A DNA stretch of 64,000 nucleotides from Desulfuromonadales bacterium (GTDB lineage Bacteria; Desulfobacterota; Desulfuromonadia; Geobacterales; Pseudopelobacteraceae), in contig JAENWA010000007.1 in assembly GCA_016650295.1 (NCBI GenBank), forward strand, positions 1 through 64,000, in the 5' to 3' direction. Numbering within the stretch: position 1 is the stretch's first letter; each line of letters starts with the position of its first letter. Under the pieces are notes generated by a model that saw only the letters and a program-made list of their open reading frames with translations, made no database searches and had not been told where the DNA came from. The position numbers and the translations under genes are program-made. Of the stretch, positions 1 to 64,000 are shown in pieces.

Positions 1-1679
1 CCAAGTTCTTCACCCAGTTTGATGGCGTTGATGACGTAGAATTTCAGTTTCTTGTCGATGATCTGCTGCTGGACCTCTTTGGGCATCTTGTCCCAGACCT
101 CACCCTGCTCGAAGGGGGAACAGAGCAGGAAGGTGGCGCCCGGCTTGGCTTTGCTGACCATGTCGTACTTTTCCAGGAAGGAGAAGTTGTGACAGGCGAT
201 GAAGTCGGCGTGGTCGATCAGGTAGGGGGCGTTGATGGCCTTTTTCCCGAAGCGCAGGTGCGAGATGGTGATGGTGCCGGCCTTCTTGGAGTCGTAGACG
301 AAGTAGGCCTGGGCAAAGTTCTTGGTGGTCTCGCCGATGATCTTGATGGTGTTCTTGTTGGCGCCGACGGTGCCGTCGGAGCCGAGGCCGAAGAACATGG
401 CTTCGTAGGTGCCCTCCATGGCGTTGCGGAAGGAGGGTGTGTACTCCAGGCTGCAATTGGTGACGTCTTCCTTGATGCCGACGACGAAGTGGTTTTTCGG
501 TTTGGTCTTTTTGAGGTTGTCCAGGACCGATTTGGCCATGGCCGGGGTGAATTCCTTGGAGCCCAGGCCGTAGCGGCCGCCGACGATGAAGGGATAGCCT
601 TTGAAGCTGAATTTGCCGGCAGCCATGGCTTCGCCGATGGCGGTACGTACGTCCAGGTAGAGTGGCTCGCCCAGGGAGCCGGGCTCTTTGGTACGGTCCA
701 GGACGGCGATGCTCTTGACGGTTTTCGGCAGGGCCTTGATGAAGGCGTCCAGCGGGAAGGGACGATAGAGGTGGACCTTGATGACGCCGACCTTTTCACC
801 CTTTTTGACGAGGGTTTTGACGGTTTCTTCGACGGTGTCGGCGGCGGAGCCCATGACGACGACGATCCGTTCGGCGTCTTTGGCGCCGGCGTAGTCGACC
901 AGTTTGTATTTGCGGCCGGTGAGTTTGCCAAATTTGTCCATTTCTTCCTGGACAATTTTGATGCAGGGCTCGTAGTACTGGTTGACGGTTTCACGTCCCT
1001 GGAAGTAGACGTCCGGGTTCTGGGCGGTGCCGCGCATGACGGGACGGTCGGGGGAAAGGCCACGCAGGCGGTGGGCGTTGACCAGTTCGTCACTCATCAT
1101 GTGGCGCATGTCGTCAAAGGTCAGTTCTTCGACCTTCTGGACCTCGTGGGAGGTACGGAAGCCGTCGAAGAAGTGCAGGAACGGTATCCGCGAACGCAGG
1201 GTGGCGGATTGGGCGATCAGGGCGAAGTCCATGACCTCCTGGACGTTGTTGGAGCAGAACATGGCCCAGCCGGTGGAACGGCAGGACATGACGTCGGAGT
1301 GGTCGCCAAAGATATTCAGGGCGGCGGCTGAGATGGCGCGGGCGGAGACGTGAAAGACGGTGGAGGTCAGTTCGCCGGCGATTTTGTACATATTGGGGAT
1401 CATCAGCAGCAGCCCCTGGCTGGCGGTGAAGGTGGTGGTCAGTGCACCGGCCTGCAGGGCGCCGTGGACGGTACCGGCTGCTCCGCCTTCGGACTGCAGT
1501 TCGGATACCAATGGGATCGTGCCCCAAATGTTCTTCTCGCCGGCGGCGCTCTTGGCGTCGGAGATCTCGCCCATAACCGATGACGGGGTGATCGGGTAGA
1601 TGGCGATGACTTCGTTAGTGGCGTGCGCTACGTGGGCCGCAGCGGTGTTGCCGTCAATGGTTACCATTTTTCTGCTCAT
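1..1679 (-). CDS. nifJ: pyruvate:ferredoxin (flavodoxin) oxidoreductase, N-terminal part
   Basis: This frame is open from the start codon to the window edge, giving about 559 residues of a protein that normally has about 1190; the rest lies outside. It begins MSRKMVTIDGNTAAAHVAHA and continues with EVIAIYPITPSS, the typical start of the pyrimidine-binding domain of one-chain PFOR. The enzyme oxidatively decarboxylates pyruvate to acetyl-CoA with reduction of ferredoxin, or runs in reverse for pyruvate synthesis, in the cytoplasm. What is visible covers domains I to III (residues about 1-400) and the start of the gamma-like domain (GLGSDGTVGANKN near 455-467). The start is set by AGGAGG five bases upstream. 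The gene lies 58 bp downstream of recR on the same strand. Confidence 0.93.
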   Translation of the reverse strand, partial: MSRKMVTIDGNTAAAHVAHATNEVIAIYPITPSSVMGEISDAKSAAGEKNIWGTIPLVSELQSEGGAAGTVHGALQAGALTTTFTASQGLLLMIPNMYKIAGELTSTVFHVSARAISAAALNIFGDHSDVMSCRSTGWAMFCSNNVQEVMDFALIAQSATLRSRIPFLHFFDGFRTSHEVQKVEELTFDDMRHMMSDELVNAHRLRGLSPDRPVMRGTAQNPDVYFQGRETVNQYYEPCIKIVQEEMDKFGKLTGRKYKLVDYAGAKDAERIVVVMGSAADTVEETVKTLVKKGEKVGVIKVHLYRPFPLDAFIKALPKTVKSIAVLDRTKEPGSLGEPLYLDVRTAIGEAMAAGKFSFKGYPFIVGGRYGLGSKEFTPAMAKSVLDNLKKTKPKNHFVVGIKEDVTNCSLEYTPSFRNAMEGTYEAMFFGLGSDGTVGANKNTIKIIGETTKNFAQAYFVYDSKKAGTITISHLRFGKKAINAPYLIDHADFIACHNFSFLEKYDMVSKAKPGATFLLCSPFEQGEVWDKMPKEVQQQIIDKKLKFYVINAIKLGEEL

Positions 1680-1737
1680 GCGTTCCTCCTGTTGTGGGTT
1701 TATTCTAGAATCGTTGTCCGAATAGCTGCCGATAATG

Positions 1738-2331
1738 TTACAATTCGTTTCTTCCCTGCAGCGCCCACTGTACCGTGGCCGCATCCACAAACTCGATGTC
1801 GCTCCCCAAGGGAATGCCGTGGGCCAGGCGTGTCACCCTGACATTGAGCGGTTTGAGCACTTTGGTCAGATAGAGTGCCGTGGCTTCTCCCTCGACCGTG
1901 AAGTTGGTTGCGATGACCACCTCACTGATCCCGCCCGTTTCAACTCTGTTCAGAAGTTCGGTAATCCTCAGAGAAGCAGGACCGATGCCGGACAGGGGTG
2001 AAATGGCACCTTCGAGAACATGATAGACGCCATGCCAGGCGTTGCTGCGTTCCAGGGCCATGAGATCCTGGGAATTTTCCACGACGCAGATCGTAGTCCC
2101 ATCACGGTTGCCGCTGCAGATGGCACATGGGTCGTCTTCCGTGATCGCAAAGCAAATCGAACAGGGGTGTACCCGATCACGAACCTCACAGAGCGTTTCC
2201 GCCAGGGCCGTCAGGTTGTGCGGCGACTTCAACAGGTGGAAGGCCAGGCGGAGTGCTGTCCGTTCACCGACTCCCGGAAGTTTTTTCAATTCACCAACCA
2301 AACGCATCAGTGAGGAGGATTTTGTTAGCAT
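1738..2331 (-). CDS. recR: recombination protein RecR
   Basis: A 197-residue protein with the family layout: an N-terminal helix-hairpin-helix (ELKKLPGVGERTALRLAFHL), a four-Cys zinc finger (CSIC and CAIC), then a Toprim domain starting at ICVVE. RecR works with RecO and RecF to load RecA on gapped DNA. I place the start at the ATG at 2331 (MLTKSSSLMRL), which matches the usual distance to the helix-hairpin-helix; a GTG at 2343 would add four residues. It follows ybaB and dnaX on the same strand, but a terminator lies between ybaB and recR, so recR probably has its own promoter. Confidence 0.95.
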   Translation of the reverse strand: MLTKSSSLMRLVGELKKLPGVGERTALRLAFHLLKSPHNLTALAETLCEVRDRVHPCSICFAITEDDPCAICSGNRDGTTICVVENSQDLMALERSNAWHGVYHVLEGAISPLSGIGPASLRITELLNRVETGGISEVVIATNFTVEGEATALYLTKVLKPLNVRVTRLAHGIPLGSDIEFVDAATVQWALQGRNEL

Positions 2332-2363
2332 AATTTCCGACACAAATAAAACATTTTTTTAGT

Positions 2364-2369
2364 ATTATA
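2364..2369 (-). promoter_or_regulatory. possible recR -10 element (TATAAT)
   Basis: The minus strand reads TATAAT here, about 33 bases before the recR ATG and directly after the terminator that follows ybaB. No good -35 box lies 16-18 bases upstream, so the call is tentative. Confidence 0.4.
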
Positions 2370-2373
2370 GCGA

Positions 2374-2438
2374 GGTTAAAAAAGATGCTCCCCCGCTCCG
2401 GACGGGTCGAAGCGCGACCGATAACCATGGAGGAGCAC
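2374..2438 (-). terminator. Rho-independent terminator with nested hairpin downstream of ybaB
   Basis: On the minus strand GTGCTCCTCC (2438-2429) pairs with GGGGGAGCAT (2394-2385) over ten base pairs including two G-U pairs, and is followed by CTTTTTT. Inside the loop is a second hairpin, GGTCG-CGCTT-CGACC. It would end transcription from dnaX-ybaB before recR. A further small inverted repeat (aacggc/gccgtt) lies nearby at about 2460-2485. Confidence 0.75.
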
Positions 2439-2584
2439 AAAAATGCAAGCTTTATTACCAACGGCACGTGATCTGAAAAGCCGTTGCTGACACACGTATC
2501 TATTAGCCGAACTAAAACATTTAGTCAAAATAAAAATGAATAGAGGGTTCCACTGGTGCCTGACGGCATAACATTTCGAAATAA

Positions 2585-2899
2585 CTAGAAGAGTCCAGGA
2601 ATACTCATACCGCCGGTGATTTTCGACATTTCATCGGAAAGCTCGGTATGTACCTTTTTGAGGGCCTCGTTTACCGCAGCGATTATAAGGTCCTGCAGCA
2701 TTTCAACATCCTCGGGATCAACAGCCTCTTTTTTTACTGAAAGTGAAATTATCTCGTTTTTCCCATTGACGAGTACCGTGACAGCGCCTCCCCCGGATGT
2801 TGCTTCAGCAGTTTTGAGAGTGGCCTCTTCCTGGAGCTTGGCCATTTTCTGTTGAATCATCTGGGCCTGTTTCATGATGCTTGCTAAACCTTTTGACAT
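2585..2899 (-). CDS. ybaB: nucleoid-associated protein, YbaB/EbfC family
   Basis: A 104-residue protein starting MSKGLASIMKQAQMIQQKMA, the YbaB/EbfC N-terminal helix, followed by the beta-strand stretch GGGAVTVLVNGKNEIISLSV and ending GGMSIPGLF. Family members are small dimeric DNA-binding proteins of the nucleoid. The gene sits between dnaX and recR, the order found in many bacteria including Bacillus subtilis, and is separated from dnaX by about 66 bp. AGGGAGAAAAAG upstream supports the start. Confidence 0.93.
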   Translation of the reverse strand: MSKGLASIMKQAQMIQQKMAKLQEEATLKTAEATSGGGAVTVLVNGKNEIISLSVKKEAVDPEDVEMLQDLIIAAVNEALKKVHTELSDEMSKITGGMSIPGLF

Positions 2900-2965
2900 C
2901 TTTTTCTCTCCCTGTGTGAAAATGATATAAACCTGATCTTGCAGCTGGACGGAATATGGTTGTTG

Positions 2966-4672
2966 TTACTTTTCCCGGATTTCTGTAATGGTACCGCCGA
3001 ACAGGCTGAGAGCCTTGTTGATGAGCGGATTGGCGGCCACTTCCTGTTTCAGTGCTTCGGTGCGCTGAAGCTGTTCACTCTTTTTTTTTTCGGCCAGCGA
3101 TTGCGGTTGATTTCCGGTTTCAGGGATGATTGGCCTGACTTTGACGGATGTCGCGGTACCGCTGAATTCCTGGGCCAGGGTCTGGATTTCCTTGATCGAA
3201 TCGGCATCCTGGGCCGAAGTCAGGTAATAGCTGCCGCCGGGAAACCCGATCTCCATGATACCCGGCTCCAGCTTCAGGGGGCTGCCGTGTTCCAGCACCG
3301 AACCGACCGCCGGACATTTCTCAACGACAAAGGCAACAAAACGTTCCCAGTCGGAATGTGAACCGTGCGGCTGCACTTTCGGGGCATGACTCGTCGCAGC
3401 CGGCTGCGGAGCTTTAGCCGGTTGAGGCGCGGGTTGTTTCGGTTCGGTTCGGCCGGGCGCGATTCCGCCGGAAGCAGCCGGGCGGTCCGAATTCCAGGGG
3501 AGTACCGGAGTATGGACGGCGCCGGCCTCCAGCACCTTGAGTTTTTCGAGCAGATCGTTGATCGGAATGACCGGTACCAGCAGGGCCGCCTTGAGCAGCG
3601 CCATTTCCAGGATCAGGCGCGGGAACGATGCGAAAGCCATCTCGGCATCGCCCTTGATCAGCAGCGTCAGGCGGCGCTGGATGTCCTGGGGCGAGCATCC
3701 GGCCGCCTGCCGGCGGAGTTCCTCCAGTTCGGTGTCGGCCAGATCAAGGATCTCCTCCGGTTTTTTGACGGAACGGATCACCAGCAGGTTGCGGAAGTGT
3801 TCGATCAGATCCTGACAGAACTGGCGCATGTTGTAGCCGACCATGTCGGCCTTTTTGATGCCTGCCAGAACAGCCTGGGTATCACCGCTGAAGACCGCTG
3901 CGGATATGTCGGCCAACAGCCTCGGGTCTACGGCGCCGATCAGGGTGACCACATCCTCGTCAGTCACGGAGCTGTCGCAGAAGGCCAGCACCTGGTCGAA
4001 GGCTGTCAGCGAATCACGCATGCTGCCGTCACCCTTGCGGGCGATCAGGGCCAGAGCGGAATCGCTGATAATGACCTGCTCTTTGTCGGCAATCTCCCGC
4101 AGTCGGATGATGATCTTGGCAACCGGGACACGCTTGAAATCGAAGCGCTGGCAGCGGGAAAGGATGGTAACCGGCAGTTTGTGCGGTTCGGTGGTGGCAA
4201 AGATGAACTTGACGTGCTCGGGCGGCTCTTCCAGTGTCTTCAGCAGGGCATTGAAGGCGTTGGTGGAGAGCATATGAACTTCATCAATGATGATGATCTT
4301 GTAGCGGCTGTGGGAGGGGAGGTACTTGATGCTGTCGCGCAGGTCGCGGACATCATCCACGCCGTTGTTGGAGGCCCCGTCGATCTCGAAGACGTCGGTG
4401 GAAGTGCCCTTGGTTATTTCTCTGCAGATCGGGCAGACGTTGCAGGGCTCATGGCTGACCCCCTGTTCACAGTTGAGGGTCTTGGCCAGGATGCGGGCGG
4501 TGCTGGTCTTGCCGACACCCCGCGCTCCGCTGAACAGGAAGGCGTGTGCCACCCGGCCGGAATCAATGGCGTTCTGCAGGGTGCGGCTGACGTGTTCCTG
4601 CCCGGTCAGCTCCGAAAATGTCTGGGGGCGGTATTTTCTGGCCAGGACTTCATATGACATGCCGTTGGACAA
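2966..4672 (-). CDS. dnaX: DNA polymerase III subunits gamma/tau
   Basis: A 568-residue clamp-loader ATPase. Visible features are SYEVLARKYRPQTF at the N-terminus, Walker A GARGVGKTS, a four-Cys zinc module (CEQGVSHEPCNVCPIC), Walker B IIIIDEVHMLS and sensor 1 FATTEPHKLP. A Pro/Ala-rich linker near residues 385-430 precedes a short tau-like C-terminal domain ending INKALSLFGGTITEIREK. The start is either the TTG at 4672, with GAGG nine bases upstream, or the ATG at 4660, which lacks a spaced ribosome site. Near the 3' end is an A10 run followed in the -1 frame by an immediate stop. The gene lies just downstream of the SRP RNA on the same strand. Confidence 0.95.
   Translation of the reverse strand: MSNGMSYEVLARKYRPQTFSELTGQEHVSRTLQNAIDSGRVAHAFLFSGARGVGKTSTARILAKTLNCEQGVSHEPCNVCPICREITKGTSTDVFEIDGASNNGVDDVRDLRDSIKYLPSHSRYKIIIIDEVHMLSTNAFNALLKTLEEPPEHVKFIFATTEPHKLPVTILSRCQRFDFKRVPVAKIIIRLREIADKEQVIISDSALALIARKGDGSMRDSLTAFDQVLAFCDSSVTDEDVVTLIGAVDPRLLADISAAVFSGDTQAVLAGIKKADMVGYNMRQFCQDLIEHFRNLLVIRSVKKPEEILDLADTELEELRRQAAGCSPQDIQRRLTLLIKGDAEMAFASFPRLILEMALLKAALLVPVIPINDLLEKLKVLEAGAVHTPVLPWNSDRPAASGGIAPGRTEPKQPAPQPAKAPQPAATSHAPKVQPHGSHSDWERFVAFVVEKCPAVGSVLEHGSPLKLEPGIMEIGFPGGSYYLTSAQDADSIKEIQTLAQEFSGTATSVKVRPIIPETGNQPQSLAEKKKSEQLQRTEALKQEVAANPLINKALSLFGGTITEIREK
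3075..3090 (-). promoter_or_regulatory. candidate -1 frameshift / slippage site in dnaX
   Basis: The coding strand reads GA10 read as GAA AAA AAA AAG, then AGT GAA. One extra A, or a -1 ribosomal shift, gives AAA GAG TGA, ending the protein at about residue 531 of 568. E. coli dnaX has the same AAA AAG AGT GAA context at its programmed -1 site, and Thermus dnaX uses transcriptional slippage on an A run. No clear upstream Shine-Dalgarno stimulator is seen; a short GCTTC/GAAGC hairpin follows. Whether it functions is inferred. Confidence 0.55.
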
Positions 4673-4773
4673 AGAATTGAACCTCGCCGGTCATTGGTGC
4701 CCCCGCATGGGGTCTGTTGGGGGGTAAGAGAATCTTGGACGAAAGAAGTGAAAAATTTACTTGATTTGCAAAG

Positions 4774-4905
4774 CTTGCAGGCACAGATGATAGCCGGGTT
4801 TACCCGCGGCACACGACGGGGGCCGCTGCCGTTGCTTCCTTCCGGACCTGGCGGAGTTCACGGCCTGCCGTTGCGCGAGGCCCGGCTATCATCTGTGCCT
4901 GCAAG
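4774..4905 (-). ncRNA. ffs: signal recognition particle RNA (4.5S type)
   Basis: The minus strand contains the conserved SRP domain IV core (CAGGTCCGGAAGGAAGCA), the binding site for Ffh. The ends, 4774-4798 and 4881-4905, are perfect 25-bp inverted repeats that form the long closing helix. The RNA ends about 100 bp before dnaX on the same strand, an arrangement shared with the scr-dnaX region of Bacillus. Exact ends are taken from the helix and may differ by a few bases. Confidence 0.93.
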
Positions 4906-5229
4906 TAAAAGATCTGACGCAAAATAAAATGGCGAGCGAGTCCATCGAACTAAAGACCCAACCTACTGATTTGAAAAAGTATCAATAGGCCACCAAAATG
5001 TCGCTACCCCAAAGAAACTGTGGGCACGTAGCCGGATATTCTGTTTAACATAATGGAGGGCAATTGAGCAAGTACAAATACAGCCCTCAACAAGTTCAAA
5101 TTTCATCATTCTCGTGGTTTGACTTCGCAAACCATGCCTCGGCGTGTAGTCGGTGAGTTTAATAGTACAAGTGAAAACGGACGATGTCGCTGAAGGACCG
5201 GAAACCACATTTGGTAGCGCGGTGGAAGT
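4906..5229. other. non-coding gap between SRP RNA and YHYH gene
   Basis: About 324 bp with no convincing gene. An 81-codon minus-strand frame (5208-4963) has no recognisable motif or ribosome site and I do not call it. The segment next to 4905 should hold the SRP RNA promoter, but no clear -10/-35 pair stands out. Confidence 0.5.
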
Positions 5230-6195
5230 TTACCCGATATTTTGAAGCGCCGGGGGAATTGCGTCAGGTCCGGGGAGCGGGTGGGTAAAGCTAATGTCGG
5301 GAGTTCCCCGGTATAATCGCGGAATGAATGGAAATGAAGCAGTTAAGTAATAATGGTATGTTCCGCCGGGATAATCGGGAACAATACCGAAACGTCCATT
5401 GCATTCATCAATATCACCCGAACCGGTAACAAACGCGTAATCCTCAACAAATGTGCCGTCAAAATAGCCTTTGGGGGCATCCAAGGGCCTGGCGCCTGTT
5501 TTGAGCTGATAACCCGGCCGCACCAGTCTCACCGGACTGATCGGGTCCATCGGATCGGTGTAGCCCCATGGTCCATAAATGGGAAAACCATCCGCTGCCC
5601 AGCCTAGAAGCAAAGGTGCCCTGCCCACGTTTTCCCGCAACAGAGTTGAAACGAGACCGTAAGGTATTCCGTGATAATGGTATTCCCCATTAGGCTGCAC
5701 GTGTGCGTTGTTACCATCCAACCCCAGATAGGGTCTTGCAACCGTCGACATAACTTCAAATTGCCAGGTATTACCAGGTGTAGTGCTCCAGAAGGGTCCC
5801 GTAGGGTCGAAAGGCACGCCACTTGTAGCGATGCCGAATATCCAACCGTTGAGCGGTATCGTGTAGGTATTTTCTCGAGGAAAGAGTTCCATCAGATAAC
5901 GAGCCGGCACGGCACGGATCGCTATCGGACAATCCTGGTTCGGAAACTTTCCAACAACATGATTAGCAATGCCGTTGGCTATGACCTCTTTCTGGGATGC
6001 GAGTGACATAACAATGTAGACCCTGTCGGGAAGCGAGGTACGCGTATCGGCAGCTGCTTCCGATGTATGCGATGAACATCCCGCTGCACCGACAGCAACC
6101 AATCCAAAGCCTGCCCGCACAATAAACTCCCGCCGAGACAAACCAGTGGATGTCTCCTTGAGATCGAGAATTGGATCAGCGTTCCGTTCAGCCAT
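5230..6195 (-). CDS. Tat-exported YHYH-domain protein
   Basis: The N-terminus has a twin-arginine signal (SRREFIVRAGFGLVAVGAAGCS near residues 20-41), whose Cys after AAG could also be a lipobox. The body has the motifs of the YHYH domain: NGEYHYHGIPYGL, AADGFPIYGPWGY and GTYHYYLTASFPF. The domain's biochemical role is not settled; the clustered His and Tyr suggest metal or cofactor binding outside the membrane. I start at the ATG at 6195 (MAERNADPIL), which has GGAGGG ten bases upstream; a longer start at 6222 has no ribosome site. It stands alone between tRNA-Ser and the SRP RNA, which are often adjacent elsewhere, so it may be an insertion. Confidence 0.8.
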   Translation of the reverse strand: MAERNADPILDLKETSTGLSRREFIVRAGFGLVAVGAAGCSSHTSEAAADTRTSLPDRVYIVMSLASQKEVIANGIANHVVGKFPNQDCPIAIRAVPARYLMELFPRENTYTIPLNGWIFGIATSGVPFDPTGPFWSTTPGNTWQFEVMSTVARPYLGLDGNNAHVQPNGEYHYHGIPYGLVSTLLRENVGRAPLLLGWAADGFPIYGPWGYTDPMDPISPVRLVRPGYQLKTGARPLDAPKGYFDGTFVEDYAFVTGSGDIDECNGRFGIVPDYPGGTYHYYLTASFPFIPRLYRGTPDISFTHPLPGPDAIPPALQNIG

Positions 6196-6431
6196 ATCGA
6201 TGATTCCCTCCACGATTGACATATGCCGAAAACTGGTGAGGATACCGCAGCCCGCCCAACTGCCGTGGGATTACACAGCCCTTCCAACCGTCCTAAGAAG
6301 TAAACCTGATTCATACAAACATATCCGATTATTCCCTCTTGTCAAGTCACCCCTTCAATGCACAAATAACCGCTGTAATTAACTGGCGTGCATGCCAAGT
6401 TTGCGTGCGAGACGGATTGCAACGAAAAAGA

Positions 6432-6459
6432 AAAAGCCCCCGATTTCTCGGGGGCTTTT
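6432..6459 (-). terminator. terminator after tRNA-Ser
   Basis: A 10-bp perfect stem AAGCCCCCGA/TCGGGGGCTT with a four-base loop, followed on the minus strand by a T-rich stretch. It lies about 30 bp past the tRNA 3' end. Confidence 0.88.
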
Positions 6460-6490
6460 GGACTGCAATGGACTCTGCCGGGTGCTTTAA

Positions 6491-6581
6491 TGGCGGAGAG
6501 AGAGGGATTCGAACCCTCGGTACGCTATTAACGTACACACGCTTTCCAGGCGTGCTCCTTCAACCGCTCGGACATCTCTCC
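6491..6581 (-). tRNA. tRNA-Ser (anticodon GGA)
   Basis: A 91-base class II tRNA read on the minus strand. The acceptor stem GGAGAGA pairs with TCTCTCC and an encoded CCA follows GCCA at the 3' end. The D-loop region is CCGAGCGGTTGAAGGAG, the anticodon loop CTGGAAA gives GGA, the long variable arm is TGTACGTTAATAGCGTAC, and the T arm is GAGGGTTCGAATCCCTC. Serine tRNA upstream of SRP RNA and dnaX is a conserved neighbourhood in other bacteria. Confidence 0.97.
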
Positions 6582-6693
6582 ACAAAAGTGAACGGTATAT
6601 ATAATTCAAGCGAAACGGTTTGTCCAGCTTTTCATACTAAGTTTTGAAAATGCGGCTTTTAGTGGTACTGTTTTTCGCAGGAGAACAGGAACC

Positions 6694-7440
6694 ATGAGGA
6701 TCGGAATCATCACAGCCATGCCCGAGGAAACCGGGGCAGTCGTCCGGGCGGTCGGAGATACCAAAAAAGTGCAGGGCGCCGGACTTTGCCTGCGCCAGGG
6801 GACTGCGTCGGGGCATGAAATATTTATCGCCGAGGCCGGCATGGGCCTCAAAAACGCCGCGGCTGCCGCGGAAAAACTGGTTCAGGATGTACGGCCCGAC
6901 CTGCTTGTTTCAGCCGGTTTCTGCGGCGGGATTGCAGAGGAACTTCGGGTGGGGGATGTGGTGGTGGCCAGCGCTTTGACAATCGCCTCCGGAGCAGTGC
7001 TGGAGGACGTAGCGGTGGAGATTGCCGCAGCCTGCTGCACGCTGGTCGCGCAGCGGGCCGGAGAAGGGAAGCGGGTTTTCGGCGGACTGTTTGTCAGTAC
7101 GGCAGCCATCATGCAGAAGGCGCAGCTGGCGGCGCTCCTGCCGTCCGGGTCACCCTGCCCGGTGGTGGAGATGGAGAGTGCCGCCATAGCACGCGTTGCC
7201 AAGGAAAGCGGCATCCCCTTCGCCGGTATCCGCAGCGTCAGCGATCCCTTTGACGAAGAACTGGGCTTTTCACTGGATGAGTTCTGCGATGACCGGATGC
7301 GCATTCGTATCCCGCGTGTGCTGTGGACCATCATTTGCAAACCCCGCATCATCCCCCAGCTTGCACGCCTGGCCCGCAACAGCCGTATCGCTGCTACCAG
7401 TCTCTCACAGGCCGTCGAGCGCTTTCTGGCCGTTGTGTGA
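6694..7440 (+). CDS. MTA/SAH nucleosidase-like phosphorylase (possibly hopanoid-associated, HpnG-like)
   Basis: A 248-residue protein of the purine nucleoside phosphorylase superfamily. It begins MRIGIITAMPEE, has VSAGFCGG in the position of the nucleosidase NTGSAGG motif, VEMES for nucleoside ribose binding, and RSVSDPFDE where the family's catalytic Asp lies. By family it should cleave an N-glycosidic bond of an adenosyl or related nucleoside. Close relatives in hopanoid makers are annotated HpnG, but no other hopanoid gene is in the window, so the substrate is uncertain. AGGAGAACAGGAACC precedes the start. The last 36 bp overlap the end of the next gene on the opposite strand. Confidence 0.75.
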   Translation: MRIGIITAMPEETGAVVRAVGDTKKVQGAGLCLRQGTASGHEIFIAEAGMGLKNAAAAAEKLVQDVRPDLLVSAGFCGGIAEELRVGDVVVASALTIASGAVLEDVAVEIAAACCTLVAQRAGEGKRVFGGLFVSTAAIMQKAQLAALLPSGSPCPVVEMESAAIARVAKESGIPFAGIRSVSDPFDEELGFSLDEFCDDRMRIRIPRVLWTIICKPRIIPQLARLARNSRIAATSLSQAVERFLAVV

Positions 7441-8298
7441 CGCCTTGCCCGCCGGTGCCCAGGGGTAATCCCGGACATGTTCGCCGAACTCATCCTTTGA
7501 ATAGCGATTGACCCTGCGCAGCGCCAGAATCGTAACGATCACTATCGGAAGCGTATACATGAAGATGCCGGTCAGCGCCAGCAGCTGTTCGCCGATCAGG
7601 TAGGTGGTGGTGATGTTGAAGATCAGAACCGACAGGTACAGAACCGGCCCCAGGAGCGACCGGAAGGGGAGATTACAGATACCCTTGGGGGCATCTTGCG
7701 AGCGCCGGGCATCGATCAGCTGGAAGGCCCCCACCAGGAACAGGCTGGTCAGCAGCCAGCCCCAGTAATTGGAGAGCGGCACGCCGAAGTGGCAGCCCTG
7801 CTCGCGGTAGCCGTAGATCTGCCCCAGAAACCAGCGCCGCCCCTGCAGCGCCACCGGATCGATGACGATGTCCAGGAAGGTCTGCAGGAAGCCCCCCAGG
7901 ATCAGGGCCGACAGCGAGCGCCGGATGCGGCGCGTCTCCAGGGTCGCCACGTTCCAGCGCCAGGCCCGCAAGGGCGAGATTATGAAGAGCGCCGTGGCAT
8001 AGCTACAGTAGGCCAGGAAAACGTAGGAGAGCGAATCGAAGAACGGCACTCCGGCCACCCACAGTTCGCGGCTGCTGGTGGTGTCGATGTAGTAGTACCA
8101 GCCGTAGGGGAAGCCGGTGTTGATCGAGAGCCACTCCGAGGCAAAGGCGATCAGGTAGCCGGTAACCGTAAAGATCAGCGTTCTTCGCCAGCCTACGTGT
8201 GGTACGCAGGCCAGCAGGAATGCGCCAAAGAAGGCGAATACGTAGGGACGCATGGTGAAGGTGCCGATGACAATGTCCAGGGTGTGATCAATGGTCAT
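7405..8298 (-). CDS. carotenoid biosynthesis protein, CruF / DUF422 family
   Basis: A 297-residue polytopic membrane protein with about seven to eight hydrophobic segments (for example YVFAFFGAFLLACVP, LIFTVTGYLIAFASEWLSI, YWGWLLTSLFLVGAFQLI). The motif GFPYGWYYYIDT with VPFFDSLSYVFLAY, and later NYWGWLL, are typical of the DUF422 family, which includes CruF-type carotenoid 1,2-hydratases. No phytoene synthase or desaturase is nearby, so its pathway is inferred from family only. The 3' end overlaps the neighbouring plus-strand gene by 36 bp (convergent). Confidence 0.72.
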   Translation of the reverse strand: MTIDHTLDIVIGTFTMRPYVFAFFGAFLLACVPHVGWRRTLIFTVTGYLIAFASEWLSINTGFPYGWYYYIDTTSSRELWVAGVPFFDSLSYVFLAYCSYATALFIISPLRAWRWNVATLETRRIRRSLSALILGGFLQTFLDIVIDPVALQGRRWFLGQIYGYREQGCHFGVPLSNYWGWLLTSLFLVGAFQLIDARRSQDAPKGICNLPFRSLLGPVLYLSVLIFNITTTYLIGEQLLALTGIFMYTLPIVIVTILALRRVNRYSKDEFGEHVRDYPWAPAGKASHNGQKALDGL

Positions 8299-8327
8299 GG
8301 GAGTGGGGACCTATTTAAGGTTAGTTG

Positions 8328-8489
8328 GGAGCCTGTCGGACTTAGGAGAAATCTACTGCAAATCCGCCTATGCGGTCCATATTTCACCGCTTTCTTGGTC
8401 AATAGAACGACTATTGACCTGCAAAATCGGCAAAATCTGTCCTCGCTCAGTCGAATTTTCGCTACGATTTCCTAAGTCCGACAGACTCC
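8328..8489. repeat. 162-bp palindromic MITE-like element
   Basis: Terminal inverted repeats of about 24 bp (8328-8353 and 8466-8489) share the core CCTGTCGGACTTAGGA with one insertion and one or two mismatches. A perfect internal palindrome, GGTCAATAG-aacga-CTATTGACC, lies at 8397-8419. The whole segment could fold into a long hairpin. It has no coding capacity and looks like a non-autonomous mobile or repeated element; copy number elsewhere cannot be seen here. Confidence 0.6.
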
Positions 8490-8670
8490 AAGGATTCGAG
8501 TGGCTACAACTACCAATATCCGCCATCATATGCAAGTTTTTCCCAATCGATTGCTTTAAGATTGAGCCCATTCATGGTCTCAAATTAATTATGTGGTCGC
8601 TCAAATGTTTTTGGTGTACTACAGAGCTGGCCGTCAAACCGCCGAATCCCTCTCATTTCAGAGGCCAGCC

Positions 8671-8799
8671 ATGAACCTGCCCGCCCATCGCTATCAATTC
8701 CGTATCATCCCCCTTGAAGAAACACGCCTCCCCGAGTATAAGGGCTCCACCTTCCGGGGCGGCTTCGGTCATGCCTTGAGGTGGTATGAAATAACGTGA
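8671..8799 (+). pseudogene. 5' fragment of a cas6 gene (CRISPR pre-crRNA endonuclease)
   Basis: Forty-two codons beginning MNLPAHRYQFRIIPLEETRL and continuing through PEYKGSTFRGGFGHAL. That is the N-terminus of the Cas6/RAMP family, where a hydrophobic strand is followed by LP-x-Y-x-GS-x-x-RG-x-FGHAL. After ALRW the reading diverges (YEIT) and stops at 8797 inside a small tandem repeat, whereas full Cas6 proteins have over 200 residues. No repeats, spacers or other cas genes are present. I read it as a truncated relic of a lost CRISPR-Cas locus. Confidence 0.65.
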
Positions 8800-8816
8800 A
8801 TGGTGAATGGTGAATG
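8796..8816. repeat. three 7-bp tandem repeats (GTGAATG)
   Basis: GTGAATG occurs three times without spacing and marks the break point of the cas6 fragment. The frame that follows (8800-8880) encodes a 26-residue tail, MVNGEWTPDSKRLFEAMLKK and six more residues, which may be the end of another lost gene. Confidence 0.6.
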
Positions 8817-8882
8817 GACGCCGGACTCTAAAAGACTATTCGAGGCGATGTTGAAGAAGCATGGGGTTGGAGTATGCTGAGA

Positions 8883-9290
8883 TCAGGCAGCCTTCTTAAG
8901 AGACAGTTCTTCAAGAAGTTCCGGGTGACGGTCGAGAAGGCGCAGCAGGGTGTCAGCCGCCTTGCCGGGGTGGGTTATGCCCCGTTCATACTGGGAAAAG
9001 GCTCGGATGCCTCCGCCAAGCAGTTCTCCGGCCTGTTTCTGGGTCAGTTTCAGGCGTTTGCGGATGCGCTTGATTTCCACCGGCGGCAATGGTTCGGCGT
9101 CAACCTGGGCGCGAAAGGCTTTAACCGTCTCCAGATAGCGTCCGGTTTCGCTTGCGGTAAAGATGCCATCACCGCAGATGGTGCAGTATTCGCCCGGCAT
9201 GGCGATACGTATGCTCTTGCCGAGATATTCGCAGGTTTCTTCCCGAACTTCCGAAACAAGGATTCCTTTGCCGCACAAGGGGCATTTCAT
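8883..9290 (-). CDS. mqsA: MqsA-family antitoxin
   Basis: A 135-residue protein. The N-terminal half has two CxxC zinc motifs (MKCPLC, residues 3 and 6; CTIC, residues 36 and 39). The C-terminal half is a helix-turn-helix of the MqsA/Xre type (RIRKRLKLTQKQAGELLGGG, then IRAFSQYERG). MqsA binds MqsR and represses the pair's promoter. The start at 9290 has AGGAG nine bases upstream. It follows mqsR by four bases, the toxin-first order usual for mqsRA. Neighbouring genes are relics or defence functions. Confidence 0.88.
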   Translation of the reverse strand: MKCPLCGKGILVSEVREETCEYLGKSIRIAMPGEYCTICGDGIFTASETGRYLETVKAFRAQVDAEPLPPVEIKRIRKRLKLTQKQAGELLGGGIRAFSQYERGITHPGKAADTLLRLLDRHPELLEELSLKKAA

Positions 9291-9294
9291 GGCT

Positions 9295-9600
9295 CTATCT
9301 CCTTTTGAACGATACAATCAGCAGGTTGCGTTCCGGTATGATGGTAAGTTTCAGATACAGGGGCGTTCCCCGGAACACAGGGCGGTACACATCCTGCCAG
9401 CTTGTATGATCGGCGTAACTTGTCATGCTTTTGTAGAAATCGCCCATAGTAAGAGCGGTCAAAACGGAAAACATGTCATCAACAGTCATACCCAATGCTG
9501 CTGCTCCCTGGCGGGCTATTGTCGTGAAAACAACGGATTCCATGGTGGACGCCAGCCGGATGATCTCTTGCAGCGGGAAATGTGGTCGCAGTTTTTCCAT
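9295..9600 (-). CDS. mqsR: MqsR-family mRNA interferase toxin
   Basis: A 101-residue protein starting MEKLRPHFPLQEIIRLA. It contains DFYKSMTSYADHTSWQDVYR and PLYLKLTI, and ends LLIVSFKRR, closely following E. coli MqsR, including the Lys, Gln, Tyr and Lys positions reported as functional there. MqsR is a ribosome-independent RNase that cuts at GC-rich triplets. I choose the ATG at 9600 from the length and alignment; an upstream start at 9648 would add 16 atypical residues. No strong ribosome site is visible, which is common for toxins translated at low level. Confidence 0.87.
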   Translation of the reverse strand: MEKLRPHFPLQEIIRLASTMESVVFTTIARQGAAALGMTVDDMFSVLTALTMGDFYKSMTSYADHTSWQDVYRPVFRGTPLYLKLTIIPERNLLIVSFKRR

Positions 9601-9937
9601 GAAATAGAAAGTAACATTATTTGTTAGTTTTGGGCAATCAGAAATCATGGGGCAGGAACAGTAGGAAATTGCATTCAGCCTTCAGGCTAACCAGCTGGAT
9701 TTTGGGAGACGATGTGCTGGATGAATTTTTCCGGGAGATGCTGGGGAGGGTATGGAAGTCAGAACCGGCCATATAATCTGTACTTGAGAACTTAAATCAA
9801 ATCGCCGCAATGAAAAGTTGCGGCGATTTTTGTTTAGCTTCAATATTGCGGTAAATTCATATAGTATCGGCGGCGTCACGTGGCGCCCACAACAGGGGCC
9901 GGCTTTCAACCATTTCAACTGAAAGATTGCATTACTC
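9601..9937. other. non-coding gap between mqsR and the res relic
   Basis: No intact gene. It must hold the mqsRA promoter (minus strand) and any res promoter. A plus-strand frame ending at 9776 reads WILGDDVLDEFFREMLGRV, which looks protein-like but has no start codon or recognised family; it may be a gene remnant. Confidence 0.45.
9799..9834 (+). terminator. terminator-like hairpin
   Basis: A 12-bp perfect stem AAATCGCCGCAA/TTGCGGCGATTT with a 7-base loop, followed by TTGTTT on the plus strand. It also has A/T-rich flanks on the other strand. It lies about 105 bp before the res relic. Confidence 0.7.
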
Positions 9938-11703
9938 ATGAAACTCATCCTCGAAGAACTTGAATATCAGAAACTGGCCATTGCCTCCGTCGTGAAGGTC
10001 TTTGAAGGCCAGGAAAAGAACACCTTCGAGAACTCTTTCTTTTTCGAAATCAAATCAAATATCAGCAGCCTCACCCCGGAAGAGATTGCAGCCAACAAGC
10101 TGCGAGTCATTACAGACAACAGCCTCGATCCGGCAGTGTGCAATTTGACCGATGATAACGATTTTTGCGTCGAAATGGAAACCGGCACCGGCAAGACACT
10201 TGTCTATATCCGCACGATTTATGAGCTATTCAAACATTACGGCCTGACCAAATTCATGATCATCGTCCCTTCAATTGCCATCAAGGAGGGGGTGTTGACC
10301 ACATTGGAGACATTTGAGGACCAAGTTCACCACTTTATACGGTCATAAGATTCCCCATTTCGAATACGACAGCAAGAAGCTTTCCCGCCTTAAGCATTTC
10401 ATCAGCGACTCCCAGCCGCAGATCATGGTCATGACGATTCAATCGTTCACCGCTGATGACCGCATTATTAATCAGGAAGGGCGCGACGATGCCTTTTTGG
10501 GGCTGTCTTACATCAAGGCGCTGGGCAAATGTCAGCCGGTCATCATCATGGATGAACCGCAGGAAGGGATGGACACCGACAACGCCGTTTCCCGTTTTGC
10601 GGAATTCAACCAGCTCTGCAAGATTCGTTATTCCGCGACCCACAAGATGCTTAAAAACCTGCTGTACCGTCTCACCCCCTACGATGCCTACCAACAGGGA
10701 CTTGTCAAAAAGATTGAAGTGCTCTCGGTTGCGGAAAAGAACGATGAAGCAACCCTCAAGATTGAGATTGCCCAGATTCAGACCGCAGCCAAACAACAAC
10801 CAAAGGTCAAGCTAAACCTCTGGCGCAAGAAGGCGGAAGGATTTGAGTGGAAGGAATCAGCCTGGCTGAAGACGGGCGACAATCTGGCCGACAAGTCCGG
10901 CAATGTCAGCTATCACGACTACACCATCGAGCGGATTTACAAAGGGTTGCGCGATCCCCGTTTTCACGTCGCTTTCACCAATGGTATCGAATTGACGGAA
11001 CAGGAACGGACCGCCGATTTTGAAGGGCTGTTCCGGCAACAGATAAGCTGGATGCTGGATAGTCATTACAAGAAGAAAACCGAACTTGCTGCCCAAGGGA
11101 TCAAGTGCCTTTCGCTGATATTCATCGACAAGGTGGACAGTTATGTCCGGGATAATGGCGTTATCAAGCGGCTTTTCAGCGAAGAATATCCGCACCATTG
11201 AACTGGACGAGATGCTGCGGGGCCTATCCTACCATGACGCCGGTCCCGGCCCGGATCTGTCGGCCTTCAAAGAGGTGATTGAAACATTCAGGGAAACCGC
11301 TCATACCCCTTCGCGCTGTGTGTACGATAAGGTAGTTTGCGACAGCAACAGCAAGCCGGAACGTGATTTTGCCCTGTATGCCGATAACGACCACGAAATA
11401 GTCTGCTTTCTGAAATTGCCCGATTTTTATGAGATTCCCACTCCTATCGGCAATTACCATCCTGATTTTGGTCTGGTGATGAAACGCAAAAGCCTTATAA
11501 CCGGGGATTAGAGTGATTATTCCTTTGTTATCGAGGTTAAAAGTACGCCCAACCTGGATGATATGACAGCCCTTACCTTTTCGGAGCAGTTCAAGATCAA
11601 GTGTGCACGAGAATACTTCAAGGCCTTGGGAATACCGGCTGATATCAGATACATCGCGCCGGTCGCCGATTATCGCAGAGACTTCAAAAACAAGGTGATA
11701 TAG
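9938..11703 (+). pseudogene. res: type III restriction enzyme Res subunit, broken
   Basis: The pieces together match a type III Res protein but are out of frame. Piece 1 (from 9938) has Q-rich helicase start [11 protein letters not shown] and Walker A METGTGKT (residues 80-87). The frame shifts near 10320. Piece 2 (to about 11200) has the DEPQ box in IIMDEPQEGMD and IRYSATHK. A second shift lies near 11150-11200. Piece 3 has RVYDKVV-like CVYDKVVCDS and NYHPDFG, then an in-frame TAG at 11509-11511, then the nuclease ExK motif in SFVIEVKST. The sum is about 600 residues against about 1000 for the family, so much of the second helicase half also seems deleted. The mod gene starts 3 bp later. Confidence 0.85.
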
Positions 11704-11705
11704 AC

Positions 11706-13763
11706 ATGGATGAACTGAACGATCTTATGCCCATCAGCCCCGACCATAACCGGGAACGCCTGGATACCCTGAAGCAGCTTTTACCCGACCTGTTCACCAA
11801 CGAGGGAAAGCTGAACCCGGATGAGTTTAAAAAACTCGTGTCGGGTGATCTTGTCTCAGAAACCGAGCGCTACGAATTCCGCTGGCAAGGCAAGAGCACG
11901 TCCAAGCGCACCGCCTTTACCCCCAGCAGGGCGGCGCTGGTGTACGATCCGGCCCGTTCGGTCAACCCGGACAAGGCGGGCGGCAACATGATTATCGAGG
12001 GGGAAAACCTGGAGACGCTGAAGCTCCTCACTTCCGCCTATCGCGAGCGGATCAAGTGCATCTATATCGACCCCCCCTACAACACCGGCAAGGACTTTGT
12101 GTATGCGGACAACTTCGCTAAGAACAAGAAAGCCTATTGGGAGGAGACCGGCGCTACGGAGGAAGGCGTGAAGGTGGACACCAACACAGACACCAGCGGG
12201 CGCTATCATTCCGACTGGCTTTCCATGATGCACAGCCGCTTACTGGTGGCGCGGCAGTTGTTGCGTGATGTCGGGGTGATTCTGGTATCCATCGACGATA
12301 ATGAGTTTACCAACTTGAAACGCCTGATGGATGAAATATTCGGCGAAGAAAATTTTGTTGCCGCCGTTGTTTGGGAAAAGGGGCGGAAAAACGACGCAAA
12401 GCTGTTTTCGTCAGGTCATGAGTACATTGTGATTTACGCCCGCGACAAGAACCTGCTCCGGGAACGCAGCGTGATATGGCGCGAACCCAAGCCGGGAGCC
12501 CAGGAAATATGGGACAAATATCTGAAATTGAAAGAGGCGCATGGCAACGATTTTGATGCAATGGAAGCGGGCTTGCGGGAGTGGTATCAATCGCTGCCCG
12601 ATAGCCACCCTTCGAAAAAGTTGACCCGAAACAGGCATATCGACAAATGGGGACCGTGGCGTGACGATAATATTTCCTGGCCCGGTGGGGGAGGCCCGAG
12701 ATACGACGTTATTCATCCGGACACAAAGCAACCGTGCAAGGTACCAGAAAGAGGATGGGTGTTTTCAAAGCCAGAAGAAATGCAACGCCGAATTAAACTC
12801 GGACTTGTTGTGTTTCGTGATGATCACACTGAGCCACCAATAAGAAAAGCCCATATCAAGCCTGTTCCTGAAGAACTATTTGAAGCAGATGATCTTGACG
12901 AAATGCCGGAAGATGACGAACAGGATGAAAACGGCGTCGGCATGCAGGTCATGCCGACTTATCTCTACAAGCAATCCCAGGCCGCTTCCAAGGTGTTACG
13001 CGGCCTGATGGGAAGCAAGGTCTTCGACAACCCGAAGGATCATGAAGTCCTGGCCCGCCTTATTCGGTATGTCACCAGCAATGACGACACCCCGGCAATT
13101 GTGCTCGATTTTTTTGCCGGTTCCGGCTCCACCGGCCATGCTGTTATCGACCTCAACAAGGATGGCAAGAACCGATACCAATTCATCCTGGTTCAGCTTC
13201 CCGAACAGGTAAACGGCAAAAAAGAGGCCGGCAAAAATTCCCTGAAACTGGGACTGAAAAAGGTCAGCGACATCACCATCGAACGGGTAAAGCGGGTGAT
13301 AACGGCCACAAACGGCGATGGTCTCCCTTTTGCCGACGAGGCCGGTTTCAAGGTCTACAAACTGACAAAATCATCATTCCCCCGCGTGGAGTTCGCTCCC
13401 GATCCCGACAAAACCCCGGCAGAAAACGTGGAGTTGCTTAAGACGTACATCCTGGAGAAGGAAACCGCCTTCCATATCGCCTTTGAGAAGGAAAAGATAT
13501 TCGATGAGGTGTTGCTGAAAAACGGTTTCATGCTCGACTACACCCTGACCCAACAGGAGCAATTCACCGCCAACACCGTCTATCTGGTCAAGGACACCTA
13601 TCGGGAGGCCCTGCTGTGCCTGGATGTGCCGATAGACATGGCGACGGTGGATTATTTCAAGGAGCACAAGGATCAACGTTTCATCTGTCTGGAACAGTCA
13701 TTGGATACCACACGGAAGTGGAATCTGAAGCACCACCTTGGCGATAAGTTCGTGGCGTTTTAG
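11706..13763 (+). CDS. mod: type III DNA methyltransferase Mod subunit
   Basis: A 685-residue beta-class adenine methyltransferase. DPPYNTG (motif IV) is at residues 122-128 and precedes DFFAGSGSTGHA (motif I, SAM binding) starting at residue 468, the order of type III Mod and other beta-class enzymes. The variable region between (about 190-430), containing an Asp/Glu-rich stretch, would hold target recognition. The frame is intact. The gene lies immediately after the broken res, so the enzyme probably methylates DNA without a matching restriction activity. The res-mod order is the reverse of the common mod-res. Confidence 0.9.
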   Translation: MDELNDLMPISPDHNRERLDTLKQLLPDLFTNEGKLNPDEFKKLVSGDLVSETERYEFRWQGKSTSKRTAFTPSRAALVYDPARSVNPDKAGGNMIIEGENLETLKLLTSAYRERIKCIYIDPPYNTGKDFVYADNFAKNKKAYWEETGATEEGVKVDTNTDTSGRYHSDWLSMMHSRLLVARQLLRDVGVILVSIDDNEFTNLKRLMDEIFGEENFVAAVVWEKGRKNDAKLFSSGHEYIVIYARDKNLLRERSVIWREPKPGAQEIWDKYLKLKEAHGNDFDAMEAGLREWYQSLPDSHPSKKLTRNRHIDKWGPWRDDNISWPGGGGPRYDVIHPDTKQPCKVPERGWVFSKPEEMQRRIKLGLVVFRDDHTEPPIRKAHIKPVPEELFEADDLDEMPEDDEQDENGVGMQVMPTYLYKQSQAASKVLRGLMGSKVFDNPKDHEVLARLIRYVTSNDDTPAIVLDFFAGSGSTGHAVIDLNKDGKNRYQFILVQLPEQVNGKKEAGKNSLKLGLKKVSDITIERVKRVITATNGDGLPFADEAGFKVYKLTKSSFPRVEFAPDPDKTPAENVELLKTYILEKETAFHIAFEKEKIFDEVLLKNGFMLDYTLTQQEQFTANTVYLVKDTYREALLCLDVPIDMATVDYFKEHKDQRFICLEQSLDTTRKWNLKHHLGDKFVAF

Positions 13764-13793
13764 GTATATCTGAATTAGCGGAAGGAGTTATTC

Positions 13794-14105
13794 ATGGATT
13801 TCAGCGTAAGCGTGACAAGGGATGATCTTGATTCCGCATTGAAATTGATCAAGAAAAATAACAAAGGCAAAAAACCATTCGATTTGACTCTTGAGTTCTG
13901 CGGTTCGACACTACGGCTCGAATCATTATTTGCCACCGTCGAGATACAGGTAACTGGCCGTGCAATAGCGTCAATTACGCTTCCGGGGCAGATTATGCTT
14001 CGACTACGCGAGACCTTTCCCAATAAGAACCCATTGCAGGTAAGTCTATCTGGCACAACCTTGAAAATCGAGTCACTTTCAATGCCATGTCGTGTGAATG
14101 CGTGA
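13794..14105 (+). CDS. hypothetical protein, 103 residues
   Basis: Not recognised. A short, soluble alpha/beta protein starting MDFSVSVTRDDLDSALKLIK with alternating strands (TLRLESLFATVEIQVTG, PLQVSLSGTTLKIESL). The pattern, with a Leu/Ile-rich strand pair and a helix starting SITLPGQIMLRLRETF, loosely recalls a sliding-clamp domain, but this is only an impression. GGAAGGAG lies eight bases before the ATG. It sits 30 bp after mod and 45 bp before a nuclease-like gene, so it may be part of the same accessory transcript. Confidence 0.6.
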   Translation: MDFSVSVTRDDLDSALKLIKKNNKGKKPFDLTLEFCGSTLRLESLFATVEIQVTGRAIASITLPGQIMLRLRETFPNKNPLQVSLSGTTLKIESLSMPCRVNA

Positions 14106-14150
14106 GCAAAAAGGTGCAGTCGATAAAAAACACGTTGAAAGGTATCTTTC

Positions 14151-15071
14151 ATGAGCGACATAAAAATCTTCCGCCTCTCCGGCGAAACTGTCACTGAGCT
14201 TGAAGGCCGTTCCGCCGAGATTGAAAAATCCCTCCAGACCCTCATCGAAAAACACCTGGAATCCTTCCTCGGTGTCCGCTTCTTGGCCTCTGAATACTCC
14301 ACCGGCAAGACCCATGGCGGCCGGATCGACACCCTCGGCATCGACGAAAACGGATGCCCGGTGATCATCGAGTACAAACGGGCCATGAACGAGAACGTCA
14401 TTAACCAAGGACTCTTTTACTTGGATTGGCTGATGGACCACAAAGCCGAGTTTAAATTATTGGTGCTGGAGCGTTTCGGCAAGGAGACTACAGATGCCAT
14501 CGAGTGGTCAACACCACGTCTAGTCTGCATTGCAGGTGATTTTACCAAGTACGACAGTCACGCAGTACAGCAGATGAACCGCAATATCGAATTGATCCGC
14601 TACCGTCACTACGGAAAAGACCTGCTTCTGTTTGATCTTGTGAATGCCACCACTACCCAGGCTACCGTTGAAGGAAAAATCAAGAAATCAGGGAAAGGAA
14701 CTGCAACCTATAAAACTGTCTCGGAATACTACGAGCAGGCCGACACTGAGTTAAAAGATCGTTACGAAGCATTAAAAGCCTACATGTTTGCCCTTGGCGA
14801 TGATGTTCAACTTGCTACGATGAAATTCTACTTCGCTTTTAAACGGATCAAAAACTTTGCTTGCGTTGGGATCAGTCCGCGTAATCATTGCTTGTACATG
14901 AGCGTAAAGGTTAATCCTGATACGGTTAATCTTGAGAAGGAAAATGGATTTCTGCGAGATGTGCGCAAGGTTGGGCATTGGGGTACTGGTGATTTGGAAA
15001 TAACAATTAAGACTGCTGATGACTTTGAACGGGCAAAGCAGTATATCGTCAAGAGTTATGAGGCGAGCTAA
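14151..15071 (+). CDS. PD-(D/E)XK nuclease-like protein with DUF5655 domain
   Basis: A 306-residue protein. The N-terminal part carries a nuclease-like core, GGRIDTLGIDENGCPVIIEY, giving D60, E74 and K76, as in NucS-type and other PD-(D/E)XK proteins. The C-terminal part (about 195-306), from YEALKAYMFALGDDVQL through FAFKRIKNFACVGI to a VRKVGHWGTGDLEI stretch, matches DUF5655, found with transport or nucleic-acid proteins and of unknown activity. It could bind or cut DNA. The stop abuts the ATG of the HIT gene, so the two are probably co-translated. Confidence 0.75.
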   Translation: MSDIKIFRLSGETVTELEGRSAEIEKSLQTLIEKHLESFLGVRFLASEYSTGKTHGGRIDTLGIDENGCPVIIEYKRAMNENVINQGLFYLDWLMDHKAEFKLLVLERFGKETTDAIEWSTPRLVCIAGDFTKYDSHAVQQMNRNIELIRYRHYGKDLLLFDLVNATTTQATVEGKIKKSGKGTATYKTVSEYYEQADTELKDRYEALKAYMFALGDDVQLATMKFYFAFKRIKNFACVGISPRNHCLYMSVKVNPDTVNLEKENGFLRDVRKVGHWGTGDLEITIKTADDFERAKQYIVKSYEAS

Positions 15072-15416
15072 ATGACGGAACAAATCTGTGATTTTTATTG
15101 CGAGAAGATTCTGAAAGGCCATCTTGATGTGCCGGTGTACTTTGAGAATGAAAATGTCTTTGCCTTTCATCACACCCACCCGCTCTGGGAAAACCATGTC
15201 GTCCTGCTCCCCAAAAAACACATCGAATCCCTTCTAACCCTGGAAGAGGCTGACAACGAACTGCTGCTGGAACTGATGCGAACGGCCAAAATGATCGCCG
15301 GGGATTTCATGAAGCATTTCGGAGCTTGTCGTGTCTACACAAATCTGGGAGATTACCAATCCTCCAAACATCTCCACTGGCACATCGGCTGTGGCAAGCA
15401 ATTGCGGCCATATTGA
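15072..15416 (+). CDS. HIT-family nucleotide-binding hydrolase
   Basis: A 114-residue protein with the HIT motif HLHWHIG (His100, His102, His104) near the C-terminus and a typical N-terminal part (DVPVYFENENVFAFHHTHPL, HVVLLPKKHIESL). HIT proteins hydrolyse nucleotide phosphoramidates, dinucleoside polyphosphates or adenylated ends. It starts directly after the stop codon of the upstream DUF5655 gene; this pairing may point to a function on nucleic acid ends, but that is a guess. Confidence 0.88.
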   Translation: MTEQICDFYCEKILKGHLDVPVYFENENVFAFHHTHPLWENHVVLLPKKHIESLLTLEEADNELLLELMRTAKMIAGDFMKHFGACRVYTNLGDYQSSKHLHWHIGCGKQLRPY

Positions 15417-15441
15417 TGCTGCTACTGTGCCCGTGCAGATA

Positions 15442-15470
15442 GAGACGCATCGAATGCGTCTCGGTTTGTT
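15442..15470 (+). terminator. possible terminator after HIT gene
   Basis: A 9-bp perfect stem GAGACGCAT/ATGCGTCTC with a three-base loop, 25 bp past the HIT stop, followed by GGTTTGTT. The weak T-tract makes this a moderate call. Confidence 0.45.
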
Positions 15471-15490
15471 ACAGCGCGGTTTGACCCTTC

Positions 15491-15810
15491 GGGGGATTGA
15501 GTAGAAAAGCAGTTCCATGAGTTTATGTGTTTCATGAATTCGGGAGGTGTTGAAACAAAGCACCATTCTGCCGCCCCGTTGGGGCTACATGGATTTTGGT
15601 TTCTTCCCGTGGCTTCCGCCACGGGCTATGATATGTCACCCCTTTGGGGTTCTTCTGTGTAAGCCTCGAAGAGGCGAAATGTCTTAGCCCGTGGTGTCAA
15701 CCACGGGTTGAGGAATACCGCGATCATAGTCAGCCCCGTCAGGGGCGACAGAATGCCCTCGGGGAATTGAGTAGAAAAGCAGTTCATTGAGTTCATTGAG
15801 TTTGTGGGGT
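15491..15810. repeat. cluster of short GC-rich hairpin repeats flanked by direct repeats
   Basis: Between two direct copies of a segment containing GATTGAGTAGAAAAGCAGTT or GAATTGAGTAGAAAAGCAGT (15495 and 15765) lie six short palindromes: GCCCC/GGGGC at 15573-15585, CCCGTGGC/GCCACGGG at 15606-15625, ACCCC/GGGGT at 15638-15650, GCCTC/GAGGC at 15663-15675, CCCGTGG/CCACGGG at 15688-15707 and GCCCC/GGGGC at 15733-15746. This is the style of REP/BIME clusters spread by REP-associated tyrosine transposases. No transposase is in the window and there is no gene here. Confidence 0.7.
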
Positions 15811-16050
15811 GGTGGCGGGTGGGGTGGGCGCTTAGGCTTGGCGCGTCATCAAATTTCGATTAGATTTTCGCTGAAAAACCCAAAATTTCGGACGCCCGAA
15901 ATTATCGCGTAACAGACTGATTTATAATTGAAATCACGAAAAAGACCCCCGGATTTTTGACGGCTGCTTTTCTTGGTTCATAGGTCGCAACATGTTGATA
16001 TAACTTCAGATTTATCGATTAGACAATAAAGCGATTTGGCACATATTTTT
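15811..16050. other. AT-rich non-coding stretch
   Basis: No gene seen. A G-rich segment (GGTGGCGGGTGGGGTGGGCG) near 15810-15830 is followed by A/T-rich sequence with no clear hairpin or promoter. Confidence 0.4.
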
Positions 16051-16128
16051 CGTAGGCCGGATCAAGCAAAGCGGATCCGGCTTTGCTGCCATTGCCAGCA
16101 TTGTTACCGGATGCGCTACGCTTCATCC
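16051..16128. repeat. REP-like hairpin pair
   Basis: Two hairpins: GCCGGATC/GATCCGGC (16056-16081) preceded by CGTAG, and GGATG/CATCC (16109-16128) around CGCTACGCTT. The CGTAGGCCGGATC and ACCGGATGCGCTACGCTTCAT wording is close to widespread proteobacterial REP sequences. It lies 62 bp before the next gene and is distinct from the cluster at 15491-15810. Confidence 0.6.
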
Positions 16129-16189
16129 AATGCTCCATACACTCATTATGTTCTTGAAATAACTAATTTTTCCCTGTAAATTATCAAAT

Positions 16190-17167
16190 ATGAAAAAAAT
16201 GAGGAAAAAATACAGCTGGATCGATATTGGAGATGATGCGAGACGGCAGTATATCGATGCTCAGTCCGCATTTTCTGCATGGGAAGGTGCATACAAAGAC
16301 ATGTTGAATGTTCGCGGGAGTATGCGCTGGAAAAATCAGAATGGTACAGATTATCTAATTCGGGTGTCTACGAATGGAAGTACTAAAAGTTTAGGGCCTC
16401 GTTCCGAGGAAAAGGAAAAAATTCATAATAGTTTTATAGCCCGAAAAACTGCAGCACAGCAGCGTTTCAGTGATCTGACAGAAACAGTAGAACGGCAACA
16501 ACGTATGAACCGGGCGTTATTTGTAGGTCGAGCCCCTCGTATTCTTGTTGATATTTTGAACAGGTTATATAAAGAAGGCCTCTCTGAATTCTTCACCGTC
16601 ATTGGAACTCATGCATTATATGCTTATGAAGCAAGAGCAGGCGTGCTCTTTGGTGAAACAGAGGCCATGGCCACACAAGACATCGACTTTTTGCTTGATG
16701 TGCGAAAGCGAATAAGCTTTGTGACAAAAATGAAGTATGCAAACTCTTCGATGCTGAAGTTAATTCAAAAAGTTGACCCGAGTTTCAGGCTACGAGAGGA
16801 TCAAAAATACACTGCCGTTAACAGCAGAGGGTTTGAAGTTGATATTATTCGCAGAGAACCAGAAGATGGTGACCCTCATCCAATGCGCCTAACGGACGAT
16901 GAAGATGATGAGTTTTATGTGGTGCCCGCTCGAAATGCAGGTATTCTTCTGGATGGGCCGCCTTTTTCAGCTATTATTGTTTCAGCCACTGGGCATATGG
17001 CCAGAATGAATACTATCTCCCCTTTAACGTTCATCCGGTTCAAAAGATGGATGGCAGAACAGGCTGATCGGGATACTATGAAACGATCAAGGGACCTTCT
17101 TCAGGCAAACTTGGTCGAGGAATTGGTAAGCGAATATCTTCCGCAACTTCTCACTCAGAAAAGCTAA
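16190..17167 (+). CDS. GSU2403-family nucleotidyltransferase-fold protein
   Basis: A 325-residue protein. The central part (about 120-260) has [20 protein letters not shown] followed by [10 protein letters not shown], the G(S/T)-x-A...D-x-D pattern of the nucleotidyltransferase fold, in the arrangement of the family named after Geobacter GSU2403. The N-terminal 110 residues are helical and basic. Related folds act as tRNA- or protein-modifying toxins or antitoxins, but the substrate here is unknown. No clear ribosome site is visible before the ATG. Low-GC codon use compared with recA nearby suggests recent acquisition. Confidence 0.7.
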
Positions 17168-17252
17168 CGCCCTTCAGCCTTCAATTTTCAACCGGCTCTT
17201 CAGCCTTCAACCTATCAACCGTGGTAATTACAAACGAAAGGACCTTCGCCCC

Positions 17253-18620
17253 ATGGATAAAATCAGCCGAAATGATCTCTGCCCTTGCGGCAGCGGCAAG
17301 AAATACAAAAAATGCTGTCTGATGAAGGGAGATGATCTCGCATCGCGCAAACGTGATGAAGAGACGGCTGTGCCGCTAGCCCTTGACTGGCTGACGAAGT
17401 ATTATCAGAAACCGGTTTTCGAGGTTCTCAACAGCGAGTTTTTCGGCGGGTTCGATCAGGATGAGCGTGACCGTTTGAGTACACTCCCACCGGATTATCA
17501 GGAACTGGTCCATATCAATTCCTGCGAATGGCTGATCTGCGACGCCTGTATTGAGGTCCGGGGCAAGAGGACCCCGGTGCGGGAAATCATACTCGGTCCG
17601 AAAGGCCCCCTGCTTCCCGCCGCCGGCCGGGATTGGCTGAAACGTATGGGAGAGCGCCCCCTGAGTCTGTATGAGGTCCGCGAGGTCAGGCCGGGCGAGG
17701 GGATGGAACTGGCAGATATCCTGCGGCCCGATCAGCCGACCGTCCGAGTCAGCGAACGGTCGGCGTCCCGTACCCTGGTGCGCCTGGATATCTTCGGCAC
17801 CCGTCTCGTGCGGACCGGCAACGACTTCGTCATGTCCGGCGCGGCGTATCCGTTTGTCCGTGACCTGGCCATTGCCTGCCGGGACGAGATACTGCGCGAG
17901 ATGGAAGGGGTGGCCTGGGACTCGGATCTGGCCCGCGAGGTGGTCAGTTGCCACCTGACCGATCATTGGCTGGAGGGGTTGATTGCCCGGCGCCCTGTCC
18001 CCTCACTTGTGGATACCTCCACGGGCGATCCGATCATGCTGACCACCGACCATTACCGGGTTAATGACTGGCAGGCGTTGGAGGTGCTTCTAGCCGGGCA
18101 GACAGACGTCGAGGGTGACCGCAAGGCGGGTTGGGTGCGCTTTACACCGCTTGAAGGGGAGCGGCGACGCTCGCGGGCCGCGCTCAACCCCAAGGGGGAC
18201 GTTGGCTTGGAGGTCTTCTGCCGGACCGTGAGTCTGGCCGACGAGGCGCGGCTGTGGCTGGCGGATCTTGCCGGAGACAGCCTGACCTACAGGATCAGGG
18301 AGATGGTGGACCCCCGCTCGGAAAAGGCCCGTGAGTCAGCCCCGGCCAGGTCGAAGGATGATGTGCCGCCGGAGATTGCGTCCCGGCTTATCCATGACTA
18401 CCTGAGTACGTTTTACGCCAACTGGACTGAGGAGGTCATTCCGGCTCTGGGAAACAAGACACCGCGACAAGCTCTCACTACCGATCAGGGGCGTCGTGAG
18501 GTGATCGAACTTCTCAAGTCCTATGAACATGGCGAGCTGCGCCGCGTCCGGGACCAGGGGGGAGAGCCGTTCGATTTCGGCTTTCTCTGGGAGCGCCTGG
18601 GGTTGGAACAGGAGAGATAG
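17253..18620 (+). CDS. SEC-C motif protein, function unknown
   Basis: A 455-residue protein with an N-terminal SEC-C zinc motif, [13 protein letters not shown] (Cys10, 12, 21, 22), like the SecA tail. The long middle is not recognised. The end, [20 protein letters not shown] followed by LLKSYE, resembles the short C-terminal segment seen in many SEC-C proteins and in Xre/MbcA-type antitoxins (LGxxTPR-A...GR). It is preceded by GAAAGGACC at suitable distance. It stands between accessory genes and recA. A role is not known. Confidence 0.6.
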
Positions 18621-18735
18621 CGTTCACCTGTCTCGAACCCGGCATGTTTTTAGATAAAGCCTTGCGGGACAACGGCAGGGTATGCTATTTTTTAGCACTT
18701 TATTTCACGTATCCCACTTGTTCAGGAGTATTACC

Positions 18736-19758
18736 ATGGCGGAAAAAGATACCACGCTGGAGAAAAACAAGGCCATTGATCTGGCTCTCAGCCAGATAGA
18801 GAAACAGTTCGGCAAGGGCGCCATCATGCGGCTTGGAAACGATGAAGCACTGCCGGGTGTGGAGGCTATTTCCACCGGTTCCATCTCGCTCGATATGGCT
18901 CTGGGAGTGGGTGGTGTGCCGCGCGGCAGGATCATTGAAATCTATGGTCCGGAGTCATCCGGTAAGACGACCCTGGCCCTGCATATTGTGGCCGAGGCCA
19001 TGAAAACCGGCGGCATTGCCGCCTTTGTGGATGCCGAACACGCCCTGGACATCGGTTATGCCCGCAAGCTGGGGGTCAAGACCGACGACCTGCTGGTGTC
19101 CCAGCCGGATACCGGCGAGCAGGCCCTGGAGATCACCGAGACGCTGGTGCGAAGCGGCGCCATCGACGTGCTGGTGATTGACTCCGTGGCGGCCCTGGTG
19201 CCCAAGGCCGAGATCGAGGGCGATATGGGAGACTCCCACATGGGTCTGCAGGCCCGCCTGATGTCCCAGGCCCTGCGCAAACTGACCGGCATCATCTCCA
19301 AGTCCAACTGCTGCGTGATCTTCATCAACCAGATCCGCATGAAGATCGGCGTCATGTTCGGCAATCCCGAAACCACCACCGGCGGTAACGCCCTCAAGTT
19401 CTACGCCTCGGTCCGCATGGATATCCGCAAGATTGCCACCCTCAAGCAGGGTGACCAGGTGATCGGTTCCCGCACCCGCGTCAAGGTGGTCAAGAACAAG
19501 GTGGCGCCCCCCTTCAAGGAGGTTGAATTCGACATCCTCTACGGTGAAGGCATTTCCCGCACCGGCGATGTGCTGGACCTGGCTGTTGACAGGGGCATCG
19601 TTGACAAGGCCGGCGCCTGGTTTTCCTACGGCAAGGAACGCATCGGACAAGGGCGTGAAAATTCGCGTACCTGGCTAACCGAACACCCGGAAACATTGGC
19701 CGAACTCGAAGCCAAGCTCATGGATCTGCTCAAGGCGCCGCCGGTTGCAAAAAAGTAG
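18736..19758 (+). CDS. recA: recombinase RecA
   Basis: A 340-residue protein with Walker [10 protein letters not shown] at residues 71-79, Walker [12 protein letters not shown], loop L2 in [20 protein letters not shown], and the conserved N-terminal [14 protein letters not shown]. RecA catalyses strand exchange and activates LexA self-cleavage. The start is set by CAGGAG eight bases before the ATG at 18736; an upstream ATG at 18682 would add residues outside the family. The gene leads a recA-pilT-recX-alaS series. I see no LexA box I can support in the 115 bp upstream. Confidence 0.98.
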
Positions 19759-19770
19759 TCGGAGGGGAAC

Positions 19771-20928
19771 ATGGAACTGAATGAATTTCTTATGATAGCG
19801 GTCAAGGCCAAAGGTTCCGATATTCATATCAAGACCGGATTGCCGCCGATTGTGCGCATTGATGGCCGCTTGCATCCGATCCCGAATGCGCCGAGACTCT
19901 CTCCCGAGTTTGTCGCCAGTATGAGCCAGGGCATGATGACCGACCGTCAAAAGCGGATCTTCGAGGAAAATTCGGAGGTCGATCTGGCCTATGCCGTGCC
20001 CGGTCTGGGGCGGTTCAGGGTCAGCGTGTACCGCCAGCGCGGGACCACGGCCATGGTTTTTCGTTCGATTGCCTTTGTCATACCGTCACTGACCGGACTC
20101 AATCTGCCTCCGATCCTGCAGAAGATATGCATGGAGGAACGCGGTCTGGTACTGGTGACCGGCACCACCGGCTCCGGCAAGTCCTCGACGCTGGCCGCGA
20201 TGATCGACTATATCAACCAGAATCGCACCTGCAATATCATCACCATCGAAGACCCGGTAGAATTCCTGCATCGTGACAACAAGAGCATCATCAGCCAGCG
20301 CGAGGTGGGCTCGGATACGCCCTCCTTTTCCGGCGCCCTCAAAGGCGCCCTGCGGCAGGATCCGGATGTCATCCTGGTGGGCGAGATGCGCGACTACGAA
20401 ACCATCGAAACCGCCATGACCGCGGCGGAGACCGGTCATCTGGTCATGTCGACCCTCCATACCATGGATGCCGCTGAAACGGTCAACCGAATCATCGGCG
20501 TCTTTCCTCCCTACCATCAGCGCCAGGTGCGCATTCAGCTGTCAAGCGTCATCAAAGGGGTTATTTCCCAGCGCTTGGTGCCGAAGTCCGACGGTAAGGG
20601 GCGGGTCCCGGCGGTTGAGGTCATGCTGGGTACCAGCCGCGTACGCGAATGCATCGATGACAAGGACAAAACCAAACAGCTGCACGAAGCCATTGCCCAG
20701 GGTTTTGTCAGCTATGGCATGCAGACCTTTGACCAGTCGTTGATGAAACTCTACACCGCCAACCTGATCACGTATGAAGAAGCGGTGCGGCAGAGTTCCA
20801 ATCCGGATGACTTTGCTCTCAAGGTTTCCGGTATCTCCGGCACGTCCGATGCGTCCTGGGAAGGTTTCGAGAACGCGGAAGACGACCCGGCCGCCGAACC
20901 GGAAGCGCTTGAAATTGAGAAGTACTGA
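19771..20928 (+). CDS. pilT: type IV pilus retraction ATPase, PilT/PilU type
   Basis: A 385-residue secretion-type ATPase. Walker A is GTTGSGKSS, the Asp box is IITIEDPVEFLH, Walker B is DVILVGEMRD and the His box is HLVMSTLHTMDA. The C-terminal part reads AIAQGFVSYGMQTFDQSL in place of the AIRNLIRE-type motif of classical PilT, which is closer to PilU. It would power pilus retraction at the inner membrane. It begins 12 bp after recA, with GGAGGGGAAC before the ATG, and ends within recX, so recA, pilT and recX are probably co-transcribed. Confidence 0.88.
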   Translation: MELNEFLMIAVKAKGSDIHIKTGLPPIVRIDGRLHPIPNAPRLSPEFVASMSQGMMTDRQKRIFEENSEVDLAYAVPGLGRFRVSVYRQRGTTAMVFRSIAFVIPSLTGLNLPPILQKICMEERGLVLVTGTTGSGKSSTLAAMIDYINQNRTCNIITIEDPVEFLHRDNKSIISQREVGSDTPSFSGALKGALRQDPDVILVGEMRDYETIETAMTAAETGHLVMSTLHTMDAAETVNRIIGVFPPYHQRQVRIQLSSVIKGVISQRLVPKSDGKGRVPAVEVMLGTSRVRECIDDKDKTKQLHEAIAQGFVSYGMQTFDQSLMKLYTANLITYEEAVRQSSNPDDFALKVSGISGTSDASWEGFENAEDDPAAEPEALEIEKY

Positions 20929-21394
20929 TTCATCCTCGTCGCGGCAGGCGTATCTCTATGCGCTGAGGCTTTTGAATGCGCGGGACTACAGCGAGGCCAG
21001 GCTGCGGGAGAAACTGCGCGGAAAGGGCTTTGACGAGACGGATATCGATGCCGCCCTGGGTCAGATGGTCTCGGAAGGCTGGGTGAACGACCTGCGCTTT
21101 GCCGAGCGTTTTGCCGAGTCGGCCTTGGCCTGCGGCCGTTACTATGGCCCGCGCCTGCGGCAGGAGATGCGTCGGCGCGGCCTTTCGCCGGAACTGGTGT
21201 CCGAGGTGCTCGGCCGCGTTCTGGGGGAGCATGATCAAGCTGAGGAAGTGCGTACTATTATTGATCGCCGTTTCAGCGGTTTTTCATATTCCACTGCCAG
21301 TGACAGGGAAAAACGCCGCGCGGCAGGTTTTCTGCAAAGGCGGGGTTTCTCCCTGTCCGTGATTATGGCCGGCCTTCGGGCTGCGGGGCAATAA
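20915..21394 (+). CDS. recX: regulatory protein RecX
   Basis: About 159 residues, with three-helix repeats typical of RecX: YLYALRLLNARDYSEARLRE, LGQMVSEGWVNDLRFAERFA and a C-terminal KRRAAGFLQRRGFSLSVI stretch. RecX binds RecA filaments and limits their extension. No ATG lies at the right place; TTG codons at 20909 or 20915, within the last codons of pilT, are the best starts, with GGAAG upstream of the second. The overlap suggests translational coupling to pilT. Confidence 0.85.
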   Translation: MRSTDSSSSRQAYLYALRLLNARDYSEARLREKLRGKGFDETDIDAALGQMVSEGWVNDLRFAERFAESALACGRYYGPRLRQEMRRRGLSPELVSEVLGRVLGEHDQAEEVRTIIDRRFSGFSYSTASDREKRRAAGFLQRRGFSLSVIMAGLRAAGQ

Positions 21395-21424
21395 AGTATA
21401 TATTCTAATATGTTGAGGATTCCG

Positions 21425-24058
21425 ATGACTGGCAAAGAGATTCGTGCACGATTTTTGAAATATTTCGAAGAGCGGGGACATGTGGTGGTCCCCAGTTCGG
21501 GGATCCTTCCCAAGAACGATCCGACCCTCATGTTCACCAATGCCGGCATGAACCAGTTCAAGGACTGTTTCCTGGGGCTGGAGGATCGCGGTTACTACCG
21601 GGCCGCCAGTTCGCAGAAATGCGTCCGGGCCGGCGGCAAGCACAACGATCTGGAGAACGTCGGCCGCACGGCCCGCCACCACACCTTCTTCGAGATGCTG
21701 GGCAATTTCTCCTTCGGCGACTATTTCAAGAAAGAGGCCATCGCCTTTGCCTGGGAATTCCTGACAGTTGACCTGAAGCTGGACAAGAGCCGGTTGTATG
21801 TAACGGTCTATACCGAAGATGACGAAGCCGCCGACATCTGGCATCTGCAGGAAGGGGTGCCCCGCGAGCGGATCTACCGCTTCGGCGAGAAGGATAATTT
21901 CTGGTCCATGGGCGACACCGGACCCTGCGGTCCCTGCACCGAGATCTTCTGGGACAACGGCCACGAGATGAGCTGCGGTTCCCCCGATTGTGCCGTGGGG
22001 TGCGACTGCGACCGCTACATGGAGATCTGGAATAATGTCTTCATGCAGTTCAACCGTTCTGCCGACGGGACCATGACGCCGCTGCCCAAGCCGTCCGTTG
22101 ATACCGGCATGGGGCTGGAGCGGATCACCACCGTCATGCAGGGGGTATGCTCCAACTACGATACCGATCTGCTGCAGGGGATCATCCGTCACATTGAGCG
22201 CCACAGCGGCAAGAAATACGGTGACAACGAGCGCGACAGCGTCTCTATGCGGGTGATAGCCGACCACAGCCGGGCCGTGACCTTTCTGATCTGTGACGGC
22301 GCCCTGCCCAGCAACGAGGGACGCGGTTACGTGCTGCGCCGCATCATGCGCCGCGCCGCCCGCCACGCCAAAATGCTGGGTGTGGGTGAGCCGCTGCTCT
22401 ACCGGATGGTGGAGGCGGTGCGCGAGATGATGGGGGATGCCTATCCGGAACTGGCCGAACGCGAGGCCTATATCAAGAAGGTGGTCCTGGCGGAAGAGGA
22501 GCGCTTCACCGAAACCCTCGACCGAGGTCTGGCGATACTCAATGAAGAGATTGCGGCGCTGAGGTCGGCCGGCAGAACGGTCATTCCCGGTGAAGTACTG
22601 TTCAAGCTGTACGATACCTTCGGCTTTCCGACCGACCTGACGGCTGATATTGTTGAGATCGAGGGATTTTCAATCGACGAGGCCGGCTTTGAGGTCTGCA
22701 TGGAACGGCAGCGCGAGCTGGGCCGCGAACACTGGAAAGGTTCGGGTGCGGCAGGTATTGCGGATATCTACAAGGCGATCCACAATCGCGGCATTCATTC
22801 CCGCTTTATCGGTTATGACGCCCTGACGACCTATTCAGCGGTTCTGGCGCTGGTGCGCGACGGCATAGAGGCCGACTCGGCCGCGGCCGGTGATCAGGTG
22901 GATGTCATAGTGGAAGCGACCCCGTTCTATGGTGAATCGGGCGGACAGGCCGGTGACGGCGGCAGTATCTCGTCCGGCAGCGCTCATTTGGAGGTTGTGG
23001 AGACCAGCCGGCCATTTCCTGACCTGATCGTACACCACTGCCACGTCAAGGAAGGGGCGGTACGGGTTGGCGATGCGGTCAATCTGACCGTTGCCGCGAC
23101 CACCCGCAGCGCAACGGCTCGCAATCACACCGCCACCCATCTGCTCCAGACGGCTCTGCGCACGGTGCTGGGGGAGCATGTCAAGCAGGCCGGTTCGCTG
23201 GTGTCCGTTGATCGTCTGCGCTTTGACTTTACCCATTTTTCGGCCATGACCGCCGACGAGATCCGGCAGGTCGAGGGGCTGGTCAACGGCTTCGTCATGG
23301 ATAACGACCCGGTTGTTACGAACCAGATGCCGATCAGCGAGGCCATTGAAGCCGGGGCGACGGCGCTGTTCGACGAAAAATACGGCGATACGGTGCGCGT
23401 GGTGCGAGTCGGTGACGTCAGCATGGAATTGTGCGGCGGCACCCACGTTCGGGCGGCCGGCGACATCGGGCTGTTCAAGATTGTCTCGGAAGCCGGCATT
23501 GCAGCCGGCGTGCGCCGCATCGAGGCGTTGACAGGCGCTGGTGCGTTGGTCTTCATTCGTCAGATGGAAGACGAACAGCGGGCGGTGGCGGCACTGCTCA
23601 AGGCCGAAGGGGGCAACCCGCTCGACAAGCTGGAGCGGCTGCTGGCCCGTCAGCGCGAGATGTTGCGGGAGATCGAGGCACTCCAGGGCAAGCTCAATGC
23701 GGCTGCCTCCGGCGACCTGCTTTCGCAGGCCATCGAAGTGAATGGCATCAGGCTGCTGGCAGTGCAGGTGCAGGTTGAGGATGTCAAGGCGCTGCGTGAC
23801 CTCTCCGATACGCTCAAGGATCGCATGGGTGCCGGGGTGATTATCCTGGGCGCTGAAATTGGCGGCAAAGCCAATCTGCTGGTGGCGGTCAGCAAAGAGT
23901 TGAGTGCAAAGATCAAAGCCGGTGATATAATCAAACAGCTGGCTCCGATAGTGGGGGGCAGTGGTGGCGGTAAACCCGAACTGGCCCAGGCCGGAGGCAG
24001 TCAGCCGGAGAGACTCGCTGAGGCGCTGGCCGCGGCAGAACAGATACTCAACAGCTGA
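21425..24058 (+). CDS. alaS: alanyl-tRNA synthetase
   Basis: An 877-residue class II synthetase starting [19 protein letters not shown]. It shows motif 2 [19 protein letters not shown], the editing-domain zinc motif [12 protein letters not shown] with CGGTH, and the C-terminal C-Ala region with [15 protein letters not shown]. It charges tRNA-Ala and removes mischarged Ser and Gly. The start at 21425 has GAGG seven bases upstream; an ATG at 21410 would add MLRIP. It follows recX by 30 bp. Confidence 0.97.
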
Positions 24059-24144
24059 CCGGCAGTTGTTCAGAAGTCGCCGGGGATTGAAAGACGTTAC
24101 GAATTATGCACCATCTGAACCATCTGCATAGCGAGGCGTCAGAT

Positions 24145-25233
24145 ATGTCTAAACAACCGGCATCCATTCTGATTGTGGATGATGATTCCTGCATCAGGGA
24201 ACTCTGCGAGAAGACGCTCAAGGGGTATCGGGTCTTTCAGGCCGGCACCTGCCAGGACGCCTTGCGTATCTATGAGCAGCATACCATTGATCTGATTCTG
24301 ACTGATGTAATGATGCCGGGCTGTACGGGGCTTGACCTTCTGCGTCAGATCAAGGGTCTTGATCCGACTGCGGTTGTCATCATCATGACCGGATTTGTTG
24401 AAAAGGAGACAATTCTCGGAGCTCTGAAAGAGGGAGCCGATGACTTTATCAACAAGCCGCTCAACCTGTTGCAGTTGAAGACAGCCATCGAGAAGGCACT
24501 GGCCAGGAAGACACTGAAAGAGGAGCTTGCGAACCTAAAAAAACTGGACCACCTCAAGAGTATTTTTCTCTCGCTCATTTCCCATAAATTCCGGACTCCG
24601 ATTACTGCAATCTCTCTGTTCCTGCAGGATATCCAGCACGGCGTCTATGATTTGAAAGATCCCGCCTTCAGTCAGAATGTGCGCATGATCAATGACGAAA
24701 CCTTATATCTGAGCCGTATGGTGAGCGACCTGCTGGCCTTCAGCCAGGTGATGGAAGGGAGTGAGGCGGTACTGCAGCGCGAACCGTGCGATCTCAATCT
24801 GATTGTTGTCTCACTGCTTCATGGATCGCAGGAAGCCTGCAACAAACCGGGCATTGAGACCGATTATCAGGATGTGCCGCTGCCGCTATTGAATCTGGAT
24901 CGGAAAAAAATTACCTTTGCATTGCAGCAGATAATTGAAAATGCCTACAAGTTTTCCGGTGAGGAGGGACAGGTTTCGATCGCCCTGCATAACGGAGGAG
25001 ATAGTGTCCGTGTGCTGGTTTCCGACACCGGTGTCGGCATTCCCGCGGATGAGATCCCCAAGGTATTTGAGAAGTTTTACCAGATCGATCCCGGCAATAC
25101 CGGACAGGTGAGGGGCTTCGGACTGGGCCTGTTCTATGCGCGCGAGTTTATCCGGCTGCACGGCGGCGCCATCAACATGGATAGCCAGCCGGGACAGGGC
25201 GTGACCGTTACGGTATCGTTGCCGCTGCAATAA
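24145..25233 (+). CDS. response regulator receiver-histidine kinase hybrid
   Basis: A 362-residue soluble protein with an N-terminal receiver (VDDD at 11-14, phospho-acceptor D54 in LTDVMMPG, conserved Lys in INKPL) followed by a short linker coil. A HisKA domain has the phospho-accepting His147 in SLISHKFRTPITAIS, and the HATPase domain shows QQIIENAYKFS, DTGVGIP and GFGLGLFYA. It has no membrane segment or sensor domain, so it probably receives phosphate or protein input in the cytoplasm. It stands between alaS and argB. The start at MSKQPASIL has GAGGCG upstream. The signal is unknown. Confidence 0.9.
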   Translation: MSKQPASILIVDDDSCIRELCEKTLKGYRVFQAGTCQDALRIYEQHTIDLILTDVMMPGCTGLDLLRQIKGLDPTAVVIIMTGFVEKETILGALKEGADDFINKPLNLLQLKTAIEKALARKTLKEELANLKKLDHLKSIFLSLISHKFRTPITAISLFLQDIQHGVYDLKDPAFSQNVRMINDETLYLSRMVSDLLAFSQVMEGSEAVLQREPCDLNLIVVSLLHGSQEACNKPGIETDYQDVPLPLLNLDRKKITFALQQIIENAYKFSGEEGQVSIALHNGGDSVRVLVSDTGVGIPADEIPKVFEKFYQIDPGNTGQVRGFGLGLFYAREFIRLHGGAINMDSQPGQGVTVTVSLPLQ

Positions 25234-25261
25234 CCTTTTGAGGTTTTGCGGAATATGCGTT

Positions 25262-25317
25262 AAACTGCCCGCCTTTAGTCCTGTTACACAGGGTTAAGGT
25301 CGGCAGTTTTTATTTTT
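25262..25317 (+). terminator. terminator between the kinase gene and argB
   Basis: AAACTGCC (25262-25269) pairs with GGCAGTTT (25302-25309), with inner complementary parts around CCTGTTACACAGG, followed by TTATTTTT. It ends 27 bp before argB. Confidence 0.7.
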
Positions 25318-25326
25318 ACGGGTTAA

Positions 25327-27425
<2,099 letters not shown>

Positions 27426-27436
27426 CGGAGGGAATT

Positions 27437-28354
27437 ATGACCAGGCACTTCCTGGCGCTGCACGATTTCAATGAAATAGAACTGTACGGCATGCTGACCC
27501 TGGCCCGAGAGCTGAAGGAGAAGCAGAAAAACGGGATTGCTCACCGGCTGCTGGACGGCAAGACCGTGGCCCTGATCTTTGAAAAGGCCTCCACCCGCAC
27601 CAGGGTTTCCTTCGAGGTGGGTGTCTTTCAGCTGGGCGGTCACGGCCTGTTCATGTCATCCGGCACGTCCCAGATGGGGCGCGGCGAGCCGATCAAGGAC
27701 AGCGCCCGAGTCATGGCCCGCTACTGCGACGGCGTCATGATCCGGACCTTCGGCCAGGAGATCGTCGAGGAGTTTGCGAAATATTCGGATGTGCCGGTGA
27801 TCAACGGCCTGACCGACCTGTTTCACCCCTGCCAGATCATGGCCGATCTGATGACGGTCATCGAGCACAAATGCAGCTACGAAGGGCTGAAATTTGCCTG
27901 GGTGGGTGACGGCAACAACATGGCCAACACCTGGATCGAAGCGGCGGCCATCTTCGGCTTTGACCTGGCCCTGGCCTGCCCGCACGGGTACGAACCGGAT
28001 GCCAAGGTGCTGGAATGGGCGCAAGCCAAGGCCCCCGGCCGGATTACCATGACCATTGATCCGAAAGAGGCGCTCCGGGGAGCCGATGTCGTCAACACCG
28101 ATGTCTGGGCCAGTATGGGGCAGGAGGCCGAGCAGAAGGAACGGGAACAGGCCTTTGCCGGCTACTGTCTGGATGACGCGCTGCTGGCCCTGGCCAATCC
28201 TGACTGCATCGTGCTGCACTGCCTCCCGGCCCATCGCGGCGAGGAGATTTCGGACTCGGTTATCGAAGGCAAAAACTCTGTCGTGTGGGACGAGGCGGAA
28301 AATCGGCTGCATGTACAAAAAGCGATTATGGCGCAGTTGATCGGCGGGGCATAA
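27437..28354 (+). CDS. argF: ornithine carbamoyltransferase
   Basis: A 305-residue enzyme beginning MTRHFLALHDFNEIEL. The carbamoyl-phosphate motif is STRTRVSFE, HPCQIMADL binds substrate, and the C-terminal HCLPAHRGEE carries the catalytic Cys. It makes citrulline from ornithine and carbamoyl phosphate. I choose the ATG at 27437 because GGAGGG lies five bases upstream; the ATG at 27422, overlapping argD, is the alternative. A small nucleotidyltransferase follows after four bases. Confidence 0.96.
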   Translation: MTRHFLALHDFNEIELYGMLTLARELKEKQKNGIAHRLLDGKTVALIFEKASTRTRVSFEVGVFQLGGHGLFMSSGTSQMGRGEPIKDSARVMARYCDGVMIRTFGQEIVEEFAKYSDVPVINGLTDLFHPCQIMADLMTVIEHKCSYEGLKFAWVGDGNNMANTWIEAAAIFGFDLALACPHGYEPDAKVLEWAQAKAPGRITMTIDPKEALRGADVVNTDVWASMGQEAEQKEREQAFAGYCLDDALLALANPDCIVLHCLPAHRGEEISDSVIEGKNSVVWDEAENRLHVQKAIMAQLIGGA

Positions 28355-28358
28355 CGAC

Positions 28359-28859
28359 ATGCTGTCGTTTCTGGATCTCTTTGCATCGTTGAATAAGCAC
28401 GGTGTTCAGTACCTTGTTGCAGGAGGATGGGCGGTCAATTTATACGGTGTCGAGCGGGCTACCGGCGATCTTGATCTTGTAGTTTTTCTGGAACAGCACA
28501 ACCTTGAAAGGTTCATTGAGGTTGTTCGCCAGTTCGGATTCAAGCCGAAGGCACCGGTTACCTTGGAAGATTTTGCTCTTGAGGAGAAACGCCGCGAGTG
28601 GATAGAAGAAAAGGGGATGATGGTATTCAGTTTTTTTGACCCACAGAATCCTTTCGTGCTTCTGGATGTGTTTATCGACAATCCGTTTGATTTTGAGAAG
28701 GTATATGTTAATCGGTCAATGATTTCCGCTGGCCGGGCTGAGATTCCGGTTGTGCCGCTGTCAACGTTGATCGAAATGAAGGAAAAGGCGGGAAGACCGC
28801 AGGATCTGGCTGATCTCTATTATCTTAAAGAAATGCAGGGAGAGCAGAACAATGGCTAA
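28359..28859 (+). CDS. nucleotidyltransferase-fold protein (AbiEii/MNT-like)
   Basis: A 166-residue protein with YLVAGGWAVNLYGVERATGD followed by LDLVV, the GG-x-A...R-x-T-x-D-L-D-L pattern of minimal nucleotidyltransferases, and a C-terminal KAGRPQDLADLYYLKEM helix seen in AbiEii-like proteins. Such proteins often form two-gene toxin-antitoxin or NTase-HEPN pairs. It lies four bases after argF and overlaps the next small gene by eight bases, so it is probably co-expressed with argF. It interrupts the arg series before argG. Confidence 0.8.
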   Translation: MLSFLDLFASLNKHGVQYLVAGGWAVNLYGVERATGDLDLVVFLEQHNLERFIEVVRQFGFKPKAPVTLEDFALEEKRREWIEEKGMMVFSFFDPQNPFVLLDVFIDNPFDFEKVYVNRSMISAGRAEIPVVPLSTLIEMKEKAGRPQDLADLYYLKEMQGEQNNG

Positions 28860-29007
28860 TCCGCCGCTTCTGTATATCCGGACAAAAGAGCAGATTGCCG
28901 CATACCGGGCCATGCCGGCGGAGCAGAAGGTTCGCAAGCTGGAAATGGAAATGGAGCTAATGTATTACATGCGACAGGAACGGGCACGGTTTGCGGTACA
29001 AAAATGA
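28852..29007 (+). CDS. small protein, partner of the nucleotidyltransferase
   Basis: A 51-residue open frame, MANPPLLYIRTKEQIAAYRA then MPAEQKVRKLEMEMELMYYM and a short basic tail. It overlaps the preceding nucleotidyltransferase gene by eight bases, which argues for translational coupling. GGGAGAGCAG lies at ribosome-binding distance. It is highly charged and helical. No family is recognised; the arrangement suggests a regulator or cognate antitoxin/toxin. Confidence 0.6.
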   Translation: MANPPLLYIRTKEQIAAYRAMPAEQKVRKLEMEMELMYYMRQERARFAVQK

Positions 29008-29058
29008 AACATTCGCACCACATATGATTAGCTAACTACTTGAACAAGGAGAATCGAC

Positions 29059-30282
29059 ATGTCAAAAAAACAGGAAATCAAAAAAATCGTTCTGGCCTAT
29101 TCCGGCGGCCTGGACACATCCATTATCCTCAAATGGCTCAAGAATGAGTATGGCTGCCAGGTGGTGGCCTTTTCGGCCGACCTGGGGCAGGGGGACGAAC
29201 TGGACCCGATCCGTGAGAAGGCCCTGGCCACCGGCGCCGACAAGGTCTACATCGACGACCTGAAGGAAGAGTTCGTGCGGGACTTCGTCTTCCCCATGTT
29301 CCGTGCCAATGCCATCTACGAGGGGCACTACCTGCTGGGCACCTCCATCGCCCGCCCGCTGATCGCCAAGCGTCAGATGGAAATCGCCGCGCTGGAAGGA
29401 TGCGACGCCGTCTCCCATGGCGCCACCGGCAAGGGCAATGACCAGGTTCGTTTTGAGCTGGCCTACTATCACTTCGACCCTTCCATCAAGGTTGTCGCTC
29501 CCTGGCGCGAATGGGATCTTAACAGCCGTCAGGCCTTGATCGAGTACGCTCAGAAAAACGACATCCCGATTCCGACAATTCAGAAGCGTCCCTGGTCATC
29601 AGACCGCAACCTGCTGCATATCTCCTTCGAGGGAGGCATTCTTGAGGATACTTGGGCCGAGGCGCCGGAAGAGATGTACGTCCTGACGGAAGCGCCGGAG
29701 AATGCGCCTGACAAGCCGCAGTACGTGGAGATCGAGTTCAAAAACGGCAATGCCGTGGCGGTGGATGGAGAAGAAATGTCCCCGGCCCTGCTGCTGGCGC
29801 ATCTCAACTATATTGGCGGCCAGCACGGCATCGGCCGGGTGGATCTGCTGGAAAACCGTTCGGTCGGCATGAAGTCGCGCGGTGTCTACGAGACCCCCGG
29901 TGGCACGATCCTGCGCGAAGCCCATTCGGCTGTCGAGCAGATCACCATGGACCGCGAGGTCATGCGTATCCGTGATAGCCTTATTCCCGAGTACGCCAAG
30001 CAGATCTACGCCGGTTACTGGTTCTCCCCCGAGCGCCTGATGCTGCAGACCCTGATCGACGACTCGCAGAAATGCGTCAACGGCGTGGCCCGCCTCAAGC
30101 TCTACAAGGGACACTGCCGCACTGTAGGCCGCAAGTCAGAGAGCGATTCGCTCTTCAACCTGGATTTCGCCACCTTCGAAAAGGACCAGGTTTTCAATCA
30201 GGCCGATGCCGAGGGCTTCATCAAGATCAACAGCCTCAGGCTGCGGATCAGAGCGCTGATGCAGGCCAACCGGAAGAAGTAG
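29059..30282 (+). CDS. argG: argininosuccinate synthase
   Basis: A 407-residue enzyme with the ATP pyrophosphatase P-loop [28 protein letters not shown], and FSPERLMLQ. It joins citrulline and aspartate using ATP. AAGGAGAATCGAC before the ATG is a good ribosome site. A terminator follows after about 30 bp, and argH is displaced 9.5 kb downstream by the defence island. Confidence 0.97.
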
Positions 30283-30311
30283 TTTTTTGCCGGAGAGTTA
30301 TGTTTTGAAAC

Positions 30312-30340
30312 GGGAGCGGCAGCGATGCCGCTCTTTTTGT
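30312..30340 (+). terminator. terminator after argG
   Basis: An 8-bp stem GAGCGGCA/TGCCGCTC with a four-base loop followed by TTTTTGTTT. It separates argG from the defence operon. Confidence 0.9.
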
Positions 30341-30404
30341 TTGTATGGCATTTGATCAGGTGTTTTGCTATAACACTCAAATAATTTCGTAATTTTGGAC
30401 AATT

Positions 30405-33400
30405 ATGCCGCGTATTTTCGACAATATCTCGCAACAGCTTCTTCCAGCGCTTCGGGCCACTCTTGAAACGGCAAGTCACGCCGATTTTTGCGTTGGTTAC
30501 TTCAACCTGAGGGGCTGGCAGTCGCTGGACGACCTTATTGAAGCCTGGGACCCCAGCCAAGGGCAGATGTGTCGGGTTTTGATCGGGATGCAGCGTCCTC
30601 CTCACGAAGAGGTGCGGGAGCTGTATCAAATCCGGACCGAAGAAAACGACACTATTCTCGACAATGCGCGTGCCTCGCAACTGAGGTTGCGCTTTGCCCA
30701 ACATCTTCGCGAACAGATTACCTTCGGCATACCGACAGCGCGGGATGAGGCCGGATTGCGCCAGTTGGCTAAACGGCTACGGGCCGGACAACTGGTGGTA
30801 AAACTCTTTCTCCCCTATCCGTTACACGCCAAGCTCTATTTGCTGTTCCGCCAGGACGCGAACAACCCGGTCACCGGATTTGTCGGCAGCAGCAACCTCA
30901 CACTTTCCGGACTTTCTCGGCAGGGCGAACTCAATGTCGATGTTCTCGACCACGACGCCACCGGGAAGCTCTCCGGTTGGTTCAGCGACCGCTGGAACGA
31001 GCGCTGGTGCATTGATGTATCAGCGGACCTGGCCGAAGTCATCGAAACCAGTTGGGCGCGCGAGGCAGTTGTCCCGCCGTATCTGATCTACCTGAATATG
31101 GCCTTCCACCTCAGCGTGGAGGCGCGGGCCGGTTTGAGTCAGTTCCGACTGCCAGCACGTTTTGAGGAGGAGCTTTTCGAGTTTCAGAAAAACGCTGTCA
31201 AAATAGCCGCCCGCCATCTAAACCGTCGCGGCGGCGTGCTGATCGGTGACGTAGTCGGTTTGGGCAAAACCATCATGGCCACGGCCCTGGCCCGCATGGT
31301 GGAGGACGATCTCAACTACGAAACGCTCATCATCTGCCCGAAGAACCTCGTGCCCATGTGGGAGGCCTATCGCAAGGAATATGGTCTGCGCGGCATGGTC
31401 ATGTCTCTCACCCAGGTCAACCACCCCTCCAAGGGGTTGAAGGATCTCAAGCGTTATCGGTTGGTGCTGATCGACGAAAGCCACAACCTGCGAAATCGTG
31501 AGGGTAAGCGTTACAAGGCAATTGCCGATTACATTCGCCAGTGGGAGTCGCGCGTTATCCTGCTGACCGCGACCCCTTACAATAAATCGCTCACCGACCT
31601 GTCCGGCCAATTGCGCCTGTTCATCGAAGAGAAGGCCAATCTCGGTATTCGGCCCGAGCATTTCATGCGTAAGAAGGGACTGAGCGATGCCCAGTTCGAG
31701 CGCCAGTTCCAGTGCCCGACGCACTCTATTCAGGCCATGGAGAAGAGTGATGAACTGGACGACTGGCGAGAATTGATCCGGCTCTACATGGTGCGCCGCA
31801 CACGCAGCTTCATCATTGCCAACCACGCTGTCTGCGATGAAAAGGGGCGTTGCTACATTACCGACAGCCACGGAGAAAAGCGCTATTTCCCGATACGCAA
31901 GCCCCTGACGTTACAATTTCCCATCGACGAAAGCGACCCGAGCGATCAATACGCCCGGCTCTACTCCGAGCAGGTAGTCGAAGTGATCAGCTCCCTGCAC
32001 CTCTCCCGCTACGGCCTCGGCAGTTATGCCGATCCAATCGCGATCAAGACCGCGACCGCTGCCGAACGCAAGCAGATGGACGATCTGGGTAAAGCCGGCG
32101 CACGGCTCATAGGCTTCTGCCGCACCAATCTCTTCAAGCGGCTGGAGTCAAGCGGCTTCTCCTTCCTGCAGTCGCTGGAGCGACATATCCTGCGCAACGA
32201 GATTTATCTTCACGCCATCGACAACGGTCTCGATCTCCCCATCGGGACGCTCGATGCTGGTCTGTTGGATGCCCAAAGTGTGGATGAAGACGCTGACGGG
32301 TTCATCAGTAGTCAAGAAGACCTGTTTGACGGCATCATAGAGGAGTCCGAAGAACAACCGGCCAGTCAGGCTGCAACGGTCTATCGGCAATATGCGGGCG
32401 AATATCGCAAGCGCTTCAAGTGGATCAGCCCGAGGTTGTTCAAGAAAACTCTTCGCGAACATCTTGCTGCTGACGTTGCCGAATTGCGTTACCTGCTTGA
32501 TCTGCGCGGCTCCTGGCAGCCGTCCAACGACCGCAAGCTTGAGCATTTGCGCGACCTGCTCAAACGGACGCACACCAAGGACAAGGTACTGGTCTTCACC
32601 CAGTTTGCCGACACCGCGCGCTACTTGGGCCGCGAACTGCGCCGCGACGGGATACAGCAGCTCGCCGTCGTTACCGGTGCCACTCCCGACCCTTACGCCG
32701 TGGCCTGCCGCTTCTCGCCACATTCCAACAAGGCGTCAATCCCAAAGGCCGAGGAACTGCGTGTGCTTATCTGCACCGATGTGCTCTCCGAAGGCCAGAA
32801 CCTTCAGGATTGTGCCGTGGTGGTGAACTTCGACCTCCCTTGGGCCATCATCCGCCTTATCCAGCGGGCTGGTCGCGTAGATCGCATCGGGCAACAGGCC
32901 GAAGAAATCCGTTGCTACTCCTTCCTGCCCGCCGACGGCGTTGAGCGCCTCATTAGGCTTCGTGCCCGCATCACCCAGCGGTTGCGCGAAAACGCCGAGG
33001 TTGTCGGTACCGACGAGGCGTTTTTCGAAGACGAAGACATGGCCGCCCTCCGCAGCCTCTCCACCGAACATACCGGTGCTCTCGATGATAGTGATGACGA
33101 AGTCGATCTTGCCTCATACGCCTGGCAGATCTGGAAAAATGCTACCCAGGACAACCCGGCGCTGGCCCGTGAAGTAGAGGCCCTGCCGCCAGTTATCTAT
33201 TCTGCCAAGCACTTTACCCCACAATCCGCACGCTTTCCTCTACTGCCGGAAACTGCCTTCCGGGGCGGAGTGCTGGTCTATGTGAAATCACCGGAAGGCA
33301 ACGATCATCTGGCCTGGGTTGATCCGCAAGGGGAAGCGGTCACGGAATCGCAATTCACTATCCTGCGGGCCGCCGAGTGTGGGCCGGATGAGCAGGCGCA

Positions 33401-33788
33401 ACCCCGTGCGGAAAATCATCACGAGATGGTCGCTGTCGGTCTCAAGCTTGCCGTGGCGCAGGATAAAGCGGTTGGCGGCGGTCTTGGTCGTCCTTCCAGC
33501 CCGCGTCGGCGCTGTTACGACCGGCTCAAGGAATACAGTCGCTCGCTTAAATCGACCCTGTTCAACGATGATGAACTGGATCGCGCCCTGGACGATATCT
33601 ACACCCATCCGCTGCTCGAAACCGCCGCCGACACCCTTAATCGCCTTATGCGCGGCGGCGTCAATGACGTGCAGCTTGCCGAGGCGGTCAAGTCCCTGCG
33701 TGAAGAGGGGCAACTGACCTACACCAAAGAAGAGAATGCCCAGCGTGAGCCCAAGGTGGTTTGCTCGCTGGGTCTGAATACGGAGTGA
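30405..33788 (+). CDS. PLD-type nuclease/SNF2 helicase fusion (defence)
   Basis: A 1127-residue protein. Residues about 1-200 form a phospholipase D-like nuclease domain with one clear motif, HAKLYLLF...GSSNLT (His141, Lys143). A superfamily 2 helicase follows: Walker A GDVVGLGKT (from 281), DESH (357-360), TATPYNKS, and in the second RecA domain VLVFTQFADTARYLG, TDVLSEGQNLQ and QRAGRVDRIGQ. The last 250 residues are not recognised. Such fusions occur in restriction-like and BREX/DISARM-type defence loci as DNA translocase-nucleases. It begins a four-gene operon, 38 bp before the methylase. The upstream DNA is AT-rich and could hold the promoter. Confidence 0.88.
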   Translation: MPRIFDNISQQLLPALRATLETASHADFCVGYFNLRGWQSLDDLIEAWDPSQGQMCRVLIGMQRPPHEEVRELYQIRTEENDTILDNARASQLRLRFAQHLREQITFGIPTARDEAGLRQLAKRLRAGQLVVKLFLPYPLHAKLYLLFRQDANNPVTGFVGSSNLTLSGLSRQGELNVDVLDHDATGKLSGWFSDRWNERWCIDVSADLAEVIETSWAREAVVPPYLIYLNMAFHLSVEARAGLSQFRLPARFEEELFEFQKNAVKIAARHLNRRGGVLIGDVVGLGKTIMATALARMVEDDLNYETLIICPKNLVPMWEAYRKEYGLRGMVMSLTQVNHPSKGLKDLKRYRLVLIDESHNLRNREGKRYKAIADYIRQWESRVILLTATPYNKSLTDLSGQLRLFIEEKANLGIRPEHFMRKKGLSDAQFERQFQCPTHSIQAMEKSDELDDWRELIRLYMVRRTRSFIIANHAVCDEKGRCYITDSHGEKRYFPIRKPLTLQFPIDESDPSDQYARLYSEQVVEVISSLHLSRYGLGSYADPIAIKTATAAERKQMDDLGKAGARLIGFCRTNLFKRLESSGFSFLQSLERHILRNEIYLHAIDNGLDLPIGTLDAGLLDAQSVDEDADGFISSQEDLFDGIIEESEEQPASQAATVYRQYAGEYRKRFKWISPRLFKKTLREHLAADVAELRYLLDLRGSWQPSNDRKLEHLRDLLKRTHTKDKVLVFTQFADTARYLGRELRRDGIQQLAVVTGATPDPYAVACRFSPHSNKASIPKAEELRVLICTDVLSEGQNLQDCAVVVNFDLPWAIIRLIQRAGRVDRIGQQAEEIRCYSFLPADGVERLIRLRARITQRLRENAEVVGTDEAFFEDEDMAALRSLSTEHTGALDDSDDEVDLASYAWQIWKNATQDNPALAREVEALPPVIYSAKHFTPQSARFPLLPETAFRGGVLVYVKSPEGNDHLAWVDPQGEAVTESQFTILRAAECGPDEQAQPRAENHHEMVAVGLKLAVAQDKAVGGGLGRPSSPRRRCYDRLKEYSRSLKSTLFNDDELDRALDDIYTHPLLETAADTLNRLMRGGVNDVQLAEAVKSLREEGQLTYTKEENAQREPKVVCSLGLNTE

Positions 33789-33826
33789 CAGCGTGAACGG
33801 AATTACCCTGCAAACGAAAGCTAACC

Positions 33827-36800
33827 ATGTCTAGTTTTAACTTTGAGCGATTCAGCACCCATCTGAGCCATTTTGATTTCAATGCGTTGTTCATTGATGT
33901 TCTTGGGTGGAGCCACCCCCCCGTGTCCGAACGCAATTGGTATGGCGACGAGTACAAGGGGATCACGTTTCAGCGCCGAATGGTGGCCGAACTGTCCGGC
34001 GTGGCGGTGTTGGAGATTGCCTGCGACAGCGGCTGGCCAGATGAAAATACGCGCATGACTTTGTGGCGCCATCTTTCTCAATCCCATTACGAAAACCTGC
34101 TGATTTTTCTCGACCGAACAGAAGCCCCTTCGCAGAGCCTGTGGTATTGGGTTAAACGTGTCAAGGACGCAGATACCGGAAAACTGAAGTCCATCGCTCG
34201 ACGTCACGAGTATTTTCGCGGTCAACCGGCAGATCTCTTCGCTTCCAAACTCAAATCCATGGTGGTCGAACTATCCGAACTGGACGAACGCGGACGCATT
34301 TCTGTTATGGATGTCGTACGGCGTATGGAAACTGCGCTGGATGTGGAAAAAACCACCAAGCGTTTCTACTCGGGATATAAGGAACAGCATGAACAGCTCC
34401 TTCTGCAAATTGAGGGGATCAATAACGAGCACGACCGCCGCTGGTACGCCTCGGTCATCCTCAACCGGTTGATGTTCGTCTGGTTTCTGCAGAAGAAATT
34501 TTTTCTGGACAACAAGGACGAGCACTACCTGCTCAACAAAATGCGGGAGAGTCGGCAACGCGGTTCCGACCGATTTTACGGAGAATTTCTCAACGCCCTG
34601 TTCTTCGATGCCTTTGCAATACCTGAGAGGGAGCGTTCGCCAGAGGTGAAGGCCCTTACCGGAACGATCCCATACCTGAATGGCGGTCTGTTTCTGCACC
34701 ACAAGCTGGAAGAGGATGAGGCGGGACAACCCCGTGTCGGCATCACCCTGCGAATCCCGGATGCGGCCTTTGACGGGATCTTCAAGCTGTTCGGAGATTT
34801 TTCGTGGCATTTGGACGATACCCCGGCAGGCAATGCCGACGAACTGAACCCGGATGTGCTTGGCTACATCTTCGAGAAATACATCAACCAGAAGGCATTC
34901 GGCGCCTATTACACCCGGCCTGAGATCACCGGCTATCTGGCGGAGCGGAGTATTCACCGGCTCATCCTGGAGCGAGTACACGAAGAGGCCGTCCCCGCGC
35001 TCGGCTGGCCCGCCGTGGCTTTTCCCACAGTGGCGGACATGCTGGCTCGCATGGATGCGCGGGTAGCATTGCGGCTAGTGAACGAGGTACTTCCTTCACT
35101 CACCATCCTTGACCCGGCGGTCGGTTCGGGAGCCTTTCTGGTGGCGGCACTCAAGGTGCTGATCAACATCTATTATGCCATTGTCGGGCGTGCAGAGTTG
35201 GGAGCCAGCGCGGAACTGGCAAACTGGCTCAAGGCTATCCAGAAAGACCACCCAAGCGTGGGGTATTACATTAAGCGCAAGATCGTAACCGACAACCTCT
35301 ACGGTGTGGACATCATGGAAGAGGCAACGGAAATTGCCAAGCTGCGCCTATTTCTCGCCATGGTTTCCTCTGTGCGGAAGATCGAGGAACTGGAGCCGCT
35401 TCCCAACATCGACTTCAATATCCTGGCGGGTAACTCTCTTATCGGCCTGGTCCATGTTGATCCGGCAAAATTCGATGCGATTACCGCCACGCCGACAAGC
35501 GGCTACTCAACCAAAAAACAGGATCGTGGCATGGTTGCGGAAGCGCCGGCTCTGGACTTTGGTTCGTTCAGTATCACTGAGCGCAAGGATTTGACCAAGG
35601 AGTATCGGAACCAGCGTACTGCAGAAACATTCAGTCACCTGCTGGCAGAAAAGAATCGTCTGATCGACCTCTATCGCCACACCGCTGGCTATGCTGAAGA
35701 CCTCCGGACTATGCGAGACACCATAGATGAGAAGAAGAAAGAGGCAATTGGGACACTCAACAAGATTCTGCTGGAAGATTTCAATGCACTGGGGATCAAG
35801 TACGAGGAAGCCACTTGGGATATCGCAATAAACAAGGAAGGGAAGCCGACGAAGCGTGCCCTGAAGCTACAGGATATCGAGGCGCTGCAGCCGTTTCACT
35901 GGGGTTATGAGTTTGACGATATTCTCAATAAACGGGGCGGTTTTGACGCCATCATCACCAATCCGCCGTGGGAGATTTTCAAGCCCAACGCCAAAGAGTT
36001 TTTTCAGGATCATTCCGAGCTGGTCACCAAGAACAAGATGACTATCAAGGAGTTCGAGAAGGAACAGGCCAAGCTGATGAAAGATACCGACATCCGCGCT
36101 GCCTGGATCGAGTATCAGAGCCGCTTTCCCCATGTCAGTCAGTTTTTCCGGGGTTCCAGCCAGTATAAGAACCAGATTTCGGTAGTCAACGGCAAGAAAG
36201 CCGGTTCCGATATCAACCTCTACAAGCTCTTCACCGAGCAGTGTTTCAACCTGCTGCGAAACGACGGTGAATGCGGCATCGTTATCCCCGGTGGTATCTA
36301 CAGCGACCTTGGAACCAAACAATTACGGGAAATGTTGTTTGCCGAAACGGAAATAACCGGGCTGTTCTGCTTTGAAAACAACAAGGAGATTTTTGAGGGG
36401 GTGCATCGCAGCTTTAAATTTGTGGTGCTGACATTTGTAAAAGGCGGCCGAACTGAAACTTTCCCGACCGCCTTCATGCGGCATGAGGTGGCTGAGCTGG
36501 AGCGGTTTCCGAAAGAGGGTGCGTTACAGTTAACTGTAGAATTAATACGTAAACTTTCACCAGACTCTTTGTCACTTATGGAATTCAAAACAGGTACTGA
36601 TGCTCATATTGCGGAGAAGTTCCTCAAGTATCCATTATTGGGTGAAAAAGCCTCTGATTCCTGGAATATGGATCTGTACAATGAATTTCATATGACGAAT
36701 GACAGCAAGGTGTTCAATATTGAAATAAAGCCCAACAGACGCATGCTTTATGAAGGGAAGATGATTCACCAGTTTACTCATGTTTTAGCGGAGCCACGTT

Positions 36801-37420
36801 ATTGGGTAGACGAAAAAGCTGGCAGAAAAGCTATCTTGAAGCGTATCGAAGATTCGGATCAGAAACTTGATTATCAAACCTATCGTCTGGCATTCCGGGA
36901 CATAGCCAGAAATACTGATGCTAGGACTATGATAGCCACTATTCTGCCAAAGAACGTATTTGTAGGGAACACGTTGTATCTGTCACACTCTTTGCCATGT
37001 AAGGAATTATTTGTTGTTACAGCCTTGCTGAACAGTTTCCCGTGTGATTTTATGATTCGTCAAAAAGTCAACGCACACTGCAGCATGTTTTATGTCTACC
37101 AACTCCCCGTCCCGCGCCTGACTGAAAAAGACCCCACCTTCAGCCCCATTGTCGAACGTGCCGCCCGCCTGATCTGCACCACTCCGGAATTTGACGACCT
37201 GGCCAAAGAGGCCGGTATCGGCAGCCATGAGCAGGGGACGACCAACGAAGTCGAACGGGGACGCCTGCGGGCTGAGCTGGACGGACTTGTGGCTCATCTC
37301 TATGGGTTGACAGAAGAAGAATTTGCTTACATCCTGACGACCTTCCCCTTGGTGGCTGACCCGGTTAAAATCGCCGCCCAGAACGCCTATCGCGATGTGA
37401 AGAGAGGAATGATTAAATGA
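33827..37420 (+). CDS. Eco57I-like DNA methylase/restriction protein
   Basis: A 1197-residue protein with SAM motif I ILDPAVGSGAFLVAAL (Asp429), a long insertion, and catalytic motif IV NPPW (residues 712-715) in AIITNPPWEIFK, as in gamma-class N6-adenine methylases of the type IIG/PglX kind. The C-terminal 350 residues, including NAHCSMFYVYQLPVPRLTE, look like a TaqI/Eco57I-type target recognition domain. I cannot point to a convincing PD-(D/E)XK nuclease in the N-terminal 200 residues. The gene overlaps the following ATPase gene by four bases (ATGA). Confidence 0.88.
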   Translation: MSSFNFERFSTHLSHFDFNALFIDVLGWSHPPVSERNWYGDEYKGITFQRRMVAELSGVAVLEIACDSGWPDENTRMTLWRHLSQSHYENLLIFLDRTEAPSQSLWYWVKRVKDADTGKLKSIARRHEYFRGQPADLFASKLKSMVVELSELDERGRISVMDVVRRMETALDVEKTTKRFYSGYKEQHEQLLLQIEGINNEHDRRWYASVILNRLMFVWFLQKKFFLDNKDEHYLLNKMRESRQRGSDRFYGEFLNALFFDAFAIPERERSPEVKALTGTIPYLNGGLFLHHKLEEDEAGQPRVGITLRIPDAAFDGIFKLFGDFSWHLDDTPAGNADELNPDVLGYIFEKYINQKAFGAYYTRPEITGYLAERSIHRLILERVHEEAVPALGWPAVAFPTVADMLARMDARVALRLVNEVLPSLTILDPAVGSGAFLVAALKVLINIYYAIVGRAELGASAELANWLKAIQKDHPSVGYYIKRKIVTDNLYGVDIMEEATEIAKLRLFLAMVSSVRKIEELEPLPNIDFNILAGNSLIGLVHVDPAKFDAITATPTSGYSTKKQDRGMVAEAPALDFGSFSITERKDLTKEYRNQRTAETFSHLLAEKNRLIDLYRHTAGYAEDLRTMRDTIDEKKKEAIGTLNKILLEDFNALGIKYEEATWDIAINKEGKPTKRALKLQDIEALQPFHWGYEFDDILNKRGGFDAIITNPPWEIFKPNAKEFFQDHSELVTKNKMTIKEFEKEQAKLMKDTDIRAAWIEYQSRFPHVSQFFRGSSQYKNQISVVNGKKAGSDINLYKLFTEQCFNLLRNDGECGIVIPGGIYSDLGTKQLREMLFAETEITGLFCFENNKEIFEGVHRSFKFVVLTFVKGGRTETFPTAFMRHEVAELERFPKEGALQLTVELIRKLSPDSLSLMEFKTGTDAHIAEKFLKYPLLGEKASDSWNMDLYNEFHMTNDSKVFNIEIKPNRRMLYEGKMIHQFTHVLAEPRYWVDEKAGRKAILKRIEDSDQKLDYQTYRLAFRDIARNTDARTMIATILPKNVFVGNTLYLSHSLPCKELFVVTALLNSFPCDFMIRQKVNAHCSMFYVYQLPVPRLTEKDPTFSPIVERAARLICTTPEFDDLAKEAGIGSHEQGTTNEVERGRLRAELDGLVAHLYGLTEEEFAYILTTFPLVADPVKIAAQNAYRDVKRGMIK

Positions 37421-38556
37421 AACTTCAATCTATGCGAACCAGGAACTTCAAGGCCATCGTAGACAGCCGCATGGTGCGGTTGGGTGCTTTGACCGCGTTT
37501 GTAGGCCACAACGGCAGCGGGAAATCAAGTCTGGTTGAAGCGCTTTCGACCTATCAGGCGGTGGTGCGCGACGGCTTGGACATCGCCATGCAGCGCTGGA
37601 TGGGGATCGAACATGTGCGCCACAAGGCAGCCGAGGCCAAGGTACGGCTTGGCAAACCGGTCAATCCGATCACCTTCGAACTGGTTATCGGCCCGTCACC
37701 CCGAGGCGCTTCCCGAGTGGAGATGGAAGTCAACAACGACTCGGCAGCTAATACAATGTTTATTAGTGATGAACGGGTAACCTACCCTGATAAGACTATC
37801 GATTCACGATACCCGATCGGCGTATCTAATATCTTGAAGCCCTTTGTATATGGCAATGGACGTTCCTTCCTGACCGCACCTATGCCACGTGGCTCCGAGC
37901 TGACCGCGCATATCCTGGGATGGCAATTCCTGACCATGCAGCCCGAGGTCATGGGGCGGCCGGCACCGCAGCAGCGCACAGAAGGACGCATTCGGCTGAA
38001 CAGCGACGGCTCCAACATCGCTGACTACCTCCTCGATATCCGGCGGATCGACAAGAACGCCTTCGACGGCATTGTGGAAACCATGGCCTATGTGCTCCCC
38101 TATGCCCGCGATCTGCAACCCTCTGTAACCTCGGAGCTGGAGCGTAAGGCATATCTGCAGATGACTGAAGCCGACTTCAAGGTGCCGGGCTGGATGCTTT
38201 CCACAGGAACGCTGCGCATGCTGGCGCTTCTGGCCTTGCTGCGCCATCCCAATCCGCCACCGCTCATCGTTGTGGAGGAGATCGAAAACGGCCTTGATCC
38301 GCGCAGCATCCACTTAATCGTTGAGGAAATTCGCAGTGTTGTTCTGTCCGGAGTGACACAGGTCATCCTGACCACTCATTCGCCCTATCTGCTCGACCTT
38401 TTGACGCTGGAACATCTGGTGCTGGTGGAGCGTGACGCCAAAGGCCAGCCACGATTCATCCGACCCGCAGACAACGCCGGTCTGCAAAAGTGGGCGCGCG
38501 ATTTTGCTCCCGGAAAGCTCTATACCATGGGCAGCCTATCGGGAGGTAATCCATGA
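37417..38556 (+). CDS. SMC/RecF-type AAA ATPase (defence)
   Basis: A 379-residue ATPase of the AAA_21/OLD class: Walker A GHNGSGKSS at residues 30-38, signature LSTGTLRMLALLALL, Walker B LIVVEEIENGLDP and a switch His in TTHSPYLLD. It has no fused Toprim domain; a separate DUF4276-like gene follows with an ATGA overlap. In PARIS and Gabija/OLD-type systems such ATPases sense phage factors and release or activate a Toprim nuclease partner. Here the partner might be the next gene, or the methylase before it. Confidence 0.87.
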   Translation: MKLQSMRTRNFKAIVDSRMVRLGALTAFVGHNGSGKSSLVEALSTYQAVVRDGLDIAMQRWMGIEHVRHKAAEAKVRLGKPVNPITFELVIGPSPRGASRVEMEVNNDSAANTMFISDERVTYPDKTIDSRYPIGVSNILKPFVYGNGRSFLTAPMPRGSELTAHILGWQFLTMQPEVMGRPAPQQRTEGRIRLNSDGSNIADYLLDIRRIDKNAFDGIVETMAYVLPYARDLQPSVTSELERKAYLQMTEADFKVPGWMLSTGTLRMLALLALLRHPNPPPLIVVEEIENGLDPRSIHLIVEEIRSVVLSGVTQVILTTHSPYLLDLLTLEHLVLVERDAKGQPRFIRPADNAGLQKWARDFAPGKLYTMGSLSGGNP

Positions 38557-39155
38557 AGATCGGCTTTGTTTTCGAGTGTGGTCCTCAGGGAGCGGACAAG
38601 CAGGTGTGTGAGTATCTGGCGGGAAAGCTAGTACCGGAGGCCTCTTTTGTGTCACGTACTCTCGACAACAAGGCTAACCTGCTTTCGCAGGCCGCAACGG
38701 TTGCAGCAGCCCTGCTAGACGACGGCTGTGAGCGGGTTCTTATTATTTGGGATTTGCGTCCGGCGTGGCCTGACATGGCACATAAACCCTGCCGACATAT
38801 CGAACGGGTAGCCTTGCAGGATGCGTTGGAAAAGACCGGCCTGGAGGGAGCTGCCCCTGTTTTTCTGGTCTGCATCGAACAGGAACTGGAAAGCTGGATT
38901 CTGGCAGATGATGACAATCTATCCCGATTCCTTTCGACCGATGCACACGCCTACCCGGTCAAGCGGATTCGTCATCCTGACCGTGAAAAACAACCAAAAG
39001 CGCTGTTGATAGGCCATTTCAAACAGGCTCGTGGTTGGCGATATGACGATAAGGTTCATGCGGTGAAAGTCTTGTCCACAAGCGAACCGAATTGGAACCG
39101 ACTACGACGCTCCCTGTCGTTCGTACGTTTCGAAACCAAAATACTTGGGGAGTGA
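38553..39155 (+). CDS. DUF4276-like (Toprim-related) protein
   Basis: A 200-residue protein. It starts MKIGFVFECGPQGADKQVCE, with an acidic Glu where Toprim-like DUF4276 proteins have EG-x-T-E. VLIIWDLRPAWPD follows, and later CIEQELESWILADDDNL matches the family's EIE-x-W-(L)-AD segment. DUF4276 proteins usually accompany a RecF/SMC-type ATPase, as here. Nuclease activity is inferred from related Toprim partners. A hairpin terminator follows the stop. Confidence 0.72.
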   Translation: MKIGFVFECGPQGADKQVCEYLAGKLVPEASFVSRTLDNKANLLSQAATVAAALLDDGCERVLIIWDLRPAWPDMAHKPCRHIERVALQDALEKTGLEGAAPVFLVCIEQELESWILADDDNLSRFLSTDAHAYPVKRIRHPDREKQPKALLIGHFKQARGWRYDDKVHAVKVLSTSEPNWNRLRRSLSFVRFETKILGE

Positions 39156-39197
39156 AAAGTCGCTTACATCCATACAGTCCCAGGCGACTTTATTATT
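39156..39197 (+). terminator. terminator of the defence operon
   Basis: AAAGTCGC (39156-39163) pairs with GCGACTTT (39184-39191), followed by ATTATTTG. It starts right after the stop codon. The loop of 20 bases is large, so confidence is moderate. Confidence 0.6.
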
Positions 39198-39316
39198 TGT
39201 CACGTCGGATAATAAACTTTAAAATTACAAATAACTCAAAACAATCAATATGATAAAAGATCGGTTATTATCTTTTTGGTCTCTGGGGGGGTGAGCGAGG
39301 TGTCGGAAACGCATCC

Positions 39317-39757
39317 TTGCTCGTCCCGCATCTGACCGTTTTCTTGGCCTCCCGCCAATGTCCGGGGGTGGCAATCCGTGCAGCCATGAACTGGGCAGTC
39401 GAACAGGCGCGCAGCAAAAGCCCGGTCATCAGCGGTTTTCACTCACCACTGGAACAGTCGGTGCTGGAGGTAATGCTCACGGCGGGTGCGCCGTGTGTAA
39501 TTGTCATAGCACGGAAACTTGAACCTGCTCATCTTCCGCCAGGCTGGTTGTTGGCTGTGCAGAACGGGACGACGGCGGTTATCAGCATGGATGACACAAC
39601 ACGACGCCTGACAGCCGAGCTTGCCGCACGACGCAACGATTGGGTTGCGGAACATGCCGCCAGGATTGTGGTTGCGCATGCATCCGCCGGAGGAAATCTG
39701 TTGCGGCAGGCCATGCAATGGGAGAACAAAGGATGTTGTGTTGATTACCTCTTGTAA
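39317..39757 (+). CDS. DprA/SLOG-like nucleotide-binding protein
   Basis: A 146-residue Rossmann-like protein: LTVFLASRQCPGVAIRAAMN, then VISGFHSPLEQSVLEVML, ends APCVIVIARKL. This resembles the core of DprA/Smf and SLOG nucleotide sensors, without the flanking SAM and winged-helix domains of DprA. No ATG fits; the frame is open from about 39257 and the TTG at 39317 is the first usable start, with GAGGTG about 14 bases upstream. It lies after the defence terminator and before argH. The role may be defence signalling; this is inferred. Confidence 0.65.
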   Translation: MLVPHLTVFLASRQCPGVAIRAAMNWAVEQARSKSPVISGFHSPLEQSVLEVMLTAGAPCVIVIARKLEPAHLPPGWLLAVQNGTTAVISMDDTTRRLTAELAARRNDWVAEHAARIVVAHASAGGNLLRQAMQWENKGCCVDYLL

Positions 39758-39845
39758 CCGCATGTCTCTACTTTGATTTTATCCGTTTTTCGCGTATAGT
39801 ACCCCATCAATCAACTTTAAAACCAGACATAAGGAACATATAACC

Positions 39846-41222
39846 ATGTCCAAAGACAAGCTCTGGGGCGGCCGCTTTACCCAGCCGACCGATAAATTCG
39901 TTGAGGAGTTTACCGCCTCGATCCAGTTCGACAAACGCCTGTATCACCAGGATATTCGCGGTTCCATCGCCCATGCCCGCATGCTGGGCAAGCAGGGGAT
40001 CATCCCGCTGGAGGATGTGGAAAAGATCGTCCACGGGCTGCAGGCCATTCTGGGGCAGATTGAGGCCGGCGATTTTGATTTCTCCATCTCTCTGGAAGAT
40101 ATCCATATGAACATCGAAGCGCGCCTTTCGGCCGCCATCGGTGAGGCCGGCAAGCGGCTGCACACCGGTCGTTCACGTAACGATCAGGTGGCGCTGGATA
40201 TCCGTCTTTACCTGCGGGACGAGATCGTGGAGATCAGTACCTATCTGGATCTGCTGATTGATGCCCTGCTGGACCAGGCCGAGGCCAACATCCACGTCAT
40301 CATGCCCGGTTTCACCCACCTGCAGACCGCCCAGCCGATCCTGTTCTCCCATCACATGATGGCCTATGTGGAGATGTTCAAGCGGGACAAGGCGCGGCTG
40401 GAGGATTGTCTGAAGCGGGTCGATGTGCTGCCGCTGGGGGCCGGAGCCCTGGCCGGGACGACCTTCCCCATCGACCGTGAGTACGTGGCCGAACAGCTGG
40501 ATTTCCCGGCCATCACTCGCAACTCGCTGGATGCGGTCTCGGACCGCGACTTTGCCCTGGAGTTCCTGTCCGATGCCGCGATCCTGATGATGCACCTGTC
40601 GCGCTTTTCCGAGGAGCTGATACTCTGGTCCACCAGCTCGTTCCAGTTTATCGAGCTGTCGGATGGTTTCTGCACCGGTTCTTCGATCATGCCGCAGAAG
40701 AAGAACCCGGATGTCCCGGAGCTGGTGCGGGGCAAGACCGGACGGGTCTACGGCAACCTGATGGCGCTCCTGACGACCATGAAGTCCCTGCCGCTGGCTT
40801 ACAACAAGGATATGCAGGAGGACAAGGAACCGCTCTTCGACACCATCGACACGGTCAAGGGGAGCCTGAAGATCTTTGCCGATATGATCCGCGAGATGCG
40901 GGTCAACGAGCCCTCCATGCGTCGGGCGGCCGGTCTCGGATTCTCCACTGCCACCGATGTGGCCGATTACCTGGTGCGCAAGGGACTGCCCTTCCGGGAT
41001 GCCCATGAGGCGGTCGGCAAGGCGGTGGCCTACTGTGTTGAGAAGCGGAAGGATATCCCCGAACTCTCTCTGGCGGAGTGGCAGCATTTCTCCCCGATCA
41101 TCGGGGATGATATCTTCGATTGCATAACGGTTGAGGCCAGTGTGAATGCTCGGTCCATGACGGGTGGTACGGCACGGTCCTCGGTCGAAACCGAGATACT
41201 GAGAGTGCGAGAGGGTAAGTAG
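39846..41222 (+). CDS. argH: argininosuccinate lyase
   Basis: A 458-residue fumarase-superfamily lyase starting [21 protein letters not shown]. It shows [27 protein letters not shown] (with the catalytic His) and the signature [11 protein letters not shown]. It releases arginine and fumarate. AAGGAAC lies upstream. It belongs with argG but is separated from it by the defence island. Confidence 0.98.
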
Positions 41223-41228
41223 ACTCAG

Positions 41229-42092
41229 ATGTACGGAGAATTTTACGGTTTCAGCGAAAAACCGTTCACAATAACTCCCAATCCGCAGTTCATTTACCTG
41301 AGCGAGCACCATCGCGAGGCATTTGCACACCTGCTGTATGGTATTGACAGTCATGCCGGTTTTATTGCCATGATCGGCGAGGTCGGGACCGGAAAAACGA
41401 CGGTTCTGCGCACGCTGCTTTCACAGCTTGACCCGGAGAAATATCGCAGCGCCCTGATCTTCAACCCCTGTCTGTCGGGTGAGCAACTGCTGGCCAGCAT
41501 CTGCCGCGAGTTCAGGGTGAGTCCGGACACGTGCCGGGATTTCGGGTGGCTGGACGCGCTCAACCTGTTTCTGCTCGAACAGCATCAAGCCGGAAGAACG
41601 GTTGTCCTGGTGGTGGACGAGGCCCAGAACCTGACACCGGATGTTCTCGAACAGGTACGGATGATTTCGAACCTTGAGACGGTACATAACAAGCTGATCC
41701 AGATTGTCTTGTCGGGCCAGCCGGAGCTCAACGATCTCCTCAACCGGCACGACCTGCGCCAGCTCAGTCAGCGCATAACCGTACGCTGTCGTTTGACGCC
41801 CATGAGTATGCGCGATACCGGAGAGTATATCAGGCATCGCCTGAAGGTGTCCGGTTGCCGGATTCCCGGTCTTTTTTCCACCGGTGCGGTAAAGCGTATC
41901 TACCGCTTTTCGCGAGGTGTCCCGCGTCTGATCAATGTGGCCTGCGAGCAGGCGCTGGTCATGGCCTGGACACAGGAAAGCATCACGGTGACACCTGAAA
42001 TTGCCGCACGGGTGATTGAAATCGCACGACAAGGTTCCGGCCGCCGTGGTATCTGGCAGCGTATACACGGCTGGTTTTGGGCCGGAAGGTAA
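41229..42092 (+). CDS. GspA/ExeA-type AAA ATPase
   Basis: A 287-residue ATPase starting MYGEFYGFSEKPFTITPNPQ, with Walker A GEVGTGKTT (residues 50-58), Walker B VVLVVDEAQNL and a QLSQRITVRCRLTPMS stretch. It lacks the trans-membrane and peptidoglycan-binding C-terminus of full ExeA; it is the short cytoplasmic form. ExeA/GspA helps place the type II secretion channel, and similar proteins serve pilus assembly (MshM). It follows argH by six bases and precedes a GspB-like gene. Confidence 0.8.
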   Translation: MYGEFYGFSEKPFTITPNPQFIYLSEHHREAFAHLLYGIDSHAGFIAMIGEVGTGKTTVLRTLLSQLDPEKYRSALIFNPCLSGEQLLASICREFRVSPDTCRDFGWLDALNLFLLEQHQAGRTVVLVVDEAQNLTPDVLEQVRMISNLETVHNKLIQIVLSGQPELNDLLNRHDLRQLSQRITVRCRLTPMSMRDTGEYIRHRLKVSGCRIPGLFSTGAVKRIYRFSRGVPRLINVACEQALVMAWTQESITVTPEIAARVIEIARQGSGRRGIWQRIHGWFWAGR

Positions 42093-42099
42093 TCCGGAA

Positions 42100-42855
42100 A
42101 TGAGCTATATCCTCGATGCACTTAAAAAACTGGAGCATGAAAAGTCCAGAAAAGACCGCAGCACCGGAATGATCAACATAACCGGGGCACTCTTTGAAAA
42201 CGAACAGCCCAGATCGCCGGTAACGGCAGCCTGGAAGATCGCTTTGACCGTGGTGGTGGCCGTGGTGATCACCTTCGGGGCTACCTGGTATCTCCTGCAG
42301 CCGGGCAAAGGGCGGGGAAAAGCCGCGCCGCGCACGGCAGTCCCGCCGCCCGCAGCTCAAGCGGTCAGGATCGACACACCACCGGCAGCTCCTGCTCCCG
42401 TGTCTGTCCCCGTACTGCAAGCTGCTCCTGCAGCGCCGGCAGTGACTGTGACAACGGCAGCAGCGGTAGCACCGACAAAAGTCGTTCCTGTACGACAGCC
42501 GGCGCCGGTTGCAAAAGCGCCGATAGTTGTCCAGGCCGAGTCAGCTAAAGATGATGCAGCCGCCCTGCTTACTTTGAAGGAACTGCATAATCGCAAGAAA
42601 GATCGGAGAGGGCAGGCATTGACTGCCGATCAGATTGTTGCGGCGCCAGCCGACATCAAGTTGTCCGGAATCGCCTGGCAGGATGAACGCCTGGCTCGCC
42701 GGGCGGTTGTGAACGGTTTCCTGATGAAGGAAGGCGGGGTTGTTTCGGGGGCTAAAATTACGGAAATTCTTCAGGATCGGGTAAGATTCTCGTTGTCCGG
42801 AAAGATGTTTGATATCCCGCTGGTTTCTTCGAGTGCGCCGGCTGCGGGAAAATAA
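42100..42855 (+). CDS. GspB-like type II secretion accessory protein
   Basis: A 251-residue inner-membrane protein starting MSYILDALKKLEHEKSRKDR, the usual GspB/ExeB cytoplasmic start. A single membrane helix (near residues 45-62), a Pro/Ala-rich periplasmic linker, and a C-terminal GspB domain (IKLSGIAWQDERLARRAVVN, SGAKITEILQDRVRFSL) follow. It partners with GspA in secretin assembly. It starts eight bases after the GspA-like gene; I use the ATG at 42100 rather than the upstream frame start. Confidence 0.8.
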   Translation: MSYILDALKKLEHEKSRKDRSTGMINITGALFENEQPRSPVTAAWKIALTVVVAVVITFGATWYLLQPGKGRGKAAPRTAVPPPAAQAVRIDTPPAAPAPVSVPVLQAAPAAPAVTVTTAAAVAPTKVVPVRQPAPVAKAPIVVQAESAKDDAAALLTLKELHNRKKDRRGQALTADQIVAAPADIKLSGIAWQDERLARRAVVNGFLMKEGGVVSGAKITEILQDRVRFSLSGKMFDIPLVSSSAPAAGK

Positions 42856-42883
42856 TACCGTCTACCCCGAGAAAGGTTTCTCC

Positions 42884-43645
42884 ATGCGCACGCTTGCCAG
42901 CCTGCTGTTCATTGCCGTTTCCCTCACCGCCTGCGGAAAAAAAGGTCCTCTGATCTATCCCGATATGCTGGTGCCGGCTGCTCCCTCCTCTGTTGCGGCG
43001 CAGCAGACCGGAAATGCCATGAAACTCTCATTTGTGCTCCCATCCAAAGATCTGGCCGGTCGAAACTTTAGCGGGCTGGCCAGCGTCAAAATTCTGAAGC
43101 ATGATGAACCGGCCGGTCAGGCACCCGGCTGCAGCTCCTGCACAGCTGATTTTGCCCTGTTCAGAAAGCTGAATCTTGAACTTCTGCCGTCCGATACCCA
43201 GCGCTCCGGCAGCTTGGTAGCGCTGCTGGATAGTGATGTACAGGTCGGCAGAAGCTACAGCTATCGCGTTTCCGGCTTTACCAGGGAAAATCAGGAAGGT
43301 GCCGTTTCAACGACGGCTCCAGCGGTTATGCGTCTTACGCCCCTGCCGCCGGTTCTGCAGGTGATCTGCCAGCCAACCGAGATTGATCTTGAGTTTGTCG
43401 GTCTGCCGCCTGAAGAAGGTGTTATTGCGGGTTACAATATCTACCGGACGGTAAAAGGTGCATTATTTCCGCTGGTGCCGCTGAACAGGAAACCGCTTGT
43501 GGAAAACCGTTATGTGGATCAGGGGCTTGACCGCAGCACAAGCTATGTCTATGGGATCAGGACTGTTGTCCGGCTATCGGACGGAAGCAGGATGGAGAGC
43601 AATTTATCCAATGAAGCGGAAGGCCGTTTGAAGGATGATGAGTAG
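42884..43645 (+). CDS. outer-membrane lipoprotein with LptM-like N-terminus
   Basis: A 253-residue lipoprotein. The signal MRTLASLLFIAVSLTACGKK has a lipobox (LTAC) and is followed by CGKKGPLIYPD, like the CGxKGPL-x-xP segment of LptM/YifL. The remainder is beta-rich with fibronectin type III-like parts (VGRSYSYRVSGFT; STSYVYGIRTV). Such proteins often follow argH or precede lysA. Its function is not known. The ATG at 42884 has GAAAGG upstream. Confidence 0.78.
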   Translation: MRTLASLLFIAVSLTACGKKGPLIYPDMLVPAAPSSVAAQQTGNAMKLSFVLPSKDLAGRNFSGLASVKILKHDEPAGQAPGCSSCTADFALFRKLNLELLPSDTQRSGSLVALLDSDVQVGRSYSYRVSGFTRENQEGAVSTTAPAVMRLTPLPPVLQVICQPTEIDLEFVGLPPEEGVIAGYNIYRTVKGALFPLVPLNRKPLVENRYVDQGLDRSTSYVYGIRTVVRLSDGSRMESNLSNEAEGRLKDDE

Positions 43646-43678
43646 GCAATATCTGAATACAATCATAAATCTATAACG

Positions 43679-43710
43679 AAAAAGGGCATCCGCAAACGGA
43701 TGCCCTTTTT
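43679..43710. terminator. bidirectional terminator between lipoprotein gene and atpE
   Basis: A perfect stem GGGCATCCG/CGGATGCCC with a CAAA loop, flanked by AAAAA on the left and TTTTT on the right, so it can serve both the rightward lipoprotein gene and the leftward atp genes. Confidence 0.92.
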
Positions 43711-43734
43711 AAGTTGCCAGTTGCCGCTCAGAAA

Positions 43735-44010
43735 TTACTTGGCTACGGTTTCAGCCAGTTTCAGAGCGATATCCTTGTAGGGGTTGGCGAACAGGATGAT
43801 CAGGCAGACAACCAGGGCGTAGATTGCCAGGGACTCGATCATGGCCAGACCGATCATCATGGTGGTCAGAATTTTGCCGGAAGCGCCGGGGTTGCGGGAA
43901 ACGCCTTCAACGGCGCTTTTAACTGCCAGACCCTGACCAATGCCGGTACCCAGTGTACCCAGTGCCATACCAATACCTGCTGCCAGAACGCACATCGTGA
44001 AAAAGCTCAT
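43735..44010 (-). CDS. atpE: ATP synthase Fo subunit c
   Basis: A 91-residue two-helix proteolipid. The ion-binding carboxylate is Glu59 in GLAMIESLAIYAL, and helix 1 has Gln26 in GTGIGQGLAV. Gln26, Glu59, Ser60 and Tyr64 fall at the spacing of Gln32, Glu65, Ser66 and Tyr70 of the Na+-binding Ilyobacter tartaricus c-ring. The ring rotates in the membrane as ions pass. AGGAGAAGTAAAG precedes the start. It ends the leftward hemL-atpZ-atpI-atpB-atpE series. Confidence 0.96.
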   Translation of the reverse strand: MSFFTMCVLAAGIGMALGTLGTGIGQGLAVKSAVEGVSRNPGASGKILTTMMIGLAMIESLAIYALVVCLIILFANPYKDIALKLAETVAK

Positions 44011-44071
44011 CTTTACTTCTCCTCTCTTCTTTTGGTTAATATCCTAAACGGTATAGGATTTGAAATTGTTA

Positions 44072-44761
44072 TCAGTGTGCGTGCTCCAGTGAACCCTGGA
44101 TGTAAATCATGGCCAGCAGCATGAACACGAAGGCCTGGATGAACGATACCAGGACACCCATCAGCATCATCGGCAACGGTACCAGAAACGGAGCCAGTCC
44201 GAAGAAGATCATCAGAACCAGTTCGTGGCCGTTCATGTTGCCGAAGAGACGCAGGGTCAAAGAAACCGGGCGGCTCACGTGGCCAATGACCTCGATGAAG
44301 AACATGATCGGGGCCAGCCATGCGATAGGTCCCAAGAAATGTTTGATGTAACCAGCGCCATGGTGTTTGAGCCCGACAATGTGAGTCGAAATAAATACGA
44401 TTACCGCACAGGCTGCCGTGGTGTTGATGTTGGCGGTCGGCGGGAAAAAGCCGGGGATCAGGCCGATCAGGTTGGAGACCAGCACAAAGATCGCCAGGGT
44501 GGCGATCAGCGGGAAGAAGGGGCGGCCATGTTCGCCCATGGTCTCGACAATCATGTTCTCGATGCCGCCGACGACGACCTCCATGAAGTTCTGCATCCCG
44601 CCGGGGATTGTCTTGACCGCCTTGGTAGCCAGTACGGAAAGCACCAGCAGCAGGATGATCACGAACCATGTGTAGATTATGGCGTCGGCGCTGGCATCGG
44701 GTAAATGCAGCGGAGCCAGAAGCGCACGGAAAAATTCAAGAAACAGTATCGGGTGAACCAT
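44072..44761 (-). CDS. atpB: ATP synthase Fo subunit a
   Basis: A 229-residue membrane protein with the conserved Arg helix [17 protein letters not shown] and, nearer the C-terminus, [19 protein letters not shown]. Subunit a forms the ion half-channels beside the c-ring. The start at 44761 ([11 protein letters not shown]) is fixed by AGGAGG eight bases upstream. It lies between the AtpI-like gene (4 bp gap) and atpE. Confidence 0.96.
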
Positions 44762-44765
44762 GGAG

Positions 44766-45149
44766 CTAACCTCCTGTGCGCAGGGCACAATATAGTGAAA
44801 GTGCAAGAATGTTGATTACAATAATGGATAGTCCTGTCAGAACTCCTGCCAGAGAGAACCATCCGGTTGTTAATACAAAATACAAGGCAAATCCGGTTAC
44901 GGTCATACGTCCGATGTAACGCATCAGCGCGTAGCGGCTCGGATTGGCCGGCAACAGTCCCAGTATGCGCTGCAACACGTTACGCATCCAAAGGAAGTTT
45001 ACTATCGCAATCGTGCCGCCTGCCAGAACTCCCAAAGCCGCTTTGCCGGAGAACAGGGCCAGGCTGCCGAGGGTCAGAACTAACAGCAACACGAGGCTGC
45101 CCTTGATAATGACGGCGAAGAGGCTATCTTCGTTGATCGCTGTCATCAT
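44766..45149 (-). CDS. atpI: ATP synthase subunit I-like protein
   Basis: A 127-residue membrane protein with four hydrophobic segments ([62 protein letters not shown]), typical of the small AtpI-type family encoded before atpB. AtpI may act as a c-ring assembly helper. I start at the first ATG of ATGATG at 45149, with GGAG ten bases before; this overlaps the end of the preceding gene by 26 bp. Confidence 0.78.
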
Positions 45150-45366
45150 CCCTGCGGATCTCCCTGCCGGCAATGACATAGATGTTCTTGAAGCCGGCCG
45201 CGATGCCAATCAATAAAAAGATATAAAAGAACCAGGGGCGTGTACCAAGCCAGCGATCCAGGGTCAGGCCAAACCAGACACCGATCCCGATGGCCATAAC
45301 CACCGAGATACCCATACTGGATACCATGGCGAGGTTACGGAAAATCTCTTTTTTGTCATTGCTCAT
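45124..45366 (-). CDS. atpZ: AtpZ-family protein
   Basis: An 80-residue protein with two membrane helices (SSMGISVVMAIGIGVWFGL; PWFFYIFLLIGIAAGFKNIY) separated by TLDRWLGTRP, the AtpZ pattern. AtpZ together with AtpI has been proposed as a Mg2+/Ca2+ transporter tied to the ATP synthase. It follows hemL by 83 bp. Confidence 0.82.
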   Translation of the reverse strand: MSNDKKEIFRNLAMVSSMGISVVMAIGIGVWFGLTLDRWLGTRPWFFYIFLLIGIAAGFKNIYVIAGREIRRDDDSDQRR

Positions 45367-45449
45367 GACAGATCACGTATACAAACAAGGCACAAAACCG
45401 GTATTCCATAACACGCCCGGTGTGATTCTGTCAAACGAAATAAGGCCGG

Positions 45450-46736
45450 TCACGCAATCAGCTTGAAACAATTTGCCGCCGCCGCAATTGTTTTTTCTAT
45501 GTCTTCAGTGGTGTGTGCCGCTGAGACAAAGCCGGTTTCAAACTGGGACGGTGCCAGGTAGATGCCCTGATCCAGCATGGCCAGGAAGTATTTTGCAAAG
45601 GCTCCAGTGTCACATTGCGAGGCGGTGGGCCAATCGTAGACCTCGCCTTTGGAAAAGAACGCGCAGAACATGCTGCCGACGCGGGTGGAATAGATCGGAT
45701 AACCGGCATCTTTGGCTGCTTTGGAGAAGCCTTCCGCCAGCATGCGGCTTTTTTCTTCCAGCTTCTGGTAAAATCCGGGCTGTTTGAGGATGTTCAGGGT
45801 GGCAATGCCGGCCGACATGGCCAGCGGATTGCCGGAGAGAGTGCCGGCCTGATAAACCCCGCCGGCCGGTGAAAGTATTTCCATTATGTCGCGTCGGCCG
45901 CCGAAGGCGCCTACCGGCAGGCCTCCGCCGATGATCTTGCCCAGCGTGGTCATATCGGGAGTGACGCCGTACAGTTCCTGTACTCCGCCGTAAGCCACAC
46001 GAAAACCGGACATGACCTCGTCGAAGATCAGGATGATACCTTCCTGAGTGCAGATTTCGCGAAGACCTTCCAGGAATCCTTCACGGGGGGGGACAGTGCC
46101 CATATTGCCGGCTACCGGTTCGACGATAATGCAGGCAACGGAGTCTTTGTTGTCGGCGATCAGTTTCCTGACTGAATCAAGCGAGTTGTACTCCGCTGTC
46201 AGTGTGAGCTTGGCAACATCGGCCGGCACGCCGGGAGAGTCGGGTACCCCGAAGGTGGCGGCGCCGGAGCCGGCCTTGACCAGCAGGGAGTCGGCATGCC
46301 CGTGGTAGCAGCCGGAGAATTTGAGGATCTTGTCGCGCCCTGTGTAGCCGCGGGCCAGGCGGATGGCGCTCATGGTGGCCTCGGTGCCGGAACTGACCAT
46401 GCGTACCATTTCAATGGAGGGAACTGCCTCGATGACCATGTTGGCCAGGGTCGTCTCCCGCTCGGTCGGCGCACCGAAGCTGGCGCCGCTTTCCATGGTG
46501 TTCTGAACGGCTGCGATGACGGCGGGGTGGCAGTGACCGACGATCATCGGTCCCCAGGAACCAACGTAGTCCACAAATTCATTGCCGTCTTCGTCACAAA
46601 TGCGGCATCCAGACGCTTTTTTGATAAAGAGCGGATCGGCGCCTACGGATTTGAAAGCCCTGACCGGACTGTTGACGCCACCGGGGATCGAGGTTTTGGC
46701 CTGCTGAAACAGCTGGCTGGAGCGAGTATGGTTCAT
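45450..46736 (-). CDS. hemL: glutamate-1-semialdehyde 2,1-aminomutase
   Basis: A 428-residue class III PLP enzyme beginning [23 protein letters not shown] after the first four residues. It contains [31 protein letters not shown] and the PLP Lys in [17 protein letters not shown]. It makes 5-aminolevulinate, the haem precursor. AGGAGTCATAGAA before the ATG supports the start. It leads the leftward series with atpZ, atpI, atpB and atpE and is divergent from nuoA. Confidence 0.97.
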
Positions 46737-46980
46737 TTCTATGACTCCTTTGGGAGGAAATTGAGAAGAAACAGGCGAATTGAAACATCTTGGTTAGCAT
46801 ATTGGGCACAGCCATGTCAATCATGGAGGATATTTCTTGCCATTGAGGCGTCGTTACGAGTGTCCCATGCTGCTAAAATCAGATATAACCTCTAAAAAAT
46901 GTCGTATAAACGGTATGTTATAAATTGAGCCGAATCAACTGCGCCAGATTATTCTACGAAAAAAAACACGGAAAAACTCC
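46737..46980. other. hemL/nuoA divergent control region, left part
   Basis: No gene. On the minus strand TTGACA at 46834-46829 (TTGACATGGCTGTGCCCAAT) may be the -35 of a hemL promoter, but the -10 is poorly matched. Two related inverted sequences, GTATAAAC and GTATGTTATA, lie near 46903-46922. Confidence 0.4.
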
Positions 46981-47009
46981 TTGACAAAGAGGATCAAATA
47001 ACCTATTTA
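46981..47009 (+). promoter_or_regulatory. sigma-70 type promoter of the nuo operon
   Basis: TTGACA (46981-46986), a 17-bp spacer and TATTTA (47004-47009). Transcription would start near 47016, about 45 bp before nuoA, whose ribosome site is AAGGAGGG. Confidence 0.75.
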
Positions 47010-47024
47010 TTTCAGCGTTTGTTT

Positions 47025-47037
47025 GTATACAGTATAC
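47025..47037. promoter_or_regulatory. 13-bp palindrome, possible operator
   Basis: GTATAC-A-GTATAC, placed about ten bases after the expected nuo transcription start, so a bound repressor could block the promoter. In Geobacter sulfurreducens the regulator HgtR is reported to repress energy genes including nuo; whether this is its site is not known to me. Confidence 0.5.
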
Positions 47038-47061
47038 CGTACGCAGTAAGGAGGGCTCTCA

Positions 47062-47418
47062 ATGCTCGGTGCATATTTACCTATTCTTCTTCTAGTAATT
47101 GTTGCGATAGGCTTCGGCCTCGTTTCTCTGGTGATGTCGTCTCTGATAGGCCCTAAGAAATACTCCGCATTAAAAATGTCTCCCTACGAGAGCGGATGCG
47201 AGCCGGTCGGCACTGCTCGGGAACGTTTTTCGATCAAGTTTTACCTGATAGCAATGCTCTTCATCGTGTTCGATATCGAGGCGGTGTTCCTTTACCCCTG
47301 GGCAATCCTCTACAAAAAACTGGGAGCATTCGGATTGGTAGAGATGGGGTTGTTCATCGTGATCCTCTTTGTCGGTTATATTTATGTCTGGAAAAAAGGA
47401 GCACTGGAATGGGAGTAG
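47062..47418 (+). CDS. nuoA: NADH-quinone oxidoreductase subunit A
   Basis: A 118-residue protein with three membrane helices and the family loop [17 protein letters not shown], plus [20 protein letters not shown]. It lies at the junction of the membrane and peripheral arms. AAGGAGGG precedes the ATG. First gene of nuoA-N; it overlaps nuoB by ten bases. Confidence 0.97.
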
Positions 47419-47924
47419 ACAATCCGCTTGGCGAAAACATCATAACCACGTCACTGGACGCACTTGTGAACTGGTCGCGGAAATCGTCCATCTGGCCGAT
47501 GACATTTGGTCTGGCGTGTTGTGCAATCGAGATGATGGCTACCGGAGCCTCCCATAATGACCTGGACCGTTTCGGTATCATTTTCCGTGCTTCCCCCCGT
47601 CAGTCAGACTGTATCATTATCGCCGGCACGGTTACCAAGAAGATGCTGCCGGTTATCATGACTGTCTATGAGCAGATGCCTGAGCCGAAATGGGTTATCG
47701 CCATGGGGGCCTGTGCCTGTTCCGGTGGAGTTTTCGATACCTATAGTGTCGTTCAGGGCATCGATGAAGCGCTGCCGGTGGATGTCTATATTCCGGGCTG
47801 CCCTCCACGCCCCGAAGCGCTGCTATTTGGTCTGATGAAGCTGCAGGACAAGATCATGAAAGATAAAAACTCATTCGGTTCCGCCATTGGCTTGGGTGAG
47901 CGGATAGAGACAGTTGCCGCCTGA
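47409..47924 (+). CDS. nuoB: NADH-quinone oxidoreductase subunit B
   Basis: A 171-residue subunit holding cluster N2. The ligands fit Cys37 and Cys38 ([11 protein letters not shown]), Cys102 (MGACACSGG) and Cys131 ([10 protein letters not shown]). The ATG at 47409 lies within the end of nuoA with GGAGCACTGGA before it. Confidence 0.97.
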
Positions 47925-47975
47925 TTTCATTTAGAACGATTTCATACTCAAATCCCAGAAAAAGGGTTGGATATC

Positions 47976-48464
47976 ATGGCAGAAAATAATCGCGCAGTAC
48001 TCCAGTTGAAGGAAAAATTTGCTGCATCAATTATTAATGTGGTGGAATTCAGGGGTGAGGTGACGGTAACCGTCAAAAAGGATGCCATCATTGAAATCCT
48101 TTCGTTCCTCAAACAATCGCTTCAGTACAACCTGCTGACAGACCTTACCGCCGTTGACTATTTGGGAAGGAAGGAAGAGCGTTTCATGCTGGTCTATCTG
48201 CTCTATTCTATTCCCAACAAGGATCGTTTGCGGATCAAGACACCGGTGGCTGAGGCTGATTGCAGCATCCCGAGCGCCACGCAGGTATGGAGAACAGCAA
48301 ACTGGCTGGAGCGGGAAGTGTTTGACCTATTTGGTATTACATTCGAAAATCACCCGGACCTCCGCCGCATTCTCATGAAAGATGACTGGGTAGGACATCC
48401 GCTTCGTAAAGACTATCCTCTTCAAGGTCCGGACCGTGAACCTTACAAAGGGCGTTTGTCATAG
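47976..48464 (+). CDS. nuoC: NADH-quinone oxidoreductase subunit C
   Basis: A 162-residue subunit with the 30-kDa signature LEREVFDLFGITFENHPDLR and DDWVGHPLRKDYPL. It is separate from NuoD, unlike the fused NuoCD of E. coli. I start at the ATG at 47976; a TTG at 47967 would add three residues. Confidence 0.96.
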   Translation: MAENNRAVLQLKEKFAASIINVVEFRGEVTVTVKKDAIIEILSFLKQSLQYNLLTDLTAVDYLGRKEERFMLVYLLYSIPNKDRLRIKTPVAEADCSIPSATQVWRTANWLEREVFDLFGITFENHPDLRRILMKDDWVGHPLRKDYPLQGPDREPYKGRLS

Positions 48465-48509
48465 TAATACTACATCGTTTTCGTATTTCGATCATAGAAG
48501 AGGCGATAC

Positions 48510-49682
48510 ATGGCAACTACTGAAACAATGACACTGAACATGGGACCGCAGCACCCCAGTACCCACGGGGTTTTGAGGCTCGTTCTCGAGCTGGACGGAG
48601 AAGTGATCACCAAGATTACTCCTCATATCGGCTATCTGCATCGTGGCGTAGAAAAACTCTCCGAGCACCGCACCTACCACCAGATCCTGCCGCTGACCGA
48701 CCGACTCGATTACCTGGCTCCCATGAGCAACAACCTGGGTTATATCTTGGCCGTCGAAAAACTGATGGCGGTCGAGGTGCCGGAACGCGCTGAAACAATC
48801 AGGATAATTATGACCGAGTTGACCAGGCTTGAGTCGCACCTGGTCTGGATTGCGTGTCATGCTCTTGATATCGGTGCCATGACTGTTTTTATTTATGCAT
48901 TCCGTGAGCGCGAAACGGTCATGGAGATCTACGAACTGATCTCCGGTGCCCGCATGACATCCAACTTCTACCGGGTCGGCGGTCTTTCGCAGGACGTACC
49001 GGATGAGTTCGTGAAAAAAGTCAGTGACTTTATCGACGTTATGCCCGGCTACCTGGATCAGTATGAGGGCCTTTTGACAACCAACCCGATCTGGCTCAAA
49101 CGTACAGTCGGAAACGGTGTCATCTCCGCCGAGGACGCCATCGATTTCGGCATTACCGGACCGGCTCTGCGAGGTTCCGGTGTGGATTGGGACCTTCGTC
49201 GCGATAATCCCTATAGCGGTTACGAAAAGTACCAGTTCAAGGTACCGGTTGGTGAAAACTGCGATACCTTTGATCGTTACAAGGTCCGCCTGATCGAGAT
49301 GCGTGAAGCCTGCAAAATTGTCCGTCAGGGTCTTGACAGACTCAAGCCGGGTCCGGTGCTGGCTGATTATCCTCAGGTCTGCTATCCACCCAAGGAAAAT
49401 GTCTACAACAGTATTGAAGGTCTGATCCACCACTTCAAGATCGCTTCCGAAGGTTTTCCCGCACCGGAAGGAGAAGTATATCAGGGCATCGAAGCCCCCA
49501 AGGGGGAACTGGGATTCTATATCGTCAGCGACGGCGGCAATAAGCCGGAGCGTCTGAGAATTCGTCCACCTTCATTCGTGAACCTTCAGGCCATCGAGAA
49601 GATGGCCAAGGGTTCAATGATCGCCGACCTGGTGGCTGTGATCGGAACGCTGGACATTGTTCTTGGTGAGATTGACAGGTAA
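48510..49682 (+). CDS. nuoD: NADH-quinone oxidoreductase subunit D
   Basis: A 390-residue subunit of the 49-kDa type: MGPQHPSTHGVLRLVLELDG near the N-terminus and the C-terminal GELGFYIVSDGGNKPERLRI. With NuoB it forms the quinone site. GAAGAGGCG lies upstream of the ATG. Confidence 0.97.
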   Translation: MATTETMTLNMGPQHPSTHGVLRLVLELDGEVITKITPHIGYLHRGVEKLSEHRTYHQILPLTDRLDYLAPMSNNLGYILAVEKLMAVEVPERAETIRIIMTELTRLESHLVWIACHALDIGAMTVFIYAFRERETVMEIYELISGARMTSNFYRVGGLSQDVPDEFVKKVSDFIDVMPGYLDQYEGLLTTNPIWLKRTVGNGVISAEDAIDFGITGPALRGSGVDWDLRRDNPYSGYEKYQFKVPVGENCDTFDRYKVRLIEMREACKIVRQGLDRLKPGPVLADYPQVCYPPKENVYNSIEGLIHHFKIASEGFPAPEGEVYQGIEAPKGELGFYIVSDGGNKPERLRIRPPSFVNLQAIEKMAKGSMIADLVAVIGTLDIVLGEIDR

Positions 49683-49715
49683 CTCCCGAGATTTACGTAA
49701 AAGGAGAAGGCGCGA

Positions 49716-50228
49716 ATGAGTGAAGCTGTTGCTCAACAGGCTACAGAGCAGGAACCGGTAATCGACCTCTCGCTTGCCAATAAGATTATCGACAAGTATA
49801 TAGACATGCCCGGAAACCTGATGCCGGTACTCCAGGGCGCTCAGGACGAGTACGGATACATTCCGCGCGTTGTAGCTGATCTGATTGCTGAACGCCTGAA
49901 TGTATATCCCAGCCAGATCTATGGGGTGCTTACCTTCTACGCTCAGTTTCATCTTAAACCACGTGGTAAGTTTATTATCAGGGTTTGTGTCGGAACTGCC
50001 TGCCATGTGCAGGGTGCTCCGCGTATCGTTGAGTCATTCTTCGACAAACTGCATATAGGACACGCCGAAACAAGTCCGGATCTGCGCTACACCTTTGAAA
50101 AGGTTGCCTGTCTGGGAGCCTGTGGAATGGCGCCGCTGGCCATGGTTAATGATGCTACCTACGGTGCCATGACGGTGCAGAAGGTCAGTGAAATCGTCGC
50201 CGACTATAACCAGAGACCAATGAAATAG
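49716..50228 (+). CDS. nuoE: NADH-quinone oxidoreductase subunit E
   Basis: A 170-residue 24-kDa type subunit with a thioredoxin-like fold and the [2Fe-2S] N1a ligands in CVGTACHVQGA and CLGACGMAP. It pairs with NuoF. AAAAGGAGAAGGCGCG precedes the ATG. Confidence 0.97.
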   Translation: MSEAVAQQATEQEPVIDLSLANKIIDKYIDMPGNLMPVLQGAQDEYGYIPRVVADLIAERLNVYPSQIYGVLTFYAQFHLKPRGKFIIRVCVGTACHVQGAPRIVESFFDKLHIGHAETSPDLRYTFEKVACLGACGMAPLAMVNDATYGAMTVQKVSEIVADYNQRPMK

Positions 50229-50273
50229 AAATAGTAAGTAGCTCGAAACTTTCCAGCAGGGGACAATTCAGTC

Positions 50274-52055
50274 ATGAGCGAAAACGAAGCAATTAAAATT
50301 CTGATCTGCCAGGGTACCGGCGGGGTTTCGATGGGCGCCAAAGAGGTTGAGGCGGCTTTCATAAAACATCTCGCTGAAAAAGGCTTGAATGCCGTCGTCG
50401 GCAAGCGCTGCGACGTCATCAAGACCGGTTGTCGCGGACTGTGCGCCAATGACGTCCTGGTTGACATCATTACTCCTGATCAGGGACGCGTCACCTATGA
50501 CTTCGTTAAGCCGGAAGAGGTCGAAAAGATCATTGAAGAACATATCGTCAACAAGACGGTAATGGAAAAAAGAAAGGCCAAGCCTTACTATAACCAGTTT
50601 GTCGATGCTCAGATGCGTGTAGTAATGACCGGCTGCGGGCAGATTGATCCGGATAGCATTGATGCATATATGGAAGAAGATGGATTCAAGGCCATCGAGA
50701 AGTGCGTCAAGTCAATGAAGCCGGAAGAAGTCATTGATGAGGTCAAAAAATCCGGCCTGCGCGGGCGTGGCGGCGGCGGTTTCCCTACCGGTATGAAGTG
50801 GTCCTTCTGCAAGGCTTCTCCCGGGAATCACAAGTATCTGATCTGCAACGCTGATGAAGGCGATCCGGGCGCATTTATGGACCGTTCGCTGCTGGAGGGA
50901 GACCCCTACTGCATTATTGAAGGGATGATGATTGCTGCTTACGCGATTGGCTGCGATTTTGGGTATGTCTATGTCCGTGCCGAGTATCCTCTGGCCGTAC
51001 AGCGTCTCCAGCATGCCATTGATGTCTGCTATGAAAAAGGCTACCTCGGCAAGAATATTCAGGGTTGGGGGCTTGACTTCGACATGCGCATCAAGATGGG
51101 GGCCGGCGCCTTTGTCTGCGGCGAGGAAACCGCCCTGATGGCCTCCATTGAAGGACAGCGCGGCATGAGTCGCCCGCGACCACCATTCCCAGCTGTGCGC
51201 GGTCTCTGGGGATATCCCACCAACATCAACAACGTCGAGACCTTTGGCAACGTCCGTCACATCATCAACAAGGGTGGTGACTGGTACGCTTCACTGGGTA
51301 CCGAGACTACCAAGGGCACCAAGATATTTGCCGTTACCGGTAAGGTCAAGCACACCGGTCTGGTGGAAGTTCCGGCCGGTATGAAGATCCGCGAGGTTAT
51401 CTATGACGTCTGCGGCGGTATCGCCAATAACCGGAAATTCAAGGCTGTTCAGGCCGGCGGACCTTCCGGAGGTTGTATTCCGGCTGAAATTCTGGACACC
51501 CCGGTTGACTATGACTCCCTGATCAAGGCCGGCGCCATGATGGGTTCCGGTGGTCTGGTTGTCATGGACGAAACAACCTGCATGGTTGACGTGTCACGCT
51601 TCTTCCTTAACTTCACCAGAATGGAGTCATGTGGCAAGTGTGTTCCCTGCCGGATTGGGCTGAAGGTTATGCTCGATATCCTTGAGAGGATTACCGAGGG
51701 ACGTGGCGAGCACTCCGATATTGCAACGCTTCAGGATCTGGGCATTGCCATCAAGAAGGCATCACTGTGCGGTCTCGGCCAGACAGCACCCAATCCGATT
51801 CTTTCCACCATCAACTATTTCCGTGATGAGTATGAAGCGCACATCAACGACAAGCGCTGTCCATCCAATTGCTGCAAGGAACTGCTTCTGTGGCAGGTGG
51901 TCGAGGACAAATGCGTCAAATGCGGCGCCTGCAAGAAGGCCTGTCCGGTTGATGCAATAATATGGGAAAAAGGACAGTTGGCAGTTTTGGACAAGGAAAA
52001 GTGTACCAAGTGCAAATCCTGTTATGACGCCTGCCGTTTCATGGCCCTTGAATAA
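50274..52055 (+). CDS. nuoF: NADH-quinone oxidoreductase subunit F, ferredoxin-extended
   Basis: A 593-residue subunit, longer than the 445 of E. coli. Residues 1-100 form a thioredoxin-like [2Fe-2S] domain (LICQGTGG, KTGCRGLC). The NADH/FMN core follows with GLRGRGGGGFPTGMKWSF and the N3 cluster ligands in ESCGKCVPCR. Residues about 544-593 add a 2x[4Fe-4S] ferredoxin (CVKCGACKKACP, CTKCKSCYDACR). The same layout is seen in HydB-like hydrogenase subunits and other anaerobes, where it widens the choice of electron partners. Confidence 0.95.
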   Translation: MSENEAIKILICQGTGGVSMGAKEVEAAFIKHLAEKGLNAVVGKRCDVIKTGCRGLCANDVLVDIITPDQGRVTYDFVKPEEVEKIIEEHIVNKTVMEKRKAKPYYNQFVDAQMRVVMTGCGQIDPDSIDAYMEEDGFKAIEKCVKSMKPEEVIDEVKKSGLRGRGGGGFPTGMKWSFCKASPGNHKYLICNADEGDPGAFMDRSLLEGDPYCIIEGMMIAAYAIGCDFGYVYVRAEYPLAVQRLQHAIDVCYEKGYLGKNIQGWGLDFDMRIKMGAGAFVCGEETALMASIEGQRGMSRPRPPFPAVRGLWGYPTNINNVETFGNVRHIINKGGDWYASLGTETTKGTKIFAVTGKVKHTGLVEVPAGMKIREVIYDVCGGIANNRKFKAVQAGGPSGGCIPAEILDTPVDYDSLIKAGAMMGSGGLVVMDETTCMVDVSRFFLNFTRMESCGKCVPCRIGLKVMLDILERITEGRGEHSDIATLQDLGIAIKKASLCGLGQTAPNPILSTINYFRDEYEAHINDKRCPSNCCKELLLWQVVEDKCVKCGACKKACPVDAIIWEKGQLAVLDKEKCTKCKSCYDACRFMALE

Positions 52056-52114
52056 AGAGATTGCTGCTAATTACGTAAGCGAAAGAACAGTCAAGCCCAC
52101 TGACAGAGGTTGAG

Positions 52115-54586
52115 ATGGTTAATCTGACGATAGACGATAAGCAGGTCACTGCCCCCAAGACCGCGACCATTTATGATGCGGCCAAACTGAACGGGATAAA
52201 GATCCCGATACTGTGCCATGACAAGAAGCTGAAGCCTTTTGGCGCCTGCCGCATGTGCCTGGTCGAGGTGGAACAGATGAAGGGCCGCCAGATTCCGGCC
52301 TGCACAACGCCGGTGACAGAAGGCATGATCATCCGCACCTCGACTCCCGATATTGTCAAGGCGCGTAAGATGGTGCTTGAACTTCTCCTGCTCAACCATC
52401 CCATTGACTGCCCGGTCTGTGACAAGGCCGGCGACTGCGACCTGCAGAACCTGACCTACGAATACAAGGTGGATGCCAACCGCTTTACCGATGAGAAGTT
52501 CCACCTTGAGATCGATTATACCAATCCGCTGATTGAGAGGGACATGAACCGTTGCGTATTGTGCGGTAAGTGTGCCCGTATCTGTGATGAAATCGTTTCT
52601 TTCGGCGCCCTTACATTTATTGATCGCGGTATTGAGACTAAAATCGGCTGTGAATTCGAGGAAGCCTTGAACTGCGAGTTCTGCGGATCCTGCGTCTCGG
52701 TCTGTCCGGTTGGTTCGCTGCTGGCCCGTCCCTTCAAGTTCAAGGCCCGTTTCTGGTCGCTTACCAAACAGAAATCGGTCTGCGGGTATTGCGGTACCGG
52801 TTGTAACCTGACACTCGGTGTCAAGGACAACAAGGTTCTCACCACGATCTATGATGAAAATCAGGGTTTTCATAATGGTCAGTTGTGCGTACGCGGACGT
52901 TTTGGCTATCAGTTCATCAACAGTGACAAACGCCTGACAAAACCACTGATACGTAAGAATCAGAATCTGGTGGAGGTCGGCTGGGATGAGGCGCTCGAAG
53001 TGGTTGCCGGCCGTCTCAGGGACTCCGGTGCCGCATCAGCTGCTCTGGCAACAGCTCGTCTGACAAATGAGGAACTGTTGCTTTTCAAACAGTTGATGGA
53101 ATCTGTCGGATCCAATAATTATGACCACTCTGCCGGATATGCCCATGCAGCTCTGACGGAGGGTTTTGCCGGCAGTTTCGGAATATCTGCATCTCCTTCC
53201 ACCATACTTGACATACAAAAGAGCGATCTGCTGCTGGTGATCAAGACCGATGCCTATGAAACCCATCCGGTGGTCGGATTCGAGATCAACATGGCGGTCA
53301 AGAATAAAGGTGTCCAGCTCAAAATACTGTCTGACAAGACCGGCAAACTCTCCAAGCTTCCGGATGCGAAAACACTGGTGCATACACCCGGTAGTGAAAT
53401 TGCAATCATTAACTCTTTGGCGAAAGTCATTATAGATAATAAGCTGGGAGATGCTTCGGCGGTTTCTCTCCCCGGATATGCTGATCTTGAGAAATCTTTG
53501 GCAGACTTTACACCGGAAGCGGTTTCCGCCCAATGCGGATTAAGTGCTGATGATATCAAGCTGTTGGCCAGTGACTATGCCAAGGCAGAAAAGGCGCTGA
53601 TCCTGTTCCCGGTTGGTCAGGCCTACCCCGGCCACACCGCTGCTCTGGCGAACGCCGTTGCCAACCTGGCTCTGCTGGCTGGAAAGCTTGGCAAGGAAGG
53701 CAGTGGTGTTCTCTGCCTGTCAGAAAAAAACAACAGCCAGGGGGCCGTTGACATGGGCTTCCATGCTGCTGGTGGTGGACTCAATGCTGGCCAGATCCTT
53801 GATGGCTGCGCTACCGGTTCGATCAAGACCTTGTTGATTGCCGGCGAGAATCCACTCGTATCCTATCCTGATCATGCCAAGGTGAAAGCTGCCCTGGACA
53901 AGGTTGAATTTCTGGTGGTTTCCGAGATGTTTATGACCGAGACAGCGGCAATGGCCGATGTGGTGCTGCCGGTCTGTTCCTTTGCCGAGAAGGAAGGCAC
54001 CTTTACCGCAACCGACCGTCGCGTGCAGCACATCAAGCCTGCCATCAAAAAAATTGGTCAGAGCCGGTCCGACTTTGAAATCTTCGGGTCACTTATTGCA
54101 AAGATGGGTGGCGTCTCTTCGGCTGCTCCGGCTGTTGTCTTCGCCGAGATAGCAGCGTCTACACCAGGTTATGAAAGTATGAGTTATGTGTCTCTGGGCG
54201 ATGAGGGCCTCTTTGCATCAGTTGACGTCAAACCCGTTTTCGTTGTTCCTCAAACATCGGCTGCCAAGGCTGAATCTGGCAAACTTGCGCTTGTTACCGG
54301 TAGTGTCTTGTATCACAACGGTACACTTTCACAGTATGGTGAAGGCCCGATGCACGTCTGTCCCGAGGGTTATGTCGAACTGTCCAGGGCTGATGCCGCT
54401 GCGATGAAGTTTGTGGAAAATGATCTCCTGACAATCAGTTCAGCCAACGGCAGCATGAAGCTCAAGGCCCGGATTACGCCGCGCATGCCGCAGGGTGTGG
54501 TCTTTGCTCCGTACCATTTCGGTGCCAATCCGGTCAATCAGGTCTGGAACGGAGCTCCGGTTACCTGGGTAACCCTGGCCAAGTAG
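52115..54586 (+). CDS. nuoG: NADH-quinone oxidoreductase subunit G
   Basis: An 823-residue subunit. The N-terminal [2Fe-2S] ferredoxin uses ILCHDKKLKPFGACRMCLVE with a later Cys, then CPVCDKAGDCDLQ, two [4Fe-4S] motifs (CVLCGKCARIC, CEFCGSCVSVC) and CGYCGTGCNL, the extra N7-type site of molybdopterin-family relatives. A long molybdopterin-oxidoreductase-like domain follows, without a visible cofactor role. It carries electrons from NuoF towards NuoI. Confidence 0.95.
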   Translation: MVNLTIDDKQVTAPKTATIYDAAKLNGIKIPILCHDKKLKPFGACRMCLVEVEQMKGRQIPACTTPVTEGMIIRTSTPDIVKARKMVLELLLLNHPIDCPVCDKAGDCDLQNLTYEYKVDANRFTDEKFHLEIDYTNPLIERDMNRCVLCGKCARICDEIVSFGALTFIDRGIETKIGCEFEEALNCEFCGSCVSVCPVGSLLARPFKFKARFWSLTKQKSVCGYCGTGCNLTLGVKDNKVLTTIYDENQGFHNGQLCVRGRFGYQFINSDKRLTKPLIRKNQNLVEVGWDEALEVVAGRLRDSGAASAALATARLTNEELLLFKQLMESVGSNNYDHSAGYAHAALTEGFAGSFGISASPSTILDIQKSDLLLVIKTDAYETHPVVGFEINMAVKNKGVQLKILSDKTGKLSKLPDAKTLVHTPGSEIAIINSLAKVIIDNKLGDASAVSLPGYADLEKSLADFTPEAVSAQCGLSADDIKLLASDYAKAEKALILFPVGQAYPGHTAALANAVANLALLAGKLGKEGSGVLCLSEKNNSQGAVDMGFHAAGGGLNAGQILDGCATGSIKTLLIAGENPLVSYPDHAKVKAALDKVEFLVVSEMFMTETAAMADVVLPVCSFAEKEGTFTATDRRVQHIKPAIKKIGQSRSDFEIFGSLIAKMGGVSSAAPAVVFAEIAASTPGYESMSYVSLGDEGLFASVDVKPVFVVPQTSAAKAESGKLALVTGSVLYHNGTLSQYGEGPMHVCPEGYVELSRADAAAMKFVENDLLTISSANGSMKLKARITPRMPQGVVFAPYHFGANPVNQVWNGAPVTWVTLAK

Positions 54587-54636
54587 TTTATTATGAAACC
54601 TGCTCGAATAATTATAAACCAAGGAAAGAGGGACAG

Positions 54637-55704
54637 ATGGATATCGTGATATTAGGACTGCCGATGATGTACTACATCGCCATGGTTGCCAAGGTCCTGG
54701 TGGCGTTTGTCTTCGTGCTGCTGACCGTGGCATATTCCACCTACGCCGAGCGCAAGATCATCGGCCATATGCAGGTTCGACTGGGACCGATGCGTACGGG
54801 ATGGCACGGCCTTCTGCAGCCGATTGCCGACGGAGTTAAACTCTTCTTCAAGGAAGAGATCGTCCCTGCCCAAGCGAGCACTTTTGCCTTTCTGATCGCA
54901 CCATTGATCGCTCTGATACCGGCCTTCATAACCTTTGCAGTCATTCCCTTCGGCGGAGTCATCGAGGTGGCCGGCTACAAAATACCGCTACAGATCGCCA
55001 GCTACGTTGATGTAGCCTCCGGCAAAGTCTATGACATTAATGTCGGTGTTTTGTACATCCTGGCCATGTCTTCTCTGGGAGTGTACGGCATCGTGCTTGC
55101 CGGCTGGGCCTCGAACAGTAAGTATTCTCTGATGGGCGGTCTGCGCGCATCAGCTCAGATGATTTCGTATGAGCTAGCAGCCGGTCTTGCGATTGTGTCG
55201 GTATTCATGCTCTCCGGAACCCTTTCCATGAATGAGATTGTCAAATTGCAATCAGGTTTTGGCGGGTTCGAGTGGTATGTCTTTAAACAGCCGGTTGCTT
55301 TTGTAGTGTTCTTTATCTGCGCGATAGCAGAGATCAACCGCACCCCCTTTGACCTGCCCGAGGCTGAAACTGAGCTGGTCTCGGGTTTCTGTACCGAATA
55401 TTCGAGTATGAAGTACGCCATGTTTTTCATGGCTGAATATGCCAATATGATTACCGTGTGCGCCCTGACCACCACTCTGTTCCTGGGTGGATGGAATGGC
55501 CCTCTGGCAACCAGCATTCCACTCCTTGGTCCGGTCTATTTCGTAGCCAAGGTGTACTTCCTGATTTTCTTCTGCATGTGGCTTCGTGCAACAGTACCCC
55601 GGTATCGCTACGATCAGTTGATGCATATCGGCTGGAAGGTGTTTATCCCGCTGGGACTGCTTAACATTGTTGTCACAGGCATCTGGAACTTTATCCTTCA
55701 GTAG
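54637..55704 (+). CDS. nuoH: NADH-quinone oxidoreductase subunit H
   Basis: A 355-residue membrane subunit with eight or more helices and the conserved AERKIIGHMQVRLGPMRTG, FEEIVPAQ-type FKEEIVPAQAST, and INRTPFDLPEAETELVSGF. It helps form the quinone chamber. Confidence 0.97.
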   Translation: MDIVILGLPMMYYIAMVAKVLVAFVFVLLTVAYSTYAERKIIGHMQVRLGPMRTGWHGLLQPIADGVKLFFKEEIVPAQASTFAFLIAPLIALIPAFITFAVIPFGGVIEVAGYKIPLQIASYVDVASGKVYDINVGVLYILAMSSLGVYGIVLAGWASNSKYSLMGGLRASAQMISYELAAGLAIVSVFMLSGTLSMNEIVKLQSGFGGFEWYVFKQPVAFVVFFICAIAEINRTPFDLPEAETELVSGFCTEYSSMKYAMFFMAEYANMITVCALTTTLFLGGWNGPLATSIPLLGPVYFVAKVYFLIFFCMWLRATVPRYRYDQLMHIGWKVFIPLGLLNIVVTGIWNFILQ

Positions 55705-55740
55705 GGTTTAACCAAGGACTCCAAGAACAAGGACGGAAAC

Positions 55741-56154
55741 ATGAATCCGATCAAAACGTTTGTGCCGATCATACAAGGCCTTAAAATCACGCTGGGGCAT
55801 CTTTTCAAAAAGCCGGTCACTCTGCAGTATCCTGATGAGCGACCAAAAGTAGCTGCGCGTTACAGAGGCCTGCATGCACTGAATGTATCGCACAACAAGG
55901 CGAAATGCGTGGCCTGTTATTTGTGTCCTACGGTTTGTCCGGCCAAGTGCATTACGGTTGAGGCGGGTGAGGATGCCAACCATGACAAATATGCGGCTGT
56001 CTATGAGATTGACATGCTGCGCTGCATATTCTGCGGATATTGTGTAGAGGCCTGCCCAGTGGATGCCATCCGGATGACCGGTGAGTTTGAGCTGGCTAAC
56101 TACAGCCGCAAGGACTTTGTCTACTCCAAGGAACGACTCTTAGAAAAGAAATAA
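55741..56154 (+). CDS. nuoI: NADH-quinone oxidoreductase subunit I
   Basis: A 137-residue 23-kDa type subunit with two [4Fe-4S] motifs, CVACYLCPTVCPAKC and CIFCGYCVEACPVDA, for clusters N6a and N6b, which pass electrons to N2 in NuoB. Its N-terminal amphipathic helix attaches it to NuoH. Confidence 0.96.
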   Translation: MNPIKTFVPIIQGLKITLGHLFKKPVTLQYPDERPKVAARYRGLHALNVSHNKAKCVACYLCPTVCPAKCITVEAGEDANHDKYAAVYEIDMLRCIFCGYCVEACPVDAIRMTGEFELANYSRKDFVYSKERLLEKK

Positions 56155-56165
56155 AGGAGCAGTAC

Positions 56166-56669
56166 ATGGAAACCCTCTTCTTCTTGATTGTCTCGCTAGT
56201 GGCCATTGTGTCGGCGATCCTGGTGGTCACGTGCAGAAATCCGATCAACAGCGCCCTGGCACTGATCCTGACCTTCTTCTGCCTGGCGACATATTATGTT
56301 ATGTTGGATGCCCCTTTCATGGCTGCTGTGCAGGTAATGGTCTATGCCGGCGCTATTATGGTTCTGATTGTGTTCACCATCATGCTGCTCAATATCCGGG
56401 TAAACGCATCCAAGAGCCAGTCCCACAAAGTGGTATTGGGAATAGTGATCGGTTTTTTCACATTGCTCAACACTGCAGTCATCGTATTCAAGAGCCGAGT
56501 TGCCCTTCCAAATGGCCCATTGACCGGAGAAATACTCAAACAACAGGGACATACCGAGCTAATTGGACGTGAGTTGTTCACCACCTTTCTGCTTCCATTT
56601 GAAGTTACCTCGATTCTGCTCCTGGTAGCCATCGTCGGTGCTGTTATTCTGGCCAAGAAAAAAATCTAG
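56166..56669 (+). CDS. nuoJ: NADH-quinone oxidoreductase subunit J
   Basis: A 167-residue, five-helix membrane subunit with [20 protein letters not shown] and [20 protein letters not shown] (family PF00499). AAAGGAGC precedes the ATG, eleven bases after nuoI. Confidence 0.95.
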
Positions 56670-56685
56670 ACTGAGGGATATATTC

Positions 56686-56988
56686 ATGGAAAATCTGAAC
56701 GGCTATCTCATAATCAGTGCCATCCTCTTCTCCATCGGAACAATTGGTGTTCTTACCCGCAAAAACGCCATTGTCATCTTCATGTGTGTAGAGATGATGC
56801 TTAATGCAGTCAACCTGACTTTCGTGGCGTTGTCGCGGCACCTTGGAAACCTGGACGGTCAGGTATTTGTATTGTTTGTCATGACCGTAGCCGCTGCAGA
56901 AGCTGCCGTAGGTCTGGCCCTGATGATCGCATTCTACAACAACAAAGAGTCTATCGACGTTGACGATATCAACCTGATGAAGTGGTAG
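56686..56988 (+). CDS. nuoK: NADH-quinone oxidoreductase subunit K
   Basis: A 100-residue, three-helix subunit (antiporter-like MrpC type): [36 protein letters not shown] with the conserved Glu, and [17 protein letters not shown]. The ATG at 56686 has GAGGG eight bases upstream. Confidence 0.96.
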
Positions 56989-57050
56989 TTTGGAAGATCA
57001 GGGCCTCAACCAAAGACACAATGTTTACTGATTGAATAAAGGAGTCCTCC

Positions 57051-59057
57051 ATGTTTGACTACGTTTGGCTAATCCCATTTTTCCCGCTTGTCGGTTTTCT
57101 GATCAACGGGTTTTTCGGGAAAAAGATCAAGAATGAAGCGGTGATTGGTGCAATTGGCACTCTGGCGATATTCTCGTCATTCATTGTCTCATGCATGATC
57201 CTTATGGAGATGATCGCTCTTCCTCCAGAGAAACGTATCTTCGAAAAAGTCGTTTTCCCCTGGATTCAGTCAGGCAATTTCAAGGCCGACATGGCCTTCC
57301 TGCTTGATCCGCTCTCCTGTGTCATGATCATGGTTGTGACCGGAGTCGGGTCACTGATTCACCTCTATTCAATTGGTTATATGCATGGAGAAGAAGGATT
57401 CTACCGCTTTTTTGCCTATCTAAACCTGTTCTGCATGTCCATGCTGCTGCTGGTTCTGGGAAGCAACATGCTGGTCATGTTCATCGGATGGGAAGGTGTC
57501 GGTCTCTGTTCCTACCTGCTGATCGGTTATTACTTCCATAAAAAATCCGCTGGTGACGCCGCCAAGAAGGCCTTCGTCATGAACCGGATTGGTGACTTCG
57601 GTTTCTTGATCGGCCTGTTCACGCTCTACTGGTGGCTTGGCAGCAACCACAACATCTGGACAATCAATTTCATGGAAATAAAGGCCGCCTCGCACCTGCT
57701 TCCCTACGGTGGTGTTGTTACTGTTGCAACCCTGTGCTTCTTCGTTGGGGCAACCGGTAAATCGGCCCAGATTCCACTTTTCACCTGGTTGCCGGACGCC
57801 ATGGAAGGCCCGACTCCGGTTTCAGCCCTGATCCATGCCGCAACAATGGTCACCGCGGGCGTCTACATGATCGGCCGTATGAGTTTCGTATTCATCAAAT
57901 CACCTGATACCATGATGGTGGTAGCTGTGGTCGGTGCTGCGACAGCAATATTTGCTGCTACAATCGGTACGGCACAAAACGACATAAAGCGAGTCCTGGC
58001 CTATTCGACGGTCTCACAGCTCGGTTTTATGTTTTTGGCAATGGGTGTTGGAGCATTTGCGGCCGGTATCTTCCATCTGATGACCCACGCCTTCTTCAAG
58101 GCCTGCCTGTTCCTTGGTTCCGGTTCAGTTATCCACGCCATGCACCACGCCCTGCACAAAGGCCACCTTCACGATGACGCCCAGGATATGCGCAACATGG
58201 GTGGCCTCAGAAAGGCCATGCCGATAACTTTCCTGACCTTTTTGGTATCAACCATTGCCATTGCAGGTATCCCAGGTTTCTCCGGTTTCTTTTCCAAGGA
58301 TGAGATTCTCTGGCAGGCTTTTTCTAACCCGTATCACGGCAATCTGAATATTTTTCTGTGGGGCACCGGTGCGGTCGCAGCATGCTTTACCGCATTCTAC
58401 ATGTTTAGACTTGTTTTCATGACCTTTTTCGGTGAATGCCGAATCAATAGCAAGGTCAAGGAATATTTGCACGAGTCTCCGCTGGTTATCACCATACCAT
58501 TGATGGTTCTTGGCTTCCTGGCTGTTGTCGGTGGCTACCTGGGTCTGCCTAAGCTGATAGGCGATTTGTTCGGCGGCATTCCAAATCTCTTTGAGCATTG
58601 GCTGGATCCGGTTTTTGAACTGGCAGGTGAGTACGGTACTAAATATGCTCATCACGGAGCGCATCCTAGCCATGTCTTGGAATGGGCTTTGATGGGTGGT
58701 TCTGTTGTCATTGCTTTAGTGGGTATCGCCATTGCATTCACTATGTACATGAGTAACACCACTCTGCCCAAAAAGTTCACCGATACCTTTCCGACCCTGC
58801 ACCGTGTAGTCTACAACAAATGGTATATCGATGAAATCTACGATTACGCATTTGTTAATCCGTGCAAGGCCTTTGGGCAGTTTCTCTGGAAAGGCTTCGA
58901 CGTCCTCGTGATAGACGGCATCGTCAATGGTGTTGCCAGCGTAATCATGGGGTTCAGCGGCATATTCCGCTATATGCAGTCAGGCCTGATCTATAACTAT
59001 GCCTGGTCAATGGCCTTCGGTGTTGTTGTAATGCTGGGTTACTACGTCTTCAAGTAA
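57051..59057 (+). CDS. nuoL: NADH-quinone oxidoreductase subunit L
   Basis: A 668-residue antiporter-like subunit with about 16 helices and the motifs GWEGVGLCSYLLIGYY, GKSAQIPLFTWLPDAMEGPT and PVSALIHAATMVTAGVYM. The C-terminal lateral helix region is present. It is the distal proton-pumping module. AAAGGAGTCCTCC precedes the ATG. Confidence 0.97.
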   Translation: MFDYVWLIPFFPLVGFLINGFFGKKIKNEAVIGAIGTLAIFSSFIVSCMILMEMIALPPEKRIFEKVVFPWIQSGNFKADMAFLLDPLSCVMIMVVTGVGSLIHLYSIGYMHGEEGFYRFFAYLNLFCMSMLLLVLGSNMLVMFIGWEGVGLCSYLLIGYYFHKKSAGDAAKKAFVMNRIGDFGFLIGLFTLYWWLGSNHNIWTINFMEIKAASHLLPYGGVVTVATLCFFVGATGKSAQIPLFTWLPDAMEGPTPVSALIHAATMVTAGVYMIGRMSFVFIKSPDTMMVVAVVGAATAIFAATIGTAQNDIKRVLAYSTVSQLGFMFLAMGVGAFAAGIFHLMTHAFFKACLFLGSGSVIHAMHHALHKGHLHDDAQDMRNMGGLRKAMPITFLTFLVSTIAIAGIPGFSGFFSKDEILWQAFSNPYHGNLNIFLWGTGAVAACFTAFYMFRLVFMTFFGECRINSKVKEYLHESPLVITIPLMVLGFLAVVGGYLGLPKLIGDLFGGIPNLFEHWLDPVFELAGEYGTKYAHHGAHPSHVLEWALMGGSVVIALVGIAIAFTMYMSNTTLPKKFTDTFPTLHRVVYNKWYIDEIYDYAFVNPCKAFGQFLWKGFDVLVIDGIVNGVASVIMGFSGIFRYMQSGLIYNYAWSMAFGVVVMLGYYVFK

Positions 59058-59094
59058 ACGATTCTCTGCAATTTGCATAAAGGAGCATGAATTC

Positions 59095-60723
59095 ATGAGT
59101 AACCTATTGAGCCTGACGACATTCCTGCCGGTACTGGGTGTCCTGCTGTTGTTGTTCATTCCCAAGGACAGCAAGGGAACGCTACGAACAGTGGCGTTTG
59201 CGACAACAGTAGTGACTTTTATGGTGTCGCTGCCGATTCTGTTTGGCTTCCAGAATAATGCTGAATTCCAGTTTGTCGAGAATATGCCCTGGATCGCCGC
59301 CGGACCTTTTGTCATGCGCTACTATATAGGTATTGACGGTATCAGTCTCTGGTTGGTTATCCTGACGACCTTTATTATGCCGATTGCGGTACTTTCCACC
59401 TACACGGCTGTTGAAGAGAAGGTCAAAGAATACATGATCCTTCTGCTTCTGCTTGAAACCGGTATGCTGGGGGCTTTTATCTCCCTGGACATGTTTTTGT
59501 TCTATATCTTCTGGGAAGTCATGCTGATACCGATGTATTTCATGATTGGCATCTGGGGCGGCAAAAATCGTATCTATGCGGCCGTCAAGTTCTTTATCTA
59601 CACCATGGTAGGTTCTCTACTCATGTTGGTAGCCTTGATCTTCCTTTATTTCAAAGGATTGGAAGCAGGCTTTACCAACTTCGGTCTGCTGCAGTTCTTT
59701 AACCTGCAACTGCCGCTGGCTACACAGTCATGGCTGTTCCTGGCCTTTGCCCTGGCATTTGCCATCAAAGTTCCGATGTTCCCGCTGCATACATGGTTAC
59801 CGGATGCTCACACCGAGGCGCCGACCGCCGGTTCTGTAATACTGGCCGCAATCCTTCTTAAGATGGGTACTTACGGCTATGTTCGCTTCGCCATCCCGCT
59901 ATTCCCTGAAGCTGCCCACAAGTATGCGCCACTCATTGCAACACTGGCTGTCATCGGTATTATTTACGCAGCACTGGTTGCCATGGTTCAGGAAGATGTC
60001 AAGAAACTGGTCGCGTATTCATCAGTTGCGCACCTTGGTTTTGTTATGCTCGGCGTGTTTGCCTTTAATACAGAAGGGATCACCGGCGGTTTGTTGCAGA
60101 TGATCAATCACGGTATCTCTACCGGCGCACTGTTCCTTATCGTCGGCTTCATTTACGAACGCCGGCATACTCGACTGATCACCGACTTTGGCGGACTTTC
60201 CAAGCAAATGCCGATCTTTGCCACCATATTTATGATTGTGACGTTCTCCTCTATTGGTCTTCCCGGTACGAATGGTTTCGTCGGCGAGTTCCTGGTCTTG
60301 ATTGGTGCATTCGAGAGTGAATTGCGCTGGTGGACGATCATCGCTTCAAGTGGCGTCATACTTTCGGCGGTCTATATGCTGTGGATGTTCCAAAGGGTTA
60401 TGTTCGGTGAACTTGACAACCCTAAAAACCAGAAATTGACTGACCTGAATGCCCGCGAGATCGGCATCATGGTCCCGTTGATTGTCATGATTTTTGTGAT
60501 GGGTATCTACCCGAAACCATTTATTGATAAAATGGACCCGGCCATCAAAAAGCTTGTCTCACAGGTTCGTCCCGTATCAATGAACGTACAGAAGTTGCCG
60601 GAAACAATGCCTGCTATGCCAGCTGGTCATACTAATATGGAAATGCCTGCCGGTCACATCGCTACGCCGTCTGCTGCTGATCCACATGCAGCACCGGCAG
60701 TCAACCCACACGAAGCAAAGTAA
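59095..60723 (+). CDS. nuoM: NADH-quinone oxidoreductase subunit M
   Basis: A 542-residue antiporter-like subunit with IFWEVMLIPMYFMIGIWGG, KVPMFPLHTWLPDAHTEAPT and KMGTYGYVRF. The last 40 residues form an unusual tail rich in Met, Pro, Ala and His (MPAMPAGH, MEMPAGH, ADPHAAP), outside the normal family length of about 500. Confidence 0.96.
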   Translation: MSNLLSLTTFLPVLGVLLLLFIPKDSKGTLRTVAFATTVVTFMVSLPILFGFQNNAEFQFVENMPWIAAGPFVMRYYIGIDGISLWLVILTTFIMPIAVLSTYTAVEEKVKEYMILLLLLETGMLGAFISLDMFLFYIFWEVMLIPMYFMIGIWGGKNRIYAAVKFFIYTMVGSLLMLVALIFLYFKGLEAGFTNFGLLQFFNLQLPLATQSWLFLAFALAFAIKVPMFPLHTWLPDAHTEAPTAGSVILAAILLKMGTYGYVRFAIPLFPEAAHKYAPLIATLAVIGIIYAALVAMVQEDVKKLVAYSSVAHLGFVMLGVFAFNTEGITGGLLQMINHGISTGALFLIVGFIYERRHTRLITDFGGLSKQMPIFATIFMIVTFSSIGLPGTNGFVGEFLVLIGAFESELRWWTIIASSGVILSAVYMLWMFQRVMFGELDNPKNQKLTDLNAREIGIMVPLIVMIFVMGIYPKPFIDKMDPAIKKLVSQVRPVSMNVQKLPETMPAMPAGHTNMEMPAGHIATPSAADPHAAPAVNPHEAK

Positions 60724-60756
60724 ATAAAGAGTCAATCCGACCGGAGGATATATTAG

Positions 60757-62214
60757 ATGGACATGATTACTATACCAGCCGTCAACGTAACACCGATACT
60801 GCCGGAGATTTTTCTCTCCGTGCTTGCCATGGTACTCCTGCTGATCAACGTTTTGATTCCGGGTGATCGTAAGACGTATCTGAGCTACCTCAGTTTTATC
60901 GGTATCGTGGTTACGGGTGTATTGGTAGGAGCCGGTTGGGGCGGTCATATCGAGAGCTTTAATGGATCGGTAGTTCTGGACAACTTTGCCAGCTTTTTCA
61001 AGATTATATTCCTGGTGGCCGCTGGCCTTGCAATTCTTATTTCAGACCAGTATATGGAACGGGAAGGTTGTAACCACGGTGAACTGTACCCGCTGATTCT
61101 TTTTTGTGTTGTCGGCATGATGCTGATGGCTTCAGGTACAGATTTGATGACAATTTTCCTCGGGCTTGAAGTCATGTCAGTGTCTCTCTACGTGCTGGCC
61201 GGTTTCAACCGAGCCAACAAAAAGTCCAATGAAGCCGGTCTCAAATACTTCCTGCTGGGCGCATTTTCCACCGGTTTTCTGCTGTACGGAATGGCGCTGA
61301 CTTACGGTGCAACCGGAACCACCCGCATTGCAAAAATTGCGGCTGCTGTCGGCCAGATGAGCCTTCCTTCAGCTAATATCATGCTGGTTGCCGGAATGTT
61401 ACTGATGCTGACCGGCTTTGCATTCAAGGTTGCCGCAGCACCGTTTCACATGTGGACTCCCGATGTTTACGAGGGGGCGCCGACTCCCATGACCGCGTTT
61501 ATGTCGGCTGGCCCCAAAGCCGCCGGTTTTGCTGCTGCTCTGCGTATATTTCTGGTTGCGCTGCCTACTCTGCAGGTCGAATGGAGTCAGGTATTGTGGG
61601 TTCTGGCCGTGTTAACCATGACAGTCGGCAACATAACGGCACTTAGACAGGATAATATCAAGCGTATGCTGGCCTATTCGTCAATAGCCCATGCAGGTTA
61701 CGCATTAGTCGGTTTTGCAGCCGGCAACGGAACAGGTACTGCCGGAATCCTGTTCTACATGCTTTCATATGCTTTTATGAACATCGGCGCATTTGCTATT
61801 ATTATACTTGTTGCAAAGAAAGGCGAATGCAACGGTACTGTTCAGGATTTCGCCGGTTTTGGATTCAAGCACCCCGTTCTGGCAGCAGCGATGACAATAT
61901 TCCTGTTTTCTCTGGCCGGAATGCCGCCAACAGCCGGTTTCATCGGTAAGTTTTACCTGTTCTCAGGGGCTATTCAGAAAGGTTACATCTGGCTGGCTAT
62001 TATCGGTGTGCTTAACAGTGCAGCTTCCGTTTACTACTATCTGCGGGTAATGGTCTACATGTACATGAAGGAGTCAACCGAAGAATTTGACTGGATGCAG
62101 GTAACCGCACCTATGGCGTTGTGCGTTGCGATTTCAGTAATCGGCTCACTGATTCCCGGTATCGTGCCATCATTGATCCTCCAGTATGCGCAAGAGGCCA
62201 TTAAGCTAATTTAA
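60757..62214 (+). CDS. nuoN: NADH-quinone oxidoreductase subunit N
   Basis: A 485-residue antiporter-like subunit with LGLEVMSVSLYVLAGFNR, AAPFHMWTPDVYEGAPTPMT and NIKRMLAYSSIAHAGYALVG. It ends the nuo operon, 18 bp before a strong hairpin terminator. CCGGAGGATATATTAG before the ATG is the ribosome site. Confidence 0.96.
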   Translation: MDMITIPAVNVTPILPEIFLSVLAMVLLLINVLIPGDRKTYLSYLSFIGIVVTGVLVGAGWGGHIESFNGSVVLDNFASFFKIIFLVAAGLAILISDQYMEREGCNHGELYPLILFCVVGMMLMASGTDLMTIFLGLEVMSVSLYVLAGFNRANKKSNEAGLKYFLLGAFSTGFLLYGMALTYGATGTTRIAKIAAAVGQMSLPSANIMLVAGMLLMLTGFAFKVAAAPFHMWTPDVYEGAPTPMTAFMSAGPKAAGFAAALRIFLVALPTLQVEWSQVLWVLAVLTMTVGNITALRQDNIKRMLAYSSIAHAGYALVGFAAGNGTGTAGILFYMLSYAFMNIGAFAIIILVAKKGECNGTVQDFAGFGFKHPVLAAAMTIFLFSLAGMPPTAGFIGKFYLFSGAIQKGYIWLAIIGVLNSAASVYYYLRVMVYMYMKESTEEFDWMQVTAPMALCVAISVIGSLIPGIVPSLILQYAQEAIKLI

Positions 62215-62232
62215 ACAAGTTTGACATGATTC

Positions 62233-62274
62233 AAATATAAAGGGCGGTCTCATTCGAGATCGCCCTTTATATTT
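62233..62274. terminator. terminator between nuoN and ssb
   Basis: A stem of about 19 bp, AAATATAAAGGGCGGTCTC with its complement at 62256-62274, including one G-U pair, loop ATTC, with A/T-rich sequence at both ends. It can work for nuoN and, from the other side, for ssb. Confidence 0.85.
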
Positions 62275-62377
62275 GAAGTTAGTATGAATATTTGGACAGA
62301 CATTGTCGGATCAGGTAAAAAAACAATTACAGCGACAGCATGTTTAAGAAATCAATAACAGATCCGTTTCTATTCAG

Positions 62378-62803
62378 TTAGAACGGAATATCATCGTCTT
62401 GGAATGGCGGTTCTTCATAGTTGCCGGCACGTGACGCCGGTTCAGCGGACTCAGGGCTTCGACGGTTTTCTCCTTTGGGAGACAACATCTGCATTTTATC
62501 GCCGACTATATCAGTGGTGTAACGATCATTGCCGCTCTTGTCTTGCCATTTTCTTGTCTGCAGGCGTCCCTCGATAAATACAGTCTTGCCTTTTGAGAGG
62601 TATTCACCGGCGATTTCGGCCAGCTTGCCCCAGAGCGTAATATTGTGCCACTCGGTCCGCTCTTCCCATTCTCCGGTCTTACCTTTGAACTTTTCACTGG
62701 TTGCCAGGGAAAAACCCGCTACAGCCTGGCCTGAAGCCGTGTAGCGCACCTCCGGATCCTTGCCTAAATTCCCGATTAACATTACCTTGTTAAGACTTGC
62801 CAT
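62378..62803 (-). CDS. ssb: single-stranded DNA-binding protein
   Basis: A 141-residue OB-fold protein: [55 protein letters not shown], a short linker and the acidic tip DDDIPF that binds partner proteins. Start at 62803, with GGTGGGGG upstream; a GTG at 62815 would add MGVL. Probably monocistronic. Confidence 0.96.
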
Positions 62804-62971
62804 GAGTACCCCCACCTGTGATATTTTGTAACGTCAAATCCAATATTTCAGTTAAATTGCTAAAATCGGATGCATAGTAACTCAAAACAGCATTCTCGTA
62901 AAGCCTTCAAACAATCATCATCCATAACCGCTTAACAACAGTTATCTTAATACCCGGTTAAAATCATATAG

Positions 62972-63013
62972 CTATAAGTATAATAAGGACACATAGCGGT
63001 GTCATACTTATAG
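62972..63013. repeat. hairpin near the 3' end of the IclR gene
   Basis: CTATAAGTAT (62972-62981) and ATACTTATAG (63004-63013) form a 10-bp stem, with an inner GACAC/GTGTC stem. There is no T-tract, so it is not a typical terminator; it could be an operator or an mRNA end structure. Confidence 0.5.
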
Positions 63014-63031
63014 AGAAAACTTCTATGAACG

Positions 63032-63829
63032 TCAGGCATGGCGTTCCATGGCATCCTGTACGTTGCTGATCAAATTCAGGAGCCGGGGACCGATATTTTC
63101 TTCCAGCATGTTGCGACGCAATTGGAAAGCGGCGCCGGCACAACTGAACACCAGCACGCGAGAGCCATCTACGGGTATAAGCGGGGCAGCTACGGCATGC
63201 ACATCTCGCTTCCAGTCACCTAAAGAGAGGCAGAATCCAAGTTCGGCGTAGTCCTTGAGCGCTTGATCCATGCCCGCCTTGATGCGAGGCCAATCAGCTT
63301 CGTTGCGCATTTTAACCTGATCCAGAATGGTGTTCCTTTCAACTTCCGACAGAGCGCTCAGGAGCGCCCGACCCATGGAGGTAGTGGCAATAGGAAGCTG
63401 CGATCCCACGTCCAGGGTCAGGGTCACGGTGGCGCTGCTACGATAGGCTTCAATATAGAGCATGTTAAGCCGATCCTGAACGCCAATAGCGACTGATGCC
63501 TGGGCGTATTCGGCCAGATCCTGCATTAGCGGTCGGGCGATCCGGCGCACGTCCATATTAGCCAGGAACGAATAGCCAAGCGCAAGGACCGCCGTATCCA
63601 GGTAATACTTGCCGAATTTGACCGAGTATCCCAGATATCCAAGCTGTGTCAGGGTGTGGGTCAAACGGGAGATTGTGGGTTTTGGCAAGCCAGTGCGTGC
63701 GGCGATCTCCTGGTTGCCGAGAAAACGATCCCCTGGTTTGAAGCAGCGCAATACCCCCATCCCGCGTTCAAGTGAACGGACTGACTGGCGTTCACCTTCC
63801 GGACCCGTCCCAGAGTCTTTTGTTCCCAT
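63032..63829 (-). CDS. IclR-family transcriptional regulator
   Basis: A 265-residue regulator. The N-terminal winged helix reads LERGMGVLRCFKPGDRFLGN then QEIAARTGLPKPTISRLTHT, and the C-terminal effector domain contains YIEAYRSSATVTLTLDVGSQ and LPIATTSMGRALLSALSE. These regulators often control use of aromatic or organic acids; the target here is not visible. TAAGGAGGAGCACA before the ATG is a strong ribosome site. A possible upstream gene on the same strand ends 90 bp before it. Confidence 0.92.
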   Translation of the reverse strand: MGTKDSGTGPEGERQSVRSLERGMGVLRCFKPGDRFLGNQEIAARTGLPKPTISRLTHTLTQLGYLGYSVKFGKYYLDTAVLALGYSFLANMDVRRIARPLMQDLAEYAQASVAIGVQDRLNMLYIEAYRSSATVTLTLDVGSQLPIATTSMGRALLSALSEVERNTILDQVKMRNEADWPRIKAGMDQALKDYAELGFCLSLGDWKRDVHAVAAPLIPVDGSRVLVFSCAGAAFQLRRNMLEENIGPRLLNLISNVQDAMERHA

Positions 63830-63919
63830 TGTGCTCCTCCTTATTCCAATCCGCTCTCTTGATCAAATCGATTGGCCTTACCTTGTGAAGTGCCTTCGCG
63901 GCCCGATCTGCACGGCACA

Positions 63920-64000
63920 TTATCGTTGGTTCGACTTCAATTCCTCAACGTACCTTAGCGATATGTCTACGCCGCCTCGATCCTTGCCACCTGATTTCAG
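63920..64000 (-). CDS. C-terminal end of an unidentified leftward gene
   Basis: An open frame enters from beyond the window and ends at TAA (63922-63920): LKSGGKDRGGVDISLRYVEE followed by LKSNQR. Only 26 residues are visible. It looks protein-like and lies upstream of the IclR gene on the same strand, so it may be co-transcribed. Family unknown. Confidence 0.35.
   Translation of the reverse strand: MKSGGKDRGGVDISLRYVEELKSNQR

Follow-up and report, generated by a model that had tools for sequence, protein, structure and literature searches.

Several described defence systems share parts of the operon analyzed here. Type-2 BREX-related (BR)/Hma-like systems, defined by a DUF499 ATPase and DUF3780 (PMC12839542, PMC8565338), combine an N6-methyltransferase with a SWI2/SNF2 helicase whose N-terminal HKD nuclease acts as restriction effector, and they recruit OLD-ABC/nuclease modules as auxiliary effectors. 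Beside BREX-related restriction–modification (RM) operons, such modules have been described as backup effectors (PMC12839542). A SNF2 helicase and an adenine methylase from families related to those seen here are also found in class 1 DISARM (DrmD, DrmMI, DrmABC), with DrmC as the PLD nuclease, and MADS (MAD2, MAD3, MAD4) contains a methylase together with a related AAA ATPase and a DUF4276-like protein. PARIS (AriA–AriB), Septu (PtuA–PtuB) and RloA–RloB are two-gene modules of an ABC ATPase and a small effector, which is a DUF4435 or HNH protein. Of these, PARIS reacts to an anti-restriction protein, Ocr. PbeABCD/CxC-ABC, finally, has a fusion of HKD nuclease and SF2 helicase, a CxC zinc-hook ABC ATPase and an optional methylase, and pairs with a DndE-like protein (PMC10853773).

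The window, i.e., the whole stretch of 64,000 nucleotides from a Desulfuromonadales bacterium, contains four genes that join elements of these systems:

argG, 29059..30282, + strand, left boundary of the insertion
Terminator-like hairpin 3' of argG, 30312..30335, + strand, 10 pairs, 6 GC, T-rich tail (consensus terminator scan)
HEL, 30405..33788, + strand, 1127 aa, HKD/PLD nuclease fused to SNF2 helicase
HEL N-terminus, residues 23–197, 30471..30995, + strand, single PLDc_2/NgoFVII-like nuclease domain (PF13091 7.7e-8, PF09565 7.4e-6)
MT, 33827..37420, + strand, 1197 aa, Eco57I/type IIG-like N6-adenine methyltransferase
ATP, 37417..38556, + strand, 379 aa, OLD-like ABC ATPase without a nuclease domain of its own
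D4276, 38553..39155, + strand, 200 aa, DUF4276 protein
Two neighbouring stem-loops 3' of the operon, about 39158..39215, + strand, terminator-like, z = -3.2
argH, 39846..41222, + strand, right boundary of the insertion

According to the ORF list, HEL and MT are separated by 38 bp, and the MT/ATP and ATP/D4276 junctions are ATGA overlaps, exactly the layout that an earlier note on this DNA had given for 30405–39155. A canonical terminator-like hairpin ends argG; the four genes thus look like a transcription unit of their own. The closing hairpin of the earlier note corresponds to the stem-loop pair past the D4276 stop (MFE -17.6 kcal/mol), which none of 200 shuffles equalled; its first stem-loop is a weak intrinsic terminator because of a 16-nt loop and was not called by the consensus scan. 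The operon region matched no RNA elements in Rfam. In relatives, argG and argH are neighbours, with 18 bp between them in the congener G395, and the four-gene unit is therefore an insertion. The same site is a hotspot in relatives, where it carries other defence genes.

None of the four proteins reached an NCBIfam equivalog cut-off. HEL scored 143.4 bits against DrmD (cut-off 610), ATP 122.9 bits against MAD3 (cut-off 420) and D4276 16.8 bits against MAD4 (cut-off 160). BREX PglZ (PF08665) and DISARM DrmB (PF09369, MZB/DUF1998) were not found in the genome, while their profiles matched in controls (eight for DrmB). On these results and the DrmD score, the operon belongs to neither BREX nor DISARM, to which the earlier note had related the helicase and the methylase. 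DUF499 (PF04465) was not found in the whole genome either, its profile having matched in a control; DUF3780 matched neither in this genome nor in the control genomes, and the genes of the locus all fit other families. Like type-2 BR systems, the operon has an N6-methyltransferase, an HKD–SWI2/SNF2 helicase and an OLD-ABC-type module as putative auxiliary effector, but its methylase is type IIG-like. In contrast to class 1 DISARM, the HKD nuclease is fused to the helicase. Scores for MADS are far under the cut-offs, no further MAD gene adjoins, and the operon has an HKD–SNF2 helicase instead. Unlike in PARIS, Septu and RloA–RloB, the putative effector is a DUF4276 protein and the ATPase cassette sits inside an RM-like operon. 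The helicase and ATPase of PbeABCD are of other types, and HEL matched PADLOC PbeA only weakly (1.6e-9).

The best PADLOC library matches of HEL, ATP and D4276 were the uncharacterised candidate models C3a139 'HKD+Snf2' (5e-46), HEC-01A (1e-44) and HEC-01B (2e-8). Both genes of the HEC-01 candidate (ATPase and DUF4276) are hence present, adjacent with a 4-bp overlap. As far as tested, PADLOC does not list the four genes, joined in this order, as a system. The earlier note did not recognise the combination as a named system, which agrees with the missing equivalogs but must be qualified, since the components are known as PADLOC candidates and the literature already describes OLD-ABC/nuclease modules recruited next to RM operons related to BREX (PMC12839542).

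Profile searches assigned PLDc_2, SNF2 and Helicase_C domains to HEL. Among 73 homologues, at least 95% keep residues H141, K143, N164 and E175 and the motor motifs GLGKT (285–289), DESHN (357–361), TP (390–391) and QRxGR (820–824). In MT, the SAM motif and NPPW of the Eco57I domain are intact, at least 95% of homologues share the catalytic residues, and PADLOC REase_MTase_IIG matched in three stretches (7e-105), i.e., a type IIG methylase architecture is present. Within MT residues 1–200 we did not find the conserved acidic PD-(D/E)XK set of a nuclease site in the same polypeptide; a WxK at 108–110 appears to occupy the position expected of D/E-x-K. A nuclease hidden in the MT N-terminus was thus discarded, as the conserved acids are missing. 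An AF2 model of residues 1–400 (pTM 0.51) gave only meaningless Foldseek matches (TM about 0.1).

From these domain families, we consider it fairly probable that the locus is a two-layer, RM-like anti-phage operon in which a core is combined with an exchangeable backup effector module. In the first layer, MT would methylate adenine at its target and thereby mark host DNA. HEL, an SNF2 DNA motor with one HKD nuclease domain, probably is the restriction subunit that attacks DNA without the methyl mark. Since MT itself lacks an intact nuclease, it probably provides target recognition.

The second layer would consist of ATP and D4276. ATP contains AAA_21/AAA_15 domains, and its Walker A and B motifs, the S262-x-G264 signature and H321 are conserved. 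The earlier label of a RecF/SMC ATPase holds for an AAA ATPase but is loose, the best library matches being HEC-01A and MADS3 (2e-35), OLD-like in type. An OLD-like ABC ATPase whose nucleotide-binding motifs are intact, next to a small partner encoded by its own gene, is the layout of a PARIS-like module. Relatives of ATP were not found in phages and viral contigs. D4276 scored 28.2 bits against Pfam DUF4276, under the 30.2-bit cut-off; all 18 of its orthologues matched the family, and NCBI annotates the Anabaena orthologue as DUF4276. This label of the earlier note holds via the orthologues, as do its PLD/SNF2 helicase and Eco57I-like methylase by their domain matches. The predicted D4276 structure is an alpha/beta fold (pLDDT 92.5) with conserved acids E8, D67, E111 and E113 close to strand ends. 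In the model, acid positions and strand order fit TOPRIM, although the second Asp of the TOPRIM DxD is not conserved. The nearest viral fold was an RloB-like protein (1.1e-3, TM 0.49). D4276 probably is a TOPRIM/RloB-type nuclease by this model. Against PDB folds the model gave no match below E 1e-3, the profile found none in the PDB, and a profile comparison with the OLD-like protein of locus L051 gave no alignment; nuclease activity is hence only predicted. We may picture ATP as holding D4276 and freeing or activating it when the first layer fails or is inhibited, upon which the infected cell would shut down. A PARIS-like effector that would act once a phage anti-restriction protein blocks restriction had been suggested by the earlier note and is a conjecture here as well. 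In this scheme, the enzymatic activities, the trigger and the D4276 target are all inferred.

The lack of an evident nuclease site in MT might suggest that the modification locus is degenerate or an orphan, with an epigenetic regulatory role outside defence; this seems very improbable to us, given that HKD, motor, ATPase and methylase motifs are all intact and conserved and that the context, plasmids and a defence hotspot, is mobile.

About 20 other genomes, which span at least eight phyla, show the order HEL-MT-ATP-D4276 again; it is therefore not due to chance. A modification–restriction module joined to an ATPase–effector module is thus a genomic fact across loci, and linkage in this genome only, which the earlier note had named as its refutation, is excluded. 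The four genes are one conserved unit in many unrelated genomes, in line with that note, but they are not a fixed four-gene system: the ATPase–DUF4276 cassette is optional. Across 80 homologous loci, the helicase–methylase pair forms the invariant core, which no relative lacks where its sequence extends far enough. HEL was found in 70 of them, in 64 on the same strand directly upstream of MT within 2.2 kb; in the 10 loci lacking it, MT lies at most 2.1 kb from a contig edge. ATP follows MT in only 19 of the 80, spaced within 30 bp in 16 of these and frequently with 4-bp overlaps, and D4276 accompanies it in 17. The pair is absent from about three quarters of core loci and thus dispensable for core function. 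On the HEL tree, ATP presence changed 13 times, at least 10 of them gains or losses forced by well-supported branches.

All four proteins could alternatively build one integrated restriction complex, in which ATP and D4276 regulate or assist the HKD-helicase rather than back it up; MAD3/MAD4 may do so in MADS, and DUF499 in the Hma/BR systems. The 4-bp overlaps suggest coupled expression, ATP and D4276 resemble MADS3 and MADS4, and ATP identity tracks MT identity (Spearman 0.64, 0/2000). Moreover, genome G385 has a distant MT whose last 51 residues, beside the cassette, are 67% identical; this could be a docking tail but may also be a recombination junction. As a strict cassette marker the tail was ruled out, since several cassette-less loci share it. 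The repeated gain and loss of the cassette, its absence from most core loci and an autonomous named module, Septu, in the same slot make the integrated complex rather unlikely in our view.

Conversely, an RM-like system and an independent ATPase–DUF4276 toxin-type pair might merely be clustered in a defence island. Histories of cassette and core do differ in part, as identity to the ATP of the window does not follow HEL identity: L064 shows 71% identity in HEL and 40% in ATP, L128 58% and 73%. Yet position and order are fixed, with start/stop overlap, in at least nine loci, and every cassette that searches starting from ATP turned up lay in an operon with HKD–SNF2 helicase and methylase. In 395 genomes they returned the window and G385 only, and among plasmids two cyanobacterial ones (Anabaena, Calothrix) with the order HEL-MT-ATP-D4276. 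Mere clustering is hence improbable.

The two-layer reading also accommodates other effectors in the same positions. The slot 3' of MT is occupied by Septu PtuA–PtuB in L115, an OLD-like protein in L051, an NsnB-like ATPase in L058 and YhcG in L060. Fic or Schlafen fill the cassette positions in further loci, Schlafen sometimes being fused to the methylase. Such fusions occurred in 0 of 19 loci with the ATP cassette versus 14 of 61 others (p = 0.03, phylogenetically confounded), which is only suggestive of mutual exclusion. We may tentatively speculate that the HKD–SNF2 helicase and IIG-type methylase are an unnamed, widespread two-gene RM-like core with a dedicated plug-in position at the methylase 3' end for alternative fail-safe effectors (ATPase–DUF4276, PtuAB, OLD-like proteins, Schlafen fused to the methylase), and that the cassette monitors core integrity. 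If so, one core could serve to compare many sensor–effector modules. The loci tie the uncharacterised candidates C3a139 and HEC-01/DUF4276 to one recurrent operon in at least eight phyla. They also provide a natural series for the idea of a backup effector beside restriction, as the same core comes with ATPase–DUF4276, with other effectors or with none; the guard hypothesis can thus be tested by swapping a single gene pair. Anabaena cylindrica PCC 7122, with the full operon on pANACY.05, is a cultured carrier; in Synechocystis PCC 6803, likewise cultured, a related helicase comes with a methylase of its own.

Using the methylase of the argG-argH operon as query on about 85,000 species genomes, we obtained 333 relatives and retained the best 80 loci. 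In 70 of these 80 a homolog of the HKD/PLD-SNF2 helicase was found, directly upstream of the methylase and on the same strand in 64 and further off or in another order in six; in all ten loci lacking it, the methylase lies near a contig end. The ATPase was carried by 19 of the 80, starting within 30 bp of the methylase in 16 (4-bp overlap in nine). The other three have a split methylase (L079), two ATPase genes of which the first adjoins the methylase (L114), or a 565-bp gap (L128). A DUF4276 gene accompanies the ATPase in 17 of the 19; the other two loci run into a contig end. In L114 (9605-12988), the DUF4276 gene 3' of the methylase has an ATPase gene on either side. In the window, the ORF check reproduced exactly the four ORFs with the strand, 38-bp gap and two ATGA overlaps that the earlier note had described. 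The elements assigned here are:

30312-30335, terminator-like hairpin 3' of argG
30405-33788 (+), HKD/PLD-SNF2 helicase, 1127 aa
33827-37420 (+), Eco57I/type IIG-like adenine methylase, 1197 aa
37417-38556 (+), OLD-like ABC ATPase, 379 aa
38553-39155 (+), DUF4276 protein, 200 aa

Given the hairpin after argG and two stem-loops after the last gene, the four genes are probably transcribed separately from argG; a promoter scan upstream revealed no sigma-70 site that stands out as strong.

ATPase-positive loci occur in Pseudomonadota, Myxococcota, Armatimonadota, Verrucomicrobiota, Nitrospirota, Bacteroidota and, by record title, Acidobacteria. Two plasmids of Cyanobacteriota are also carriers, one in Anabaena cylindrica PCC 7122, where the genes are annotated as helicase, DNA methyltransferase, ATP-binding protein and DUF4276, and one in Calothrix NIES-4101. 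On the helicase tree, ATPase presence and absence changes 13 times, with at least 10 changes forced by well-supported branches. Other genes occupy the same positions, and a Schlafen AlbA_2 domain forms the C-terminal end of the methylase in 14 loci (L067, L069, L071, L076, L078, L093, L096, L104, L107, L111, L115, L116, L117, L123), none of which also has the ATPase-DUF4276 cassette. The pattern is that of a helicase-methylase core with exchangeable effectors.

Occupants of these positions, some assigned via a single cluster representative or from their own sequence
After the methylase: Septu PtuA+PtuB, L115
After the methylase: OLD-like protein, 588 aa, L051
After the methylase: NsnB-like ATPase, L058
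After the methylase: YhcG PD-(D/E)XK, L060, L123
After the methylase: RhuM, L069
Between helicase and methylase: Schlafen AlbA_2, six loci
Between helicase and methylase: KilA-N/PDC-S22, L062
Between helicase and methylase: SoFic-like Fic, L073
Between helicase and methylase: DUF3800, L066, L110
Between helicase and methylase: YhcG, L076, L111

Searches starting with the ATPase show that its subfamily is rare and, wherever it was seen, linked to this type of operon. The phylum sample yielded 2 of 395 genomes, that of the window and G385, both with an HKD-SNF2 helicase and methylase beside the ATPase; both plasmid matches were linked to the operon; the sole match in the Pseudomonadota sample was the genome on which that sample was centred; and none was found in phages and IMG/VR. 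In G385 (L185, contig C17, 7729-16648, minus strand), the cassette follows distant relatives of the window's helicase (28%) and methylase; in the methylase, strong resemblance is confined to the final 51 residues (67%). This shared end may be a docking tail or a recombination junction.

The helicase comprises one PLDc_2/NgoFVII-type nuclease domain (residues 23-197), SNF2 and Helicase_C, and its top PADLOC match is the candidate model C3a139 'HKD+Snf2' (5e-46); H141/K143/N164/E175, GLGKT, DESHN and motif VI are kept across homologs. The methylase (Eco57I; top PADLOC match type IIG, 7e-105) keeps DPxxGSGAF and NPP. Since its residues 1-200 retain no acidic nuclease set, we would place the cutting activity in the helicase. 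The ATPase (AAA_21/AAA_15; top matches HEC-01A, 1e-44, and MADS3, 2e-35) keeps Walker A/B, signature and H-loop, and the DUF4276 protein (HEC-01B, 2e-8) keeps E8, D67, E111 and E113. None of the operon proteins reached an NCBIfam equivalog cut-off. No named system fits, and all component classes are known or listed as candidates.

An AlphaFold2 model of the DUF4276 protein, built with 18 orthologs, was confident (pLDDT 92.5). The invariant E8, D67 and E111/E113 lie close to the ends of predicted strands (2-7, 31-36, 61-67, 103-108), a placement that fits a TOPRIM-like arrangement. Foldseek found no PDB match below 1e-3; the closest viral match was an RloB-like protein (E 1.1e-3, TM 0.49). RloA/RloB, restriction-linked ORFs of Campylobacter, share the logic of an ATPase with a partner. 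The DUF4276 protein is likely a nuclease.

Judging from the protein families, the methylase would mark self DNA, and the helicase would translocate and cut DNA without the mark; the same account was given for type-2 BREX-Related systems (PMC12839542). The cassette would be an effector gated by its ATPase, by analogy to PARIS, in which AriA/AriB react to Ocr by cleaving tRNA (AriB study, PMC12409363). OLD-ABC modules were previously proposed as backup effectors (PMC12839542), and the modular principle of a core with recruited effectors is already published. The core described here lacks DUF499 and PglZ, neither of which a profile search found in the genome of the window. The natural locus series supports the backup-effector idea, genomically, for a core without them.

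About 9.5 kb are inserted between argG and argH in the window, since both genes are close together in relatives (18 bp in the congener G395, about 90-210 bp in several others). The nearest helicases on the tree are beta/gammaproteobacterial, compatible with horizontal acquisition. The region looks like a defence hotspot: flanks read one by one, with argG and argH on different contigs, carry a type IV enzyme together with PD-Lambda-4 in G396 (L171, L172) and a type IIG enzyme, LmuA-like protein and YhcG in G405 (L177). In G397 (L173), argH is preceded by very large ORFs of 2354, 2061 and 1024 aa for which PADLOC gave no match at 1e-10. Two further genes lie nearby in the window:

28359-28859 (+), between argF and argG, AbiEii-like nucleotidyltransferase (PF08843, 3.6e-9) with no obvious partner
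39317-39754 (+), between operon and argH, 146-aa ORF with TTG start, matching the mid-part of PADLOC PsyrA (4.7e-11, model 139-261 of 398), probably the remnant of a PsyrA/DprA-like gene

In L044 (G132, 8823-9437, minus strand), the first 43 helicase codons adjoin the last 139 methylase codons and the middle is absent, an apparent deletion scar. Related helicases lie beside methylases only partly similar in sequence on pSYSX of Synechocystis PCC 6803 (L186), with a VapC-family toxin gene in between, and on pPRO1 of Pelobacter propionicus (L189); both are model organisms in which the core could be tested.
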